Positions 1 through 59,922 of a DNA stretch of 59,922 nucleotides are shown here, in pieces. Position numbers and translations under genes: made by a program. The notes below the pieces were generated by a model that worked only from the letters and a program-made list of their open reading frames with translations, searched no databases and was not told the DNA's origin. The stretch lies in NCBI GenBank assembly GCA_016866335.1, contig VGMT01000014.1, forward strand, positions 1-59,922, in the 5' to 3' direction. The DNA comes from Bacteroidota bacterium (GTDB taxonomy: Bacteria > Bacteroidota > Bacteroidia > CAIKAF01). The first letter of the stretch is position 1. Each line of letters begins with the position of its first letter.

Positions 1-238
1 GAGTGGTAAACGATGCGCCGGTGCCAAGCACCGAACCGCCACTGGGCTGATTGTACCAGCGGTACAGACCCGTTGAACCAGAAGCCGTAAGGGTGGCCGC
101 CTGACCGCAGGTAGCCGCCGAACTTAAAGCCGAAGGCGTCGGACATTGCGCCATGGCAATGGTTCCTACCATCAACGCTGCAAGGAGCGAGAGTTGATTG
201 AACCAACGTCGAAGAGTAATTCCTTTCTTCATAGACAT
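1..238 (-). CDS. Secreted Ig-like surface protein, N-terminal fragment (cut by window edge)
   Basis: Only the first 79 codons lie in the window; the gene continues beyond base 1. The start is ATG at 238, with a second in-frame ATG at 232. The N-terminus has basic residues (KKG, RR), a hydrophobic stretch and an AMAQ cleavage-like site, a typical Sec signal peptide. After it comes a CPTPSAL... segment with TCGQAATLTASGS and LYRWYNQPSGGSVL, which is the usual start of the Ig-like repeats found in large Bacteroidota cell-surface proteins. A T9SS sorting domain would be expected at the unseen C-terminus; that is inference. It is transcribed divergently from the gene at 715. Confidence 0.7.
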   Translation of the reverse strand, partial: MSMKKGITLRRWFNQLSLLAALMVGTIAMAQCPTPSALSSAATCGQAATLTASGSTGLYRWYNQPSGGSVLGTGASFTT

Positions 239-714
239 TTTGTTAACGATTAGATTAATGAAAGTTGTGGTTTTGATTTACGATAGTTTACAGGTTGCCA
301 AGTTAAAAAAATTAAATTAAATATTAACAATCGCATGTTTATTTTCTAAAAAATATTTTTAAAAAATTGATTTACAATTGTTTGTGTGTTTATAAAAGTA
401 CAAATGAGGCTTCAAACAAAATTGAAAGACCAAGAATAATTCCTAAAAATCTGGAAAAACCGATTTTATTTTAAGGTCATTAACGAAGGAAAAATCCGTT
501 GTTTGTTTTTTGTTTACGCACATATTTAAAATTATAGGCAAAAGACAAGCCCAGAAGACTGCCCATTCAAACCAGGGGGTATTTGGCTTCTACGCCGCCC
601 AAACATCAACAACCATTAAAATAGCGTTGGGGCTTAGCCACAATTTTGATTTCAGGGCAAAATTGCCCCCTTAAGTTCAAAAAACCACTACCTTTAAGCA
701 TATACAATTCGACC
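239..714. other. AT-rich divergent intergenic region
   Basis: This 476-nt gap separates two divergent surface-protein genes. It is strongly AT-rich between about 290 and 540. No convincing short gene or RNA is visible. A promoter for the rightward gene is listed separately. Confidence 0.5.
663..696 (+). promoter_or_regulatory. Bacteroidota-type promoter for the fibrinogen-like gene
   Basis: A TTG at 663-665 is followed after 23 nt by TACCTTTA at 689-696, matching the Bacteroidota consensus TTG-N(about 19-23)-TAnnTTTG. The ATG at 715 is 18 nt downstream, so the leader would be very short. Confidence 0.5.
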
Positions 715-2205
715 ATGCGCCTTCTGTTTCTGTTTGTTTTCTTTGGTTTATGCTCTTCAGCCTTTAGCCAATCTGTTGGCATCAACACCAACACTCCACA
801 TGCCAGTTCTTTATTGGAAATGAAAGACACCACCAAAGGCCTCTTGCTTCCCCGCTTAAGCACAGTTCAACGCCAAGCCATTCAAAACCCAGCTCAAGGA
901 CTCCTTATATATAATACGGACATTCGCTGTTTTGAGGTATTCGGTGGCACCTTTTGGAATTCCTTTGGCTGCGAATGCGGAGCCCAACCAGGACTACTTA
1001 GTTTTTCTAAAGACACGGCCTGCGGTGGCAGTCAACTCATCATGAACACCACCGGACAAAATGGTTTGCTTCAGTGGCAAGTTTCGACCGACAACTACAG
1101 CTGGACCGATATTCCGAATGCCAATTCGGCATCGCATACCCAAACGCTGCCAGGCCAAGGCCCAGACCAATTCTACCGGCTCCGAGCCATAGATACAAGC
1201 TGTGGAACAGCCTACAGCCTGTCGCAGTTGGTGGTGGTTGTCCCTTTGCTTAATGCGCCAGGCTCCATCACCGGACCCAGTCTAGTAAATCAAAACCAAC
1301 AAGGTGTGGCCTATTCCATCGCCGCCGTTCCCGGTGCAAGCAGCTACACCTGGACCGTTCCCAACTCGGCAACCATCGCCTCTGGCCAAGGCAGCACGGC
1401 CATTACCGTCAATTTTACCACCGGCAGCGGAGCCATCACCGTGACGGCCAACGACACCTGCGGCTCTAGTGCCCCACAATCCATTACCGTCTCGGCCGGG
1501 AACCCCATCAGCTGCCTTGCCATCAAACAGGCGAATCCCAATGCTACCTCAGGCAGCTACACCATTGACCCCGATGGACCGGGAGGAAATGCTCCTGTAA
1601 GTGTGCATTGCGACATGAGCACCTTGAACGGCGGCTGGACAGAAGCCGTTACCTTTGTAAATACAGCCAACATCGACTTGGCTTGCCCAGCCAACAACAA
1701 CTGGTTCGATAGGGCCGTAGATTGGACCATGGCCAACTGGTCGGGCTCTGAAATTATGGTTCAACTGATCGACAACAACGGAAGCATAATCTACAGCGGC
1801 GCCGGAACCCGCAACAACAGTTGGACCTACAACAACCTTACCTCATCGGGGAGCTCAAGCAGCCAATATGACCACGGTTCCCAGCACGGCAATGCCATCA
1901 CTTTAAATACAGGACACCGATTTACCATTTCCGGAAAAAACACCGACAATGCAGGCTGGGGAGGCAGCTGGGGAAATGGATATGTACTGAACGTACAAAC
2001 TTCGCCTGCCTATGCCATGAACATGGTGGTGGCCGCTTTTCAATACAACCAACCCAATTCAGGCTGCGGCACCCGCTCATTCAATAGCTACGACCCCGGC
2101 CACGAACTGATGTACAGCGCCAATGGGGGAATATCGACCAACAGCAACGCGGCCTTAACTTCAGGGCAAAAATTCTTCGGGCGACTACGGTTTTACGTCC
2201 GATAA
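715..2205 (+). CDS. Secreted fibrinogen-like domain protein
   Basis: A 496-aa exported protein. I chose the ATG at 715 because it gives a clean signal peptide (MRLLFLFVFF...SAFSQ); an upstream in-frame ATG at 646 would bury it. Residues about 20-75 contain VGINTNTPHASSLLEMKDTTKGLLLPR, the module that opens many Bacteroidota surface and tail-fibre-like proteins. The middle (about 95-265) is Ig/PKD-like. From about residue 266, SCLAIKQANP... IDPDGPGGNAP...HCDMSTLNGGW matches the start of a fibrinogen C-terminal-like domain (usual core YCDMxTxGGGW), which then runs to the C-terminus. No T9SS sorting domain is evident at the end. Likely a surface lectin or adhesin; the ligand is unknown. Confidence 0.75.
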   Translation: MRLLFLFVFFGLCSSAFSQSVGINTNTPHASSLLEMKDTTKGLLLPRLSTVQRQAIQNPAQGLLIYNTDIRCFEVFGGTFWNSFGCECGAQPGLLSFSKDTACGGSQLIMNTTGQNGLLQWQVSTDNYSWTDIPNANSASHTQTLPGQGPDQFYRLRAIDTSCGTAYSLSQLVVVVPLLNAPGSITGPSLVNQNQQGVAYSIAAVPGASSYTWTVPNSATIASGQGSTAITVNFTTGSGAITVTANDTCGSSAPQSITVSAGNPISCLAIKQANPNATSGSYTIDPDGPGGNAPVSVHCDMSTLNGGWTEAVTFVNTANIDLACPANNNWFDRAVDWTMANWSGSEIMVQLIDNNGSIIYSGAGTRNNSWTYNNLTSSGSSSSQYDHGSQHGNAITLNTGHRFTISGKNTDNAGWGGSWGNGYVLNVQTSPAYAMNMVVAAFQYNQPNSGCGTRSFNSYDPGHELMYSANGGISTNSNAALTSGQKFFGRLRFYVR

Positions 2206-2345
2206 CCGCCTTTTGTTTTCACGTAAAGGATTTGCTGGCAAAGGGCCTTTGCCCTTTTATGTTCCAATTGCCCCTCAAAAAGCAAAGCACTACCACTCCT
2301 ATACATATAGTATCTTTAAAACAGGTCCCTACAAATAGTGAGTTG

Positions 2346-2493
2346 GCCCCGCGGCAGGGATTGAGCAAGGTTGCCCGCAAGGGTGCCGAAGCCGGGCCCG
2401 CTAGGTGCGGAGGCGACGTTAGGAGCCCCCGCAAACCAGCTGGGCCAGGCTTTCGGCAACCGCGGACTACCTGCGAAAGCCCGCAGCCGCCCC
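2346..2493 (-). repeat. Structured intergenic element, copy 1 of 6
   Basis: This is a member of the family of about 150 nt shared with 5966, 29008, 35769, 42811 and 59397. Read on the minus strand it begins with GGGCGGCTGCGGGCTTTCGC, has GGTAGTCCGC, the apical block GGCTCCTAACGTCGCC and ends TCAATCCCTGCCGCGG. The arm TGCCGAAAGCCTGGCCC pairs with GGGCCCGGCTTCGGCA apart from one mismatch and one missing base. It starts about 20 nt after the pyrH stop and lies in the same direction as pyrH, so it is probably transcribed as its 3' UTR. It fills most of the gap between two convergent genes. Confidence 0.85.
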
Positions 2494-2512
2494 TCAAAAA
2501 AATCGGAAAAAA

Positions 2513-3220
2513 TTAGGCGCTAACCAGCGTGCCCAAGGTCTCGCCCTGCACCAAACGAAATAAATTATCCTCTTGGTTCGCGTTGAATACGATGATGGGC
2601 AAATTGTTCTCTTTGCACAAGGTGAACGCAGTTAAGTCCATCACATTCAGGCCCTTCTGTATTACTTCGTCAAAGCTAATCCGATCGTACTTGGTGGCAG
2701 AAGGATCCTTCTCGGGGTCGCTGGAATATATGCCGTCCACCCTTGTGCCTTTCAAAATCACATCGGCCTCGATTTCGATGGCCCGCAGCGAAGCGGCTGT
2801 ATCGGTGGTAAAGTATGGATTGCCCGTTCCAGCCCCAAAAATCACTACCCTCCGTTTTTCCAGGTGGCGAACGGCCCTTCTACGAATAAAAGGTTCGCCA
2901 ATTTCTTTCATTTCAATGGCCGTTTGCAATCGGGTATGCACCTTCATGTTTTCAAGCGCCGACTGCAAGGCCATGCCATTCATTACAGTGGCCAGCATGC
3001 CCATGTAATCGCCCTGCACCCGGTCAAAGCCCCCTTGAACAGCGTTGATGCCCCGAAAAATATTGCCCCCGCCTATCACCACAGCCACCTCAACACCGGC
3101 ATCGTGAATGGCCTTAATTTGCCGGGCATACACCGAAAGCATTTCAGGCTCAATGCCAAACGATTTAGAACCCATTAAGGACTCTCCACTTAGTTTTAAA
3201 AGGATGCGCTTGTACTTCAT
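2513..3220 (-). CDS. pyrH: UMP kinase
   Basis: UMP kinase of the bacterial amino-acid-kinase family, which makes UDP from UMP and ATP in the cytoplasm. The start at 3220 gives [15 protein letters not shown], the standard N-terminus; an upstream ATG at 3253 would add a non-conserved tail. Visible motifs are LKLSGE (7-12), [24 protein letters not shown] and [17 protein letters not shown]. The length of 235 aa is normal. It is the last gene of the rplM-rpsI-rpsB-tsf-pyrH run, 49 nt after tsf. In many genomes frr follows pyrH; here the next gene is convergent and a structured repeat follows the stop. Confidence 0.95.
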
Positions 3221-3269
3221 GAGGATAAGGGATAAAAAAAAAGAGAAACCCAAGTTTCTCTTTTCTACA

Positions 3270-4097
3270 TTATTGCAAAGAATATCGATGAAAAGCGGTG
3301 GCCGTCAGGCCTTTATCTACCGACTGCAGATACTGCCTTACGTTTTGCTTGTTGTCTTTAATGAATTCCTGATTCAACAGGGTTGATTCCTTAAAGAATT
3401 TCTCAAGTTTGCCTTTGGCAATCATTTCAATTTTATCTTCGGGCTTGCCTTCGTTGCGTAAAATGTCGATGGCAATGTCCATTTCTTTTTGAATGGTCTC
3501 AGAAGAAACGTCTTCTTTATCAAGAGCAACAGGGGCCATAGCGGCTGCCTGCATAGCAACGTCTTTGGCAGCTTGGGCAATGGCATCAGAACCGGTTTGG
3601 TTCAAACCCACCAAGGTGGCCACCCGGTTGCCGGGGTGGTTGTACCCAAACAATTCGGGCGCCGTCAAAAAACGGCATACACCAATTTCAATTTTCTCAC
3701 CAATTTTTCCAATTTTTTCGGTGATGTGGTCAAGTACGGTGCGGCCATCGGCCATGCCAACAGCATTGATGCTGTCGATTGAATCGCATTGATGATTTAG
3801 AGCCAAAGCGGCCACCTCTTTTGCAAAACCTACAAACTCCTCATTCTTAGCTACGAAATCGGTTTCGCAGTTCAGCGCAATAAGCACACCCTTGTTTCCG
3901 TCGGTATGAGCATAGACAAAGCCTTCGGTAGCTGTTCTGTCTGAACGGTTGGCCGCTACCTTTTGGCCCTTTTTGCGTAGAATTTCAATGGCCTTTTCAA
4001 AATCGCCTTCGGCTTCAACCAAGGCTTTTTTGCAATCCATCATACCAGCTCCGGTTTGTTGGCGGAGTTTGTTTACATCAGAGGCTGTAATTGACAC
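3270..4097 (-). CDS. tsf: Elongation factor Ts
   Basis: EF-Ts, the nucleotide exchange factor for EF-Tu. The N-terminal UBA-like domain and signature are clear: [26 protein letters not shown], followed by [12 protein letters not shown] and the core segment [14 protein letters not shown]. The length of 275 aa matches Bacteroidota EF-Ts. It starts 12 nt after rpsB, its usual partner, and is co-transcribed with it. Confidence 0.95.
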
Positions 4098-4109
4098 GGG
4101 AATTTGTAT

Positions 4110-4970
4110 TTAATCGTTTGATTCGGTTTCGGTATTGGTCGCCGTTTCTTCGCCAGCAGAAACTTCAACTTCAGCTACAACCTCGGCAGGAGCAGCTTCA
4201 ACGGCCACAGCTTCGGTCGAGGCCGCAAGCATTTCAACGGCTACGTTGTCAGAATCCTCGTCTTCATCGGCATCTTTGCTGGCTTTGCGGTCGGCCAAGC
4301 CTTCGCGAATGGCTTGGGTAACATAATCTAGAATCAACGCAACGCTGTCGGCAGCATCGTCGTTGGCTGGAATAGCGAAATCCACCTCGTTTGGATTGGA
4401 ATTTGTATCCACCATTCCGAAGGTAGGAATGTTCAGGCGCTTGGCCTCGGCCACGGCAATGTGTTCGCGTTTGATGTCAACAATGAAAATGGCCGCTGGC
4501 AAGCGGTTCAAATCGGCAATAGACCCAAAATCTTTTTCCAATTTAGATTTGGTACGATCCAAAACCAGGCGTTCTTTTTTAGAAAGGGTTTCGGCCGTGC
4601 CGTCTTTTACCATTGAATCCAACCGCGACATTTTTTTCACGGTTTTGCGGATGGTTTGAAAATTGGTCAACATACCACCTGGCCAACGCTCGGTTACATA
4701 GGGCATATCGCAGCCTTTGGCTTTATCGGCAATAATGTCTTTGGCTTGTTTCTTGGTGCCAACGAACAAAATCTTTTTGCCGGAACGCGCCATTTGCTTC
4801 AAGGCATTGGCGGCATCTTCTAGATGAACTACCGTTTTGTTCAGGTCAATAATATGGATGCCGTTCTTCTCCATAAAGATATATGGAGCCATTTGTGGAT
4901 TCCATTTGCGGCGCAAGTGGCCGAAATGAACCCCGGCGTTTAGAAGTTGTTGTACAGTAATTTTTGACAT
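4110..4970 (-). CDS. rpsB: 30S ribosomal protein S2
   Basis: Ribosomal protein S2. The N-terminus MSKITVQQLLNAGVHFGH and the segments RRKWNPQMAPYIF, FVGTKKQA and RWPGGMLTNFQTI are diagnostic. The protein is 286 aa, longer than the E. coli form, because of an Ala/Glu-rich acidic tail from about residue 235 (KDADEDEDSD...ETATNTETESND). Such acidic tails occur in Bacteroidota S2 and do not suggest a frameshift. It sits between rpsI and tsf in the operon. Confidence 0.96.
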   Translation of the reverse strand: MSKITVQQLLNAGVHFGHLRRKWNPQMAPYIFMEKNGIHIIDLNKTVVHLEDAANALKQMARSGKKILFVGTKKQAKDIIADKAKGCDMPYVTERWPGGMLTNFQTIRKTVKKMSRLDSMVKDGTAETLSKKERLVLDRTKSKLEKDFGSIADLNRLPAAIFIVDIKREHIAVAEAKRLNIPTFGMVDTNSNPNEVDFAIPANDDAADSVALILDYVTQAIREGLADRKASKDADEDEDSDNVAVEMLAASTEAVAVEAAPAEVVAEVEVSAGEETATNTETESND

Positions 4971-4986
4971 ACGTGTATAAATCCCA

Positions 4987-5379
4987 TTAACGTTTAGAGA
5001 ACTGGAAGCGGCGACGTGCCTTCTTGCGGCCGAACTTTTTACGTTCTACCATGCGAGAATCGCGGGTAAGCAACCCATGGGTGCGCAAATCGCTTCGAAT
5101 CTCTTCATTTTCACCAACCAACGCTTTGGCTAAGGCCAAACGGATAGCCTCAGCTTGTCCGTTGATGCCACCGCCAGCCACATTTACCTTAAGGTCATAG
5201 GCCGCAGGATTTTCGTTGGCTACCTCAAAGGCTTGGGTAATTTTGTATTGCAACGTAGAAGTCGGAAAATATTCCTTGTAATCTCGGTGGTTTACTTTGA
5301 AATCGCCTTTTCCGTTTTTTTTCAGGTAAATGCGCGCAATCGATGTTTTACGGCGGCCTGAAGTGTTTAAAATACTCAT
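4987..5379 (-). CDS. rpsI: 30S ribosomal protein S9
   Basis: Ribosomal protein S9, 130 aa. The conserved GRRKTSIARIYLKKNGKG near the N-terminus, VAGGGINGQAEAIRLALAKAL in the middle, and the basic C-terminus ERKKFGRKKARRRFQFSKR, which reaches toward the P-site tRNA, are all present. It lies 5 nt after rplM. Confidence 0.97.
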   Translation of the reverse strand: MSILNTSGRRKTSIARIYLKKNGKGDFKVNHRDYKEYFPTSTLQYKITQAFEVANENPAAYDLKVNVAGGGINGQAEAIRLALAKALVGENEEIRSDLRTHGLLTRDSRMVERKKFGRKKARRRFQFSKR

Positions 5380-5384
5380 AAAAC

Positions 5385-5840
5385 TTACTTAATGTCGTTT
5401 AAGTTGATGGTTTGAGGATTCTGAGCCTCGTGGGGATGACTGCCGCCGGCATACACCTTCAAATTGCCCAACAGAGCTCTTCCCAATTTGGTCTTAGGAA
5501 GCATACCCTTCACCGCATTTTCAATAGGAAATTCAGGCTTCTTCTTCATGATATCGGCAATCAACGGCTCGCGCTGCCCACCCGGATAACCGGTATGCCG
5601 GCGGTACGATTTGACGTCCATTTTCTGTCCTGTCAAACGCACTTTCTCTGCATTGATTACAATAACCTGATCGCCGCAATCGGCATGAGGGGTAAACGAA
5701 GGCTTATGCTTACCCCGCAGCATCATGGCTACGCGGCTAGCTAGGCGGCCTAAAATTTCATTCTCAGCATCCACCAAAACCCATGTTTTAGAGGAGTTTT
5801 GCTTGTTTACCGAAACGGTTTTATAACTCAGTGTATCCAC
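5385..5840 (-). CDS. rplM: 50S ribosomal protein L13
   Basis: Ribosomal protein L13, 151 aa. WVLVDAENEILGRLASRVAMMLRGK and the MLPKTKLGRALLGNLKVYAGGSHPHEAQNP segment are the family signatures. It is the first gene of the rplM-rpsI-rpsB-tsf-pyrH operon and has a good promoter just upstream. No L13-binding leader structure could be identified by eye. Confidence 0.97.
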   Translation of the reverse strand: MDTLSYKTVSVNKQNSSKTWVLVDAENEILGRLASRVAMMLRGKHKPSFTPHADCGDQVIVINAEKVRLTGQKMDVKSYRRHTGYPGGQREPLIADIMKKKPEFPIENAVKGMLPKTKLGRALLGNLKVYAGGSHPHEAQNPQTINLNDIK

Positions 5841-5872
5841 GGCTCAAGTACTTTAAATCTTTAATCGGGGTG

Positions 5873-5903
5873 CGAAAATAGGAACAATTTTTCTTTCCGC
5901 AAA
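5873..5903 (-). promoter_or_regulatory. Promoter of the rplM operon
   Basis: On the minus strand, TTTG at 5903-5900 is followed after 19 nt by TATTTTCG at 5880-5873. This is close to the Bacteroidota consensus TTTG-N19-TAnnTTTG. The rplM ATG at 5840 is 33 nt downstream of the -7 box. Confidence 0.6.
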
Positions 5904-5965
5904 GTAAAATCAACATTGTATTGTGCAAAACCATGGGTTTTTTTTGAAACAGGGCTCTTTTTTTG

Positions 5966-6112
5966 GGGGGCGGGTTTCGGGCTTTCGCGGGTAGTCCGCA
6001 GCCTGCAGTTTGGGGCCCAGCGGCCTTGCGCGGGCTCCTAAAGTCGCCTGCGCGGCTCGCGGGCCCCTAAACCGCCGGCTTTGCGTGCTACCGCTGCTCA
6101 ATCCCGCCCGCA
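5966..6112 (+). repeat. Structured intergenic element, copy 2 of 6
   Basis: Plus-strand orientation. The outer blocks (GGGCTTTCGCGGGTAGTCCGC and TGCGTGCTACC...TCAATCCCGCC) and the apical GGCTCCTAAAGTCGCC are conserved. The arm GTTTGGGGCCC pairs with GGGCCCCTAAAC around a single bulged base, and an inner GCGCGG/CTGCGC stem closes the apex. It lies between the divergent rplM operon and the histidine kinase gene, so this copy is not a 3' UTR. Confidence 0.85.
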
Positions 6113-6248
6113 ATCCTCAAGACCTTTTTTCTTGCGCTGCAAACGAAGGCAAGCCAAGGCTTTTTTGGTCAGCCTCCCAAAAACAGCAAAAGCCTTTCTT
6201 TACTTAAAGAAAACGGATTCATTGAATAGCTTTCTGCCGGCAGAATAG

Positions 6249-6256
6249 TACCTTTG
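6249..6256 (+). promoter_or_regulatory. -7 box upstream of the histidine kinase gene
   Basis: TACCTTTG matches the Bacteroidota -7 consensus exactly. The ATG at 6283 is 26 nt downstream. The nearest TTG (6221-6223) is 25 nt upstream, slightly far for a -33 element. A CTGCCGGCAG palindrome lies at 6232-6241, inside the promoter. Confidence 0.45.
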
Positions 6257-6282
6257 AATCAACCCAAGCGATACATTCAAAA

Positions 6283-7935
6283 ATGCCTGCCGATTCGGTT
6301 CATCAAAAATCCGAGAACATGCTTCCTTCCCGTTCCGTTCAAAGGCAGCGCTTATTGGCCGATGTCGCTCAGTTGTTTTTAGCCAATAAAGCCTTTTCTG
6401 AACAAATCAACCAAGCCCTTCTATGGATTGGGAATGACGCCGGTGTGAGCCGCATTTATATTTTTGAAGACAGCCCCGACGGCAGCTCCACCTCGAACAC
6501 CTACGAATGGTGCAACGAAAAAATAGAACCTCAAATTGATTATTTGCAGGACGTTCCTTATGAGTACATACCCAACTGGAATGCCATTTTAGACAGAGAT
6601 GGGCGCATTTTCTCGACCGATATCCACCGCGAACTTCCCGAGGACCTTCTGGCCGTTCTCGCTCCTCAAGGCATTAAATCCATCCTAATTATCCCTCTCC
6701 AAAAATTTGAACGCCGCTTTGGATTTATTGGTTTTGATGAATGTACCCAGAACCGAGCATGGGCTTTAGAGGACCTAGAATTGCTGCGCTCCCTTTCGGG
6801 TATTATTTCGGCCGCCTACGAAAGAGAACACATCCGAACCGAATTGAAATTGGGCGAAATTCGCCTGACCATGGCCCTAGAAAATGCAGGTACGGGATTG
6901 TGGGATTGGAACATGGAAACCAACCAGGTTGAATTCAACAAAGAAGGCTTTTCGATGTTGGGATTAAACAACACGAAAAAACCATTGACCCTTGAAGATT
7001 GGGAAAAACAAATCCACCCCTCCGATCAAAATTCGTTCCGCCAAGATTTAAGCGCGTTAAGCGCCAAAAACGGCACAGATATTGACAGCATTCACCGGGT
7101 AAAATCCGCCGAAAACCAGTGGAAATGGGTTCGAATTCAAGGCAAAGCGGTGGAATGGGCCACCGATGGAAAACCTCTGCGTACCGTAGGCACCCAAATT
7201 GATATTGATAAGCAAAAAAAAATAGAGGAAGAACTCCGGCACCTAAACACGTCAAAAGACCTGTTTTTCACTGTCTTGGCTCATGACATGAAAGCCCCTT
7301 TGTTGTCCATCATGCAGATGTCTGCATCCACGAAAAACAACAGCCATCTGGCTTCTAAAGACTGGCAGGCTTTGCTGAGCGCTCAAGAAAATATGGCAAA
7401 AAACAGCCTAAACCTGCTTGAAAATTTGTTTCACTGGGCCGGTTTTCAGAAAGGCGCCCTGGCCTTTTTCCCTGAACAGATTGACGCATTTCTCCTGGTG
7501 AAAAATGAAATCGACTCCCTTCAGCAGGCCATTGACTTCAAATCCCTGAAGGTAGATTTAACAGAACTGAATGCCCGATTTGTTTATGCCGATAAGGTTC
7601 TTCTTGGAATAGTATTTCGGAATTTGCTGCACAATGCCATAAAATTTAGCCATAAAAATGAACGAATTTTGATTCGTTCAATCCCCAGGGAGGGTTTAGT
7701 TTTCTTCGAAATTCAAGATTTTGGGCTCGGAATTCCAAAGGAATTTTCAGGGACGCTTTTAAACGAAAATTCGTTTAATTCCTCTTTCGGTACAAACAAC
7801 GAACATGGCTCGGGCATTGGTTTGAAAATCGCTAAAAAGTTTATACAACAGCAGGGAGGTTCTTTGGAATTTCATTCTTTCCCAGGAAAGGGTTGTACTT
7901 TCCGTTTTTCTCTGCCCCTGGCTACGCCCCCTTAA
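6283..7935 (+). CDS. GAF-PAS sensor histidine kinase (orphan)
   Basis: A 550-aa sensor kinase without transmembrane segments, so likely cytoplasmic. The order is a GAF domain (about 20-180), a PAS domain of the PAS_3 type (about 190-312, ending VGTQIDID), a dimerisation/phosphoacceptor helix with H334 in VLAHDMKAPL, and an ATPase domain with N-box NLLHNAIKFSH (448-457), G1 DFGLGIP (479-485) and G2 HGSGIGL (508-514). All catalytic boxes are intact. No response regulator gene is adjacent, so the partner must be elsewhere. A structured repeat and a -7 box lie upstream; ssb follows from its own promoter. Confidence 0.9.
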   Translation: MPADSVHQKSENMLPSRSVQRQRLLADVAQLFLANKAFSEQINQALLWIGNDAGVSRIYIFEDSPDGSSTSNTYEWCNEKIEPQIDYLQDVPYEYIPNWNAILDRDGRIFSTDIHRELPEDLLAVLAPQGIKSILIIPLQKFERRFGFIGFDECTQNRAWALEDLELLRSLSGIISAAYEREHIRTELKLGEIRLTMALENAGTGLWDWNMETNQVEFNKEGFSMLGLNNTKKPLTLEDWEKQIHPSDQNSFRQDLSALSAKNGTDIDSIHRVKSAENQWKWVRIQGKAVEWATDGKPLRTVGTQIDIDKQKKIEEELRHLNTSKDLFFTVLAHDMKAPLLSIMQMSASTKNNSHLASKDWQALLSAQENMAKNSLNLLENLFHWAGFQKGALAFFPEQIDAFLLVKNEIDSLQQAIDFKSLKVDLTELNARFVYADKVLLGIVFRNLLHNAIKFSHKNERILIRSIPREGLVFFEIQDFGLGIPKEFSGTLLNENSFNSSFGTNNEHGSGIGLKIAKKFIQQQGGSLEFHSFPGKGCTFRFSLPLATPP

Positions 7936-7974
7936 TAACGTTGAGTACGGATTCAACGCTAAGGCATTGGGCAC

Positions 7975-8007
7975 TTGAACAATCATTCTTGTTTTTTTGT
8001 AGCTTTA
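7975..8007 (+). promoter_or_regulatory. Promoter of ssb-gldE/gldD
   Basis: TTG at 7975-7977, a 22-nt spacer, then TAGCTTTA at 8000-8007, near the Bacteroidota consensus. The ssb ATG is at 8027. Confidence 0.5.
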
Positions 8008-8026
8008 CCAAATTAAAAGTAGAGAT

Positions 8027-8425
8027 ATGTCAGGTTCTGTAAACCGAGTAATTTTAGTTGGCAATTTGGGTAAAGACCCAGAGGTTCGTGAATTCCCCGA
8101 TGGAACCAAACAAGCAAAGGTATCTTTAGCAACCTCCGAGTCGTACAAAAACAAAAACGGGGAACCCGTGGAAAGCACGGAGTGGCACAACCTTGTTTTT
8201 CGACGCAGGCTGGCCGAAATTGTCCAGCTTTACCTTAAAAAAGGGCACAAAATCTATGTAGAAGGACGAATTAAATCGCGTTCTTGGGAACAAGACGGGC
8301 AAAAAAGATACACCACCGAGATTGAAGTGGACCAGCTTACCATGCTTGAAAGCAAAAAAACGGACAGCTACAGCCAAGGCACTCCTCCGTCAGGATCGCC
8401 TACCGAGCACGATGTTCCGATTTGA
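8027..8425 (+). CDS. ssb: Single-stranded DNA-binding protein
   Basis: SSB, which binds single-stranded DNA during replication and repair. The OB fold is clear: MSGSVNRVILVGNLGKDPEVRE, then STEWHNLVF, YLKKGHKIYVEGRIKSRSWEQDGQKRYTTEIEVDQLTML. The protein is short (132 aa) with a brief linker. The tail ends EHDVPI instead of the common DDDIPF; the acidic-hydrophobic pattern that binds partner proteins is kept only in part. The ssb-gldE order is conserved in gliding Bacteroidota. Confidence 0.95.
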   Translation: MSGSVNRVILVGNLGKDPEVREFPDGTKQAKVSLATSESYKNKNGEPVESTEWHNLVFRRRLAEIVQLYLKKGHKIYVEGRIKSRSWEQDGQKRYTTEIEVDQLTMLESKKTDSYSQGTPPSGSPTEHDVPI

Positions 8426-8443
8426 TTCTAAAATTCAGCTCCA

Positions 8444-10330
8444 TTGGAAGACCCTTTAAGTTACAGCAGCTTGCCCCTGGAAACCGCACTGGTTCTCCTG
8501 CCCCTACTTATTGTTTCTGGTTTAATTTCAGCCTCTGAAGTTGCCTTTTTTGGGGCCTCTCCCAAAACCATGGAAGAACTTGAGTTTAGTCATCCCGCAG
8601 CCTTTAAAAAAGCTAGCCACCTATTGGCGCACCCAAACCGCTTGCTGGCAACCATCTTAATTGCGAACAACTTTACCAACATCTTAATCGTATTAATTGC
8701 TTCTTTAACCAGTTCTGGCTTGCCGTTTATGTCGGATTGGCCCGCCTGGTTGCAATTTGCCTTTCAAGCACTTGGCGTCACCACCATAATCTTGATTTTT
8801 GGCGAAATATTGCCTAAAATTTTAGCAACCCATCAATCCAAAGGGATTATTGTACTTATGTCAACCCCATTAAGCATTGCCGGAGTAGTTACGCGCCCTT
8901 TGGGTAGCCTTCTCCTATTGAGCGGCCGTCTCATTACGGGGAAAGCAACAAAAGGGAACCAAACCTTAAGCAACGAAGAGCTTTCGGCAGTGATAGACAT
9001 GGCTGAAGGAGTTGAAATATCAGACGAAGAACGTAAAATCTGGAAGGGCATCGTTGAATTTGGGAAAATTACCAGCAGCGAAACCATGAAACCCCGAACC
9101 GACATTGTGGGAATCGAACTAAAAAAATCCTTCAAACAGGTTTTAGATGTGATTCTTCGCAGCGGCTATTCCCGGATTCCTGTTTACAATGGTTCCTTAG
9201 ACCAGGTAACGGGCATTTTGTATGTAAAAGACTTAATCCCCTTTCTGTCGGAAGACGCCCAATTCAATTGGAACCGCCTTGTACGTAAGCCGTTTTTTGT
9301 GCCAGAAAACAAACCCATCGATGACCTTTTAAAGGAATTTCAATTAAAAAAGATGCACATGGCTATTGTGGTAGATGAGTACGGAGGTTGTTCCGGATTA
9401 ATCACCCTTGAGGACATCATTGAAGAGATTGTAGGAGAAATAAACGATGAATTCGACGATGAAGAAATCGTCTATTCTAAGTTAGACGACCACACCTTTG
9501 TATTCGAAGCCAAAACCACTCTCATTCAATTGTGCCGAATTGTAGACATCCCCTTTGAATCACTTGGGCCTGCGGCAGAAGAAGCCGATACCATCGCAGG
9601 CTTGCTTCTTCAATTGCACCAAAAACTTCCAGCCAAAGGCATCAAAATCGATACCCCAAACATCGAATACTGCGTAGAATCGGCCGACCAACGCAGAATA
9701 AAACGGGTTAAGGTTACCCTAAAAAAGAGGCATGATTTCAAATCCGGAATAGCGCCTTCCTTTTTAGCCTGTATTCTTGGCCTTTCATTGATTGGCTGCA
9801 ATACAGACGTACCACAACCCAAACCCATGGGCTACCCCCTTATTGAACTGCCAAGCCAATCTTCTAAGACCTTGCAGTTGCAAGCTCCCTTTCAATTTGA
9901 AATAGCTCAGGTTGCCAGCATCCGTCCTGCTACCGAACGCCCCGAATTTCCAGGCGGAATCTGGTTAAACATTGATTATCCCGATTTTCGCAGCACCATT
10001 TATTTGACCTACCTGCCTGTGAATAAAAACTTGGCTGAATTGTTGGACGAGGCCAACCAACAGGTTTACAAAGGCCATGTAACCATGGCGGAAGGCATAG
10101 AAGAACAAACTATTTCTGATTCAAAAAGAAAGGTCTATGGACGCATTTACCACCTTGAAGGTCCGGTGGCAACCCCCGTTCAATTTTACTTGACCGACTC
10201 CTCCCAACATTTTGTTCGTGGTAGCCTTTACTTTAATTATGCCGCAAATTACGACAGCATCGCTCCTATACTTACCTATTTAAACCAAGACATCGAGCGA
10301 ATGGCACAAAGCTTAGCTTGGAAACCCTAA
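8444..10330 (+). CDS. gldE: GldE-GldD fusion (gliding motility/T9SS-associated)
   Basis: A 628-aa protein joining two proteins that are normally separate neighbours. Residues about 10-165 are the DUF21/CNNM membrane domain; about 205-330 is a CBS pair (TGILYVKDLIPFL, IVVDEYGGCSGLITLEDIIEEIVGEI); about 342-428 is a CorC/HlyC-type domain. From about 430 a basic stretch leads into a hydrophobic segment and lipobox LSLIGC (C452), then a GldD-like periplasmic domain (MGYPLIELP, RPEFPGGIWLNIDYP). GldD is normally a separate lipoprotein. No stop and no ATG, GTG or TTG in frame near the junction separates the halves. The start is TTG at 8444, because a TAA stands five codons upstream. Both proteins are needed for gliding and T9SS function in Flavobacterium johnsoniae. 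Confidence 0.85.
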   Translation: MEDPLSYSSLPLETALVLLPLLIVSGLISASEVAFFGASPKTMEELEFSHPAAFKKASHLLAHPNRLLATILIANNFTNILIVLIASLTSSGLPFMSDWPAWLQFAFQALGVTTIILIFGEILPKILATHQSKGIIVLMSTPLSIAGVVTRPLGSLLLLSGRLITGKATKGNQTLSNEELSAVIDMAEGVEISDEERKIWKGIVEFGKITSSETMKPRTDIVGIELKKSFKQVLDVILRSGYSRIPVYNGSLDQVTGILYVKDLIPFLSEDAQFNWNRLVRKPFFVPENKPIDDLLKEFQLKKMHMAIVVDEYGGCSGLITLEDIIEEIVGEINDEFDDEEIVYSKLDDHTFVFEAKTTLIQLCRIVDIPFESLGPAAEEADTIAGLLLQLHQKLPAKGIKIDTPNIEYCVESADQRRIKRVKVTLKKRHDFKSGIAPSFLACILGLSLIGCNTDVPQPKPMGYPLIELPSQSSKTLQLQAPFQFEIAQVASIRPATERPEFPGGIWLNIDYPDFRSTIYLTYLPVNKNLAELLDEANQQVYKGHVTMAEGIEEQTISDSKRKVYGRIYHLEGPVATPVQFYLTDSSQHFVRGSLYFNYAANYDSIAPILTYLNQDIERMAQSLAWKP

Positions 10331-10377
10331 GACGGCAAAACTGAATTCTACCTATTTTTACCCTAAAATTTCCTTTT

Positions 10378-11055
10378 ATGCGCACTACATTTGGACTCAT
10401 TTTTTTCTTGCTCGCCTACTCTACCTCATTTGCCCAAACCACTTTTGAGGGTTTAATTCGGTACGAAATAACCTATCCAGAAAGCCTTCCGGGAATGGAA
10501 AGCATGTTGCCCAAAGCAAGCGAATCAATTGTTAGCAATAAAAGAAGCCTAACGCGAATGGAGGGTGGCATGCAGGCCGATATGCTTGGCGACATGCTCA
10601 CAGACCATAGCTCCGGAAAAACCTATTTTATACTTCACGACACCAAAACAATTTATTCTAGCAGCGAAGACAAAATGCCCAAAACCGACGACATCAAACC
10701 CGTGGTTAAAAAAGGGAAAGGCAAAATGATGATTATGGGATATCCATGCCAATCGTACGAGGTAGAAATGAAGGTTGAAAATATGGTGATAACCTCTACC
10801 TATTGGACCACCACTCAATTAACCCCAGCACGACCCATTAGCAATATGGGCATGAACACCCCCAAGGTAAATATTGAGGGATTCCCCATGAAAATCGTTA
10901 CGGCACTGCCCATCCCAGGCATGGGCAACTTTAAAATGGAAATGGTGGTTACCCAATTAAAAGACCTGAAAGAACTTCCTAACAATGCCTTGAGTCTTCC
11001 TGCCGGTTATACAACCAAAGAAGGATTGCCCCCTGTTTTTCAAATGGGGAAATAA
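10378..11055 (+). CDS. Exported DUF4412-like protein
   Basis: A 225-aa protein with a signal peptide (MRTTFGLIFFLLAYSTSFAQ). It begins with FEGLIRYEITYP and has an internal MMIMGYPCQSYEVEM strand and a YWTT-type segment, the layout of DUF4412 proteins, which are predicted to be periplasmic or surface-exposed. It is rich in Met and has no catalytic motif that I recognise. It follows gldE-gldD by 47 nt and precedes the flippase gene by 9 nt, so it may share their transcript. Function unknown. Confidence 0.7.
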   Translation: MRTTFGLIFFLLAYSTSFAQTTFEGLIRYEITYPESLPGMESMLPKASESIVSNKRSLTRMEGGMQADMLGDMLTDHSSGKTYFILHDTKTIYSSSEDKMPKTDDIKPVVKKGKGKMMIMGYPCQSYEVEMKVENMVITSTYWTTTQLTPARPISNMGMNTPKVNIEGFPMKIVTALPIPGMGNFKMEMVVTQLKDLKELPNNALSLPAGYTTKEGLPPVFQMGK

Positions 11056-11064
11056 TCCAGCCGC

Positions 11065-12573
11065 ATGAGTTCTCCCTTACTAAAAAAACTGGCTGGGCAA
11101 ACAGCGGTTTATGGATTGGGAACGATTCTTGGGCGGGTGTTAAATTACCTGCTAACCCCTCTTTACACAGGTATCTTTGCAGCCGAAGCCTTTGGCACTT
11201 ACTCTGAGGCCTATTCCTACATAGCCATTCTGCTGATTGTTTTGACCTACGGAATGGAGACGGCCTTGTTTCATTTTGCACAAAAAAACGACAAGCCCAA
11301 ACGGGTTTTCTCAACCGCTGCGGCCTCTTTGTTGCTCACCACTGCCTGCTTTTGGATTTTTCTTTTTCCAAACAGCTCCTTCGTTTCCGAGCTTATGAAC
11401 TATCCAGGCCACCCTGAATACGTCGTTTGGTTGGGTTTAATCATCGGATTTGATGCTTTAAGCAGTTTGCCCATGGCCTGGTTAAGGCTTCAAGGCAGGC
11501 CGGGGTTATTCAGCATTATTACCTTGGTTAATATTGGAGTTAACATCGGCCTAAATCTATTTTGGTTAAAATGGGGAAGAGACATTTACCTATCGGGGAA
11601 TGCTTCGCCATTTGAAGGCTGGGGCTTGCTCGAATTCAATCCTGAAATTGGCGTGGGCTATATTTTCCTTGCCAATTTGATCGCCTCGGGAGTCAAACTC
11701 CTGTTGTGCATTCCTTTTTTGAAAACCGGCCGCCTGCATTTGGATGCTCGTTTGCTTCGACAAATGCTAACGTATTCGGCCCCACTGCTGGTGGCTGGTC
11801 TTGGCTTCATTTTAAACGAACGCCTAGATGTTTTGATGCTAAAGTACATTTTACCCCTTAGCCCAAAAGACGCTATGCATCAAGTGGGAGTATATGGGGC
11901 CTGCTACAAACTAGCCATTTTAATGACCATCTTTATTCAGGCATTCAGGTACGCTGCCGAACCCTTTTTTTTCAGCCAACAAAACCGAAACGACGCCAAA
12001 GAAATGTATGCGAGCGTTATGAATTATTTTGTGGCCTTTTGTTCGGTCTTATTTTTAATGGTCGTGCTCCATCTTGATATTTTCAAGCACTTTTTAAGAG
12101 ATTCAAGCTACTGGGAAGGGTTGAGCATTGTTCCGGTAATTATGTTGGCGAATATTTTTTTGGGCATTTACATGAACCTATCCATGTGGTACAAATTAAG
12201 CGGCCAAACCAAATATGGGGCTATTTTTTCGGTCATCGGCGCCGCTATAACCATAGGATTAAATGCCGCCCTAATTCCCTACTTTGGATTTGTTGGCTCC
12301 GCTTATACCACCCTTGCAGCCTACGGAACCATGATGGTTTTGTCGTATTTATGGGGGCTAAAAGAATATCCCATTCCTTACAACTTAAAACGAATTGCCG
12401 TGTATTTAGGCCTGTCGGTACTGCTCTATTTGGTGCACCGCCTTTTTGACTCCACAACACCGGCCTTGCGGTTGGGATTCGGTTTTATTATGTGGACCGC
12501 ATTTGTCGCTTTCGCTCTTTTAACCGAATTTCCTAATCTAAAAAAGCAATTTTCAGCCAAATGGAAAACCTAA
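11065..12573 (+). CDS. Polysaccharide flippase (MOP/Wzx-like)
   Basis: A 502-aa membrane protein with about 12-14 hydrophobic segments. The N-terminus [27 protein letters not shown] is the classic opening of lipopolysaccharide/teichoic-acid exporters of the MOP superfamily, which flip lipid-linked glycans across the inner membrane. [25 protein letters not shown] starts the second half. There is no glycosyltransferase cluster beside it, so its substrate cannot be inferred; a general envelope precursor is likely. Its stop overlaps the next start (TAATG), coupling it to dut. Confidence 0.85.
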
Positions 12574-13004
12574 TGGTTAGCATTAAAACCCTTGACCCCC
12601 AAATACCCATCCCTTATTATGCCAGCGAAGGAGCATCAGGAATGGATCTGCATGCCTATTTAGAGGAAGCCATTACTCTGTTTCCAGGCGAACGAAGGTT
12701 GGTTCGCACCGGCTTACTCATTGAATTACCCCTTGGATTTGAAGCGCAAATTCGGCCTAGGAGTGGATTGGCCCTAAAAAAAGGAGTAACGGTTTTGAAT
12801 GCGCCCGGAACCATCGACAGCGACTACCGCGGAGAAATAGGCGTTGTTTTAATAAATCATGGCCAAGAACCTGTGGGTATTGAGCCCCTTGAACGCATCG
12901 CCCAAATGGTGGTATGCCCCTACACCAAAGTCATGTGGAAACCTACCAATGACCTGTCAGAGACCCAGCGTGGATCAGGAGGATTCGGCAGCACCACAAT
13001 ATAA
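12573..13004 (+). CDS. dut: dUTP diphosphatase
   Basis: dUTPase, which hydrolyses dUTP to dUMP and keeps uracil out of DNA. All five motifs are visible: ASGMDLHA (21-28), [23 protein letters not shown] with the catalytic Asp, ERIAQMV and the C-terminal RGSGGFGST. The length is normal (143 aa). I chose the ATG at 12573, which overlaps the flippase stop as TAATG; an in-frame ATG four codons upstream at 12561 is the alternative. Confidence 0.95.
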
Positions 13005-13021
13005 GCCTTCAGATAAATTCA

Positions 13022-13029
13022 TACCTTTG
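13022..13029 (+). promoter_or_regulatory. -7 box upstream of the amino-acid dehydrogenase gene
   Basis: TACCTTTG, an exact match to the Bacteroidota -7 consensus, ends 17 nt before the ATG at 13047. No clear -33 TTG at the usual distance. Confidence 0.45.
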
Positions 13030-13046
13030 ACCCAAACCATTTTGCT

Positions 13047-14276
13047 ATGTTGGAGCTACTAAAAGCCTTTGAAAATAAGCGACCAGAATTGGTTTTTGAA
13101 TGGATAGCTTCCGAGACTGGAGCAGAGGGCTGGGTGGTAATCAATTCCCTTAGAGGGGGAGCGGCGGGTGGGGGAACACGCATGCGAAAAGGCCTTGATC
13201 GTCGAGAGGTTGAATCGTTGGCAAAAACCATGGAGATTAAATTCTCGGTTTCAGGACCTGCCATTGGTGGAGCCAAATCGGGCATAAATTTTGACCCGGA
13301 CGACCCCAAAAAAACAGATGTTTTGCGTCGCTGGTACAGGGCTGTATTGCCCCTCCTTAAAAACTATTATGGAACAGGTGGCGATTTAAATGTGGATGAA
13401 ATCCACGAGGTAATCCCTATCACACAAGACCTTGGGTTGTGGCACCCACAAGAAGGGGTTGTGGCTGGTCATTTTACCCCAAGGCAAAATGAAAAAATCC
13501 AAAAAGTGGGCAACCTTAGGGTGGGGGTTTCAAAACTGGTTGAAGACCCCAGATTTACCCCAAACCCGCTTAGAAAATTTAGCGTGGCCGACCTAATTAC
13601 GGGGTATGGGGTGGCCGAAGCCGTTTTCCACTTTTATCGAATTTGGAACAAAGACATGGCCGGAAAACGAGCCATCATTCAAGGTTGGGGAAATGTGGCC
13701 TCCGCAGCTGCATATTATTTGTCTCAAAATGGGGTCCGCATTGTTGGAATTTTAGACCGAAATGGGGGACTGATTCACCCCGATGGCTTTTCCTTTTCTG
13801 AAATCCGTCAACTCTTTCTTGATAAAAAAGGAAACGCCCTAAATTCAACAGAACTAAAACCCTTTGACCAAATTAATCAAGAAATCTGGGATATTGGTGC
13901 CGAAATTTTCATCCCCGCTGCGGCTTCTAGGTTGGTAAATCAAGACCAATGCCAACGTTTAATCGGTGCCGGATTAGAGGTCGTTTCTTGCGGGGCCAAC
14001 GTCCCATTCGCAGATTCAGAAATCTTTATGGGGCCAATAACCAGTTCGGTCGACCAACAGGTAGCCCTTATTCCTGACTTTATTGCCAATTGCGGCATGG
14101 CTAGGGTCTTTGCTTACCTTATGAGCGCAAACCCTAGCGTTCAAGACGAAGCCATTTTCAAAGACGTTAGCGATACCATAGCAAAGGCTCTTCAAGAAAT
14201 TCATACCCTAAAACCCATTGCTACAGTAGGATTAACCGAAACCGCTTTCGAAATTGCTTTAAAAAAACTTCTTTAA
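13047..14276 (+). CDS. Glu/Leu/Phe/Val family amino-acid dehydrogenase
   Basis: A 409-aa NAD(P)-dependent oxidative deaminase of the Glu/Leu/Phe/Val dehydrogenase superfamily. The substrate-binding PAIGGAKSGIN motif (71-81, Lys77) and GTGGDLNVDE (109-118) form the amino-acid site; the Rossmann fold starts at IIQGWGNVASAAAYYL. The FIPAAASRLV segment corresponds to the conserved PAA(x) region of the family. The specificity (Leu, Val, Glu or other) cannot be read by eye. It has its own promoter and is 30 nt upstream of exbB; the same order is common in Bacteroidota. Confidence 0.85.
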   Translation: MLELLKAFENKRPELVFEWIASETGAEGWVVINSLRGGAAGGGTRMRKGLDRREVESLAKTMEIKFSVSGPAIGGAKSGINFDPDDPKKTDVLRRWYRAVLPLLKNYYGTGGDLNVDEIHEVIPITQDLGLWHPQEGVVAGHFTPRQNEKIQKVGNLRVGVSKLVEDPRFTPNPLRKFSVADLITGYGVAEAVFHFYRIWNKDMAGKRAIIQGWGNVASAAAYYLSQNGVRIVGILDRNGGLIHPDGFSFSEIRQLFLDKKGNALNSTELKPFDQINQEIWDIGAEIFIPAAASRLVNQDQCQRLIGAGLEVVSCGANVPFADSEIFMGPITSSVDQQVALIPDFIANCGMARVFAYLMSANPSVQDEAIFKDVSDTIAKALQEIHTLKPIATVGLTETAFEIALKKLL

Positions 14277-14306
14277 CTTTCACTCATTAACCCATCGCCT
14301 ACGATT

Positions 14307-15005
14307 ATGAACTTTTTTCTACAAGTTGAAACAGCAACCACCGCCGAAGCAACCTCGGCCTTTGCCGATGCCGCTGCAAACCCAAAAACCATTTCGATTA
14401 TGGATCTGGCTATCAAAGGGGGCTGGATCATGATCCCCCTGCTGCTGATGAGCATGTTGGCCATTTATATTTTTGTGGAACGCATGATGACCATCCGAAA
14501 GGCAGGAAAAGAAGACGCCAATTTCATGAATAACATCAGAGATTGCATTTTGAATGGTAAGATCGATGCCGCCATTACCCTTTGCAAAAGCACCGATAGC
14601 CCCATTGCCAGGATGATAGAAAAAGGCATTAGCCGAATTGGAAGACCTTTGCAGGACATTTCTGCATCCATTGAAAATACAGGCAAACTGGAGGTTTACC
14701 GTTTAGAACGCAGCGTTGCTTTGCTGGCCACCGTTGCTGGGGCTGGACCTATGCTTGGATTTTTGGGGACGGTACTTGGTATGATTAAGGCCTTTTTCAA
14801 TATGGCCAACTCCGACCAAGGCGTCGTTATTTCTGCCCTTGCCGGGGGAATTTACGAAGCGATGGTAACCACCGTAGCCGGTTTGGTTGTGGGTATTCTT
14901 GCTTTTGTATTTTACAACCTTCTGGTGGCAAGCATCGAAAAGGTGGTGTATAAAATGGAGGCCCGCAGCATTGAATTTCTGGATTTGTTAAACGAACCCT
15001 CATGA
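14307..15005 (+). CDS. exbB: ExbB/TolQ-type proton channel subunit
   Basis: A 232-aa MotA/TolQ/ExbB proton-channel protein of the inner membrane. It has a hydrophobic segment at about 35-55 (GGWIMIPLLLMSMLAIYIFVE) and the conserved pair ATVAGAGPMLGFLGTVLGMIKAF and ALAGGIYEAMVTTVAGLVVGI in the C-terminal half. With ExbD and TonB it converts proton flow into work for outer-membrane TonB-dependent receptors. It overlaps exbD by 4 nt (ATGA). Confidence 0.92.
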   Translation: MNFFLQVETATTAEATSAFADAAANPKTISIMDLAIKGGWIMIPLLLMSMLAIYIFVERMMTIRKAGKEDANFMNNIRDCILNGKIDAAITLCKSTDSPIARMIEKGISRIGRPLQDISASIENTGKLEVYRLERSVALLATVAGAGPMLGFLGTVLGMIKAFFNMANSDQGVVISALAGGIYEAMVTTVAGLVVGILAFVFYNLLVASIEKVVYKMEARSIEFLDLLNEPS

Positions 15006-15415
15006 GCCTGAAAAGCAGAAATAAGGTCACTGTCGAATTCAATATGTCGTCGATGACCGACCTGGTGTTTTTGTTGTTGATCTTTTTCGTTATCCTTTCC
15101 ACTCTGGTAACCAACAACAACATCATGGACGTATCGCTGCCTAAGAGTTCAAGCGATGCCCGACCCCAAGATAAAATGCCCGTTATTTCCCTAAGCGAAA
15201 ACCTGGAATATGCCTTAGACGGAAACCCCATTCCAAAAGAGTCTATTCTACCCTCTTTGATTGAAACCCTTGGACCTGCAACAGCCGACACCAAAGTTCA
15301 ATTGGCCATTGATGAAAATGTGCCCCATAAATATTTTGTGGAATTGGCCGACCTAGTCTGGGTTCAAGGTAAATACAAAATTACCCTAATAACCAGCCCA
15401 GGTAACAAAAGATGA
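15002..15415 (+). CDS. exbD: ExbD/TolR-type proton channel subunit
   Basis: A 137-aa ExbD/TolR protein. The short basic N-terminus is followed by VEFNMSSMTDLVFLLLIFFVILSTLV, which contains the conserved membrane Asp (MTDLVFLLLIFF) needed for proton transfer, then DVSLPKSS and a periplasmic domain. It is translationally coupled to exbB and followed by the TonB-like gene. Confidence 0.93.
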   Translation: MSLKSRNKVTVEFNMSSMTDLVFLLLIFFVILSTLVTNNNIMDVSLPKSSSDARPQDKMPVISLSENLEYALDGNPIPKESILPSLIETLGPATADTKVQLAIDENVPHKYFVELADLVWVQGKYKITLITSPGNKR

Positions 15416-15446
15416 ACCTTTTCCTGAATCGTTCGTATACTTATTC

Positions 15447-16223
15447 ATGAGCACATTAAATCCAGAAAAAGAAAAGAAAAACAGGGCCAGTGGACTCCTT
15501 GGTGTCGCAGCCTATTCTGTGGGGCTTCTTTGCCTGCTTTTGCTCTTGTCTTTGAAAGCCGAACGGATGGAACCAGACCAGGGAGCAATGGAAATGGCCC
15601 TAGGCATAGACGAAGCGGGATTTGGGGAGGCCATTCCGGTTGAAGTAAGCCCCAACAATCCTCCACCATCCGAGGTAGTTGTGCAGCAAGACTTGACTTC
15701 TGATGCCGAATCGGATGTTGTGGTAAACGATCAGCCAAAAAAAACGCCCAACCCACCCAGCCCAAACACCAGGCCTAGCCCCAATAAGAAACCCAGTCCT
15801 GAACCGGTCAATGAGTTCGATGCCATCATGAAAGGCAGCAAAGGAGGCTCTTCCGGACAAACCCAGGGCACCGGTAATCAAGGCCGTCCCGATGGCCGAC
15901 CCGGCGGGGGAACCGGCGGAACGGGAGGGAAAGGCTATCCTGGGGAAGGCTACTTGGTTAATGGAGATGCCGCATTTTTGCCCCCTGCGCCAAATTCTTC
16001 GGGTGCTGAAGGTATTGTTAAACTAAAAGTTTGCATAAATAAAAGAGGAGAGGTAGGCAGTATTACTGACCCCTATTACAAAGGAAGTACAGCCACCTCT
16101 ATGGCCCTTAAAGAATCGGCCTTGCAGGCGGCAAAAAAAGCAACCTTCCCAGCTGACCCCAATGCCCCCGACTGCCGAGTTGCGGTTTTAAGCTATGATT
16201 TTAGACGCGGAGCTGCTAATTAG
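15447..16223 (+). CDS. tonB: TonB-like energy transducer
   Basis: A 258-aa protein with a cytoplasmic basic start, one transmembrane segment (about 17-35), a Pro/Lys/Asn-rich periplasmic spacer (about 90-125), a Gly-rich stretch with GGTGGTGGKG and a C-terminal TonB-like domain with GIVKLKVCINKRGEVGSI. The spacer and the position after exbB-exbD identify it. The C-terminal domain is divergent and resembles the small cell-envelope TonB variant of Bacteroidota. Its stop overlaps the stop of the convergent hydrolase gene (TTAG). Confidence 0.85.
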   Translation: MSTLNPEKEKKNRASGLLGVAAYSVGLLCLLLLLSLKAERMEPDQGAMEMALGIDEAGFGEAIPVEVSPNNPPPSEVVVQQDLTSDAESDVVVNDQPKKTPNPPSPNTRPSPNKKPSPEPVNEFDAIMKGSKGGSSGQTQGTGNQGRPDGRPGGGTGGTGGKGYPGEGYLVNGDAAFLPPAPNSSGAEGIVKLKVCINKRGEVGSITDPYYKGSTATSMALKESALQAAKKATFPADPNAPDCRVAVLSYDFRRGAAN

Positions 16224-17074
16224 AAGGGAAAATGGCACACTGAACATACATCACGCATAAAGTCAATTTGGACTTTTAGCCAGTCTTCGCGTTCTGGCTC
16301 ATGATGCAACTCATGAAATCCGTGCTCAGGCCAAAATCCCCTGCAAATAATGCTGCTATCTAAGCCCCTATAAAACTGCTGCGAGGCTGGTGCCGAGGTT
16401 ATTTGGTCTGCCAATCCATGGCCAATCAAAACCGGAATAGTCCAATCTTTCGCTTGGCCTAAAGCCCATTTTCCAGTAGGATGAATGGCTTGAAAAAAAG
16501 CAGCCGACATTTTATCATGGATATCGGGGTCGCTCTTATACCTTTCAACCTGAGCAGGAATGCGGCTTATGTGGTTCACATTTAGGCCTGTGGGCTGGGT
16601 TAACCTAGGCCATATGCCGTAAAACAAATTGGCCATGGCTATTTTCCAAGCAGGCGGCTCAAATGCCAATTCAAAATAGGGCGAACTTAAAACCACGCCC
16701 GAAATTCCTTGGGGTTTGCGTTTCAAAATATAGTTTGCCACCACCGCTCCTCCCATGCTATGGCCCAATAAAAAAAGAGGCACTCCCAAGGCAAATTCAG
16801 ATTGGACGGCAGCTAAATCATCCATTAACGAATCAATACCATGGCAATGTCCTTGCGATTCTAATCTTCCTGAATGACCTTGTTGAGCATACCGCAGCGA
16901 GCCAATACCATTGCTGCCGAAAGAGGCCGCCCAATCAGAGTAGCGCCCTGGATGTTCACCCATGCCATGGACAATCAATACCATGGCCTTGGTGCGTTCT
17001 GCCTGTGGCAAACACCGGTGTACCATAAATCCTCGGCTGCATTCAACCAAGGCCTCAGTAAAAAAACCACTCAT
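16220..17074 (-). CDS. Alpha/beta hydrolase, monoacylglycerol lipase-like
   Basis: A 284-aa serine hydrolase of the alpha/beta-hydrolase fold, without a signal peptide. The oxyanion segment VHGMGEHPGRY (35-45), the nucleophile elbow GHSMGG (Ser106), the acid-bearing loop GHGLADQITS and the His-bearing GFHELHHE near the C-terminus are all present, and the order resembles monoacylglycerol lipases (Hydrolase_4). The substrate is probably a lipid ester but is not certain. It stands alone, convergent with the tonB-like gene. Confidence 0.85.
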   Translation of the reverse strand: MSGFFTEALVECSRGFMVHRCLPQAERTKAMVLIVHGMGEHPGRYSDWAASFGSNGIGSLRYAQQGHSGRLESQGHCHGIDSLMDDLAAVQSEFALGVPLFLLGHSMGGAVVANYILKRKPQGISGVVLSSPYFELAFEPPAWKIAMANLFYGIWPRLTQPTGLNVNHISRIPAQVERYKSDPDIHDKMSAAFFQAIHPTGKWALGQAKDWTIPVLIGHGLADQITSAPASQQFYRGLDSSIICRGFWPEHGFHELHHEPEREDWLKVQIDFMRDVCSVCHFPF

Positions 17075-17219
17075 ATCTTTTGCCCTTTACAGCGTTTATA
17101 GCATTGGTATTGTCTTATGCCTACCTTGAATTGCTAACAAAGTAAATCAATTCAAATGTAACCCAAAATGATTTAATTCCATGTCCCATACAAGGCCTTG
17201 GCAGGTGCGCATTTCATTT

Positions 17220-17251
17220 TTTGAATTATAAGTAAAATAAAATTATCTTTA
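17220..17251 (+). promoter_or_regulatory. Promoter of the T9SS adhesin gene
   Basis: TTG at 17220-17222, a 21-nt spacer, then TATCTTTA at 17244-17251, a near-perfect Bacteroidota promoter. The ATG at 17256 is only 4 nt further, so the mRNA would be leaderless or the true start is slightly downstream. Confidence 0.6.
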
Positions 17252-17255
17252 CTTT

Positions 17256-20021
17256 ATGCTTTTAGTTTATAGAAAAAGATTTTACTCCTTAATTTCATCG
17301 TTGTTGATGGCCCTTTTGACGGGGGTATTTTCACCTTTATCGTTTGGGCAGGTAACTACCTCAACAGGTCAAACTCCATTGAATTACGTTCAAAATACGC
17401 TTATTGGTCAGGGTTTACTAGTTAGCAATGTAACCTTCCAAGGAAATCCTATAACCCAAATAGGTGCATTCAACGGCAACAATTCCAACCTTGGTTTAAC
17501 CAATGGAATTGTTTTGTCGACAGGTCAGATCAACCCTCCGAATGGATTTTTCCCAAACGCGAACATTGTCAGCGCAGGAACCCCAGGCTGGGCTCCATTG
17601 TCTTCATACTACCAATCCATTTACGGTAATTTTGCCAATACAAACAATGCTGCGGTGTTGACCTTCAACTTTGTTCCTCAGGGCGATACCATTCGATTTC
17701 GGTATGTCTTTGCATCTAAGGAATACAACAATTACGTTACCACCCAATTCAACGACATTTTCGCATTTTTCTTGACGGGGCCAAATCCAATGGGCGGAAA
17801 CTACACCAATACCAATGTTGCCTTGGTTCCAAACACCACCCAGCCGGTAACCATTAATTCGGTGAACAATGGTCAATCTTGGGCTTGTGGATCAGGACCA
17901 TGCACCAATTGTCAATATTACGTTGACAATTGCAACCAAAACAACGGTCATGGTTTTGGGGGGGCAACCATTCCCTTGTGGGCCGAAGTGCGCGTGGTTC
18001 CATGCTCCACCTATACTATAACCTTGGCTGTGGCCGATATCATAGATGGAGCCTTAAATTCAGCTGTATTTTTAGAGGCCGGAAGCTTCAGTTCAAACAA
18101 CCTGGTTTTATCGGTGGCCAACAATACAACCAGTGCCAGCGACACCATTTTGACCGAAGGTTGTGGTTCGGCCCAGTTAATTATTACCCGAACAGCCGGT
18201 ATTAGCCAGGCTTTGACTGTAAACCTTACCATTGGTGGCTCAGCTACAAACGGCACCGATTACCAACAACTACCCACTACCATTACTTTTGCTCCTGGTC
18301 AGGTTACCGACACCCTAGACATTATTCCCATTCTTGACCTTTTGGCAGAAGGTCAAGAAACCATTAGCATCAACATTCAAGGCGGTTGCAACTCTGGCTC
18401 CACTGGAATTACTTTTTATTTAGACGATTACCAACCTTTGCAGGTGAATGCAGGAAACGATACCGTTATTGATTGCAACGGACATCTTTTGCAAGGCCAA
18501 TATTCAGGTGGAGCCCCAGGGTACCAATTTAATTGGGACAATGGAGCCTCAACAACCACCTCGTACTTTTATGGACCAACCTCAGATAGATACGTCCGAT
18601 TTACAGTAACCGACACCTGTGGAATCACAAAATCAGATTCGTTGTTTGTAGATTTTATTGAACCCGTTACGGCTGGGTTTGGTTTTGCTGGTTTTTCACC
18701 AAGCAGCGTTATAGAAGGTTGCGGAACAGCCACCTTGCAAATTTCACGCAGTATTTCTGTTGCACAAGCCAAAACCTATCCCATACAAATATCAGGAACT
18801 GCCAGCAACGGGCAAGACTTCCAGGCAATTGCTCCCCTTATCAACTTTGCTCCCAACCAATCCACGGTAACTATAAGCATCAGTCCCCTTATAGATGGAA
18901 TAGCGGAAGGCAATGAAACTTTAATTATTGGAATTGTAGATACCTTATGCGATGGAACGCTAGACCCTTTCTCGGCCACCCTAACCATCCGAAATTTAGA
19001 TTCGTTGAACGTAAATGCAGGACCCGATCTTTTCATTAATTGCCCAAGGCAGCCCGTGGGTATCAATCCTGTCTCTGCTGGAGGCTGGCCTATTTTAACC
19101 TACCAATGGGCCGATGGAGTTTCAACCTTGAACCGATCCAATTTACTTCCCGCCGACACAACTACCTACACCATCACGGTTACCGACAGCTGTGGCCAAG
19201 TTGCAGTAGACAATGTCATTATCCACATTCACCATGACCCTGTGGCAAATTTTCAGGTCAACGACCCATTTTGCGACCCTGCCTTGGTCCCTTTTATTAA
19301 CCTAAGTCAGCCCGGAAGCGGAACCTTGCTAACCTATCAATGGGATTTAGACGGGGGAATTACAACCAGCGATGCCAATCCTACCGCCGTTTACTACAAT
19401 GGAACCTTTACTGCAACCTTAATCGTTACCAACGCATTTAATTGTTCTGATACCATTACTAAATCGTTTGTGGTCCTTCCCACACCACAAATCATCCCCA
19501 CTTTTAGCCCCCAAAATCCCAATATGCTTGATCCATTGGTTACGTTCATTGATGCATCGCAATCAAATATCGTGAGCCGACAATGGACCATTGTTGGCGA
19601 AACATCCAGCACAGACTCTGTTTTCTCCTATTATTTCAACAGAGCCGGCAACTACATCGGTATTTTAGTAGTAACCAATTCCAGTGGATGCAGCGATAGC
19701 ATACAATTCCCGATTCGGGTGAAAGACGAAACCTCCATTTATATTCCCAATGCCTTCACCCCCAATAGCGACGGGATAAACGAATTGTTTACCGCCTACG
19801 GAGTAAACTGGCGAACCTTTCAAATGTGGATTTTTGATCGCTGGGGCCAGGAATTGTATTTCAGTAATGATCCTGCCAAAGGTTGGAATGGATTAGACCG
19901 CAACACGGGCGAAACCCTAGCCCAAGGGGTGTATGTATACCGAATACGGATTGTAGATAACAACAATAAGCCGAAAGTCTTTTTAGGCCATGTGAATCTG
20001 CTTCCCCAAAAAAGATATTAA
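17256..20021 (+). CDS. Large T9SS type B surface protein with choice-of-anchor L domain
   Basis: A 921-aa exported protein. A signal peptide (to about 32, ...SPLSFGQ) is followed by a choice-of-anchor L-type domain (about 40-285) with LTNGIVLSTG and VFASKEYNNYVTTQFNDIFAFFLTGP. Two Calx-beta-like modules follow (about 295-390 and 480-570; each has an NGTDYQ or NGQDFQ strand), then two Ig/PKD-like segments. The C-terminus (about 825-921) has IYIPNAFTPNSDGINELF, FDRWGQELY and GVYVYRI, the CHU_C/T9SS type B sorting domain. Cargo of type IX secretion that is exported and anchored or released; an adhesive role is inferred. Confidence 0.88.
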   Translation: MLLVYRKRFYSLISSLLMALLTGVFSPLSFGQVTTSTGQTPLNYVQNTLIGQGLLVSNVTFQGNPITQIGAFNGNNSNLGLTNGIVLSTGQINPPNGFFPNANIVSAGTPGWAPLSSYYQSIYGNFANTNNAAVLTFNFVPQGDTIRFRYVFASKEYNNYVTTQFNDIFAFFLTGPNPMGGNYTNTNVALVPNTTQPVTINSVNNGQSWACGSGPCTNCQYYVDNCNQNNGHGFGGATIPLWAEVRVVPCSTYTITLAVADIIDGALNSAVFLEAGSFSSNNLVLSVANNTTSASDTILTEGCGSAQLIITRTAGISQALTVNLTIGGSATNGTDYQQLPTTITFAPGQVTDTLDIIPILDLLAEGQETISINIQGGCNSGSTGITFYLDDYQPLQVNAGNDTVIDCNGHLLQGQYSGGAPGYQFNWDNGASTTTSYFYGPTSDRYVRFTVTDTCGITKSDSLFVDFIEPVTAGFGFAGFSPSSVIEGCGTATLQISRSISVAQAKTYPIQISGTASNGQDFQAIAPLINFAPNQSTVTISISPLIDGIAEGNETLIIGIVDTLCDGTLDPFSATLTIRNLDSLNVNAGPDLFINCPRQPVGINPVSAGGWPILTYQWADGVSTLNRSNLLPADTTTYTITVTDSCGQVAVDNVIIHIHHDPVANFQVNDPFCDPALVPFINLSQPGSGTLLTYQWDLDGGITTSDANPTAVYYNGTFTATLIVTNAFNCSDTITKSFVVLPTPQIIPTFSPQNPNMLDPLVTFIDASQSNIVSRQWTIVGETSSTDSVFSYYFNRAGNYIGILVVTNSSGCSDSIQFPIRVKDETSIYIPNAFTPNSDGINELFTAYGVNWRTFQMWIFDRWGQELYFSNDPAKGWNGLDRNTGETLAQGVYVYRIRIVDNNNKPKVFLGHVNLLPQKRY

Positions 20022-20105
20022 TTCCAATACGTAAGTTAAGTGGCGGCTGTTTTGCAGCACTTCCAACATTAAATTAACCCTGAACACACTATATTCTATT
20101 GAGTG

Positions 20106-21239
20106 ATGAAAAACAGAACCAATTATTCCTTCCTTATTCTATTTTTCGGATTGGGCTTTCAGGTACTTGCCCAGCCTTTTTCCATTGGTAACCGCAGTGA
20201 AACTTGGCAAGATGCCTCAAGAAACCGCAGTGTAACCTTCGACATTTGGTACCCCAGCACTTCTGGAGGGCAGGGTAGCGCGGTAGCCCCCGGCCCATTC
20301 CCTATTTTAATTATGAGCCATGGATTCCTAACTGGGACAGGCCCCTATAAAAACATGGTTGATAGCCTTGTCCCACTTGGTTATATTATGGTATTGCCTT
20401 CAACAGAAACCGGCTTTTTACCCTCTCACGAGGCACTTGGGCGCGATATGGTATTCTTAGGTCAACGCATACAACAAGAAAACCAAAACAGCAACTCTTA
20501 TTTGTTCGGCAAAGTAGCTCCCGAAATGGCTGCCGGCGGGCATTCTATGGGCGGCGGAGCAACCTTCCTCGCCGCCTCATACGCCCCAACTCTTTTCAAA
20601 ACCACGGTTACCTTCGCGGCAGCCGAAACCAATCCCTCGGCTGCTGGAGCCGCAAGCCAGGTTACTGCCCCCAGCCTCCTAATGATTGGTAGCGCCGATG
20701 GAGTTACCCCGCTGGCTACCCACCAACAACCTATTTACAACAATCTGATCAATTGCAAAGTGATGGTTTCTATTCAAGGAGGAGGACATTGCTATTTTAT
20801 GAATGCCGATGCCGCCTGCGATGCTGGGGAGCTTTTAACGCCTCCTACCATCGCAAACAGAGCCGAACAACACCGAAGAACCTTCCGAGTAGTGCGGCCA
20901 TGGCTCGACCATTTCCTGAAAGGCCAACCTGCCGCAGCAGTGTTGCAGGCCATCAACAATGCTTCGCCCGATGCCGTTACCCAAAACTGCAATTACCTAG
21001 GTACAGAGAACAACCATTTAACACACTGGGTTCAACAAAACGGAAGGCGTTGGACTTGGAATCAGTCTGCCTCTGTTCACTTGGAACTATTTGACCTTCA
21101 AGGTCGCCTAATTTTCCAGAAGAATGGAAAAGTAAGCCAAGGCGAGTTTTGGGAGCTTCCTTCGCAAGCGTCTGGTTTGATGGTGGCCCGCTTTTCTTTG
21201 GACGGAAAAGCAGGCAGCGAAAAGGTGTGGTTGCATTAA
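20106..21239 (+). CDS. Secreted alpha/beta hydrolase with T9SS type A tail
   Basis: A 377-aa exported hydrolase. The ATG at 20106 gives the signal peptide MKNRTNYSFLILFFGLGFQVLAQ; a GTG one codon upstream is possible. The catalytic domain has the oxyanion HGF (72-74) and the nucleophile elbow GGHSMGGG (Ser147), followed by IGSADGVTP (acid) and GGGHCYF (His). This arrangement resembles chlorophyllase and polyester-hydrolase-like enzymes (dienelactone-hydrolase clan). The last 70 residues, with LELFDLQGRLIFQ and a final KVWLH, form a T9SS type A sorting domain. The substrate is unknown; an extracellular ester is likely. Confidence 0.82.
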   Translation: MKNRTNYSFLILFFGLGFQVLAQPFSIGNRSETWQDASRNRSVTFDIWYPSTSGGQGSAVAPGPFPILIMSHGFLTGTGPYKNMVDSLVPLGYIMVLPSTETGFLPSHEALGRDMVFLGQRIQQENQNSNSYLFGKVAPEMAAGGHSMGGGATFLAASYAPTLFKTTVTFAAAETNPSAAGAASQVTAPSLLMIGSADGVTPLATHQQPIYNNLINCKVMVSIQGGGHCYFMNADAACDAGELLTPPTIANRAEQHRRTFRVVRPWLDHFLKGQPAAAVLQAINNASPDAVTQNCNYLGTENNHLTHWVQQNGRRWTWNQSASVHLELFDLQGRLIFQKNGKVSQGEFWELPSQASGLMVARFSLDGKAGSEKVWLH

Positions 21240-21525
21240 GAGTTAAGCCTAACCATTTTTGTTCATTCTGGACTGCCTACACAGCCGCGGAGAACTTAGC
21301 CACGAATGCACGAATTTTTTGCGCTCGTAGCTGGACTTTCTCAGATAATTTAGACCGGGACTTTCAAGCCTACACCACAGTAATTGATTTAGCCGGAATT
21401 ATTCGTGCACGCCTGCCTACCCTTCCGCAGGTAATTTAGACCAGAACATTGGTAAATTCATGGGAACCTGCATAGCCAAGGTAAAATCGGGCAAAACAGG
21501 CCATTCATGCACATAAATTCCAAGC
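21240..21525. other. Intergenic region with one copy of the dispersed repeat core
   Basis: Contains TTAGCCACGAATGCACGAAT at 21296-21315, in the opposite orientation to the copies at 35947-36169, and a partial echo (ATTCGTGCACG) near 21400. It lies between two convergent genes. No gene or clear terminator seen. Confidence 0.6.
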
Positions 21526-23256
21526 TCAATTTACAAGACTAACCGGCATCTGGAATGAACAATTCGAAAGGGTATGCTGAACCCCACCTGCATCTCGGAA
21601 TGTGGTATTCGAAATGCTTCCAGAAACGGTTTGACCTAGCGTATTTCCAGCCTGGTTTAAAATCACCGAAAGGTAATCTTGCCCATTGTTTCCCAAGACC
21701 AAAAACGAGTAGCTAAAAGGATTTCCCCCAACCGAATAGGTTGAAGGCGTTGAGCCTGGTATAGTTAACATAAAAGTTGTGCTGTTGCCTGTTCCTGGAT
21801 TGTAGGTAACTTCTGGGGTTAAACGGTTCTGAGCCGTGGTATACACACACGAAAAGGTATATTGGCTGCTGGGAGTGTAATAATGGGGAACCCCATCAAG
21901 CGTAAACTGGCAAAAAATGGGAGCATTGTTGCAAATTACTTGGTTGCCAAACGAAATTGAAGGAGCCAAGGGAAAGGTTTGACCCGTAGAAATGGCTCCT
22001 GTTCCAACATTGACTCCGCTAATGGTTACCGAGGAAGACGACTGGCACAATAAAACCGAGGCGTTAACCTGACCTTGTCCATTTGAAGGATACAGCCTTA
22101 CAACACCTTGGGCCTCTACCCGGGCCCAAGCTCCCAAATCGGGATTTCCATTGCAATCCTCAAAACCCCCATTTATTTGAACGGAATTTGCGGTTCCAGA
22201 ACACACATTCAGGTCGTTTAGCTGGGTAGCCCCGGTAAAGGGTCCTTGGTTAAATTGAGCAGCGGTCTCCTGGCAAGAATTTTTTACCTTGAATTGAAAG
22301 CTAAGCGTACTGGGAATCATGCCGTAAAAATACCCGCTGGAATTGGTGCTAACCTTGCCTAAAAAAGCACCCCATTGATTGTACACCTCAAGTTGAGTAG
22401 CCGGCAGAGGACTGCCTTGGCACACCAAACGCCCTGAAATAGGATAATGGTTGTACACAAAAGGACACATCCAAAAACTAAAATGCGAAACATCTGCAAC
22501 GTATTCGTTCCCTTGAAGGGTAGCTAACCCCTCCTCTTTCCAAACCACCTGTTCTTCATCAAAATAATACAAAGGCAAGGTTGCCGGGGCCGTACCCATA
22601 TCTTGTGCGGCAACAGGGATAGAAATCTGAGCTGTTTTGCCCCCAGCTAATTGCAAAGGCTGCCCAACACTTCCGAACAATTGAACCGAAACCATACCGT
22701 GGTTTTCTAGAAAAATGGAGTTCCCTGATGCGTCTTTACCAAAAAAATCCGAGGGGTATGGAAGCGCATTGCCCAAGCCATTTGGGGCTAAATAAGTGGC
22801 CGATACAAAAACCTGTCCTGAGTAGGCGGCGCCGCTTGCTTCAACAACCGAATTGACCCCGAATTCAACATTACCCCCTCCAGGTACAGCGATGCTACCC
22901 CCTGCAAGCCCCGAAAAAGAACCTGCCGTTGTACTGGGATGCAGAACCACATCCATGGAATACCTGCTGGCTTTAATGTCAACCACATTTAAAGAGGGGA
23001 AAAAGCCCGGTTCGTTCACCTTCAAAAGGGTCCGTCCCGAGAGGAATGCGGCAGACTCAAATACAGCCAATCCCGAGGCATTGGTTGTTGAAGTCATGGT
23101 TCCCAAAGAAACCTCGGCATTGGGAAGAGCAAGGCCTGACTCATCGGTTACTTGAACAGCCATAGAAAAAGCCACATTAACCATGGGAGGATTGGGATCA
23201 GAATCTGTGCAAGAAACAAGGGCAGAAAAAGCCATGGCAAAAACCCATACCGCCAA
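21526..23256 (-). CDS. Large exported lipoprotein with carboxypeptidase-regulatory-like domain
   Basis: About 576 aa. The N-terminus ends in a lipobox-like SALVSC, and the next 80 residues (VTDESGLALPNAEVSLG...TNASGLAVFES) form a carboxypeptidase regulatory-like/Big beta-sandwich. A segment with GGSIAVPGGGNVEFG and YYFDEEQVVWKEEG resembles the post-regulatory domain of other Bacteroidota lipoproteins; another regulatory-like unit follows (AFLGKVSTNSSGYFYGMIP). The start is uncertain: the reading frame opens with TTG at 23256 after a TGA, and the signal has no Lys or Arg. A later ATG would leave only 8 residues before the Cys. A small frameshift near the start is possible. Function unknown. 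Confidence 0.7.
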   Translation of the reverse strand: MAVWVFAMAFSALVSCTDSDPNPPMVNVAFSMAVQVTDESGLALPNAEVSLGTMTSTTNASGLAVFESAAFLSGRTLLKVNEPGFFPSLNVVDIKASRYSMDVVLHPSTTAGSFSGLAGGSIAVPGGGNVEFGVNSVVEASGAAYSGQVFVSATYLAPNGLGNALPYPSDFFGKDASGNSIFLENHGMVSVQLFGSVGQPLQLAGGKTAQISIPVAAQDMGTAPATLPLYYFDEEQVVWKEEGLATLQGNEYVADVSHFSFWMCPFVYNHYPISGRLVCQGSPLPATQLEVYNQWGAFLGKVSTNSSGYFYGMIPSTLSFQFKVKNSCQETAAQFNQGPFTGATQLNDLNVCSGTANSVQINGGFEDCNGNPDLGAWARVEAQGVVRLYPSNGQGQVNASVLLCQSSSSVTISGVNVGTGAISTGQTFPLAPSISFGNQVICNNAPIFCQFTLDGVPHYYTPSSQYTFSCVYTTAQNRLTPEVTYNPGTGNSTTFMLTIPGSTPSTYSVGGNPFSYSFLVLGNNGQDYLSVILNQAGNTLGQTVSGSISNTTFRDAGGVQHTLSNCSFQMPVSLVN

Positions 23257-23624
23257 ATCAAATCATTGACCGAAAAAATGTTTAAACGAATTGGGCAGGC
23301 TCTGGCTTTTAAAAACAGATTGAAGTTTGTGGCTGGCAAAAAAATGAAATTGCATAAACAGGTTGGATTAAGGGATTGAAAATACGCAATTAAAAGCAGT
23401 TAAAAAACGACCAAATGATTTACAAAAACATCAAAACAATCAATAAGCTTTAACCAAGAACCCAAGTTGGCGAAATACAATTCCGAGGGGCCTGAACCAC
23501 CATTGTGGTTAACAATCGGATTCATTTGAGTTGACCTATTCGCAAAGCAATCAACCGCAGAAGCCAATTCCTGCTAACAATTCCATTCAAATGTATAGGT
23601 ATACGTGGGATCAAGGACAGGAAC
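23257..23624. other. AT-rich intergenic region
   Basis: A gap of 368 nt upstream of the large lipoprotein gene. No gene, repeat or clear promoter box stands out. Confidence 0.4.
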
Positions 23625-23654
23625 AAAAAAAAGCCGGCATTTCTGACGGCTTTT
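23625..23654 (-). terminator. Terminator of tRNA-Arg
   Basis: On the minus strand, AAGCCG at 23652-23647 pairs with CGGCTT at 23636-23631 and is followed by a run of T. It begins about 10 nt after the tRNA-Arg 3' end. Confidence 0.75.
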
Positions 23655-23663
23655 CATAAATAG

Positions 23664-23735
23664 TAGCCCCAACAGGACTCGAACCTGTATCTAAAGTTTA
23701 GGAAACTTTCGTTCTATCCCTTGAACTATGGGGCC
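23664..23735 (-). tRNA. tRNA-Arg (anticodon CCT)
   Basis: A full cloverleaf: acceptor GGCCCCA with TGGGGCT, D-stem GTTC/GAAC, anticodon stem AAAGT/ACTTT enclosing loop TTCCTAA (anticodon CCT, decodes AGG) and T-stem ACAGG/CCTGT with loop TTCGAGT. The discriminator is A and CCA is not encoded. Confidence 0.95.
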
Positions 23736-23742
23736 TTCGGCA

Positions 23743-23750
23743 CAAAGATA
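23743..23750 (-). promoter_or_regulatory. -7 box of tRNA-Arg
   Basis: TATCTTTG on the minus strand, 7 nt before the tRNA 5' end. The divergent tRNA-Leu promoter is on the other strand, about 30 nt away, so the two share a very short control region. Confidence 0.6.
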
Positions 23751-23756
23751 TGCGAT

Positions 23757-23789
23757 TTGCTACATAAAGTTAAAAATAATGTATCTTTG
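23757..23789 (+). promoter_or_regulatory. Promoter of tRNA-Leu
   Basis: TTG at 23757-23759, a 22-nt spacer and TATCTTTG at 23782-23789. The tRNA 5' end is at 23801. Confidence 0.6.
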
Positions 23790-23800
23790 TGCCCCGTTCA

Positions 23801-23884
23801 GCCCGGGTGGCGGAACTGGTAGACGCGCCGGACTCAAAATCCGGTGGTAGCAATACCGTGGGGGTTCGATTCCCTTCCCGGGCA
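23801..23884 (+). tRNA. tRNA-Leu (anticodon CAA)
   Basis: A type II tRNA with a long variable arm (TGGTAGCAATACCGT). The acceptor GCCCGGG pairs with CCCGGGC, and the anticodon stem CCGGA/TCCGG encloses CTCAAAA (anticodon CAA, decodes TTG). The T-arm has GGTTCGATTCC. CCA is not encoded. Confidence 0.96.
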
Positions 23885-23887
23885 CTT

Positions 23888-23925
23888 TAAAAAAACGGCT
23901 CCGAACATTTCGGAGCCGTTTTTTT
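23888..23925 (+). terminator. Terminator of tRNA-Leu
   Basis: ACGGCTCCGA and TCGGAGCCGT form a 10-bp stem with a short loop, followed by seven T. A run of A on the 5' side makes it possibly bidirectional. Confidence 0.9.
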
Positions 23926-24034
23926 ATACCACAGCGTATCTAGCCATGAATAGTTGGGCTTTAATGCCGTACTAGTTAGCTTTAAATGCATGTAAAATCG
24001 AACTCCACCCCCCAAAAAACTGATGGCAAAGCCT

Positions 24035-24042
24035 TACCTTCG
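24035..24042 (+). promoter_or_regulatory. Candidate -7 box of cysS
   Basis: TACCTTCG, one mismatch from TAnnTTTG, ends 20 nt before the cysS ATG. No T-box-like leader is present. Confidence 0.35.
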
Positions 24043-24062
24043 TAGCTTGAAGATTCGTGCAC

Positions 24063-25535
24063 ATGAACGCAGATTTACAGGTTTACAATTCATTGACCCG
24101 ACAAAAAGAGGTTTTCAAACCCCTTAATCACCCTCGAGTAGGCATGTACGTTTGCGGCCCCACTGTTTACAACGATGTGCATTTGGGCAACCTTCGCACG
24201 TTCACCTCTTTTGACTTGATTTACCGCTGGCTAAAGGAATTGGGTTACTCTGTTCGCTACGTGCGCAACATCACCGATGTAGGGCATTTGGAAAACGATG
24301 CGGACGAAGGAGAAGATAAAATTGGCAAGAAGGCCCGGTTGGAACAATTGGAACCCATGGAAATCGTTCAAAGGTACACCAATGGATTTCATGAAGTCAT
24401 GCGGATTTTTGGGAACTTCCCCCCTTCTATTGAACCAACGGCCACCGGGCATATTGTTGAACAGATTGAGATGGTGAAGGAGATAATGAGCAAAGGTTTG
24501 GCCTACGAAGCCAATGGTTCGGTGTATTTTGATGTGCGGGAATTTTCAAAAACCCAAGCCTATGGAGAACTGAGCGGACGGCAAATCGACGAACTAATGA
24601 GTGGAAGCCGCGACCTGGACGGGCAATCCGAAAAACGCGATTCCTTAGACTTTGCCCTTTGGAAAAAAGCCTCGCCCGAGCACATTATGCGCTGGCCTTC
24701 GCCTTGGGGCGAGGGATTTCCTGGCTGGCATTTAGAGTGTTCCGTGATGAGCAGCAAATACCTGGGTATGCCCTTCGACATACACGGTGGAGGCATGGAT
24801 TTGAAATTCCCGCACCACGAATGTGAAATTGCACAGAATGTGGCCGCCACCGGCTGTTCTCGCCCAGTTCAATACTGGATGCACGGGAACATGCTTACCC
24901 TTAACGGTAAAAAAATGAGCAAATCGGACGGCAATTTTTTGTTGCCGGGCGATTTGATTACAGGCAATCACCCCTTATTGAGCCGCGGCTATTCTCCACA
25001 GGCCATTCGCTTCTTCTTTATGCAAGCGCATTATGGTTCAACCCTAGACATGAGCGAAGAGGCCCTGCAGGCTGCAGAAAAGGGCTATCAGCGCTTATCG
25101 CAAGCCTACACAACCTTAAAAGGAATGCCTGCCGAGGGCAATGAAAATCCCGGGGTTGAGGCTTGGGCAGAGCGTTGCCAAAAGGCCATGAACGACGATT
25201 TCAACAGCCCAATCCTGGTAGCCCAACTGTTCGAGGCGGCAAAATGGATACAATCGGCCGCCTCCGGGCAATTAAAACTGAGTCCAACCGCCCTTCAAAC
25301 CCTGAAACACGAATTTGAACGCTTTTTTATTCGGGTGTTGGGCCTGAACGAACAGCAAGAAGGCATCGGAGCGAACAGATTGGAGCAGGTTATGGAATTG
25401 ATTTTAGAAATTCGACGCGAGGCCCGCATCAAAAAAGATTGGGGTACCAGCGACCTTATTCGCGATCGGCTTGGAAAAGCCGGCATTGTAGTTAACGATG
25501 GTAAAGACACAAGCTCATGGCAATTCGAATTATAA
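24063..25535 (+). CDS. cysS: Cysteinyl-tRNA synthetase
   Basis: Class I synthetase that charges tRNA-Cys, 490 aa. The motif [12 protein letters not shown] carries the HIGH-equivalent HLGN (40-43), and KMSKS is at 284-288. The zinc ligands expected from the family are present: C31, C226, H251 and E255 (in FPHHECEIA). An alternative GTG lies two codons upstream at 24057; the ATG at 24063 is preferred. The last 19 nt overlap the next gene, suggesting co-transcription. Confidence 0.96.
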
Positions 25536-26542
25536 CCCTTATAGCTCTAGGTTTAATGTTGACCCGCTGCGGCGGGAATACCATTGAACCAAGCACCTCA
25601 AAACCCATAGACAGCCTAAATACCGAGGCAGAATTGCCATTAAAGACCAGTCCAAATTTTAATGCCGACAGCGCCATGGTATTTTTAACGGCGCAAATTG
25701 CCATTGGGCCAAGGGTTCCAAATACCCCAGCTCACAAAGCCTGCGGCGATTATTTAATTAAAGAACTTAGAAAGTACACCGAGGCGGTGGTAATTCAAGA
25801 CGCCAATGTGGTTGCCTACACAGGAAAAGGCTTGAAAATAAGAAACATCATGGCCCAAATTAACCCAAATCGAACAGATAGGATTATGCTGTTTGCCCAT
25901 TGGGATAGCCGCCCTTTTGCCGACCGGGGAAATCCCGGAAAAGGAGAACCCGTTCTTGGGGCCGACGATGGAGCCAGCGGTGTGGCGGTTATACTTGAGA
26001 TTGCACGTGCCATTCACCGCGATACTTCGGGCGGGCCCGCTCCGGGAATTGACATCGTGTTTTTTGACGCCGAAGATTACGGAGATGCCGGGGGCGACCC
26101 CGAAACCTATTGCCTAGGCTCGCAACACTGGGCTAAAAACCGCCCATTACCTATTGCTGCTCGGTATGGAATTTTACTGGACATGGTTGGAGCCAAAGAT
26201 GCCGTGTTTTACCAAGAAGGAGCCTCGGTTTCGTTCGCCCCGCATGTGGTACACAAAGTGTGGACCACCGCGCACAAATTAGGGTACACCCAGTATTTCA
26301 AAATGGCTCAGCTCAACGGCCCCATAACCGATGACCACTATTTTATCAATACCCTGGCAAAGATTCCCAGCATTGACATCATCAATTACGACCCAACACG
26401 CCCCATGGGCTTTCCTGGGCATTGGCATACGGAAAACGACAACCTTGAAAATATAGACCCAGCTACCCTAAAGGCCGTTGGTCAAACGATTTTACAGGTA
26501 TTGTACGAAGAACCTGTGCTTGGCCGAGACCTAAATCCCTAA
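25517..26542 (+). CDS. M28 family peptidase / glutaminyl cyclase-like lipoprotein
   Basis: A 341-aa exported protein of the M28 zinc fold. Zinc-site elements are visible: AHWDSRP (His128), GADDGASG (Asp150/151), FFDAEDYGD, LLDMVGAKD and HWHTENDN. The pattern and short length suit the glutaminyl-peptide cyclotransferase subgroup as well as aminopeptidases; I cannot decide between them. The N-terminus ends MLTRC, an imperfect lipobox because Arg precedes the Cys (C18). The GPRVPNTPAHKACGDYL segment is typical of this group in Bacteroidota. It starts inside the end of cysS. Confidence 0.87.
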   Translation: MAIRIITLIALGLMLTRCGGNTIEPSTSKPIDSLNTEAELPLKTSPNFNADSAMVFLTAQIAIGPRVPNTPAHKACGDYLIKELRKYTEAVVIQDANVVAYTGKGLKIRNIMAQINPNRTDRIMLFAHWDSRPFADRGNPGKGEPVLGADDGASGVAVILEIARAIHRDTSGGPAPGIDIVFFDAEDYGDAGGDPETYCLGSQHWAKNRPLPIAARYGILLDMVGAKDAVFYQEGASVSFAPHVVHKVWTTAHKLGYTQYFKMAQLNGPITDDHYFINTLAKIPSIDIINYDPTRPMGFPGHWHTENDNLENIDPATLKAVGQTILQVLYEEPVLGRDLNP

Positions 26543-26559
26543 TCCTTTTTACCAATCAA

Positions 26560-27105
26560 ATGCCTAATTTCTTTTGTTTTCTTCTTTTTTTGCTGCCCTC
26601 TCTGCCTTTGCTGGCACAAACAGCCGATTTATCTAAAGGCTATGTGGTTCTTGAGAATGGCGACACCCTTAAAGGAGAAATGCGCTACCGTTCACGCGAT
26701 GGATTAAAAGACAAAATTTACTTGAAAATCAGCGAAACCGAAAAAAAATACCTTCCAATAATGGATTTAAAGGCGTTTCGGGCTGACTCACTCCAGTACC
26801 AAAAAATTGAACTTGGGAAAAAACAGGTTTTTGTTAAATTACTGGCGTCAGGGGCTATTGAGCTGGTGGAAGAAGAATTCCTACGTGATTACCAAGGGCA
26901 GTCATTGCCAGCCTTCCGCCTGTACTTCAAAACCACAGCCACCGGAAGCTGGGAAGAAGTAAAAACCAATGGAAACCGCTGGAGAGAACAAATGAGCGAA
27001 GCTATGAATTCAAGACCTGAAACGGCCGAAATGCTTCAAAACAAACAACTAACGCCCGACGATTTGGGCAAAATAATTCGGCAATTCAACGCCCCCAAAA
27101 ATTAG
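26560..27105 (+). CDS. Small exported protein of unknown function
   Basis: 181 aa with a clear signal peptide (MPNFFCFLLFLLPSLPLLAQ). The rest is a beta-rich domain that begins KGYVVLENGDTLKGEMRYRS, a pattern seen in many uncharacterised Bacteroidota exported proteins. No catalytic motif or anchor. It is 17 nt after the M28 gene and 2 nt before the next gene, so it probably belongs to the same transcript. Confidence 0.65.
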   Translation: MPNFFCFLLFLLPSLPLLAQTADLSKGYVVLENGDTLKGEMRYRSRDGLKDKIYLKISETEKKYLPIMDLKAFRADSLQYQKIELGKKQVFVKLLASGAIELVEEEFLRDYQGQSLPAFRLYFKTTATGSWEEVKTNGNRWREQMSEAMNSRPETAEMLQNKQLTPDDLGKIIRQFNAPKN

Positions 27106-27107
27106 GC

Positions 27108-27560
27108 ATGGCAGATATTTGGCTGGACCTTGACGAAACCTCTTGGCTGGATTTCACCCTAATTGGAATCGTAGCCCAAGAACCCGACTACCGAATGGCC
27201 TGGCTTCTAAATTCAACCCTTCAATTAAACTTTAAACGAATTGCCGATTTTAAACCTCCTAGCATCGCTGTATCCAAACTGCCTGAGCAACCTGGATACG
27301 CTGTTTTCTATAGTCCATTAGAAAACCACGAAGCCCAATTCCGCCTTATCGGAAACAAAAGCCACCCCCAACCCTGCATTAAGGAATCGGAAGGTTTTGA
27401 TTTTATTCTCCAAATATCCAATGCTCCTTCTACCTTTGCAGAAGAATGGATTAAGCAGCTTCGAAAAATATCCGCTGTACAATGGTGCGGGATTTTAAAA
27501 AACGTATCAGAAAAAAGCCTGAGCTTACTCATTTTTGACGACCATGAAGACACAACATAA
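27108..27560 (+). CDS. IPExxxVDY-family protein (divergent motif)
   Basis: A 150-aa soluble protein. It is placed in the IPExxxVDY family by its position directly upstream of pyruvate kinase, which is typical in Bacteroidota, by its length and by a C-terminal IKESEGFDF, which aligns with IPExxxVDY (I, E, hydrophobic, D and aromatic kept; P and V changed). Its function is unknown. It overlaps the pyk start by 17 nt, so translation is likely coupled. Confidence 0.6.
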   Translation: MADIWLDLDETSWLDFTLIGIVAQEPDYRMAWLLNSTLQLNFKRIADFKPPSIAVSKLPEQPGYAVFYSPLENHEAQFRLIGNKSHPQPCIKESEGFDFILQISNAPSTFAEEWIKQLRKISAVQWCGILKNVSEKSLSLLIFDDHEDTT

Positions 27561-28968
27561 AACAAAACTGGTGGCCACCATTGGCCCAGCTACAAATACA
27601 TACGAGGGCTTACTTGAATTGGTACAGGCAGGGGTTGATGTTTGCAGGCTTAATTTTTCGCACGGAAACCGAGACACCCAAAAGAATTTGGTAACCTTGA
27701 TTCGAAAAATCAACGCAGATTTCGACTACAACTTGGCGATTCTGGGCGATTTGCAAGGACCTAAAATTCGGATTCGCGAAGTGCAAGAAGGGGGGATTGA
27801 ACTGGAAGACGGAGGAGAAATTTTGATTTCAACCGACAAAGGCATAGGGTCCCGGCAAAAGGTATTTATTCAATACAAAAGCTTCGCCCAAGACGTAAGG
27901 CCAGGCGAAACCGTATTGGTGGATGACGGCAAAATCGTGTTAGAGGTTTTGCACACCAACCAAACCGATGAGGCGATTTTGAAAATCATAAATGGAGGAC
28001 TTTTAACCTCAAAAAAGGGCGTGAACCTGCCCAACACAAAAATTTCGATGCCATGCCTGACCGAAAAAGACTTGGAAGATTTGGAGTTCGCGCTGGAGCA
28101 CGATTTTGAATGGCTGGGATTGTCTTTTGTTCGTTCGGCCAGCGATGTAATTGAACTAAAACACCTGATTTCAAAAGCAGGAAAAAGCACCAAGGTCATT
28201 GCCAAAATCGAAAAGCCCGAGGCCATGGAAGAAATCAACCACATTATTCGGGAAGCCGATGGCATTATGGTGGCCAGAGGTGATTTGGGAGTTGAGGTTC
28301 CTATGCAAGAAGTTCCCCTGATGCAAAAAGACATCGTAAAAAGATGCAAAAAAAGTTCCAAGCCTGTAATCATTGCCACCCAAATGATGGAGAGCATGAT
28401 TACCAACTACAATCCAACGCGTGCCGAAGTGAACGACGTGGCCAACGCCATATTGGATGGTGCCGATGCCGTTATGCTGAGTGCCGAAACGTCGGTAGGA
28501 AAATACCCCGTGCGCGTGGTTGAGGCCGTTCAAAAAATCATTGAACGCATGGAAGCCAGTCCCTTAATTTATCATTTGGACAACATTCACATTAGCCGCG
28601 ACCGCTTTATTACCGATGCGGTTTGCCGGGCAGCCGTAGAATTGGCCGATAAAGCCAGGGCCAACGGAATAATTACCATGACCTTTACCGGCTATACCGC
28701 CTATGAAATCAGCAGCTACCGGCCCAACGCTCCCATCTTTGTGTTTACCGGTAACCGAAGCCTGCTGAACCAACTTAGCTTGGTTTGGGGGGTGAAAGGT
28801 TTCTATTTTGACCAATTTGTAAGTACAGACCACTCCATTGAGGAAAGCACCCAATTGCTTAAAAAAGACGGACATGTGAAAGAGGGCGACTTGCTGGTGC
28901 ACACCGCCAGCGTGCCCATTCAAGAAAAGGGCCAAACCAACATGTTGAAGCTGCACCACGTAAAGTAA
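27544..28968 (+). CDS. pyk: Pyruvate kinase
   Basis: Pyruvate kinase, which converts phosphoenolpyruvate and ADP to pyruvate and ATP; 474 aa. Motifs are TKLVATIGPAT, CRLNFSHG, LGDLQGPKIR, KIEKPEAMEEI, DGIMVARGDLGVEVP, and VIIATQMMESM with PTRAEVNDVANAILDGADAVMLSAETSVGKYP. I chose ATG at 27544 over the TTG at 27535. The C-terminal domain is complete. Confidence 0.97.
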   Translation: MKTQHKTKLVATIGPATNTYEGLLELVQAGVDVCRLNFSHGNRDTQKNLVTLIRKINADFDYNLAILGDLQGPKIRIREVQEGGIELEDGGEILISTDKGIGSRQKVFIQYKSFAQDVRPGETVLVDDGKIVLEVLHTNQTDEAILKIINGGLLTSKKGVNLPNTKISMPCLTEKDLEDLEFALEHDFEWLGLSFVRSASDVIELKHLISKAGKSTKVIAKIEKPEAMEEINHIIREADGIMVARGDLGVEVPMQEVPLMQKDIVKRCKKSSKPVIIATQMMESMITNYNPTRAEVNDVANAILDGADAVMLSAETSVGKYPVRVVEAVQKIIERMEASPLIYHLDNIHISRDRFITDAVCRAAVELADKARANGIITMTFTGYTAYEISSYRPNAPIFVFTGNRSLLNQLSLVWGVKGFYFDQFVSTDHSIEESTQLLKKDGHVKEGDLLVHTASVPIQEKGQTNMLKLHHVK

Positions 28969-29007
28969 GGTGGCTTTGGCCTGTTTTAATCAGGTTTATT
29001 TTTTGAT

Positions 29008-29156
29008 GCCGCCCTGCGGCAGGGATTGAACATGGTTGCCCGCAAAGCGGCAGCTTACAGGGGCGCGTGGCGCGGAGGCGACCTTGGGAGCCACCGTAAG
29101 CCCGCTGCCCCTGCAAGCTGCCGCTGCGGACTACCTGTGAAAGCCCGCAGCCGCCC
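29008..29156 (-). repeat. Structured intergenic element, copy 3 of 6
   Basis: Minus-strand orientation. This copy shows the structure best: AGCGGCAGCTTGCAGGGGC and GCCCCTGTAAGCTGCCGCT pair over 19 bp with one G-U wobble. The apex is GGCTCCCAAGGTCGCC. It lies between pyk and the tetR-like gene, 40 nt after the pyk stop but in the opposite direction to both genes. Confidence 0.88.
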
Positions 29157-29258
29157 CAAACAATGCTCCTAATTTCAACCCATTGTTTCTCAAATGTTAA
29201 TTTTTTAAAACTTCGGAAACTTTTTTGGTTCTTTCGGTTTCCTTGTGGGTACAAGAAT

Positions 29259-29266
29259 TACCTTTG
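29259..29266 (+). promoter_or_regulatory. -7 box of the efflux operon
   Basis: TACCTTTG matches the -7 consensus exactly and ends 7 nt before the ATG at 29274, so transcription would start at or next to the start codon. This would be the promoter the TetR protein itself controls, if it is autoregulated. Confidence 0.5.
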
Positions 29267-29273
29267 CCCGCAC

Positions 29274-29894
29274 ATGGACGAACGCCGAGAATTTATTGTT
29301 GAGCAAGCGCACCGACTGTTTATGCAGTATGGAATGCGTGGTGTAACCATGGAGGACCTGGCTAGGGAAATGGGCGTCTCGAAAAAAACCCTGTACGTGC
29401 ATTTTACCGACAAAAACAGCTTGGTTGAGGCGGTGGTAGAATCCTTTTTAAGCCAACACAAAGCGGCCGCAGAAGCCATTTTTCAGACCTGCCCCAACCC
29501 CATTGACCAGCTTTGGGGAATGGCCGGAGCCATTCAATCTCAGTTACAGCAAGTAAAACCCTCCCTTTATCTGGAGCTGCGAAAGTACTTTCCCAGCGCC
29601 TACAAATTGTTTGAAAACTACCAACAACAATCCATACGAAAACAGGTGGTAGCCAACCTGATTAGCGGTGTAGAAGGCGGTTGGTATCGAGCCTCGTTGA
29701 ATCCTGAAATTTTATCGCGCATTTTCATTCAACTGATGCCCATGAAAATGGACCCCCTGATTTTCCAGCCCGAGCGGTTTGACTTTGCCACCTTACACCG
29801 AGAAATGCTGATGTACCACCTGCACGGCATTTGCAGTTCAAAAGGTCTTGATTATTTAACCCAGCATTACGCATCTGAATTTCCGAACCCATGA
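29274..29894 (+). CDS. TetR family transcriptional regulator
   Basis: A 206-aa TetR regulator. I chose the ATG at 29274, giving MDERREFIVEQAHRLFMQYGMRGVTMEDLAREMGVSKKTLYVHFTDKNSLV, a complete helix-turn-helix. The longer in-frame start at 29163 overlaps the promoter and is not supported. The C-terminal ligand domain is variable. It overlaps the TolC-like gene by 4 nt and heads an efflux operon, which it probably represses. Confidence 0.92.
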   Translation: MDERREFIVEQAHRLFMQYGMRGVTMEDLAREMGVSKKTLYVHFTDKNSLVEAVVESFLSQHKAAAEAIFQTCPNPIDQLWGMAGAIQSQLQQVKPSLYLELRKYFPSAYKLFENYQQQSIRKQVVANLISGVEGGWYRASLNPEILSRIFIQLMPMKMDPLIFQPERFDFATLHREMLMYHLHGICSSKGLDYLTQHYASEFPNP

Positions 29895-31222
29895 GAAGTA
29901 TATTGTTCATCTGGATTGCCGCGGTTTTACCGCTTGCAGCTCAAAAAACCTTGAGCCTAGAACAGGCCGTTGCCTACGCCCTAGAACATCAAGCAAGGGT
30001 AAAAACCACCGAACTCGACATGAAAATTGGGCAGGCAAAGGTGCGCGAGAATGTAGCTACAGGACTGCCCCAACTTGATGGAAACGGAGACTACACCTAC
30101 AACATTCAATCGCCCGAATTTGTATTTCCTGATTTTATCAACGGGAATCCTAATCAATTTATCACCATTCCAGCCGCTCCGTTAAATCAGGCCTCTCTTG
30201 GCCTAAACGCTTCAATGCTGCTTTTTAATGGCCAGTATTTTGTGGGCATTGCCACCGCCAAGCAGTTTTTGGAACTGACCAAAGCCCAGCATGAAATGAC
30301 CGAACGCGATGTGCGCTTGCAGGTTACTAAGTCGGTGTATTTGGCGTTGATGGCCCAAGAATCGGTTTCCACCCTAGATTCCAGTTTGGTGCTGATGGAA
30401 AAAACCCTGAATGAATTGCGTGCTACCCAAGCTCAAGGGTTTGCTGAATTGCTCGATGTTCAACAGTTGGAACTGATGTACAACAACACCCAAAATCTGC
30501 GGGTGCAAGCCGCAAATGGACTGGTGTTGGCGTTTGCGGGATTAAAATACCAAATGGGCTGGCCGTTGATGCAAGAATTGAGTTTAGCCGAAACCCTAGC
30601 CGATTTTGTTAAACCCAGCGAGTGGGAAAGTTTAATGGCCTCGTTGCCCGATAGCATATCGGTGGTTGAACGCAAAGAATACGACTTAATGTCAAGGCAA
30701 TTGATCATCAATGATTTCCAAATAAAACTTCAAAAAGCCGAAGCCATGCCTACCCTGGTTTCGAGCCTGAGTTATCAGCATAATTTTTTTAACAGCGAGC
30801 GGTTTTTATTGGGCAGCGGCACCCAAGGCGCCAATGGTGGTTTGGCCTTTGGTTTACGCCTTTCGGTGCCCATTTTTTCAAGCTGGAACCGCATGTACAA
30901 GCTCAAGCAATACCAACTTGAAAAGAAAAAAACCGAAATTCAACGCGGAGATTTGGGCCAAGCCCTTCAGCTGGAATACCAAAGTAGTTCCAATGCCTAC
31001 AAAGAAGCGGTGCTGCGTTTTACAACACAGCAAAAAAACCTGAATTTGGCGCGCGAAGTCCGCCGGGTAAACTCCATTAAATTCAAAGAAGGCCTTATCA
31101 ATAGCCTCACTCTAACTCAGATAGAACGTCAATTCTACGAAGCGCAGCAAGGCTATTTTCAGGCCTTGTTTGATGTGCTAAGCCGGAAAACCGATGTTTT
31201 AAAATCCATGGAAAAATTTTAA
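29891..31222 (+). CDS. TolC-family outer-membrane efflux protein
   Basis: A 443-aa outer-membrane factor with signal peptide MRSILFIWIAAVLPLAAQ, the opening LSLEQAVAYALEHQ and two coiled-coil halves (LGLNASMLLFNGQYF; FGLRLSVPIFSSWNRMYKLKQ), the usual TolC repeat. It forms the exit duct for the adaptor and RND pump encoded next. It overlaps the tetR-like stop (ATGAG) and is 28 nt upstream of the adaptor gene. Confidence 0.92.
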   Translation: MRSILFIWIAAVLPLAAQKTLSLEQAVAYALEHQARVKTTELDMKIGQAKVRENVATGLPQLDGNGDYTYNIQSPEFVFPDFINGNPNQFITIPAAPLNQASLGLNASMLLFNGQYFVGIATAKQFLELTKAQHEMTERDVRLQVTKSVYLALMAQESVSTLDSSLVLMEKTLNELRATQAQGFAELLDVQQLELMYNNTQNLRVQAANGLVLAFAGLKYQMGWPLMQELSLAETLADFVKPSEWESLMASLPDSISVVERKEYDLMSRQLIINDFQIKLQKAEAMPTLVSSLSYQHNFFNSERFLLGSGTQGANGGLAFGLRLSVPIFSSWNRMYKLKQYQLEKKKTEIQRGDLGQALQLEYQSSSNAYKEAVLRFTTQQKNLNLAREVRRVNSIKFKEGLINSLTLTQIERQFYEAQQGYFQALFDVLSRKTDVLKSMEKF

Positions 31223-31250
31223 TCTCCCATACCCTCATACCTTGATTCGC

Positions 31251-32372
31251 ATGAAAACTCCTTTGTTTATCGTTTTGGGCCTAGCGCTGCTTTGGGCCTG
31301 CGGTTCTTCTTCCGATTTAGACCAGAAAAAAGCCCGCCTTGATGAAGTTCGAGCCCAGATGGCCGCCCTGCAAAAAGAAGCCTCAAGCCTAGAAGCTGAA
31401 ATTGCCAAACTAGATACGGGGGCGGCAGGAAACCTGCGTACCCGAGCCGTTGAAGTGGCCACGCCCACCCTAGGGACTTTCCGCCGATTTGTCGAGGTGC
31501 AAGGAAATGTAGAAGCCGACAACAACATTCTTGCCGGCCCTGAAATGCCCGGTGTGGTTCGGCGCATTCTGGCAAAGGAAGGCGACCGGGTTAAAAAAGG
31601 CCAATTGTTGGCCGAACTTGAAAACACCGCCATGGTGCAAGGCCTGGAAGAAGCCAAAACCGGGCTTCGCTTGGCCGAAGAAACCTACCGCCGTACCCAG
31701 CGCCTTTGGGATCAAAAAATTGGGTCAGAAATTCAATACCTGCAAAGCAAAACCAATTACGAGGCTATGGTGTTGCGGGTTAAAGGCTTGGAAGCTCAGG
31801 TAGCCATGTCGCAAATCAAATCGCCCATTGACGGCGAAGTGGACGATGTGGCCTTGAAATTGGGAGAAATGGCCAGCCCTGGAATGTCGGGAATTCGGGT
31901 GGTGAACCTAAGCCGAATTAAATTAACCGCTCCCTTGGCCGACGCCCTGGCAGCCAACATTTCGCTGGGAACTCCAGTAAATGTTGTTCTTTCTGATTTG
32001 GGAATTCAACTGGACCGCAAGGTGAGCTTTATCAGCAAAGTGGTAAACCCCGGAAACCGATCGGTGGTGGTCGAAGTTGATTTAACCGGGGCCCACCGCA
32101 ACCTTCGGCCCAACATGACCGGCGGACTAAAAATCAACGATCTATCGATCGACAGTGCCTTAATGGTTCCTACCAATCTGATTCAATCTTTGCCTGAAGG
32201 CACCTTTATTATGCTGGCACAAGGCAAAAAAGCCCTTCGCCAAGCCATTGAAACCGGCCCTTCGTACAACGGACTAACGGTAATCACCAAAGGCCTGCAG
32301 CCCAACAGCGTACTTATTACCTCCGGAAATTCTGAAGTAGTGGACGGTCAACCTATAGATTTTAAACCATGA
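31251..32372 (+). CDS. RND efflux periplasmic adaptor (lipoprotein)
   Basis: A 373-aa membrane-fusion protein. ATG at 31251 gives MKTPLFIVLGLALLWACGSS with lipobox LWAC (C17), so it is anchored by lipid. A coiled-coil-like segment follows (about 24-52). The lipoyl/barrel-sandwich halves are split by the hairpin: GPEMPGVVRRILAKEGDRVKKGQLLAEL and SQIKSPIDGEVDDVALKLGEMASPG. A TTG in frame at 31242 is less likely. It overlaps the pump gene by 4 nt. Confidence 0.92.
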   Translation: MKTPLFIVLGLALLWACGSSSDLDQKKARLDEVRAQMAALQKEASSLEAEIAKLDTGAAGNLRTRAVEVATPTLGTFRRFVEVQGNVEADNNILAGPEMPGVVRRILAKEGDRVKKGQLLAELENTAMVQGLEEAKTGLRLAEETYRRTQRLWDQKIGSEIQYLQSKTNYEAMVLRVKGLEAQVAMSQIKSPIDGEVDDVALKLGEMASPGMSGIRVVNLSRIKLTAPLADALAANISLGTPVNVVLSDLGIQLDRKVSFISKVVNPGNRSVVVEVDLTGAHRNLRPNMTGGLKINDLSIDSALMVPTNLIQSLPEGTFIMLAQGKKALRQAIETGPSYNGLTVITKGLQPNSVLITSGNSEVVDGQPIDFKP

Positions 32373-35300
32373 GCCAAATGCAGGACTCCTTTAAATCGCT
32401 CGGCTTTACCAATTGGTGCATCCGAAACCGGACCGCCATTTACGTATTTACCGTCATTCTATCTATTGCTGGGGCCGTATCGTTTTTGCGTATTCCCAAA
32501 GAGCAATTTCCAGATATTGTAATTCCAACCATCTCGGTAAGCACCATTTATCCCGGCGCTACCCCCGTTGACGTTGAAAACCTAATTACCAAGCCCATTG
32601 AACGGCAATTGAAATCCATCAATGGAGTGCGTAAAATCACCTCGAAATCCATTTCAGATTTCAGCTCGATTGTAGTGGAATTCAACACCAATGTAGAAGT
32701 GGCCGTAGCCAAGCAAAAGGTTAGCGATGCGGTTGACAAAGCCATCAAAGACTTGCCCACCGACCTGGACGAAGACCCTCGGGTAGATGAGCTTGACTTT
32801 TCGGAATTCCCCATCATGAACATCAATTTGGCGGGCGAATTACCGTTAGACAAACTGAAATCGTACGGCGAATACCTAGAAGAACGGATTGAAACCCTAC
32901 CCCAAATTACCCGCGTTGATATTGTAGGTGGACTAAACCGCGAAATTCAAATCTATGTGGACTTGTATAAAATGCAGGCCGCTGGCATTTCGTTCAACGA
33001 CATTGAAATGGCCGTGGGTGCTGAAAACGTCAACATTTCAGGAGGCGAAATACGCATTGACCGCCTGCGCCGCAACGTTCGGGTTACCGGGCAATTTAAA
33101 GACGCCGAACAAATCAAGAACATTGTGGTGCGCTCAAACCGTGGCAATACCGTGTTTTTGCGCGACTTTGCCAGCATTGTCGATGGCTTTGCCGAAAAGC
33201 AAGACTTTGCCCGCCTGGACGGCAAACCCGTGGTTACGCTGAACATCGTTAAGCGCTCGGGCGAAAACCTACTCGAGGCTTCTGACGGCATTCAACGTAT
33301 CATTGAAGAAGCCAAAGCGGCGAAATTTCCCGAGGGCCTTGATGTGATTATCACCGGAGACCAATCGGAATCCACCAAAAACGACCTAAATGAACTGCTG
33401 AACACCGTTATCATTGGATTTATTTTGGTTCTTGTTGGGTTAATGTTCTTCATGGGACTCAAAAGCGCTTTTTTCGTGGCCCTGGCTGGCCCCCTATCGA
33501 CCGTAGTAGCTTTCCTCATAATGCCTGGGCTTGATTATACCCTAAACGTCATTGTGCTGTTCAGTTTTCTGCTGGCCTTGGGCATTATTGTTGACGACGC
33601 CATTGTGGTGATTGAAAACACCCACCGCCTTTTGCACAAGCACCGCGAAATCAACATTATTAAAGCCGCCCAAGCCGGCGCCAGCGAAGTGTTTGTGCCG
33701 GTTTTGGCAGGCACACTAACCACCTTGGGCCCCTTTTTCCCTTTGCTTTTTTGGCCGGGCATTGTAGGCAACTTTATGCAGTACCTGCCCGTAACCCTTA
33801 TTATTACGCTGGGCGCTTCGTTGTTGGTGGCTTTCGTAATGAATCCAGTTTTTGCGGTCGATTTTATGGTCCGCGACGAACACCTTCAGGTTCCCAAACG
33901 CTCTAGCTTCGTAAAATGGGCGATTGCCTACGTTGTGATTGCCTTGCTTTCGTATTTGGGGGGCTTTAATGGCCTAGGCACCTTTGCCTTAATTATGCTT
34001 CTTTCGCATGCCTCTTACCAGTTTTTCTTGTACAAAACCATCCGTAATTTTCAAGAAAGCTACTGGCCTGTGGTCATTCGTGCTTACGAACGCATGCTGA
34101 CCAAACTCACCGCCGGAAGAGCCCCTTTTGCTGTGGTCGGAGTGGCTGTTCTTACCTTGATTTTAACCACCATCGGATTTGGCCTAAGCAACCCAAAGGT
34201 CAGCTTTTTCCCGGATCCTGAGCCCAATTTTGCTTATGTGTACTGCGAATTGCCCATAGGCACCGACGCCAACGTAACCGACTCCATTACCCAAATTCTT
34301 GAAAAAAGGGTTTTTGCTTTGATTGGCCCCAACAATCCGGCCGTCGAATCGGTGATTGCCAACGTTGGCCTCAATGCGGGCGACCCCCAAAATCCGGACC
34401 GGGTAGCCACCCCAAATAAGTCGAAAGTTACGGTAGCCTTTGTAAAATACTCGGAACGCAATGGCTTTGAAACCCGAAAAATGCTGGACGAAATCCGCAA
34501 GGACTTTGAAAAAAATCCGATTCCAGGTGCCACCCTTACGGTCGAAAAAGAACGGGCCGGCCCTCCTACTGGCAAACCTGTAAACATTGAAATTTCGGGC
34601 GAAGATTTCACCACCCTGCAAGACTTAGAACAAAAAGTGCGTCAAGAAATTGCCGCGGCAGGAATCACAGGCATTGAAGAACTAAAGTCAGACTTAAAAC
34701 TGAACAAGCCCGAAATCATTTTGGAAATTGACCAAGAAAAGGCCCAACGCGAGGGCGTTTCTTTGGCCAGCATTGGAATGAGCCTTCGTACTGCGCTGTA
34801 CGGCAAAGAAATATCTAAGCTGCGCGATGCCGAGGACGACCACCCCATTCAACTGCGGTTGCAGGAATCGTACCGAACCTCGCCCGAACAGCTTTTGGCA
34901 TTGAACATTGCCTTTATGGACATGGCTACCGGCCAATTCCGGCAAGTCCCCTTGGCTTCCATCGCCGGCATTTCCTACAAGCCCGCTTATTCGGGCATAA
35001 ACCGCAAGAACCAAAAACGCGTGGTTACCTTATCTTCGAATGTGGTTGAAGGTGGCAATGCGAACCAAATCAATCAAGAACTGCAAGCCAAAGTGCTCAA
35101 CAGCTTATCCTTGCCCGAAGGCTACGAAGTTCGGCTTACCGGCGAGCAAGAAGACCAAAAAGAAACCTCAGATTTTCTGGGTGTGGCCTTTCTTGGCGCT
35201 TTGGCTCTGATGTTTGCGGTCATGGTAACTCAGTTCAATTCGGTGGTAAAACCACTGCTGATTTTCTCGACCGTTTTATTCAGCCTTATCGGCATTTTTG

Positions 35301-35746
35301 TTGGATTTGGCTTAAGTGGCATGACCATGTCGGTGGTTATGACTGGAGTTGGCATGTTTGCCCTTGCGGGCATTGTAATTCGAAATGGAATTTTGTTGAT
35401 TGAATTTATTGACGAGCAGCGCGCCCTGGGCATTGACCCGGTTACAGCCAGCATTCAAGCAGGCGCCACACGCATAACACCGGTAATATTAACAGCGGTA
35501 TCCACCATTTCCGGATTGATTCCGCTAGCCATAGGCTTCAACATCAACTTCGGCACATTGCTTACCGAGTTAAAGCCCAACATACACTTGGGTGGCGACA
35601 ACGTTGCTTTTTGGGGGCCGCTGGCATGGACCATCATTTTTGGATTGACCATTGCTACCTTCCTGACTCTCATTGTGATACCTTCCATGTACGTGGCGGC
35701 TTGGAAGACAAAACATAAAATTAAAAGCCTTATTTCAAAGGTTTAA
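32369..35746 (+). CDS. RND efflux pump (AcrB/HAE1-like)
   Basis: An inner-membrane RND transporter of 1125 aa, near the longer end of the family. The N-terminal RIPKEQFPDIVIPTISVSTIYPGATPVDVENLITKPIE is typical, as are the membrane motif LALGIIVDDAIVVIENTHR with its proton-relay Asp pair and the second-half GMFALAGIVIRNGILLIEFIDEQRA. The substrate cannot be inferred; drugs or envelope lipids are possible. It ends the tetR-tolC-adaptor-pump operon, and a structured repeat begins 22 nt after the stop. Confidence 0.94.
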   Translation: MSQMQDSFKSLGFTNWCIRNRTAIYVFTVILSIAGAVSFLRIPKEQFPDIVIPTISVSTIYPGATPVDVENLITKPIERQLKSINGVRKITSKSISDFSSIVVEFNTNVEVAVAKQKVSDAVDKAIKDLPTDLDEDPRVDELDFSEFPIMNINLAGELPLDKLKSYGEYLEERIETLPQITRVDIVGGLNREIQIYVDLYKMQAAGISFNDIEMAVGAENVNISGGEIRIDRLRRNVRVTGQFKDAEQIKNIVVRSNRGNTVFLRDFASIVDGFAEKQDFARLDGKPVVTLNIVKRSGENLLEASDGIQRIIEEAKAAKFPEGLDVIITGDQSESTKNDLNELLNTVIIGFILVLVGLMFFMGLKSAFFVALAGPLSTVVAFLIMPGLDYTLNVIVLFSFLLALGIIVDDAIVVIENTHRLLHKHREINIIKAAQAGASEVFVPVLAGTLTTLGPFFPLLFWPGIVGNFMQYLPVTLIITLGASLLVAFVMNPVFAVDFMVRDEHLQVPKRSSFVKWAIAYVVIALLSYLGGFNGLGTFALIMLLSHASYQFFLYKTIRNFQESYWPVVIRAYERMLTKLTAGRAPFAVVGVAVLTLILTTIGFGLSNPKVSFFPDPEPNFAYVYCELPIGTDANVTDSITQILEKRVFALIGPNNPAVESVIANVGLNAGDPQNPDRVATPNKSKVTVAFVKYSERNGFETRKMLDEIRKDFEKNPIPGATLTVEKERAGPPTGKPVNIEISGEDFTTLQDLEQKVRQEIAAAGITGIEELKSDLKLNKPEIILEIDQEKAQREGVSLASIGMSLRTALYGKEISKLRDAEDDHPIQLRLQESYRTSPEQLLALNIAFMDMATGQFRQVPLASIAGISYKPAYSGINRKNQKRVVTLSSNVVEGGNANQINQELQAKVLNSLSLPEGYEVRLTGEQEDQKETSDFLGVAFLGALALMFAVMVTQFNSVVKPLLIFSTVLFSLIGIFVGFGLSGMTMSVVMTGVGMFALAGIVIRNGILLIEFIDEQRALGIDPVTASIQAGATRITPVILTAVSTISGLIPLAIGFNINFGTLLTELKPNIHLGGDNVAFWGPLAWTIIFGLTIATFLTLIVIPSMYVAAWKTKHKIKSLISKV

Positions 35747-35768
35747 GTTGGTTCTTTTTGGCGATTTT

Positions 35769-35920
35769 GGGCGGGTTACCGGGCTTTCACCGGTAGTCCG
35801 CAGCCCTGGGGTTTGCGTGCAGCGGCCCGGCAGTGGCTCCCAAGGTCGCCCAGCCGGTCGCGCGCACGCAAGCCCCAGTTCTTTGCGTGCTACCGCGTTC
35901 AATCCCGCCCGCGGCGGCCC
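35769..35920 (+). repeat. Structured intergenic element, copy 4 of 6
   Basis: Plus-strand orientation, 22 nt after the RND pump stop. The arm CTGGGGTTTGCGTGC pairs with GCACGCAAGCCCCAG over 15 bp with one G-U wobble. GGTAG pairs with CTACC and the apex is GGCTCCCAAGGTCGCC. Likely transcribed with the efflux operon. Confidence 0.87.
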
Positions 35921-35946
35921 AACACGAAATCACCCCAAAAAATCCA

Positions 35947-36169
35947 TGCATTCGTGGCTAAATTTCCCGCCTAAATAGCCCTGAAAACATTCCATTCACG
36001 CATTCCTGGCTAAGCCAAATGCGTCTTTATTTCCCTGAGCCAATCTCGCCCCAGAAACATACCATTCGTGCATTCGTGGCTAAAACCCCATACACCAAAA
36101 GCCTAGCCCCCTATTTTCTTTATGGGTGGCAAAAGCCAAAGCCACATCCATTCGTGCATTCCTGGCTAA
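35947..36169 (+). repeat. Four copies of the dispersed CATTCGTGGCTAA core
   Basis: Cores at 35947 (partial), 35992-36013, 36062-36083 and 36148-36169 share CCATTCGTGCATTCGTGGCTAA with a few changes (CACG, CCTGG). Spacing is irregular (70-86 nt). It lies between convergent genes and has the same core as the tandem array at 52527. Confidence 0.75.
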
Positions 36170-36183
36170 ACTATCCTCGGCCC

Positions 36184-39100
36184 CTAACGAATTACCGGAA
36201 CCCGGAACCGAACCCAACGCCCATTTTGTTCCACCGAAAGCAGGTAGCTTCCCGTGGCCAATCCATGTAGGCTTAGTTGATTTAGTCCCGGCTGTCCTTG
36301 CCCGTACATGCACCGCTTTCCTTGCAAATCATGCAAAATCCACCTTCCATTCAGTTCCAGCTCCAGGTTCAGAATTTGGGTTGCAGGAACAGGATAAATA
36401 CGCACCTGGCTTAGTTCGGGCGAATCGATGGAACTGGGGTTCACCTGAATGCAGTCGCTGGTATCGGCACAATAGCCGTTGTACACCACCGCAGCATAGC
36501 TGCCCGATTGTTGAGGAACAAAGGTGGCTGAATTTGCACCGGGAACCACACTAAAGTTTGAAGAACAACGGATCCAAATCAGGCTGTCGCCCAGTACCGT
36601 GGCCGTTAGCGTGTCGCCGCTCAATTGAATGCCCGCCGTTAGGGCAGTATTCACTACAACCGAAGTGGTGCAGGTAGAAACATTGCCTGCGGCATCGGAA
36701 GCTTCCCAAACCAAATCTACCGTTCCGGCAGGCAAAACCGTTCCCGAGGCTGGGCCAGCCACCTGTTGAATTTGGGCCGCTGAACAGGCATCGCTTACCT
36801 GTGGTGTATAGTTCGGTAGGGCTTGACCTAGGCAGAAACCCGTCTCATTTTTGCAGTTTGCAAAGGTTGGAGGAACCGAATCGACCACCAAAACGGTTTG
36901 AACTACCTGAGTGGTGTTTCCAGCGGCGTCGCTAACCGACCAAACCACCTGAGTGGTTCCCAAAGGGAAAACCGGCGGCGCATTGCTTTGAACCTGAGTA
37001 ACGCTGCAATTGTCTTGTGCGGTGGGCGTACCCAAGTTTAGGTTCGAAGCAGAGCAAGCAGAAGGGTCGGTTGAAACAACCATGTTAGCCGGAGGAATGG
37101 CTACAGGAGCAATGCTGTCGTACACCATCACCATTTGGGTATCAATGGCCGTATTGCCGGCAACATCGGTAGCGGTCCAAACAACCAAGGTTTGACCGGG
37201 ACCAAAACCCGCCGGGGCATTGTTGGTTACGCTTTGAAGGCTGCAATTGTCGCTAGTCTGAGCGGTTCCTAAATTCACATTTGTCAGCAGGCAAGAACTG
37301 GAATCCAGCAGCAAAACCAAGTTGGCTGGGGCTTGAACCTGAGGAGCTGTAACGTCGTTCACCACCACCAATTGGCTGTCTTGCGTTGTATTGCCCGAAG
37401 GGTCGGTGGCCGACCAAACCACCCAAGTGCTGCCGGGATTGAAAAATTGCGGAGCATTGTTGGTAATGGTAACGCCGGTACAATTGTCGCTGGCCGTTGC
37501 GCTGCCCAAATTCAATCCACTTACTCCACAAGAAACAGCATTGGCATTAACGCTGAGGTTGGCTGGAATGGTCAAAACGGGAAACTGGTTGTCGATCACG
37601 GTAACGATTTGCTGTGCGGTGCCAACATTACCCACCGAATCGGTAGCGGTCCAAACCACCACCGTTTGTCCGGCATTAAATACGGCAGGAGCATTGTTGG
37701 TTAGGGTAATGGGAGAGCAATTATCAACCGCTGTAGCTTGGCCAAGGCTTACACCCGTTGCAAAACATTGCCCATTGTTGGCAAAAACGATAACATTGGC
37801 TGGCGGAGTAACCACGGGCGGCCACAAATCTTGAACAAAAACGTTTTGGTTTACAGTAGCCGAATTTCCAGCGGCATCGGTGGCGGTCCAAACTACAACG
37901 GTTTGGCCCAGAGGAAACTGGGCAGGGGCATTGTTGGTTAAGGTTGGGGGCCCACAGTTGTCGGTAACCTGGGGTGCAATTAAAAGCACATTCGTAGAAT
38001 AACACAGCCCGGCATTGGTAACCACGGTGCTTGAGGGCGGGGTGGACAGAACGGGGTCTAAGGTATCTTGTTGGGCCAAAACTACATTTGAAAAGGCCGA
38101 GTCGCCCGAACCAGAGCAGTTTGCTTTTACTCTGAAATACTTGGAAAAGGTATCAACCTGCTGGGTGTACACAACTGAAAAAGAACCGGGGATATCGGAC
38201 CAAGGGCCATTGAAGGAGTTTGACATTTGCCAGATCACACTAAAACCAGAACCAGCCGATGTATTTGTGGCTTGAAGTACGGCATTTAAGCTTCCGCAAA
38301 AATCAACGGTATCGCCGTTGTTGATGGTAGCCAGGGGAGAATTTGGCACTCCTTGGCAAATGGGGATGGAAATTTCAACCTTTCCGTTTCCGGAATTAAA
38401 AGCACGGGCGTTAACCCGGTTGGTTCCGGCATTAAAGGAACCCCCTCCTCCACCAAAATAGGGGTATCCGGTTCCTGCTCCGCCGGAATATCCGCCGCCG
38501 CCGGCGTTTCCATGGCTGTAATCGGGGCGGCCATCGTCGCCGGTTGCAGCACCGCCACCAAAACCTCCGTTTGTTAAGTTGTTGTTGGCTCTGCCACCCA
38601 CAAATCCATTGGAGCGGCTTCGGCCAAAGTTGTCGCCGTATTGGCCTCCGGCACCGCCGTTTGAGGTCCAGCCGGCGCCACCGGCTCCGCAATAACCGCA
38701 GTTGGTATTTCCACTTTGAGATCCGGCTCCGCCGCCGCCGCCGCCCGTTCCACCTGCGCCCGACACATAACCTTGTGAGGCCGGAGGCACCTGTCCGGTG
38801 CTATTGGTATCGCCATGAATGGCTGCGGTGGCGCTCCAAAAGGTGCCGGGGCCACCGCCACCTCCGCCTGAGGCCATCAATAGAGCTCCGTTGCTTTTTT
38901 TCCAAACGAAGGTGCCGCCGCCGCCGCCGCCGCCGCAGTTTCCGTTTCCAATGCCATCGGTACCGCGTTGCCCAACGGCAATCACGAGGGTATCGCCCAT
39001 GTTCAAATTAAAATCGCCTTGCATGCGAGCGCCCAAGCCGCCCGCGCCGCCGCCGCCCCGAAAATTGGGGCTGCTGGCTCCGGTGCCCCCTTGAGCTCCA

Positions 39101-39330
39101 AAGGCAACAATGCGGTAGGTATTGGTTCCCGGCACAGCCCACTCCTGAAAGCCGGTGGTGTTGATGCGCACCTGATTAAACAAAGGATTGCCTAAGCCGT
39201 AATTGGTATCTACCTCGAATTGCGTAGGACCAAAGCGACCGCTTTTGCCACAAGGGGTAAAGGTAAATACAGGTTGAGCCGAAACCGAAGCGGTAAACAG
39301 TACAAGAAGAAGCAGGAAAAATCGTTTCAT
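36184..39330 (-). CDS. Giant T9SS type A surface protein with glycine-rich and HYR repeats
   Basis: About 1048 aa. ATG at 39330 gives a clean signal peptide (MKRFFLLLLVLFTASVSAQ); an upstream ATG at 39378 would not. Residues about 20-330 are a glycine-rich domain with GGGGGGG runs, resembling the glycine-rich domain of metazoan ALK-type receptors. An Ig-like segment follows. From about residue 435, five regular HYR-type modules of about 79 residues follow (each with DNC near the middle and VVWxATDxxGN near the end), then a sixth, divergent one. The last 70 residues (VRIYPVPATQILNLEL...GSYLLSVEQNGR) are a T9SS type A sorting domain. Adhesion or sheath role is inferred. Confidence 0.88.
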   Translation of the reverse strand: MKRFFLLLLVLFTASVSAQPVFTFTPCGKSGRFGPTQFEVDTNYGLGNPLFNQVRINTTGFQEWAVPGTNTYRIVAFGAQGGTGASSPNFRGGGGAGGLGARMQGDFNLNMGDTLVIAVGQRGTDGIGNGNCGGGGGGGTFVWKKSNGALLMASGGGGGGPGTFWSATAAIHGDTNSTGQVPPASQGYVSGAGGTGGGGGGAGSQSGNTNCGYCGAGGAGWTSNGGAGGQYGDNFGRSRSNGFVGGRANNNLTNGGFGGGAATGDDGRPDYSHGNAGGGGYSGGAGTGYPYFGGGGGSFNAGTNRVNARAFNSGNGKVEISIPICQGVPNSPLATINNGDTVDFCGSLNAVLQATNTSAGSGFSVIWQMSNSFNGPWSDIPGSFSVVYTQQVDTFSKYFRVKANCSGSGDSAFSNVVLAQQDTLDPVLSTPPSSTVVTNAGLCYSTNVLLIAPQVTDNCGPPTLTNNAPAQFPLGQTVVVWTATDAAGNSATVNQNVFVQDLWPPVVTPPANVIVFANNGQCFATGVSLGQATAVDNCSPITLTNNAPAVFNAGQTVVVWTATDSVGNVGTAQQIVTVIDNQFPVLTIPANLSVNANAVSCGVSGLNLGSATASDNCTGVTITNNAPQFFNPGSTWVVWSATDPSGNTTQDSQLVVVNDVTAPQVQAPANLVLLLDSSSCLLTNVNLGTAQTSDNCSLQSVTNNAPAGFGPGQTLVVWTATDVAGNTAIDTQMVMVYDSIAPVAIPPANMVVSTDPSACSASNLNLGTPTAQDNCSVTQVQSNAPPVFPLGTTQVVWSVSDAAGNTTQVVQTVLVVDSVPPTFANCKNETGFCLGQALPNYTPQVSDACSAAQIQQVAGPASGTVLPAGTVDLVWEASDAAGNVSTCTTSVVVNTALTAGIQLSGDTLTATVLGDSLIWIRCSSNFSVVPGANSATFVPQQSGSYAAVVYNGYCADTSDCIQVNPSSIDSPELSQVRIYPVPATQILNLELELNGRWILHDLQGKRCMYGQGQPGLNQLSLHGLATGSYLLSVEQNGRWVRFRVPVIR

Positions 39331-39334
39331 GGAA

Positions 39335-39342
39335 TAAAGATA
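39335..39342 (-). promoter_or_regulatory. -7 box of the HYR protein gene
   Basis: TATCTTTA on the minus strand ends 4 nt before the ATG at 39330, the same close spacing as at the T9SS gene at 17256. Confidence 0.45.
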
Positions 39343-39507
39343 GCATCTGTTCTGAAAATCTGCATCATGGAACAGCAAATACAGGTTTGGAGGGAATAAG
39401 CCATGAAATTGGCTATGGTTAATGCGGATGTGAAAAATGGAGATAAAGGATAAATTATTTATCTAATTTCTTTTTGCTTTTGTTTGGTGGCAAAAAGTTG
39501 TCTTTTG

Positions 39508-40284
39508 TTACCACTTTATTTCCGGTTTTTTGCTCCAATGCCAACCTTGCATCTTTTGCAATTTTGCACCTTTCTTACCTGCAATGGCATTTTCTTGAAC
39601 ACCTTTTGCTTTTTCTGTTTCAGCTATTTGGCGAGTTGAAAGTTCCGCTAATGCAGTAAAAATCAATTCAGCCTCGCTCATGTGGTCGCGCAGATTTTGA
39701 GATTTTAACCCTTTCAAATCCTTATGATCCTTCACTGTTAATCCTGTCCATTCTTGATGAATGATGTTGGTTAAAAATGCAAATTCATCTGATTTTTGAA
39801 CTCCACTTTCTTTCCAATAATCGGTAAGCTTATTGCGGGTTTCTTGACCGGTCATTCGTTGCTGAATCCATTTTTCGCTTCTACCCAATTTTTGCCAATT
39901 TTCCCTTGCTCTTTCCAAGCTCATCTCAGGGTCTTGTATTTCTTGCATCCGTTCGTATCCAACTTTCGCAAGCCATTGTTTGAAGGGTTCTGCTTTAGGC
40001 GATGGAATTGATTGGATAATTCGAAGCAATGACTGAGTGTCAGCAACATCGGTTTCCCTTAATTTTCCGTCTGATGCTTTCATTTTCAACTGTCGACAAA
40101 TTGTCGACAGTTCGAACCCATCTTCGGTTTTAACTCTCCTTTTCATTTTAAACCAATAATCTCTTGGGTTTGAACTATCGGTTAAAATTCCTACAACATC
40201 TATCACTGAAAAAAACCATGTTTCCGTTTTTTCATCCCAGTGAGTTCGAACTTGTTTGCTTTCAAATAATTTAATGTTGCTCAT
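39508..40284 (-). CDS. BRO-N domain protein (phage antirepressor-like)
   Basis: A 258-aa protein. Residues about 5-110 (FESKQVRTHWDEKTETWFFSVIDVVGILTDSSNPRDYWFKMKRR) match the BRO-N/antirepressor DNA-binding domain, with LRIIQSIPSPKAEPFKQWLAKVGYERM as the usual second segment. The C-terminal part (DFxFLTNIIHQEWTG-type) is the tail shared by BRO-family proteins annotated in Bacteroidota as antirepressors or DinD-like. Such genes come from phages or mobile elements. It stands near the other accessory genes at 40561-42740. Its target is unknown. Confidence 0.75.
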   Translation of the reverse strand: MSNIKLFESKQVRTHWDEKTETWFFSVIDVVGILTDSSNPRDYWFKMKRRVKTEDGFELSTICRQLKMKASDGKLRETDVADTQSLLRIIQSIPSPKAEPFKQWLAKVGYERMQEIQDPEMSLERARENWQKLGRSEKWIQQRMTGQETRNKLTDYWKESGVQKSDEFAFLTNIIHQEWTGLTVKDHKDLKGLKSQNLRDHMSEAELIFTALAELSTRQIAETEKAKGVQENAIAGKKGAKLQKMQGWHWSKKPEIKW

Positions 40285-40526
40285 ACGGTATGTTCATTTG
40301 TTTCTTCCCTTGATTCATCTTCCTGACTTGCATCCAAAATCATTTTTTTCGGCTGCCGGCAATTCTCCAACACATTTGACAAAGAAACCAGCATTTGAAA
40401 ATGTTCGCAGACCTGTCCCCCGAAAATACCACTTTTCCGTGTTTTATCCTAAAAGGTAGCGAAGGTTCTTAGCCCCGTACAATTTGTTGTAATACGTATC
40501 AAAAAACGGTTTTTTTTCGTTCTATT

Positions 40527-40546
40527 TAAGGCCAATTTTGCCTTAA
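40527..40546 (+). promoter_or_regulatory. Perfect inverted repeat upstream of the archaemetzincin gene
   Basis: TTAAGGC at 40527-40533 and GCCTTAA at 40540-40546 form a 7-bp perfect inverted repeat. It ends 14 nt before the start codon and could be an operator or a leader hairpin. No T-run follows, so it is not a terminator. Confidence 0.35.
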
Positions 40547-40560
40547 GTAAATACCAAACA

Positions 40561-41313
40561 ATGAGCCACACCTTCTGTACGTATCAAAATAGCATTAAGC
40601 GCATTGTACTGCTTGCCTGCATAGGCTTGCTTTTTATCTCCTGTGCGGGGACGGAAATCGAGCAAACACCAAAGGCAAACGCAGCCACAAGCCCGGCAGC
40701 AAAAAAGGTTTTCCGAGTGGCGGTGCAACCCTACGGAGGCTTTCCGGCCGCAGAAGTTCAGCAGGTTTCAGAGGCCTTGACATCGGTGTTGGGTGTCCAG
40801 GTGCTGATTTTGCCCAGTCGGCCCTTTCCCGAATGGGCCTTTATCAACGTAAAAACACCCCGGTACCGGGCCGACAGCCTGCTGTTGGATTTAAAGCGCA
40901 GCAAAGCCCCGGATGTGTATTGCGTGTTGGGTTTAAGCCAAAAAGACATTTCGACCACCAAGCGCGGCACAGATGGGCAGGTAAAACAACCGGAATCCAC
41001 ATACCGGGATTGGGGCGTATTTGGCTTGGGTTACATGCCGGGAGCAGCCTGCGTGGTTTCAACCTTTCGCTTACCCAAAGAAAAGCCTTCGTATTTGATG
41101 CGCCTAAAAAAAATCAGCGTCCACGAGCTTGGCCATAATTTAGGTTTGCCGCATTGCCCCACGGAGGGTTGCGTAATGATGGACGCCGCCGAAACCATAA
41201 AAACCATAGATCGGGTAAAATTGGCGTATTGCAATAATTGCTGGAATGCAGTAAAAACCAAACTGAAAAACAAAGGTTTTGAAACTGGTGCGGGCGGCAG
41301 TTCCGGGAACTGA
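40561..41313 (+). CDS. Archaemetzincin-type zinc protease, putative lipoprotein
   Basis: A 250-aa protein with the full archaemetzincin signature HExxHxxGxxHCx4CxMx17CxxC: H188, E189, H192, H198, C199, C204, M206, C224 and C227, with the exact spacings. This is diagnostic of the AMZ metalloprotease family, most of whose members are archaeal or eukaryotic. The N-terminus has IVLLACIGLLFISC, a lipobox-like end with C28, followed by a low-complexity linker; so it is probably lipid-anchored in the periplasm, unlike the cytosolic archaeal proteins. The substrate is unknown. It lies next to other accessory genes and is not in an operon. Confidence 0.88.
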   Translation: MSHTFCTYQNSIKRIVLLACIGLLFISCAGTEIEQTPKANAATSPAAKKVFRVAVQPYGGFPAAEVQQVSEALTSVLGVQVLILPSRPFPEWAFINVKTPRYRADSLLLDLKRSKAPDVYCVLGLSQKDISTTKRGTDGQVKQPESTYRDWGVFGLGYMPGAACVVSTFRLPKEKPSYLMRLKKISVHELGHNLGLPHCPTEGCVMMDAAETIKTIDRVKLAYCNNCWNAVKTKLKNKGFETGAGGSSGN

Positions 41314-41563
41314 GTAATACGGCTACCAATATTAAATCGGCAGGGATTAAGTGCAAAAGCCTATACGCCAACCACAAACATTGAATAAAAGCACAAAGTA
41401 GGATGCGGCAATGTCGCCATGCTGTTTAATTTTTGATGTTATAGGCTGACATTCTTTAAAATCATTTTTTTTGATAAAAAATGGCAATAAATTGGGGGTT
41501 GTTGCCAAGCCAAACACAAATTCACAGATAATTGATATTCTGTTTATTGCAGATTATTAAAGA
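41314..41563. other. AT-rich intergenic region
   Basis: A gap between the archaemetzincin gene and the small reading frame at 41564. It becomes more AT-rich toward the Fic gene. Nothing else seen. Confidence 0.4.
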
Positions 41564-41683
41564 ATGAAACATAAATCTAAACCTGGTTTGTCTGGCAGAG
41601 AAATTATTGGTATTTTTATAACGAAAAAAGAAGTTGAAAAAGTTGCTAAAATGGCTTTGATAAAAGCCGTTGCAATTACATAG
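41564..41683 (+). CDS. Possible small protein upstream of fic
   Basis: A 39-aa reading frame (MKHKSKPGLSGREIIG...KAVAIT). It is basic, and no family is recognised. It has the same AT-rich composition as the fic gene 43 nt downstream. No clear promoter or ribosome-binding site. It may be a remnant, or a small companion of Fic; the Fic protein carries its own inhibitory helix, so an antitoxin is not required. Confidence 0.25.
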   Translation: MKHKSKPGLSGREIIGIFITKKEVEKVAKMALIKAVAIT

Positions 41684-41711
41684 ATTAGAATTAGGTGGGG
41701 TGTTGAAAGCT

Positions 41712-41719
41712 TAAATTTG
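41712..41719 (+). promoter_or_regulatory. -7 box of fic
   Basis: TAAATTTG matches TAnnTTTG and lies 7 nt before the ATG at 41727. No -33 element at the usual distance. Confidence 0.4.
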
Positions 41720-41726
41720 AAATAGT

Positions 41727-42515
41727 ATGGGAAAACACTTAAAATTAATTTCCACTGAATATTTACAGGAATATTCAAATAAAGTGAACGTTGATTGGTT
41801 TGAAGTTTTTAATAAGTTAAAAGCAAAATCTCAATTTTCGCTTGAAGATTTTGAATATTACATTATTTCATCATCTCTATATTCTTCTAAAATTGAAGGC
41901 AATACGCTTGATGCGAACAGTTTTTTTAGAAATCGAGGCAAGACAACATCTCCAAAGAAAAAAGAAGTTCAAGAAATTGAAACCTTAATGCAAGCATATA
42001 CGTTTGCTTCTGAAAACAAATTGAATAGAACGAACTTTTTTAAAACCCATGCAATTTTATCAAAAACACTCCTGCCAAAAAAAGAAAGAGGTGTTTTAAG
42101 AAAAGAACAAGTTGGAGTAAGAGATTCCAAAACATTAAAGCCTGTCTATTTAGCTGTTGAACCGCAATTTTTAAACCGAGAATTTGGTAAACTTTTCGAT
42201 GATATAGATGTTCTACTCAAGAGAGATTTGAGCCACAAAGAAATTTTTTATTTTGCTTCAATGATTCACATATGGTTGGCCAAAATACACCCTTTCAGTG
42301 ATGGGAATGGACGGTCAGCACGACTTTTAGAAAAATGGTTTTTAGTTTCAAAATTGGGCATATCTGCATGGTCAATTAACTCCGAAAAATATTATTGGGA
42401 TCATCGTCCTGATTATTATGAAAATATTGCTCTTGGGTATAATTATTATGTTCTATATTGGAACAGATGTATTCCATTCTTGTTAATGCTGCCTAACGCA
42501 ATGGAGTTGACCTGA
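41727..42515 (+). CDS. Fic-domain AMP-transferase, class II
   Basis: A 262-aa Fic protein. The catalytic loop HPFSDGNGRSAR (188-199) is intact. An inhibitory motif S/TxxxE(G/N) appears before the Fic core as SSKIEG (53-58, Glu57), the arrangement of class II enzymes that restrain themselves. These proteins transfer AMP from ATP to a target protein; targets are unknown. The gene is conspicuously AT-rich compared with its neighbours, which suggests recent transfer. A dead recombinase lies downstream. It could act as a toxin, a stress regulator or a phage-defence gene. Confidence 0.88.
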   Translation: MGKHLKLISTEYLQEYSNKVNVDWFEVFNKLKAKSQFSLEDFEYYIISSSLYSSKIEGNTLDANSFFRNRGKTTSPKKKEVQEIETLMQAYTFASENKLNRTNFFKTHAILSKTLLPKKERGVLRKEQVGVRDSKTLKPVYLAVEPQFLNREFGKLFDDIDVLLKRDLSHKEIFYFASMIHIWLAKIHPFSDGNGRSARLLEKWFLVSKLGISAWSINSEKYYWDHRPDYYENIALGYNYYVLYWNRCIPFLLMLPNAMELT

Positions 42516-42539
42516 TACATTTGACCATAAGGTCAGGTC
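42509..42539 (+). other. Inverted repeat at the fic stop codon
   Basis: GACCTGA at 42509-42515 (overlapping the fic stop) and TCAGGTC at 42533-42539 are perfect inverted repeats; inside them GACC-ATAA-GGTC forms a smaller hairpin. No T-run follows. It could be a weak terminator or an edge mark of the inserted segment. Confidence 0.35.
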
Positions 42540-42561
42540 GCCAAAAAGGGCCAGATAAATA

Positions 42562-42730
42562 ATCCTTTCAAAAAGAGACTGCGGATTTGTTTCAGGTATT
42601 TGGAGCTTACATGGGTATGAATTTCTGCTGTTTCGTTGCTGCTGTATCCCAGCCATTCTTAAATGTACTAAACATCGGTTTCTGATTCCAACAATTGGGT
42701 TTCATGGCCCTGCTTTATGAATGATGGGCT
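42562..42730 (-). pseudogene. Decayed tyrosine recombinase, C-terminal fragment
   Basis: Translated on the minus strand from 42715, one frame reads HETQLLESETDV, stop, YI, stop, EWLGYSSNETAEIHTHVSSKYLKQI. This is the C-terminal catalytic region of XerD-like integrases (usual form HLLESGTDVRYIQEWLGH...TEIYTHVSTKYLKQI). Two stop codons (42668-42670 and 42659-42661) break it, the catalytic LGH is LGY and the nucleophile Tyr is His, and a frameshift near 42718 separates the preceding HHS (normally RHS). It is clearly dead, and marks past mobility of this island. Confidence 0.75.
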
Positions 42731-42810
42731 TGCATTTTTATACTCTTTATTGGGGTTAGTTTAAACACCATTTGCAACCCAGGTTAAATTGGACGGCCAT
42801 AAACCCTTGC

Positions 42811-42958
42811 GTCGCCCGCGGCAGGGATTGAGCCGGGTAGCTTGGCGGCGGGTTTTGCCGGCCGGCTAGCGCCCAAAAGAGCGACTTTAGGAGCTACTTT
42901 TGGGCCTAAGCCGGCGCAAAACCCGAGGCCAACTACCGGTGAAAGCCCGCAGCCGCCC
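42811..42958 (-). repeat. Structured intergenic element, copy 5 of 6
   Basis: Minus-strand orientation, beginning 35 nt after the stop of the LpxH-like gene and running in the same direction. The arms differ wholly from the other copies but pair: CGGGTTTTGC with GCAAAACCCG, GCCGGCT with AGCCGGC, and GCCCAAAAG with CTTTTGGGC directly under the apex AGCTCCTAAAGTCGCT. GGTAGTTGGC pairs with GCCAAGCTACC. Confidence 0.88.
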
Positions 42959-42992
42959 AAAACCAAAAAGCCATACGCACTAAAGTTCTGAT

Positions 42993-43769
42993 TTACTGAA
43001 CTTTCCAATAGCAAAGCTCAGGCTGTCCCTGTTGAATTTTTAGGTAACTGAAGTGGCCGAGCCAGTCGCCGGTGTTGATGTAGCGGCCGCCGCCCGGAAG
43101 CGGGTGCATGCCGGGCAAATGCCTGTGGCCGAAGACGAAGTCGGTGCTGGGGTAGGCCCTGCTTTGCTGCAAGGCGTACTGGTAAAGCCACTCGCGCTCT
43201 TCGCCCAGAAAATGGCGTTCGGCCTCGGCATGGGCGGCGCGGCTGCGCCGACTTAACCACTGGGCCAAGGCAAAGGAAAAATTGGGGTGCAGGCGGCTAA
43301 AACACCAGCGAAAAAAGGGGCTGCGAAAAATGCGCTTGAAGACTTTGTAGGAATGGTCGCCGGGGCCAAGCCCATCGCCGTGGGCCAGAAAAAACGGGCG
43401 CCCGCCCACATTCCAAAATTCGCCCTGATGATGCACCTGCAAACCGCATTCGGTAGCCAAATATCCATAGGTCCACATATCGTGGTTTCCCGGAAAAAAA
43501 TGAATGGGCAAGCCTTGGTCGGTCCAATGCGACAAACACCCCAGCAAACGGGAATAGCCGCGGGGAACCGCCTGCTTAAGCTCGTACCAAAAATCGAAAA
43601 CATCGCCCAGCAGAACAATGGCTTGAGCCTGAGGAGCCACCGTATTGATCCAATGCACCAACTGCTTTTCGCGCTCCAGGCTTTGAGCCGGACCGGGCAC
43701 CCCCAAGTGGGCATCAGACACGACAAACACCGTGCCCTCGGGGTAGCTTTTAAGGAAGGTGTTCTTCAA
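42993..43769 (-). CDS. lpxH: UDP-2,3-diacylglucosamine diphosphatase-like metallophosphatase
   Basis: A 258-aa calcineurin-fold phosphoesterase. Metal-site motifs are SDAHLG (Asp19, His21), GDVFDFW (Asp56), GNHD (Asn95, His96), AHGDGLG and FGHRHLP. The GDVFDFWYE and NHDMW patterns are typical of LpxH, which removes UMP from UDP-2,3-diacylglucosamine in lipid A synthesis. Bacteroidota LpxH homologues are more distant, so the assignment is probable, not certain. Its start overlaps the TlpA-like gene by 20 nt, placing it in the gatB operon. Confidence 0.8.
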   Translation of the reverse strand: MKNTFLKSYPEGTVFVVSDAHLGVPGPAQSLEREKQLVHWINTVAPQAQAIVLLGDVFDFWYELKQAVPRGYSRLLGCLSHWTDQGLPIHFFPGNHDMWTYGYLATECGLQVHHQGEFWNVGGRPFFLAHGDGLGPGDHSYKVFKRIFRSPFFRWCFSRLHPNFSFALAQWLSRRSRAAHAEAERHFLGEEREWLYQYALQQSRAYPSTDFVFGHRHLPGMHPLPGGGRYINTGDWLGHFSYLKIQQGQPELCYWKVQ

Positions 43770-44889
43770 TGGCGGAATTGAGTTCTGGGCCGCGCAGGTT
43801 TGAGGCCAAAATTACCCCATTGGCGTCGAGCAAAAAGTTTGCGGGAATGCTGTTGATGCCGTACAAACGGGCGGCTTCAGAATTGAAATAGCCCAAGTCC
43901 GACAGCTGAGGCCAGCTTAATTTGTCTTCTTTAATACCCCGGAGCCAAGCTTCTTTGTTTTGGTCTAAACTAACTGCCACAATTTCAAATCCTTTGGAGC
44001 GGTATTTGGCATAGGCTGCGCGCAAATTTGGGTTTTCGGCCCGGCAGGGTGCGCACCACGAGGCCCAAAAATCAACCAAAATGAGGGTATGCTTGCCGTA
44101 AAAATCCGAAAGCGACAGGGTGTCGCCTTTGGAGCTGGGCAAGGTAAAGTTGGGGGCGGTTTTTCCGGGTGCCAAGGCCAGTTTCATGCTGACCTGGGTG
44201 TTGAAATTTTGAACCCTAAAATTGTTGGGAAAGCGAGATATCAAAGCATCTAAGACCTCCTTGAACAAGCTAAGGTTGTTGGCATCGTCAACGTTTAAAT
44301 AATTTATGGCCTGAAGGGTAGAAAAGGCGCCTAGGTGGGCACGAACCCAAGCAATAATTTCCATTCGGTATTGCTCCCAGGCCTGGTTGTTTTGCTGTAT
44401 CATGGCCTGCTGCGTCAAACCCGAACTTTGCATTTGACGGTTTAGGGAGTCTTGAATGCGAGAGAAGGATTCGACCATCCGGAAAATTTCATTCAGCAAC
44501 ATGGTTTCGGGGCTGCCTTCAACCCGAATGGGCCGGGCCATAAATCTGGGGTCAATTTCGAGAACTATTTTTTCGGTAGAATCGGTAATGATGGGGCAAA
44601 TGTTGGTGGGCATTTGCATAGCAGGAACGGCTTGGTTTGGGCCCAAGCGAAGTTGGTAGAAATTGACCCCACGTGCCGGTTTGGTAAGGCAAAAGCCGTC
44701 GTTGGCATCCACCACAGCGCTGTCGATCAGTTCTACGCCATTTGGGCCGAGTTCTTCAAAATACAGCACCATACCTTTGGCTCCGCGCAGGGTTCCTGAT
44801 ATGGGGCCATCGGGGGCCGTTTCGGTCTTGCAAGCCCAAAGAGCGGTCAAAAAAACAAAACCAAGATAAAAGGTATGCCTGCGTTTCAT
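43750..44889 (-). CDS. TlpA-like thioredoxin lipoprotein with DUF4369-like N-terminus
   Basis: A 379-aa periplasmic thiol-disulfide protein. The lipobox TALWAC puts the lipid-bearing Cys at residue 20. The N-terminal domain (about 28-130) is the DUF4369 type common before thioredoxin domains in Bacteroidota. The C-terminal thioredoxin domain (about 240-379) has VDFWASWCAPCRAENP with CxxC at 279-282 (CAPC) and the cis-Pro segment INSIPANFLLD. It likely reduces or isomerises periplasmic disulfides. It starts within the last codons of gatB (4-nt overlap). Confidence 0.9.
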   Translation of the reverse strand: MKRRHTFYLGFVFLTALWACKTETAPDGPISGTLRGAKGMVLYFEELGPNGVELIDSAVVDANDGFCLTKPARGVNFYQLRLGPNQAVPAMQMPTNICPIITDSTEKIVLEIDPRFMARPIRVEGSPETMLLNEIFRMVESFSRIQDSLNRQMQSSGLTQQAMIQQNNQAWEQYRMEIIAWVRAHLGAFSTLQAINYLNVDDANNLSLFKEVLDALISRFPNNFRVQNFNTQVSMKLALAPGKTAPNFTLPSSKGDTLSLSDFYGKHTLILVDFWASWCAPCRAENPNLRAAYAKYRSKGFEIVAVSLDQNKEAWLRGIKEDKLSWPQLSDLGYFNSEAARLYGINSIPANFLLDANGVILASNLRGPELNSAIEEHLP

Positions 44890-46328
44890 TCCAATTTTTG
44901 TTTCAAAATTTCAGAGGCCAGTTTGGGGTCGGCCTTACCACCACTTGCTTTCATTAGTTTTCCCATAAACATACCGAGCAGGCCAACTTTGCCTTCTTTG
45001 TAGCGGGCCACTTCATCGGGCATTTCGGCAATAACTTGGTCGGCAAGTTTTTCTAGGGTAGCACTGTCGGATTCTTGTAGCAGATTGAGTTCCGCAGCCA
45101 AGGCAGCCGGGTTGGATTGGGGCGCCTTGAGCAGGGCTTCGAGCAACGGACCCGCCGCAGCGGTATAACTGACTTTAGCGTTTTCAACCAACTGAATTAA
45201 GGAGCCTAAAGTAGCTGCAGATATGGGGAATTCAGCCATTGAAATACCCTGCTCGTTCAGGTAATTTTTTACCCGAACCAGTAACCAGTTTGCGGCATTT
45301 TTTACCTGAGCGCAATGGTTAACCAAATCTTCAAGGTAAAGGGCCTCGGCTTTGTTTTCGACCAACAGAGCGGCTTCGGCGGAAGAAAGCCCCCATTGGC
45401 CGGTGTATTTTTCGTAAAGCGCCATGGGCAAAGGGGGCAACTGCTTTTGCACCCATTGAATGTATTCAGAGCCTATGTAAACTGGGGGCAAATCGGGTTC
45501 TGGAAAATAGCGGTAATCGTTGGCGTCTTCTTTGCTGCGCAGAGAGTGGGTAACCCCTTGCATGGCATCAAACTGCCGGGTTTCTTGAGCGATGAGTTTT
45601 CCGCTTTCAATGCATTCAATTTGCCGGCGGGTTTCATACTCAATGGCCTTTTGAACGTGGCGCATGGAGTTCATGTTTTTCACCTCGACCTTGGTTCCGA
45701 AGGCCTGCTCACCTTTCAGGCGCACGCTGATATTGGCATCGCAGCGCAGGGAACCCTCTTCCATGTTGCCGTCGCAAATATCCAGGTGTCGAACCAAGCG
45801 GCGGACCTCGGTTAAGTAAAGATAAGCTTCGCGGGCAGAGCGAATGTCGGGTCTTGAGACCATTTCGAGCAAGGGAACACCGGCCCGGTTCAGGTCAATC
45901 AGCGAATCGAAGGGGTCTTGGTCGTGCATGCTTTTTCCGGCATCCTCTTCCATGTGAATGCGTTCCAGACGGACTTGTTTTTTTTCGCCTTCGTCGGTTA
46001 AAAACTCCACGCAGCCCCCTTCGCAAATGGGAGTGGTATGTTGGGTAATTTGATAGCCCTTGGGTAAATCGGCGTAGAAATAATTTTTTCGGGCAAAGTG
46101 GTTTTCGGGTCGAATGGTTGATCCGGTAGCTATCCCCAAACGAACGGCATATTCAATAACCCGGCTATTGACCACGGGAAGGGTTCCGGGCAAGCCCACC
46201 GAAACGGGACTAACGTGGTGATTGGGCAACGCTCCATAGGCCGCCGAATCTGAACTGTATGCCTTACTTTGGGTGGAAAGCTGAATATGTACCTCTAAGC
46301 CCACCACGGTTTCGTACCGGTCAATCAT
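44886..46328 (-). CDS. gatB: Aspartyl/glutamyl-tRNA amidotransferase subunit B
   Basis: GatB, the kinase/transamidase subunit of GatCAB that converts Glu-tRNA(Gln) and Asp-tRNA(Asn); 480 aa. Signatures are YETVVGLEVHIQLSTQSKAY, LGIATGSTIRPENHFARKNYFYADLPKGYQITQ and the C-terminal YqeY-like tail ending VGLLGMFMGKLMKASGGKADPKLASEILKQKL. gatA and gatC are not adjacent. A near-consensus CATCTTTG lies 13 nt upstream on the minus strand. Confidence 0.95.
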   Translation of the reverse strand: MIDRYETVVGLEVHIQLSTQSKAYSSDSAAYGALPNHHVSPVSVGLPGTLPVVNSRVIEYAVRLGIATGSTIRPENHFARKNYFYADLPKGYQITQHTTPICEGGCVEFLTDEGEKKQVRLERIHMEEDAGKSMHDQDPFDSLIDLNRAGVPLLEMVSRPDIRSAREAYLYLTEVRRLVRHLDICDGNMEEGSLRCDANISVRLKGEQAFGTKVEVKNMNSMRHVQKAIEYETRRQIECIESGKLIAQETRQFDAMQGVTHSLRSKEDANDYRYFPEPDLPPVYIGSEYIQWVQKQLPPLPMALYEKYTGQWGLSSAEAALLVENKAEALYLEDLVNHCAQVKNAANWLLVRVKNYLNEQGISMAEFPISAATLGSLIQLVENAKVSYTAAAGPLLEALLKAPQSNPAALAAELNLLQESDSATLEKLADQVIAEMPDEVARYKEGKVGLLGMFMGKLMKASGGKADPKLASEILKQKLE

Positions 46329-46453
46329 AGTACAAAGATGAAAAAAAGTTTGTAGGGAAATTTGGATTCAGCGAACGGAAGTGGCGGCAGGGTAAAATTG
46401 AAAAAGGGAACAGGGCCAGGCCAAGGTGCCTCGCGCTATTGGTTTAAACTTAT

Positions 46454-46461
46454 TAACTTTA
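46454..46461 (+). promoter_or_regulatory. Candidate -7 box of the LysM-SGNH-MBOAT cassette
   Basis: TAACTTTA, one base from the consensus. Transcription from here would start just before the 38-codon reading frame at 46466. No -33 TTG is well placed. Confidence 0.3.
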
Positions 46462-46465
46462 CCCA

Positions 46466-46582
46466 ATGATACTTGGCAAACCATGTGGGAACTCGGACCA
46501 CCATTTCGAGATGTGGACCTGCTCATTGATTTGCCAGCCTAAACACCAAGAGAAAAGGGAGGAGGTACAAGGATTCCAATGA
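46466..46582 (+). CDS. Possible 38-aa upstream reading frame
   Basis: A reading frame from ATG at 46466 to TGA at 46580-46582. The stop overlaps the start codon of the next gene (ATGA). It has no recognisable domain and is hydrophilic, with four Cys. Its position suggests translational coupling, but it may be chance. A leader peptide is an alternative. Confidence 0.25.
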   Translation: MILGKPCGNSDHHFEMWTCSLICQPKHQEKREEVQGFQ

Positions 46583-47940
46583 TTTTCAAAACTGCGATAC
46601 CAGCCCCATTTGGAAGCCAAAAATTGCATTCAATTTGGATAAAGTTTTGCTTATGCTTGGTTTCGGTTCAAACCAAACGTTTCATGGTTTGCTGGGCCGG
46701 GTTATGGATCGGGATGTGTTCTTTTCCAGTTGAACTTTCAAGTCAAACTGCCATGGAGCCCGAATTTTCGGCCAATTTAAAAAAAGCGGCACCTGAATTC
46801 GAGTGGATTTCAAGCGAGGCCGTGCGCCTGGAAGTTTTAGACGTGTTGGCCAACCACCGTTCAACGCTTGGGGCATGGGCCCAGCAAACATCTGAAAAAA
46901 GTGGACTTTACGCTAGCCTAAAGTTGGCGAATCTGCCGACTTCCTTGCGCTATTTGCTTGCGGCAATTGGGATTTCCGAAACGATGCTGGGGCAGGAAGA
47001 CCACCGCAATGGGCCCTGGATGATACACTCTTCGGTGGCGGCAAAGTATGGGCTGTTGCTAAATTCATGCATCGATGAACGGTTTGACCCCGAATTGGGA
47101 ATGGTTGCGGCCTTGAGCCACCTCGGCGATTTGTGGCAAGAGTTCAAGCCCAGCAGCTTGGCGGTTCTGGCTTTTTTGTCTTCGCCCGCGAACGTACGGC
47201 AAGCGCAATACCGAAGTTGCGACGTAGCGTCTTGCCGTTCTGTTTTAGCGGGAATAGAGGCATCAACCTTGCAGGTGTACCATCGTTTTTTGGCCACCCT
47301 ATACCTATTTACCTACCATAAAGAACTGCTTCATGTACAGGCAATGGCTCCGACCACACAAATTCCACACCAGATTCTGGAACAAGCAGAACCGCTTGAA
47401 GGCTACATCGCTTTGCTGAGCGAAGATTCCCTTGCATTTCGAAGGAATAATCCACACTTGTTCGGCAAGGTAATTCCCTTGGGAGCTCGCGTGTACTCCA
47501 TGGTTCAATCGCCGAAAAACACCTTGAGTTCAGACCAACTTAAAAGATATGGATTTCAGCGAATGGAAGGGAGGCCCGACAGCTTAAAGGCGGTAATGCG
47601 GCAAATAAAACTGGATTCAGAAAGCTGGTTTGAATTCAACGGCATAGATGCGGAGTTTGAGCAAACTCAGGTTAGGATGCTGCTGCCCTTAGCCAACATG
47701 CCCTTGATTTCTGAACCAATTTCGGAAGAAATACCCATGGTGCCGCCAACCCGGGAGCCTCAAAAACCCAAACCTGAACCCAAAAGCAAATTGCGCTACT
47801 ACACCGTACGTTCGGGCGACACCTTGTGGTCGATTTCTCAAAAATTCAAAGGCGTTTCGCACCTTGACATTCAGAAAGCGAACCGCATGGGCAACTCAGA
47901 CCGCATTCAACCCGGACAAAAACTAAAAATACCGAACTAA
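46579..47940 (+). CDS. Transglycosylase-like protein with C-terminal LysM
   Basis: A 453-aa exported protein, with an N-terminal hydrophobic segment. An in-frame ATG at 46684 gives a shorter signal and is the alternative start. Residues about 115-200 have the layout of a lytic-transglycosylase fold (LLAAIGISETML with a possible catalytic Glu, then GPWMIHSSVAAKYGLLL), which is weak and may be inactive. The C-terminus (about 407-453) is a clear LysM domain: YYTVRSGDTLWSISQKFKG...IQPGQKLKIP, which binds peptidoglycan. It is first in a cassette of four coupled genes, suggesting it targets or prepares the glycan. Confidence 0.75.
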   Translation: MIFKTAIPAPFGSQKLHSIWIKFCLCLVSVQTKRFMVCWAGLWIGMCSFPVELSSQTAMEPEFSANLKKAAPEFEWISSEAVRLEVLDVLANHRSTLGAWAQQTSEKSGLYASLKLANLPTSLRYLLAAIGISETMLGQEDHRNGPWMIHSSVAAKYGLLLNSCIDERFDPELGMVAALSHLGDLWQEFKPSSLAVLAFLSSPANVRQAQYRSCDVASCRSVLAGIEASTLQVYHRFLATLYLFTYHKELLHVQAMAPTTQIPHQILEQAEPLEGYIALLSEDSLAFRRNNPHLFGKVIPLGARVYSMVQSPKNTLSSDQLKRYGFQRMEGRPDSLKAVMRQIKLDSESWFEFNGIDAEFEQTQVRMLLPLANMPLISEPISEEIPMVPPTREPQKPKPEPKSKLRYYTVRSGDTLWSISQKFKGVSHLDIQKANRMGNSDRIQPGQKLKIPN

Positions 47941-47942
47941 GC

Positions 47943-49403
47943 ATGAGCCAACCAAAGCCGAATTTCGGTTCACCCTTAAAAGTAGCTGGCGCTGTAGCCT
48001 TGGTATTGTTTGCCATGGTTTTATTGACAATGCTGTGGCCCGAACAGAATCCTAGGTTGGGTTCATGGGAAGTAAAATGGAAAAGTTGGAATGCCCTTTG
48101 GCAAAAAGACACCTTAACCGAAGTAGATTTGGCCACCTTAGAAAAAGAAAGGGTGGCCGACAGCCTTCGGTTGGCCTCCTTGCAGGGGGCCGAAGACAGC
48201 CTAAGGTTGTTGCTGGAATTAAAAATAAAAGATCCTGGGCAATTGCATTTGCCTGCAAAAAATGCAGGAGTACTTGATGCGTTTTTTAGGCAATTGGATT
48301 CTTTAGAGAAAGGCCAAAGTCCTGCGCCCTTTGTTCGGATTATGCATTGGGGGGACTCACAAATAGAAATTGATCGTATTTCCGATGAACTTCGAGGTGA
48401 ATTGCAATCTAGATTTGGAGGAATAGGCCCGGGCTTGCTTCCCGTTCAACAAACCATACCCAGTTCAACGGTAGGACAAACGGCCTCGGGCCCCTTGCGT
48501 CGGTATTTGCTTTGGGGGCCGCCTTCGGGCCGGTATGCCGAGCACCGCAGTTATGGGCCATTGTTGAGTTTTTCGAAAATGGATTCGGGCCAGGTTCAAT
48601 TGGGCTTTGTTAAGGGCTCAAGTTCCACAGCCGCTTCGGGTAAGTTTAGCAAAGTGGTGTTGCTCACCGGGCACCGAAAAAGCGAATTGCTTATTTCCGC
48701 CTCGACGGGATTTAGCCAAACCCTTGCCGCCGGAAAAGAACTGCAGGCTGCAACCATAAAAACCGGCGAACCCGTTAAGCAAATCAGCCTTTCCCTTCAT
48801 AGCGATTCCGGAGCCGTTTTGTATGGGGTTTCTTTAACGGGAAGCAGTGGAATTTCGGTCGACAACCTCCCCATGCGGGGCTGTTCTGGAACCATTTTTA
48901 CCGGAACCGATGCCCAATCTATGGCTTATGGATTAAGAGCGCTCGGTGCCGACCTGTTGCTCATGGAATTTGGGGGCAACATGATCCCTTCTTTATCGGG
49001 AGCAGCCTCGATAGAGCGGTACGCATCGACCATGGGACAGCAAATTGATTTTTTGAAACGAAGCAGCGGGGGACTACCTATCATTTTTATGGGCCCCAGC
49101 GACATGGCCATATTTAAAGAGGGAAGTTGGCAAACCTACCCCATTCTTCCAAGGTACGTGCAAACGTTGAAAGATACGGTTTTGGCCCATGGTGCAGTAT
49201 ATTTTGACATGATGGCGGCCATGGGGGGGGCTCAATCCATGGTTGCTTGGGTCAAGGCCTCGCCACAACTTGCCGTTGGAGATTACATCCACCTTTCAAA
49301 CCGAGGAGCCAGAAAAATGGGACAAATATTCCATGCTTCGCTGACCAAGGAATTTGAGCTGTACCGATTGAAAAAGAGGGTTAAAGAGATTAAAAAGAAA
49401 TGA
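47943..49403 (+). CDS. SGNH/GDSL-like hydrolase, membrane-anchored
   Basis: A 486-aa protein with one N-terminal transmembrane segment (about 13-32) and a periplasmic domain. The SGNH block I is MHWGDSQIEID (Ser139); block III is EFGGNM; the block V Asp-His is GDYIHLSNRGA. A Glu/Leu-rich segment at about 60-95 may be helical. SGNH proteins in such clusters transfer or remove acyl groups from glycans. Start and stop overlap or nearly touch the neighbouring genes (2 nt from the LysM gene, 4-nt overlap with the next). Confidence 0.82.
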   Translation: MSQPKPNFGSPLKVAGAVALVLFAMVLLTMLWPEQNPRLGSWEVKWKSWNALWQKDTLTEVDLATLEKERVADSLRLASLQGAEDSLRLLLELKIKDPGQLHLPAKNAGVLDAFFRQLDSLEKGQSPAPFVRIMHWGDSQIEIDRISDELRGELQSRFGGIGPGLLPVQQTIPSSTVGQTASGPLRRYLLWGPPSGRYAEHRSYGPLLSFSKMDSGQVQLGFVKGSSSTAASGKFSKVVLLTGHRKSELLISASTGFSQTLAAGKELQAATIKTGEPVKQISLSLHSDSGAVLYGVSLTGSSGISVDNLPMRGCSGTIFTGTDAQSMAYGLRALGADLLLMEFGGNMIPSLSGAASIERYASTMGQQIDFLKRSSGGLPIIFMGPSDMAIFKEGSWQTYPILPRYVQTLKDTVLAHGAVYFDMMAAMGGAQSMVAWVKASPQLAVGDYIHLSNRGARKMGQIFHASLTKEFELYRLKKRVKEIKKK

Positions 49404-50662
49404 GATCATTCGGAATTCACCTGGTTTTCATTCTCGGCCTTTTTCCCTTGCTGAAGGGCCAAAGCACCTTGCCAAAAGAGAGCTACACTTTTATTGAGTG
49501 GGCAAAAAACAGCATTCAACCAAAGTCGAGTTCGGCCCTTCATCCGTTTTATGCCTCGCTAGACCGGTTAATGTTTAAGGGCTTGGGGCGCATCAATGTG
49601 GTTCATTTTGGAGGCTCACATGTGCAGGCCGATATCATTTCCGGCCGCTTACGGGAGCGCCTTCAGTCGTTTTATCCTGGAAACCTTGGCAGCCGAGGCC
49701 TGTTGTTCCCCTACTCTATTGCCCGTACCAACAACCCCGGAAATTACCTCGTCAAACATACCGGCAACTGGGGCTATGCTAAAAACGTTCAGGCAAGCCC
49801 AGCTGTTCCTCTTGGCCTTACGGGAATGGCCGTGTTTACCAAAGACAGCGGAGCAACCGTTCAAATCGCATTTCCTGCAAACCTCAAAATAAACAGCGAC
49901 TTTAATTTGGTACGCCTTTATGAGGGAGAGGGGTCAGAAGGGTATCGGGTCCTATTTCGAGGAGATGACAGCATTCCAAAACCCTACAGGGAATTTAGGC
50001 ACCCTGAAACCAACATTCGGGAGTTTTTTCTTGATAGCCACGAAGAGAGCCTAAACCTAACCATTCTGCCATTGGATTCAGGAAGTTCACCCTATGTTTT
50101 GTATGGCATTCAATTGGAAAACGAAGACCCCGGAATAACCTACCATAGTTTTGGGGTGAACGGAGCAAGCACCCATTCGTATTTAAAATGCAGTTTGCTG
50201 GGCAGTCAGCTTGCCGAAATCAAGCCAGACCTCGTGTTGTTTGGCTTAGGAATCAACGATGCGGCAAAGGGCGACCTGGATGTAGGGGCCTTCAAATCAA
50301 ATTACCGAACGCTTATCAGACAGGTAAGGGCCACCAATCCACAAGCGGCCATATTGCTGCTGACCAACAATGACTCATACCGACCTTACCGAATTCGGCG
50401 GCGCCGTGGGTATAGTCCCAATCCGAATGGAGAAATAGTGCGGCAGGCCATGTTTGAATTGGCCGAAAGCGAAGGGGTGGCCGTATGGGATTTATTTGAA
50501 ATAATGGGGGGCTTAGGCTCAGCAAAAACATGGGAAGACAACGGCTTGGCACAACGCGACAAAGTGCATTTTACCTTTAAAGGGTATAGATTGCTTGGCG
50601 ATATGCTCTTTGAAGCCCTGCTCAACGATTACCAACAATACCTAAAGAAGCGCTTCAAATGA
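49400..50662 (+). CDS. SGNH/GDSL-like hydrolase, secreted
   Basis: A 420-aa exported protein with signal peptide MRSFGIHLVFILGLFPLLKG. The SGNH blocks are VVHFGGSHVQAD (Ser73), FGLGINDAAKG (block III with Gly-Asn-Asp) and the final Asp-His in RDKVHFTFKGYRLLGD. It is a second member of the same family as the preceding gene, probably from an old duplication. Coupled by 4-nt overlaps to both neighbours. Presumed acyltransferase or esterase acting on a periplasmic glycan. Confidence 0.85.
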   Translation: MRSFGIHLVFILGLFPLLKGQSTLPKESYTFIEWAKNSIQPKSSSALHPFYASLDRLMFKGLGRINVVHFGGSHVQADIISGRLRERLQSFYPGNLGSRGLLFPYSIARTNNPGNYLVKHTGNWGYAKNVQASPAVPLGLTGMAVFTKDSGATVQIAFPANLKINSDFNLVRLYEGEGSEGYRVLFRGDDSIPKPYREFRHPETNIREFFLDSHEESLNLTILPLDSGSSPYVLYGIQLENEDPGITYHSFGVNGASTHSYLKCSLLGSQLAEIKPDLVLFGLGINDAAKGDLDVGAFKSNYRTLIRQVRATNPQAAILLLTNNDSYRPYRIRRRRGYSPNPNGEIVRQAMFELAESEGVAVWDLFEIMGGLGSAKTWEDNGLAQRDKVHFTFKGYRLLGDMLFEALLNDYQQYLKKRFK

Positions 50663-52386
50663 GCCAAATTTTAACCGACCTTCCCGCCACGCTTTGGCAA
50701 TGGCTGTCTGTATTCGACAAAACCAAACCCCTAATTTTTACCCAATGGGAGTTTTGGTTGTTCTTCTTGGCCGTAATGCTGGGATTTTCCGCATTGCACC
50801 GCCGAATAGCCATGCGGAATGCCTTTCTATTTGCCCTTAGTCTGTTTTTTTATTTTAAAACCAGTGGGCTATTCTGGCTGCTTTTGGTTTTTTCAACCCT
50901 TACCGATTACGGAATTGCATTTAAAATTGAGGGAGCGAAAACACCTTGGAAACGAAAAGGCTGGCTGGCACTCAGTATTTTCTTGAATTTAGGTGCCCTT
51001 TGCTACTTTAAATATGCCTACTTTTTTACAGATGCCGCCAATAAAATTTTCAACCCCGAAACCCCGTTTGTGGTTGTTAATTGGCTAGGAGTCTGGGCCA
51101 ATCAATTTAGCCCCTCAACGCTCAATCCAGGTTTTTCTATCGATTCCATTGCTCTACCCGTGGGGGTTTCCTTTTTCACCTTTCAAACCATGTCGTACGC
51201 GATCGATGTGTACCGAGGGAACCTAAAACCCGTAAAAAACATCCTTGATTTTGGCTTTTATGTTTCTTATTTCCCCCAGCTGGTTGCCGGACCTATTGTG
51301 CGCGCCTCTGAATTTATCCCTCAATTGTACCTGCCCTTCAAATTAAGCAAAGAAGATTGGGGGCGGGCTACTTTTTTAATCTTCAATGGTTTGGCCAAAA
51401 AGTTGATTTTGGCCGATTACCTAGCTGTGCAGTTTGTCGATAAGGTGTTCGCAACTCCCGACCAATTTATGGGATTCGATATGGTAATGGGTTTGCTGGT
51501 GTATTCCTTGCAGGTATATGCCGACTTTTCTGGCTACACCGACATAGCCATCGGGGTGGCATTACTCATGGGCTTTACATTGCACATCAACTTTGACTCC
51601 CCCTACAAAGCCCGCAACGTGGCTGAATTTTGGAGGCGGTGGCATATTTCCCTAAGCAGTTGGCTAAAAGATTACCTCTATATTCCATTGGGGGGAAACC
51701 GAAAAGCGACAGTAGGTACCTGGGTTTGGACAAGTATTTTGGTGGGGGTCGCAGCCGGAATCAGTGGTTTATGGTGGCTGCTGGGATTGCTGCCTGTTCT
51801 GGTTGGAACGGCTTATGCTTTAGGGCGATGGAAACCCAGTATTTGGGCTGGTTTAATTACCAACATCAATATGCTGCTTACCATGCTGATTGGCGGGTTG
51901 TGGCATGGAGCCAGCTGGAATTTTCTGGTTTGGGGCGGTCTAAACGGTTTGGGCTTGCTGGTATATAAAGGTTGGAAACGCATTTCGCCCTACGAAAAAT
52001 CAAGCCACCCTCTGGTTATTGCTTGGAAGGTATTCCTAACCTTTATTTTTATTTCGTTTACCCGACTGTTTTTTAGGTCGGGCGATATAAAAAACCCCAA
52101 CGACAAATGGGAACTGGTTGAAACCTTGTGGAACAGAATGTGGATGGGGCCAGGATGGGATTGGACTCATATACAAGCCGTTGGTTCTACCTTTGGCTGG
52201 ATTTGGGCCATTTTTGCCTTGGGAATGCTGGTGCACTGGCTGCCCTCTTTATGGAAAGAGGCGTATAAAAATGCCTGGAACCGACTGCCCTTGACCGCCC
52301 AAATTCCAGCCATGTTTTTAGCGGTATTTGTGTTCTATCAATTCATGAACGCCGAGGTACAATCGTTTATTTATTTTCAATTTTAA
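50659..52386 (+). CDS. MBOAT family O-acyltransferase
   Basis: A 575-aa polytopic membrane protein of the MBOAT family, as in AlgI, PatA and DltB. The conserved FWRRWHISLSSWLKDYLYIPLGGNR (His329) and GGLWHGASWNFLVWGG (His416) are both intact; the latter holds the presumed catalytic His. It moves acyl groups, usually acetyl, across the inner membrane to a periplasmic acceptor, and the SGNH proteins encoded just upstream would pass them to the final glycan. It ends the four-gene cassette. Confidence 0.92.
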   Translation: MSQILTDLPATLWQWLSVFDKTKPLIFTQWEFWLFFLAVMLGFSALHRRIAMRNAFLFALSLFFYFKTSGLFWLLLVFSTLTDYGIAFKIEGAKTPWKRKGWLALSIFLNLGALCYFKYAYFFTDAANKIFNPETPFVVVNWLGVWANQFSPSTLNPGFSIDSIALPVGVSFFTFQTMSYAIDVYRGNLKPVKNILDFGFYVSYFPQLVAGPIVRASEFIPQLYLPFKLSKEDWGRATFLIFNGLAKKLILADYLAVQFVDKVFATPDQFMGFDMVMGLLVYSLQVYADFSGYTDIAIGVALLMGFTLHINFDSPYKARNVAEFWRRWHISLSSWLKDYLYIPLGGNRKATVGTWVWTSILVGVAAGISGLWWLLGLLPVLVGTAYALGRWKPSIWAGLITNINMLLTMLIGGLWHGASWNFLVWGGLNGLGLLVYKGWKRISPYEKSSHPLVIAWKVFLTFIFISFTRLFFRSGDIKNPNDKWELVETLWNRMWMGPGWDWTHIQAVGSTFGWIWAIFALGMLVHWLPSLWKEAYKNAWNRLPLTAQIPAMFLAVFVFYQFMNAEVQSFIYFQF

Positions 52387-52526
52387 AGGCCCGGTATCAA
52401 GGCCGTTGATTGCTTAGCCACGAATGCACGAATGGGGTGTTTTCGGGCCGACATCGGCACAAGGAAGGTAAGCCGCTGATTGCCTAGCCACGAATGCACG
52501 AATGTTATGTTTTTGTGGCTAACAAC
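52387..52526. repeat. Two inverted-orientation copies of the dispersed core
   Basis: TTAGCCACGAATGCACGAAT at 52414-52433 and TAGCCACGAATGCACGAATG at 52485-52504. They face the direct copies in the array that follows, so the last inverted copy and first direct copy (52537) could form a stem. Confidence 0.75.
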
Positions 52527-52912
52527 AAAGCCACAACCATTTGTGCATTCGTGGCTAAAAACCTAGCCGCAAAAACCATAGCCTCATCTATTCCTGCAAG
52601 GGTTGCTAAGGCCACAGCCACAACCATTCGTGCATTCGTGGCTAAAAACCTAGCCGCAAAAACCATAGCCCCACCTATTCCTGCGTCGGTGGCTAAGGCC
52701 ACAGCCACAACCATTCGTGCATTCGTGGCTAAAAACCTAGCCGCAAAAACCATAGCTTCACCTATTCCTGCGTCGGTGGCTAAGGCCACAGCCACAACCA
52801 TTCGTGCATTCGTGGCTAAAAACCTAGCCGCAAAAACCATAGCCCCACCTATTCCTGCGTCGGTGGCTAAGGCCACAACCATTCGTGCATTCGTGGCTAA
52901 AAACCTAGCCTC
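52527..52912 (+). repeat. Tandem repeat array, 87-bp period
   Basis: Cores begin at 52537, 52624, 52711, 52798 and 52879: three steps of exactly 87 bp and a last one of 81 (a 6-nt deletion of CACAGC). Each unit carries CCATTCGTGCATTCGTGGCTAA, then AAACCTAGCCGCAAAAACC, then CCTGCGTCGGTGGCTAAGGC. Because 87 is a multiple of 3, both strands stay open for over 100 codons. No promoter or normal protein composition supports translation. The array follows the MBOAT gene. Confidence 0.9.
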
Positions 52913-53064
52913 GGACAGCTTCAGACTTCCGCGTTTTTTTCATAAACCCAATTGCAACCCATGATTTTACGAAAAATAAATTTGGACCTGGGTATTAAAA
53001 TGCGGAAGTCAGAAAAAGAGCGAACCTCGGCCCTTAATCTTGCTTGCCATTGAACCATTTTTTA

Positions 53065-53072
53065 TACATTTA
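53065..53072 (+). promoter_or_regulatory. -7 box of the DUF4143 ATPase gene
   Basis: TACATTTA, close to TAnnTTTG, with a TTG (53044-53046) 18 nt upstream. The ATG is at 53102. Confidence 0.4.
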
Positions 53073-53101
53073 CGGTACACGATTACCAGATTTGTATAAA
53101 A

Positions 53102-54256
53102 ATGATAGAAAGAAAAATGGCTGATGTCCTGAAAATGTACGCTCAGTCGTTCAGGGCTGTACTCCTTACCGGGCCCCGGCAGTCGGGCAAAACAACACTG
53201 GTAAAAACGATTTTCCCTAACAAACCCTATGTATCCTTGGAAAATCCTGACGAAAGTGCCTTTGCACTCAATGATCCCAGGGGCTTTTTGAACCGATTTC
53301 CCAACGGTGCCATTTTAGATGAAATTCAAAAAACGCCCCTGATCTTGAATTATCTTCAAGAGATTTTAGATAACACCAACGAAGATGGGCTTTTTATATT
53401 AACCGGCAGCAACAATATTTTGCTCGTACAGCATACCACACAAACACTAGCAGGTAGAATCGGTGTTTTAGACTTAATGCCATTAAGTTATTCTGAAATA
53501 TACAGCCCCGAAGAAAAACCATACTTGGCCCAGGTGCTACTGCAAGGTTTCTACCCCGAGGTAATAGCTAAGAAAAGAAAGCCCGGCCTATGGTTTCCAT
53601 CGTACATAAGAACCTATGTTGAGAGTGATGTACGTCAAATCAAACAAATAGCAGACGTGTTTCAATTCCAGAGGTTTTTAAGGTTGTGTGCCGGAAGAAT
53701 TGGGCAACAGCTTAATCTGAATGCCTTGAGCAATGCTTGTGGCATAAATCTAAAAACCACCCAATCTTGGTTGTCAATTCTTGAAAGCACCTACATCATT
53801 CATTTCCTGCAACCTTTTTATGAAAATTTTAATAAACGAACCGTAAAATCACCTAAACTCTATTTTTGCGATACTGGACTGGCTTGCTCGCTCTTAAATA
53901 TAAAAACAAGCGACGAGTTGAACCTGTCTCACTTTAGGGGTAGCTTGTTTGAAAATCTAATTGTAATGGAGAATGTCAAAAATACGCTCAATACCAAGAA
54001 TGGAAATCAACATTTTTATTGGCGCGAAAACAATGGAGTCGAAATCGATTTGTTGATTCAAAGCGGAGAAAATATCACAGCCATAGAAATCAAATCGGCT
54101 CAAACGTTCAGCAAGGATTTTACTTACAACCTAAAAAAATTCGCATCTTACTCCAAATTTTCAAAAGGGCTCATTTTGTACGATGGACTTCAAACCTTCA
54201 CCGGGTCCGATGACATTGGGCTAATGAATTGGAGGGATTTTGTGCAATTTAAATAA
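53102..54256 (+). CDS. AAA ATPase with DUF4143
   Basis: A 384-aa ATPase. The Walker A motif is GPRQSGKTT (24-32), the Walker B is AILDEIQKTP (Asp73, Glu74), and sensor-like LTGSNN follows. The C-terminal DUF4143 region (about 200-384) has SCGINLKTTQSWLSILESTYIIHFLQPF-like and a nuclease-fold-like FYWRENNGVEIDLLIQ...AIEIKSAQTF (D-ExK pattern). This family is common in Bacteroidota genomes, is often laterally transferred, and its role is not settled. A stretch of dispersed repeats lies directly upstream. No partner gene. Confidence 0.88.
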   Translation: MIERKMADVLKMYAQSFRAVLLTGPRQSGKTTLVKTIFPNKPYVSLENPDESAFALNDPRGFLNRFPNGAILDEIQKTPLILNYLQEILDNTNEDGLFILTGSNNILLVQHTTQTLAGRIGVLDLMPLSYSEIYSPEEKPYLAQVLLQGFYPEVIAKKRKPGLWFPSYIRTYVESDVRQIKQIADVFQFQRFLRLCAGRIGQQLNLNALSNACGINLKTTQSWLSILESTYIIHFLQPFYENFNKRTVKSPKLYFCDTGLACSLLNIKTSDELNLSHFRGSLFENLIVMENVKNTLNTKNGNQHFYWRENNGVEIDLLIQSGENITAIEIKSAQTFSKDFTYNLKKFASYSKFSKGLILYDGLQTFTGSDDIGLMNWRDFVQFK

Positions 54257-54307
54257 CAATCCCGGTTTGGGATCAATCCATTGGATTCCAAGAAGTAAAA
54301 TCAATCC

Positions 54308-56959
54308 TTAAAATAAAGTGGGCTGATCGTCGCCAAAATCAATGACCGTTCCTGGGCTGTAGCCAGTGCTTTGGCCTGAACCCTCCTCGGCCTCCTTTTG
54401 GGCTTCTTCGGGCCTTTCTGGTTCGGCAACCTGTTCTGCTTCTGGAACCGCAAGCGCTTGCCCCCACGATATCTTTTTGATGTTGTCGAAGGCCAATTTA
54501 TTTCCTTTGGCCTTTTCACCACGGGCGGCCACCAAGTCTTCTGCTGGAAGTTCCACGCTGGTTTTTTCTTTGGCCCCCCCCTTCAGGTAGTTAACCTGCA
54601 AAACGGGTCGGGCATCTAAGCTGGCGGTTTCGATGTACGATTTGGGGTGGTCGCCAATCAAGCCAACAGGCTTGTCTTCAGTTTCGGGCTGGAACCGCTT
54701 CACCATATGCCATGCCTTTTCGGCATCAAAATAAACCAGGGTTACAACTTGGTCCTTTTGATAGCGTTCTATCAAAAAACCATCGTCTTCAAAGTGCAAA
54801 CTCAAATCGGGTTTAAGCAGCCGGTAATTCCCAGATTTGCTGATTTCAATCAGGCGGTCACCGGGATCGAATTCACCAAGGAATCGGCCGCGTTCATCGG
54901 CATTCAACCTCCGCGTTTCTTCATCAATCCAGAATTTAAGTGCCCCCAAGGTCGATTCGCCCCGTTCTTTGGCTACAATCCGCCGAATGGGGTCTTTCGA
55001 AACCAAATTTCCTTGGGCACCCCTACCCTTTACGGCCAATTCACCCAAATTGATGTCGAACACTTGCTTGCGCAACTTTGGCCTTGGCTTCAAAAAAATG
55101 GTAAGGGTTTCAGATTCTCCATTGGGATTTACACTAAAATACACCACCGTTGAATCTTTGGTTCCCTTGGTCAAGTCGTATTCCTTGTCGCGGGTGATGC
55201 TGTTCACCTGAAAACGCTTCATGTACACAGGACCATTTTTACCATCTCGGTAAAGCATATGGTACACTGTTCTGTCGTCGTCTCGGTTCCAAACGGCAAT
55301 GTGCAGTAGACCTTTTCCTACATGGCCCTTTTCGCTGACCTTGGTAACCATCATCGATCCGTTTTCCCGAATAACCACAATATCGTCAATGTCGGAACAT
55401 TCTGAAACAAACTCAGCTTGCTTCAAACCATAGCCGGCAAAGCCATTTTCGCGGTCTAAATACAGTTTCTCGGTACGCGCCACCACCTTGGTTGCCTCGA
55501 TCGATTCAAAAGACCGAATTTCGGTTTTGCGCTCTCGGCCTTTGCCGTACTTACGTTTAAGTTCTTTGTACCACTCTATGGCATAATCGGTTAGGCTGGC
55601 CAAATGCGCCCGAACCTGCTCCAACTCTTCACTTAACCTGCGCAACTTTTCATCGGCCTTAAACCCATCAAACTTTGAAATGCGCTTGATTCGAATTTCG
55701 GTCAGCTTGCTGATGTCGTCCACGGTTATTTCGCGGTAAAACTGCGGCTTAAAGGGACTTAATCCTTGGTCTATCACCTGCAGAATAGCCTCCCAGGTTT
55801 CGCATTCCTCAATGTCGCGGTAAATCCGATTTTCAATGAAAATCTTCTCCAACGAAGTGTACAATATATCTTCTTGCAGTTCCCCTTCCCGAATTTGCAG
55901 TTCCATTTCAAGCAATCGCTTGGTATGCTCGGTATTCCTCTGTAAAATTTCTTCCACCGAAATAAATTCGGGGCGTTGATTGTAAATTACGGTAGAGTTT
56001 GGCGAAACACTGATTTCGCAATCGGTAAAGGCGTACAAGGCATCCAAGGTTTGGTCGGGCGATGTGCCCGGGTGCAAATGGATGAGTATTTCTACGTCTT
56101 GGGCGGTATTGTCTTCAATTTTCTTAACCTTGATTTTGCCTTTTTCGTTGGCCGAAATAATGCTGTCAATCAAGCTTCCCGTGGTGGTTCCAAATGGAAT
56201 TTCAGTAACGCAAAGCGTTCTTGGATCTTGTATTGAAATTCGAGCTCGAATCCGAAGTTTTCCACCCCGAAGGCCCGAATTGTATTTCGACACATCAACC
56301 ATGCCTCCGGTCGGAAAATCCGGATACAACTCCACCGATTTTCCCTTCAACACCTGAATGCTGGCGTCAATCAACTCAATAAAGTTGTGGGGCATTATTT
56401 TACATGCCAATCCAACGGCAATGCCTTCCACGCCCTGGGCCAACAGCAAGGGAAATTTAACGGGCAAGGTAACCGGCTCTTTATTTCGGCCATCGTAACT
56501 TAAATTCCATTCGGTGGTTTTTGGGTTAAATACCACTTCTTTGGCAAAAGCCGTTAGGCGGGCTTCGATGTACCTTGAGGCCGCGGCGCTGTCGCCGGTC
56601 ATGATGTTCCCCCAGTTCCCTTGGGTATCAATTAAAATTTCTTTTTGACCCAACTGAACCATGGCGTCGGTAATCGACATGTCGCCATGGGGGTGGTACT
56701 TCATGGTGTTTCCAATCACGTTGGCCACCTTGTTGTACCTGCCGTCTTCCAACTCCATCATGGAGTGCAAAATTCGGCGCTGAACCGGCTTTAATCCATC
56801 TTCTAAGGCAGGAACAGCTCGTTCTAAAATGACATAAGAGGCGTAGTCAAGAAAGTACTCTTGATACATACCCGAAATAAAGGATTGGGGGCTAAAGCCG
56901 CTTCCTTCATCTAAGGCATCGTTTAATTCATCGTCAAATTCGGGCTCCTCGTCCGTCAT
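54308..56959 (-). CDS. parC: DNA topoisomerase IV subunit A
   Basis: Type IIA topoisomerase A subunit, 883 aa. The DNA-cleavage domain has RAVPALEDGLKPVQRRILHSM, GNTMKYHPHGD and AAASRYIEARLT with the catalytic Tyr130. I see no QRRGGKG-type GyrA box in the C-terminal part, which favours ParC over GyrA. The C-terminus has an acidic/Glu-rich tail (about 845-883). It decatenates chromosomes with ParE, which is not adjacent. It is the last gene of the FNR-YkgJ-parC run. Confidence 0.9.
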   Translation of the reverse strand: MTDEEPEFDDELNDALDEGSGFSPQSFISGMYQEYFLDYASYVILERAVPALEDGLKPVQRRILHSMMELEDGRYNKVANVIGNTMKYHPHGDMSITDAMVQLGQKEILIDTQGNWGNIMTGDSAAASRYIEARLTAFAKEVVFNPKTTEWNLSYDGRNKEPVTLPVKFPLLLAQGVEGIAVGLACKIMPHNFIELIDASIQVLKGKSVELYPDFPTGGMVDVSKYNSGLRGGKLRIRARISIQDPRTLCVTEIPFGTTTGSLIDSIISANEKGKIKVKKIEDNTAQDVEILIHLHPGTSPDQTLDALYAFTDCEISVSPNSTVIYNQRPEFISVEEILQRNTEHTKRLLEMELQIREGELQEDILYTSLEKIFIENRIYRDIEECETWEAILQVIDQGLSPFKPQFYREITVDDISKLTEIRIKRISKFDGFKADEKLRRLSEELEQVRAHLASLTDYAIEWYKELKRKYGKGRERKTEIRSFESIEATKVVARTEKLYLDRENGFAGYGLKQAEFVSECSDIDDIVVIRENGSMMVTKVSEKGHVGKGLLHIAVWNRDDDRTVYHMLYRDGKNGPVYMKRFQVNSITRDKEYDLTKGTKDSTVVYFSVNPNGESETLTIFLKPRPKLRKQVFDINLGELAVKGRGAQGNLVSKDPIRRIVAKERGESTLGALKFWIDEETRRLNADERGRFLGEFDPGDRLIEISKSGNYRLLKPDLSLHFEDDGFLIERYQKDQVVTLVYFDAEKAWHMVKRFQPETEDKPVGLIGDHPKSYIETASLDARPVLQVNYLKGGAKEKTSVELPAEDLVAARGEKAKGNKLAFDNIKKISWGQALAVPEAEQVAEPERPEEAQKEAEEGSGQSTGYSPGTVIDFGDDQPTLF

Positions 56960-56984
56960 GCCACAAATTTAACAATTTAAGCGG

Positions 56985-57542
56985 TTATGTGGAACAAAGA
57001 CCTTTGCCAATATCGGACGGCGAATTTGGGTCCGCCGTTGATTCATCGCGCAAAAGTTCAACCAGGTTAAAAACAATGGGGCATAAGGAGTAATGTTCCC
57101 ATATTAAGCGCCTGAACAAAAAATAAGGACGGTACAAATGCGGGAAATCGGCACACGATTCCGGCCTACTTGCGTAAATCGAGCAGCTTCCTGCCTTCAA
57201 AAACCGGCAGGGAGAAGCCTTCAAAAACACCTTCCCAGAATTCGAGGTTTCGGTGCTGAGCTGGGTAAATTCTGCCGCGCTCTGGCTCTGAATCTCAGCC
57301 AAACGTTGCACATCTTCGTGGCTCAGCTCGGGTTCCAGCACCTTGCAACACGCAGCGCACCGGGTACAATCTACGGCAGCTTCAACCTGCGGCCCCAATG
57401 CCCCTACCCGAGCATCTATGTGTTCCGACCCTCGTTTTCGAAGTTGATTTTTAACCTCTTTAACGAAACCCTGGCCCCTATTTGCCAGCTCGGCACGCAG
57501 TTCCTCTGCATTGCTAACCCAGGCCCGCGGAGGCGTTTCCAT
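56985..57542 (-). CDS. YkgJ-family cysteine cluster protein
   Basis: A 185-aa protein. CTRCAACC (C59, C62, C65, C66) and the later SPCRFLKAGSCSIYASRPESCADFPHL form the Fe/Zn-binding cysteine pattern of the YkgJ/CxxCxxCC family (UPF0153). These proteins probably bind a zinc or iron-sulfur cluster; the role is unknown. It is 25 nt upstream of parC and 11 nt downstream of the reductase gene, so all three are likely in one transcript. Confidence 0.85.
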   Translation of the reverse strand: METPPRAWVSNAEELRAELANRGQGFVKEVKNQLRKRGSEHIDARVGALGPQVEAAVDCTRCAACCKVLEPELSHEDVQRLAEIQSQSAAEFTQLSTETSNSGKVFLKASPCRFLKAGSCSIYASRPESCADFPHLYRPYFLFRRLIWEHYSLCPIVFNLVELLRDESTADPNSPSDIGKGLCST

Positions 57543-57553
57543 GGCTCAATGCA

Positions 57554-58621
57554 TCAATCCAGGTACTCCAACCGAACCACAGGCGAAGTGGGGTGCGATT
57601 GGCAAGTGAGCACATAACCCTGTTTTACCTCGTCGGCGCTCAAAATGTTGTTTTCGTCCATGCTGGCGCTGCCCTCGGTTATTTTGGCCATGCAGGTAGA
57701 ACAAATGCCTGCTTCGCAGCTAAATGGAGCATCCAATCCGGCCTTGGTGGCGGCCTTCAATATGGTGGTATTGTCTTTAATCAACACCTCGGTGGTTTCA
57801 CCATACAGCGTAATAATCACCTTGCTTCCCTCGGCAGGGGCCGAAGTTGCCTCCACAGCTGGGGCAGACTTCTCGGCGGCCACAGGGGCCGAAAAATACT
57901 CGATGTAGATGCGCTCTGCCGCCAACCCTGCGCTGAGCAAAGACTGTTTGGCCTGTTCCATCATGGGCCCAGGACCGCAAATAAAAGCATGGGAGTTTTC
58001 GGTCCAGGTCTCCTGCTGCAAAGCCTTTGAAAGCACTTCTGCATTCAATGGGCCTGCTTGGTAGCTGCCATGAGCACCCGAATCCAAATAGTGCCGTACC
58101 TGAAGCCGCTCGCCATGCTGCGCCATCAGCGCATTTAGGGCAGATTCAAAAATGATGGATTCTTGATTCCGGTTGGCGTACAACAACAGGAACGAGGCCT
58201 GGGGTTCAGCCTTTAGAGCACTGCGCAAAATGCTGATCATGGGCGTAATTCCGCTTCCTCCGGCAATGAGCACATAGCGGCGCGCAATACCGGCATTGGG
58301 GTTTAAGTAAAAACGACCCTCGGGCGGCATCACCTCCAGGGAATCGCCGGCTTTCAGGTTTCGGTTTAAGAAGGTGGACATTTTGCCGCCGGCAACCTCT
58401 TTAACTGCCACCCTTAGGCTGGCATCCTGGCCCGGAGCCGAGCACAAAGAATAGGCTCGGCGAACCTCTTCCCCGGCAATGTTTGCCTTCAGGGTCAAAT
58501 ACTGGCCCGAGATGTACGAAAATTCAGAAGCCAAATGGGCCGGAATTTCAAAAGCAACCGAAACCGCATCGGGGGTTTCACGCAGAACCTCTGCAACACG
58601 TAAAGAATAAAATTGAGCCAT
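57554..58621 (-). CDS. Ferredoxin-NAD(P)H reductase (PaaE-like)
   Basis: A 355-aa electron-transfer flavoprotein. I chose ATG at 58621 (MAQFYSLRVAEVLRE); upstream in-frame residues look non-coding. The FAD site is RRAYSLCSAP, the NAD(P) site is AGGSGITPMISIL and CGPGPMME. The C-terminal domain carries a plant-type [2Fe-2S] motif CEAGICSTC...LTC. The domain order, FAD-NAD(P)-Fe2S, is that of PaaE and of hydroxylase reductases. No paa or oxygenase genes are adjacent, so the physiological partner is unknown. Confidence 0.9.
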   Translation of the reverse strand: MAQFYSLRVAEVLRETPDAVSVAFEIPAHLASEFSYISGQYLTLKANIAGEEVRRAYSLCSAPGQDASLRVAVKEVAGGKMSTFLNRNLKAGDSLEVMPPEGRFYLNPNAGIARRYVLIAGGSGITPMISILRSALKAEPQASFLLLYANRNQESIIFESALNALMAQHGERLQVRHYLDSGAHGSYQAGPLNAEVLSKALQQETWTENSHAFICGPGPMMEQAKQSLLSAGLAAERIYIEYFSAPVAAEKSAPAVEATSAPAEGSKVIITLYGETTEVLIKDNTTILKAATKAGLDAPFSCEAGICSTCMAKITEGSASMDENNILSADEVKQGYVLTCQSHPTSPVVRLEYLD

Positions 58622-58628
58622 GGGATAG

Positions 58629-58636
58629 TATCTTTG
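58629..58636 (+). promoter_or_regulatory. -7 box upstream of the NAD(P)-binding protein gene
   Basis: TATCTTTG, exact consensus, in the gap between divergent genes and 45 nt before the ATG at 58682. The -33 TTG is not at the usual distance. Confidence 0.4.
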
Positions 58637-58681
58637 CCTACATTTATGAGGCCACAAAATTAAGGAATTCTGCCGAGCTCT

Positions 58682-59326
58682 ATGAAAGAAACTGCATTGG
58701 TTATTGGCGCCACGGGAATGGTGGGCATGGAGGTTACCAAACAGCTGCTTGACAGCGATCAGGTTGGCCTGGTTAAGGTAGTGGTTCGCAAGGCCTTTCC
58801 GCTTGAACACAGCAAATTGCAGGTTTTACTGCTCGATTGGAACGAGGTGGACCAATGGGGCGAAGAAATTTCGGCAGACCAAGTGCATTGTTGCTTGGGC
58901 ACAACCCGCAAAAAAGCGGGCAGCCTAGCTGCATTTCGGGCCGTCGATGTGGATTTGGTATTGGCAGTAGGCCGAAGGGCTCGGCTTTGGTGCCGAAGTT
59001 TCACGGTTGTTTCATCGCAGGGAGCCAATCCAATGTCAATTTGGCCCTATTTAAAGGCCAAGGGCGACATGGAAATGGGCTTGCGCCGCTTGGGCATGGA
59101 TCGTTTAAACATAGTGCGGCCCGGCTTGCTCTTGGGGCAGCGCGCGGAATCTAGGCCGGCCGAGCGGTTGGCAATGCGCATTATGAAACCGATGATGGGG
59201 ATCATGCGCGGCCGTTTGCGCTTTTTGCGGCCGGTTTCCGACCAAAAATTGGCCGAATTCATGCTGCACATTGCGGCGGCCCCCGAAAAAGGGATTTACC
59301 ACTACGAGAATCAGGATTTTAACTGA
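58682..59326 (+). CDS. NAD(P)-binding Rossmann-fold protein (HTATIP2/YbjT-like)
   Basis: A 214-aa atypical short-chain dehydrogenase. The N-terminal ALVIGATGMVGMEVTKQLL (5-23) binds NAD(P). CLGTTRKKAGS and VSSQGANPMSIWPYLKAKGDME follow the pattern of HTATIP2/TIP30-type proteins, where SS and Y-x3-K form the active site. NIVRPGLLLGQR is the usual C-terminal segment. The substrate is unknown. It is divergent from the reductase gene. Confidence 0.88.
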   Translation: MKETALVIGATGMVGMEVTKQLLDSDQVGLVKVVVRKAFPLEHSKLQVLLLDWNEVDQWGEEISADQVHCCLGTTRKKAGSLAAFRAVDVDLVLAVGRRARLWCRSFTVVSSQGANPMSIWPYLKAKGDMEMGLRRLGMDRLNIVRPGLLLGQRAESRPAERLAMRIMKPMMGIMRGRLRFLRPVSDQKLAEFMLHIAAAPEKGIYHYENQDFN

Positions 59327-59396
59327 GTCGGCCGGAATCCTGCGCAGCTTCCACAAAATCCAAATTATTTCATTCCATTTTTTAGCAATTTTTGTT

Positions 59397-59545
59397 GGGG
59401 CGGCTGCGGGCTTTCACAGGTAGTCCGCCGTTGCCGGGGGCTGGCCCAGCGGGCTTGCGGTAGCTCCTAAAGTCGCCTCCGCGCCACGCGGGCCAGGCCC
59501 CGCCACCGCTGCGTGCTACCTTGTTCAATCCCTGACGCGGGCGGC
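59397..59545 (+). repeat. Structured intergenic element, copy 6 of 6
   Basis: Plus-strand orientation, 70 nt after the stop of the preceding gene. GGTAG pairs with CTACC; GGGGGCTGGCCC pairs with GGGCCAGGCCCC with one mismatch, and GCGG with CCGC below the apex AGCTCCTAAAGTCGCC. The end is TTCAATCCCTGACGCGGGCGG. Confidence 0.86.
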
Positions 59546-59922
59546 TCGGGCGGCTCAGTGGTATAGGCCATCCAAATTCAAAAGAGCTTGGAATTGCGGT
59601 TTAAACAAGCCCAGCTAAAGGTCAAAAATTCAAGGCCGGCGCACTTGGCTGGGTTAAGGCAGAGCCATGCAACCCGTGTACTGGGATAAAGAACCGATGT
59701 ACATTGCATTCAAGAATGGCGAAGGCCCAGGAGCTGCAAAACCGCAGAAATCTTCACCCATGCACCCACCAAAACCCTGTAGCAAATCCGCTCACCCATT
59801 GGCGAGGTGTAAAATTTTCTATACTTTAGATAGCGGAAATAAAACTTCGCCTATGCATCCAAATCGGCGGGTTGGGGAAGTTTTATAGCGCCTATAAATG
59901 AGTTAGCAGAAAAAATAAAAAA
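59546..59922. other. Intergenic region at the window edge with an inverted repeat
   Basis: No convincing gene. A perfect 10-bp inverted repeat, ATAAAACTTC at 59839-59848 and GAAGTTTTAT at 59877-59886, encloses a 28-nt loop; its role is unknown. The following gene lies beyond the window. Confidence 0.4.

Follow-up and report, generated by a model that had tools for sequence, protein, structure and literature searches.

In Bacteroidota such as Flavobacterium johnsoniae, gldE and gldD are reportedly separate genes. In Bradyrhizobium japonicum, the cytochrome b/c1 precursor FbcH links a polytopic membrane protein, whose end is cytoplasmic, to an exported protein; the signal peptide that joins them is internal and is cleaved. 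In CNNM/CorC transporters, the C-terminal domains are cytoplasmic. Here we describe a locus on a 59,922-nucleotide stretch of a Bacteroidota genome (contig VGMT01000014.1, the window) in which GldE and GldD are encoded as one polypeptide.

The fusion contains the same families in the same order as the separate genes and the same lipobox, but it has no stop codon, start codon or N-terminal signal peptide between the two parts. FbcH, where a membrane protein is likewise joined to an exported part by way of an internal signal peptide, is the nearest precedent known to us. However, FbcH is cleaved by ordinary signal peptidase, whereas the internal site of GldE-GldD is a lipobox and would need Lgt and LspA. 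The CNNM/CorC transporters of known structure (7m1t, 7m1u and 4hg0) differ from the fusion in having no attached lipoprotein domain. Both parts belong to known families, while neither a GldE-GldD fusion with an internal lipobox nor its recurrence or the retention of the lipobox was found described in the open-access literature.

Results

A single stop-free frame of 628 amino acids with a TTG start (8444-10330, forward strand) spans GldE and then GldD. The NCBIfam model for GldE (TIGR03520) matched residues 21-426 over profile positions 4-407 of 408 with 455.6 bits (curated cutoff 376.05), and that for GldD (TIGR03512) matched residues 444-627 over positions 2-182 of 182 with 186.3 bits (curated cutoff 120), which confirms the sequence-only reading that both proteins share one frame. 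Pfam domains were found in the order CNNM, CBS, CorC_HlyC and GldD_lipo, the first three being those of GldE in their proper order. The CNNM transmembrane domain comprises residues 18-190 (8495-9013; PF01595, E 3e-31), the CBS domain residues 281-330 (9284-9433; PF00571), with CBS-pair structures matching residues ~210-335, and the cytoplasmic CorC_HlyC domain at the end of GldE residues 346-427 (9479-9724; PF03471). Over the membrane, CBS and CorC domains the GldE part aligned with 7m1t, 7m1u and 4hg0, and by this alignment it is of the CNNM/CorC kind. Mature GldD corresponds to residues 452-628 and the stop codon (9797-10330; TIGR03512, PF25593). The usual state of GldD, a gene of its own with a start codon and an N-terminal signal peptide (features that lie outside the TIGR03512 model), was not found in the window, and judged from the reading frame the feature is a GldD domain and not a free-standing gldD gene. 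The genome encodes one GldD and one true GldE; a second intact gldD or gldE was rejected, as the extra match was a CorC-like paralogue scoring below the GldE cutoff. Directly upstream of the fused gene lies ssb (8027-8425, forward strand; PF00436). Rfam matched nothing in the window except two tRNAs, encoded divergently at 23664-23735 (reverse strand) and 23801-23884 (forward strand).

Translation of the GldE part starts at TTG (8444-8446), followed by a Glu codon, a start conserved across the gldE genes of Bacteroidia. Among 108 assignable Bacteroidia loci, 99 had TTG followed by Asp or Glu, five ATG and four GTG, a count that may be biased because starts were assigned with the D/E motif. Within gldE just one Leu codon in about five is TTG, and the conserved rare start may keep GldE levels low. 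At the other end of the protein, the model of the GldD domain (177 aa, pLDDT 88.6) resembled Mog1/PsbP-like proteins, including DcrB and LpqN, at about 10% identity or less. The best Foldseek match was PsbP (E 1.1e-4), and superposition with VIA gave Z 11.4 for Mog1p (rmsd 4.1, 149 aligned), Z 10.0 for cyanobacterial PsbP (rmsd 3.7, 139 aligned) and Z 8.7 for DcrB (rmsd 3.2, 113 aligned). This candidate fold is a lead on GldD in general and carries no functional claim.

At the junction, about 25 residues separate the last CorC_HlyC strand (residues 419-426 in the model) from C452. They form a basic, hydrophilic and fast-evolving linker devoid of an in-frame start (residues 428-436, 9725-9751; pLDDT <50 at residues 430-438), so that the n-region charge is not lost in this species, and a hydrophobic segment corresponding to the former signal-peptide h-region (residues 437-451, 9752-9796), which is a predicted internal membrane helix (residues 438-447 in the model). 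The segment runs into the motif LIGC (residues 449-452, 9788-9799, with the C452 codon at 9797-9799), which includes the invariant Cys and fits the lipobox pattern [LV][ASTVI][GAS]C (PMC8048626). With the lipobox Cys as far in as residue 452 of 628, the primary product has no N-terminal signal peptide of the kind found in bacterial lipoproteins; the basic segment and lipobox of GldD are indeed internal, as first read. No in-frame ATG, GTG or TTG was present in the window from 45 to 14 codons before C452. The earlier statement that such codons are missing near the junction therefore stands for this interval but not closer to the Cys, as a TTG at 9788-9790, three codons ahead of C452, is the sole in-frame start codon within 45 codons; from its position it is too near for a signal peptide to begin there. 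An ATG at 9732 is out of frame and runs into a stop after six codons.

Relatives were compared for a separate gldD, and each of the five further species sampled from the genus contained the same single fused frame (633-654 aa, with 46-72% identity in the GldD part). The fused frame was thus present in six of six sampled species over a large divergence. In close pairs within the genus, differences were biased to third positions in both the GldE and the GldD half, a pattern that purifying selection would produce; the linker changed fast and showed weak codon periodicity. Based on this conservation, GldE-GldD is a genuine, stable gene fusion.

To survey the fusion more widely, a profile of the fused proteins was run over 396 Bacteroidia genomes, 378 of which contain GldD. 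At least 25 stop-free frames spanning GldE and GldD were obtained, a lower bound, from 14 genera in seven families. Where the genes are separate, gldE lay directly upstream of gldD in the loci examined, and gldD usually started at its own ATG, often in an ATGA overlap with the gldE stop, in agreement with the view that the two are normally separate neighbours. In a few genomes (L145, L146, L147) gldE and gldD share a frame that is interrupted by one stop codon, and a single mutation would fuse them, so that frameshift and stop loss are both possible routes.

On a tree of GldE and GldD (linker left out; quick method with SH-aLRT only), nine changes of the fused label are needed, and strongly supported branches force every one of them. 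The fused state therefore arose repeatedly, and a single origin was rejected. The simplest reading of the sequence tree is eight gains and one reversal, although change counts alone cannot separate gain from loss. Fused and separate species occur side by side within genus g9 and within genus g15. One species within the fused f61 clade (L056) has separate genes that overlap by ATGA and may have reversed the fusion.

Fused and separate genes were then compared at the junction. In an alignment of 21 fused proteins that was not anchored on the Cys, the lipobox Cys column was invariant; all 24 fused proteins examined kept the Cys and had G, A or S at -1. The strict lipobox pattern was similarly frequent in fused proteins (9/24) and separate GldD (12/48). 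An ATG between -45 and -14 from the Cys was present in 7/24 fused loci versus 41/48 separate ones, and a strictly conserved internal start was not found across the fused loci. Acidic residues were found among the five positions just ahead of the hydrophobic core in 17/24 fused versus 3/48 separate proteins, as is expected if this stretch has ceased to act as the basic N-terminus of a separate signal peptide. Net n-region charge was discarded as a discriminator in favour of these acidic residues, being weaker when separate genes were counted from ATG only and not significant on independent pairs. The hydrophobic core was longer in fused proteins, but this measure also counts uncharged linker residues and was not relied on. 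Taken together, retention of the Cys and the -1 residue, loss of the start and the acidic residues suggest that the segment, no longer a free N-terminus, still serves as a lipoprotein processing site.

Discussion

The course of events that we consider likely is that one chain is made and that C452 is then lipidated by Lgt and probably cut by LspA, which would release GldD. GldE and GldD would be translated as a single chain from the TTG start, the CNNM helices would insert in the inner membrane and the CBS/CorC region would stay in the cytoplasm. As CNNM/CorC C-terminal domains are cytoplasmic, the hydrophobic segment would cross outward, placing GldD in the periplasm: the former signal peptide would insert N-in/C-out as an extra helix. 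The topology proposed in the sequence-only reading thus holds up by analogy with CNNM/CorC relatives. Lgt would lipidate C452 and LspA would most likely cleave before it, yielding the mature lipoprotein GldD and leaving GldE with one additional membrane helix at its C-terminus. We infer lipidation, cleavage and 1:1 synthesis of the two parts. An LspA gene reaching its cutoff is present in the genome, as is an Lgt-like gene with a weak score, matched in two pieces of one frame that are both below cutoff. SprA and GldJ-like proteins are also encoded, and the machinery that GldD serves appears to be kept. The basic linker of the window species, the low frequency of the strict lipobox pattern among fused proteins and the low Lgt score count against this course of events, though the pattern is about as infrequent in separate GldD.

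Alternatively, the fusion might stay intact, with the extra helix holding GldD at the inner membrane in a permanent GldE-GldD complex, whether or not C452 is lipidated. This would agree with the single frame, the internal hydrophobic helix and the recurrence of the fusion, which is expected for obligate partners, but we regard it as unlikely: the Cys and the small -1 residue are kept in every one of the fused proteins compared, across several independent lineages, and tethering alone would not need a small residue at -1, though Lgt recognition might. Between the two fates first envisaged for GldD, held in place by fusion or cleaved internally, this retention favours lipidation and cleavage without proving either.

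It is more doubtful that GldD is made also, or only, from an internal start, either a GTG in the context KRVK-GTG or a non-standard codon, in which case two products would lie behind what looks like a fusion. GTG is enriched in some fused relatives about 30 codons before the Cys at a KRVKV motif (15 of 31 Val codons, where their codon usage predicts 8.3; P 0.006, uncorrected for the tree), but a phylogenetic sign test on independent pairs was not significant (median p 0.5). In the genus, the other five species carry a GTG in frame 28-29 codons ahead of the Cys; this would make internal initiation possible for those relatives and not for the window species, where the motif valine is encoded by GTT and no usable start exists. 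The ATG seen in 7 of the 24 fused loci could likewise serve as a start; against this, such a start is not conserved within fused genera, acidic residues are frequent ahead of the hydrophobic core in fused proteins, and GldE would still be without a stop of its own. A sequencing or assembly artefact at the junction, raised in the sequence-only reading and conceivable for an assembly in 62 contigs, is barely credible and is excluded for the genus, as the fused frame is repeated in its five other sampled species and in 19 genomes of other genera.

Returning to maturation at the internal lipobox, the evidence tips slightly towards a broader proposal: that a GldE-GldD polyprotein has evolved repeatedly in Bacteroidia, and that its lipoprotein half, which follows a polytopic membrane protein, undergoes maturation at an internal lipobox. 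Maturation of the lipoprotein would here amount to polyprotein processing and would enforce equal synthesis of both partners. The fusion is a naturally occurring case in which to test whether a lipobox away from the protein N-terminus is accepted by Lgt and LspA. Its recurrence is good evidence that GldE and GldD are direct partners, and such a partnership would assign GldE, a protein of poorly defined role, to the gliding/type IX secretion machinery.
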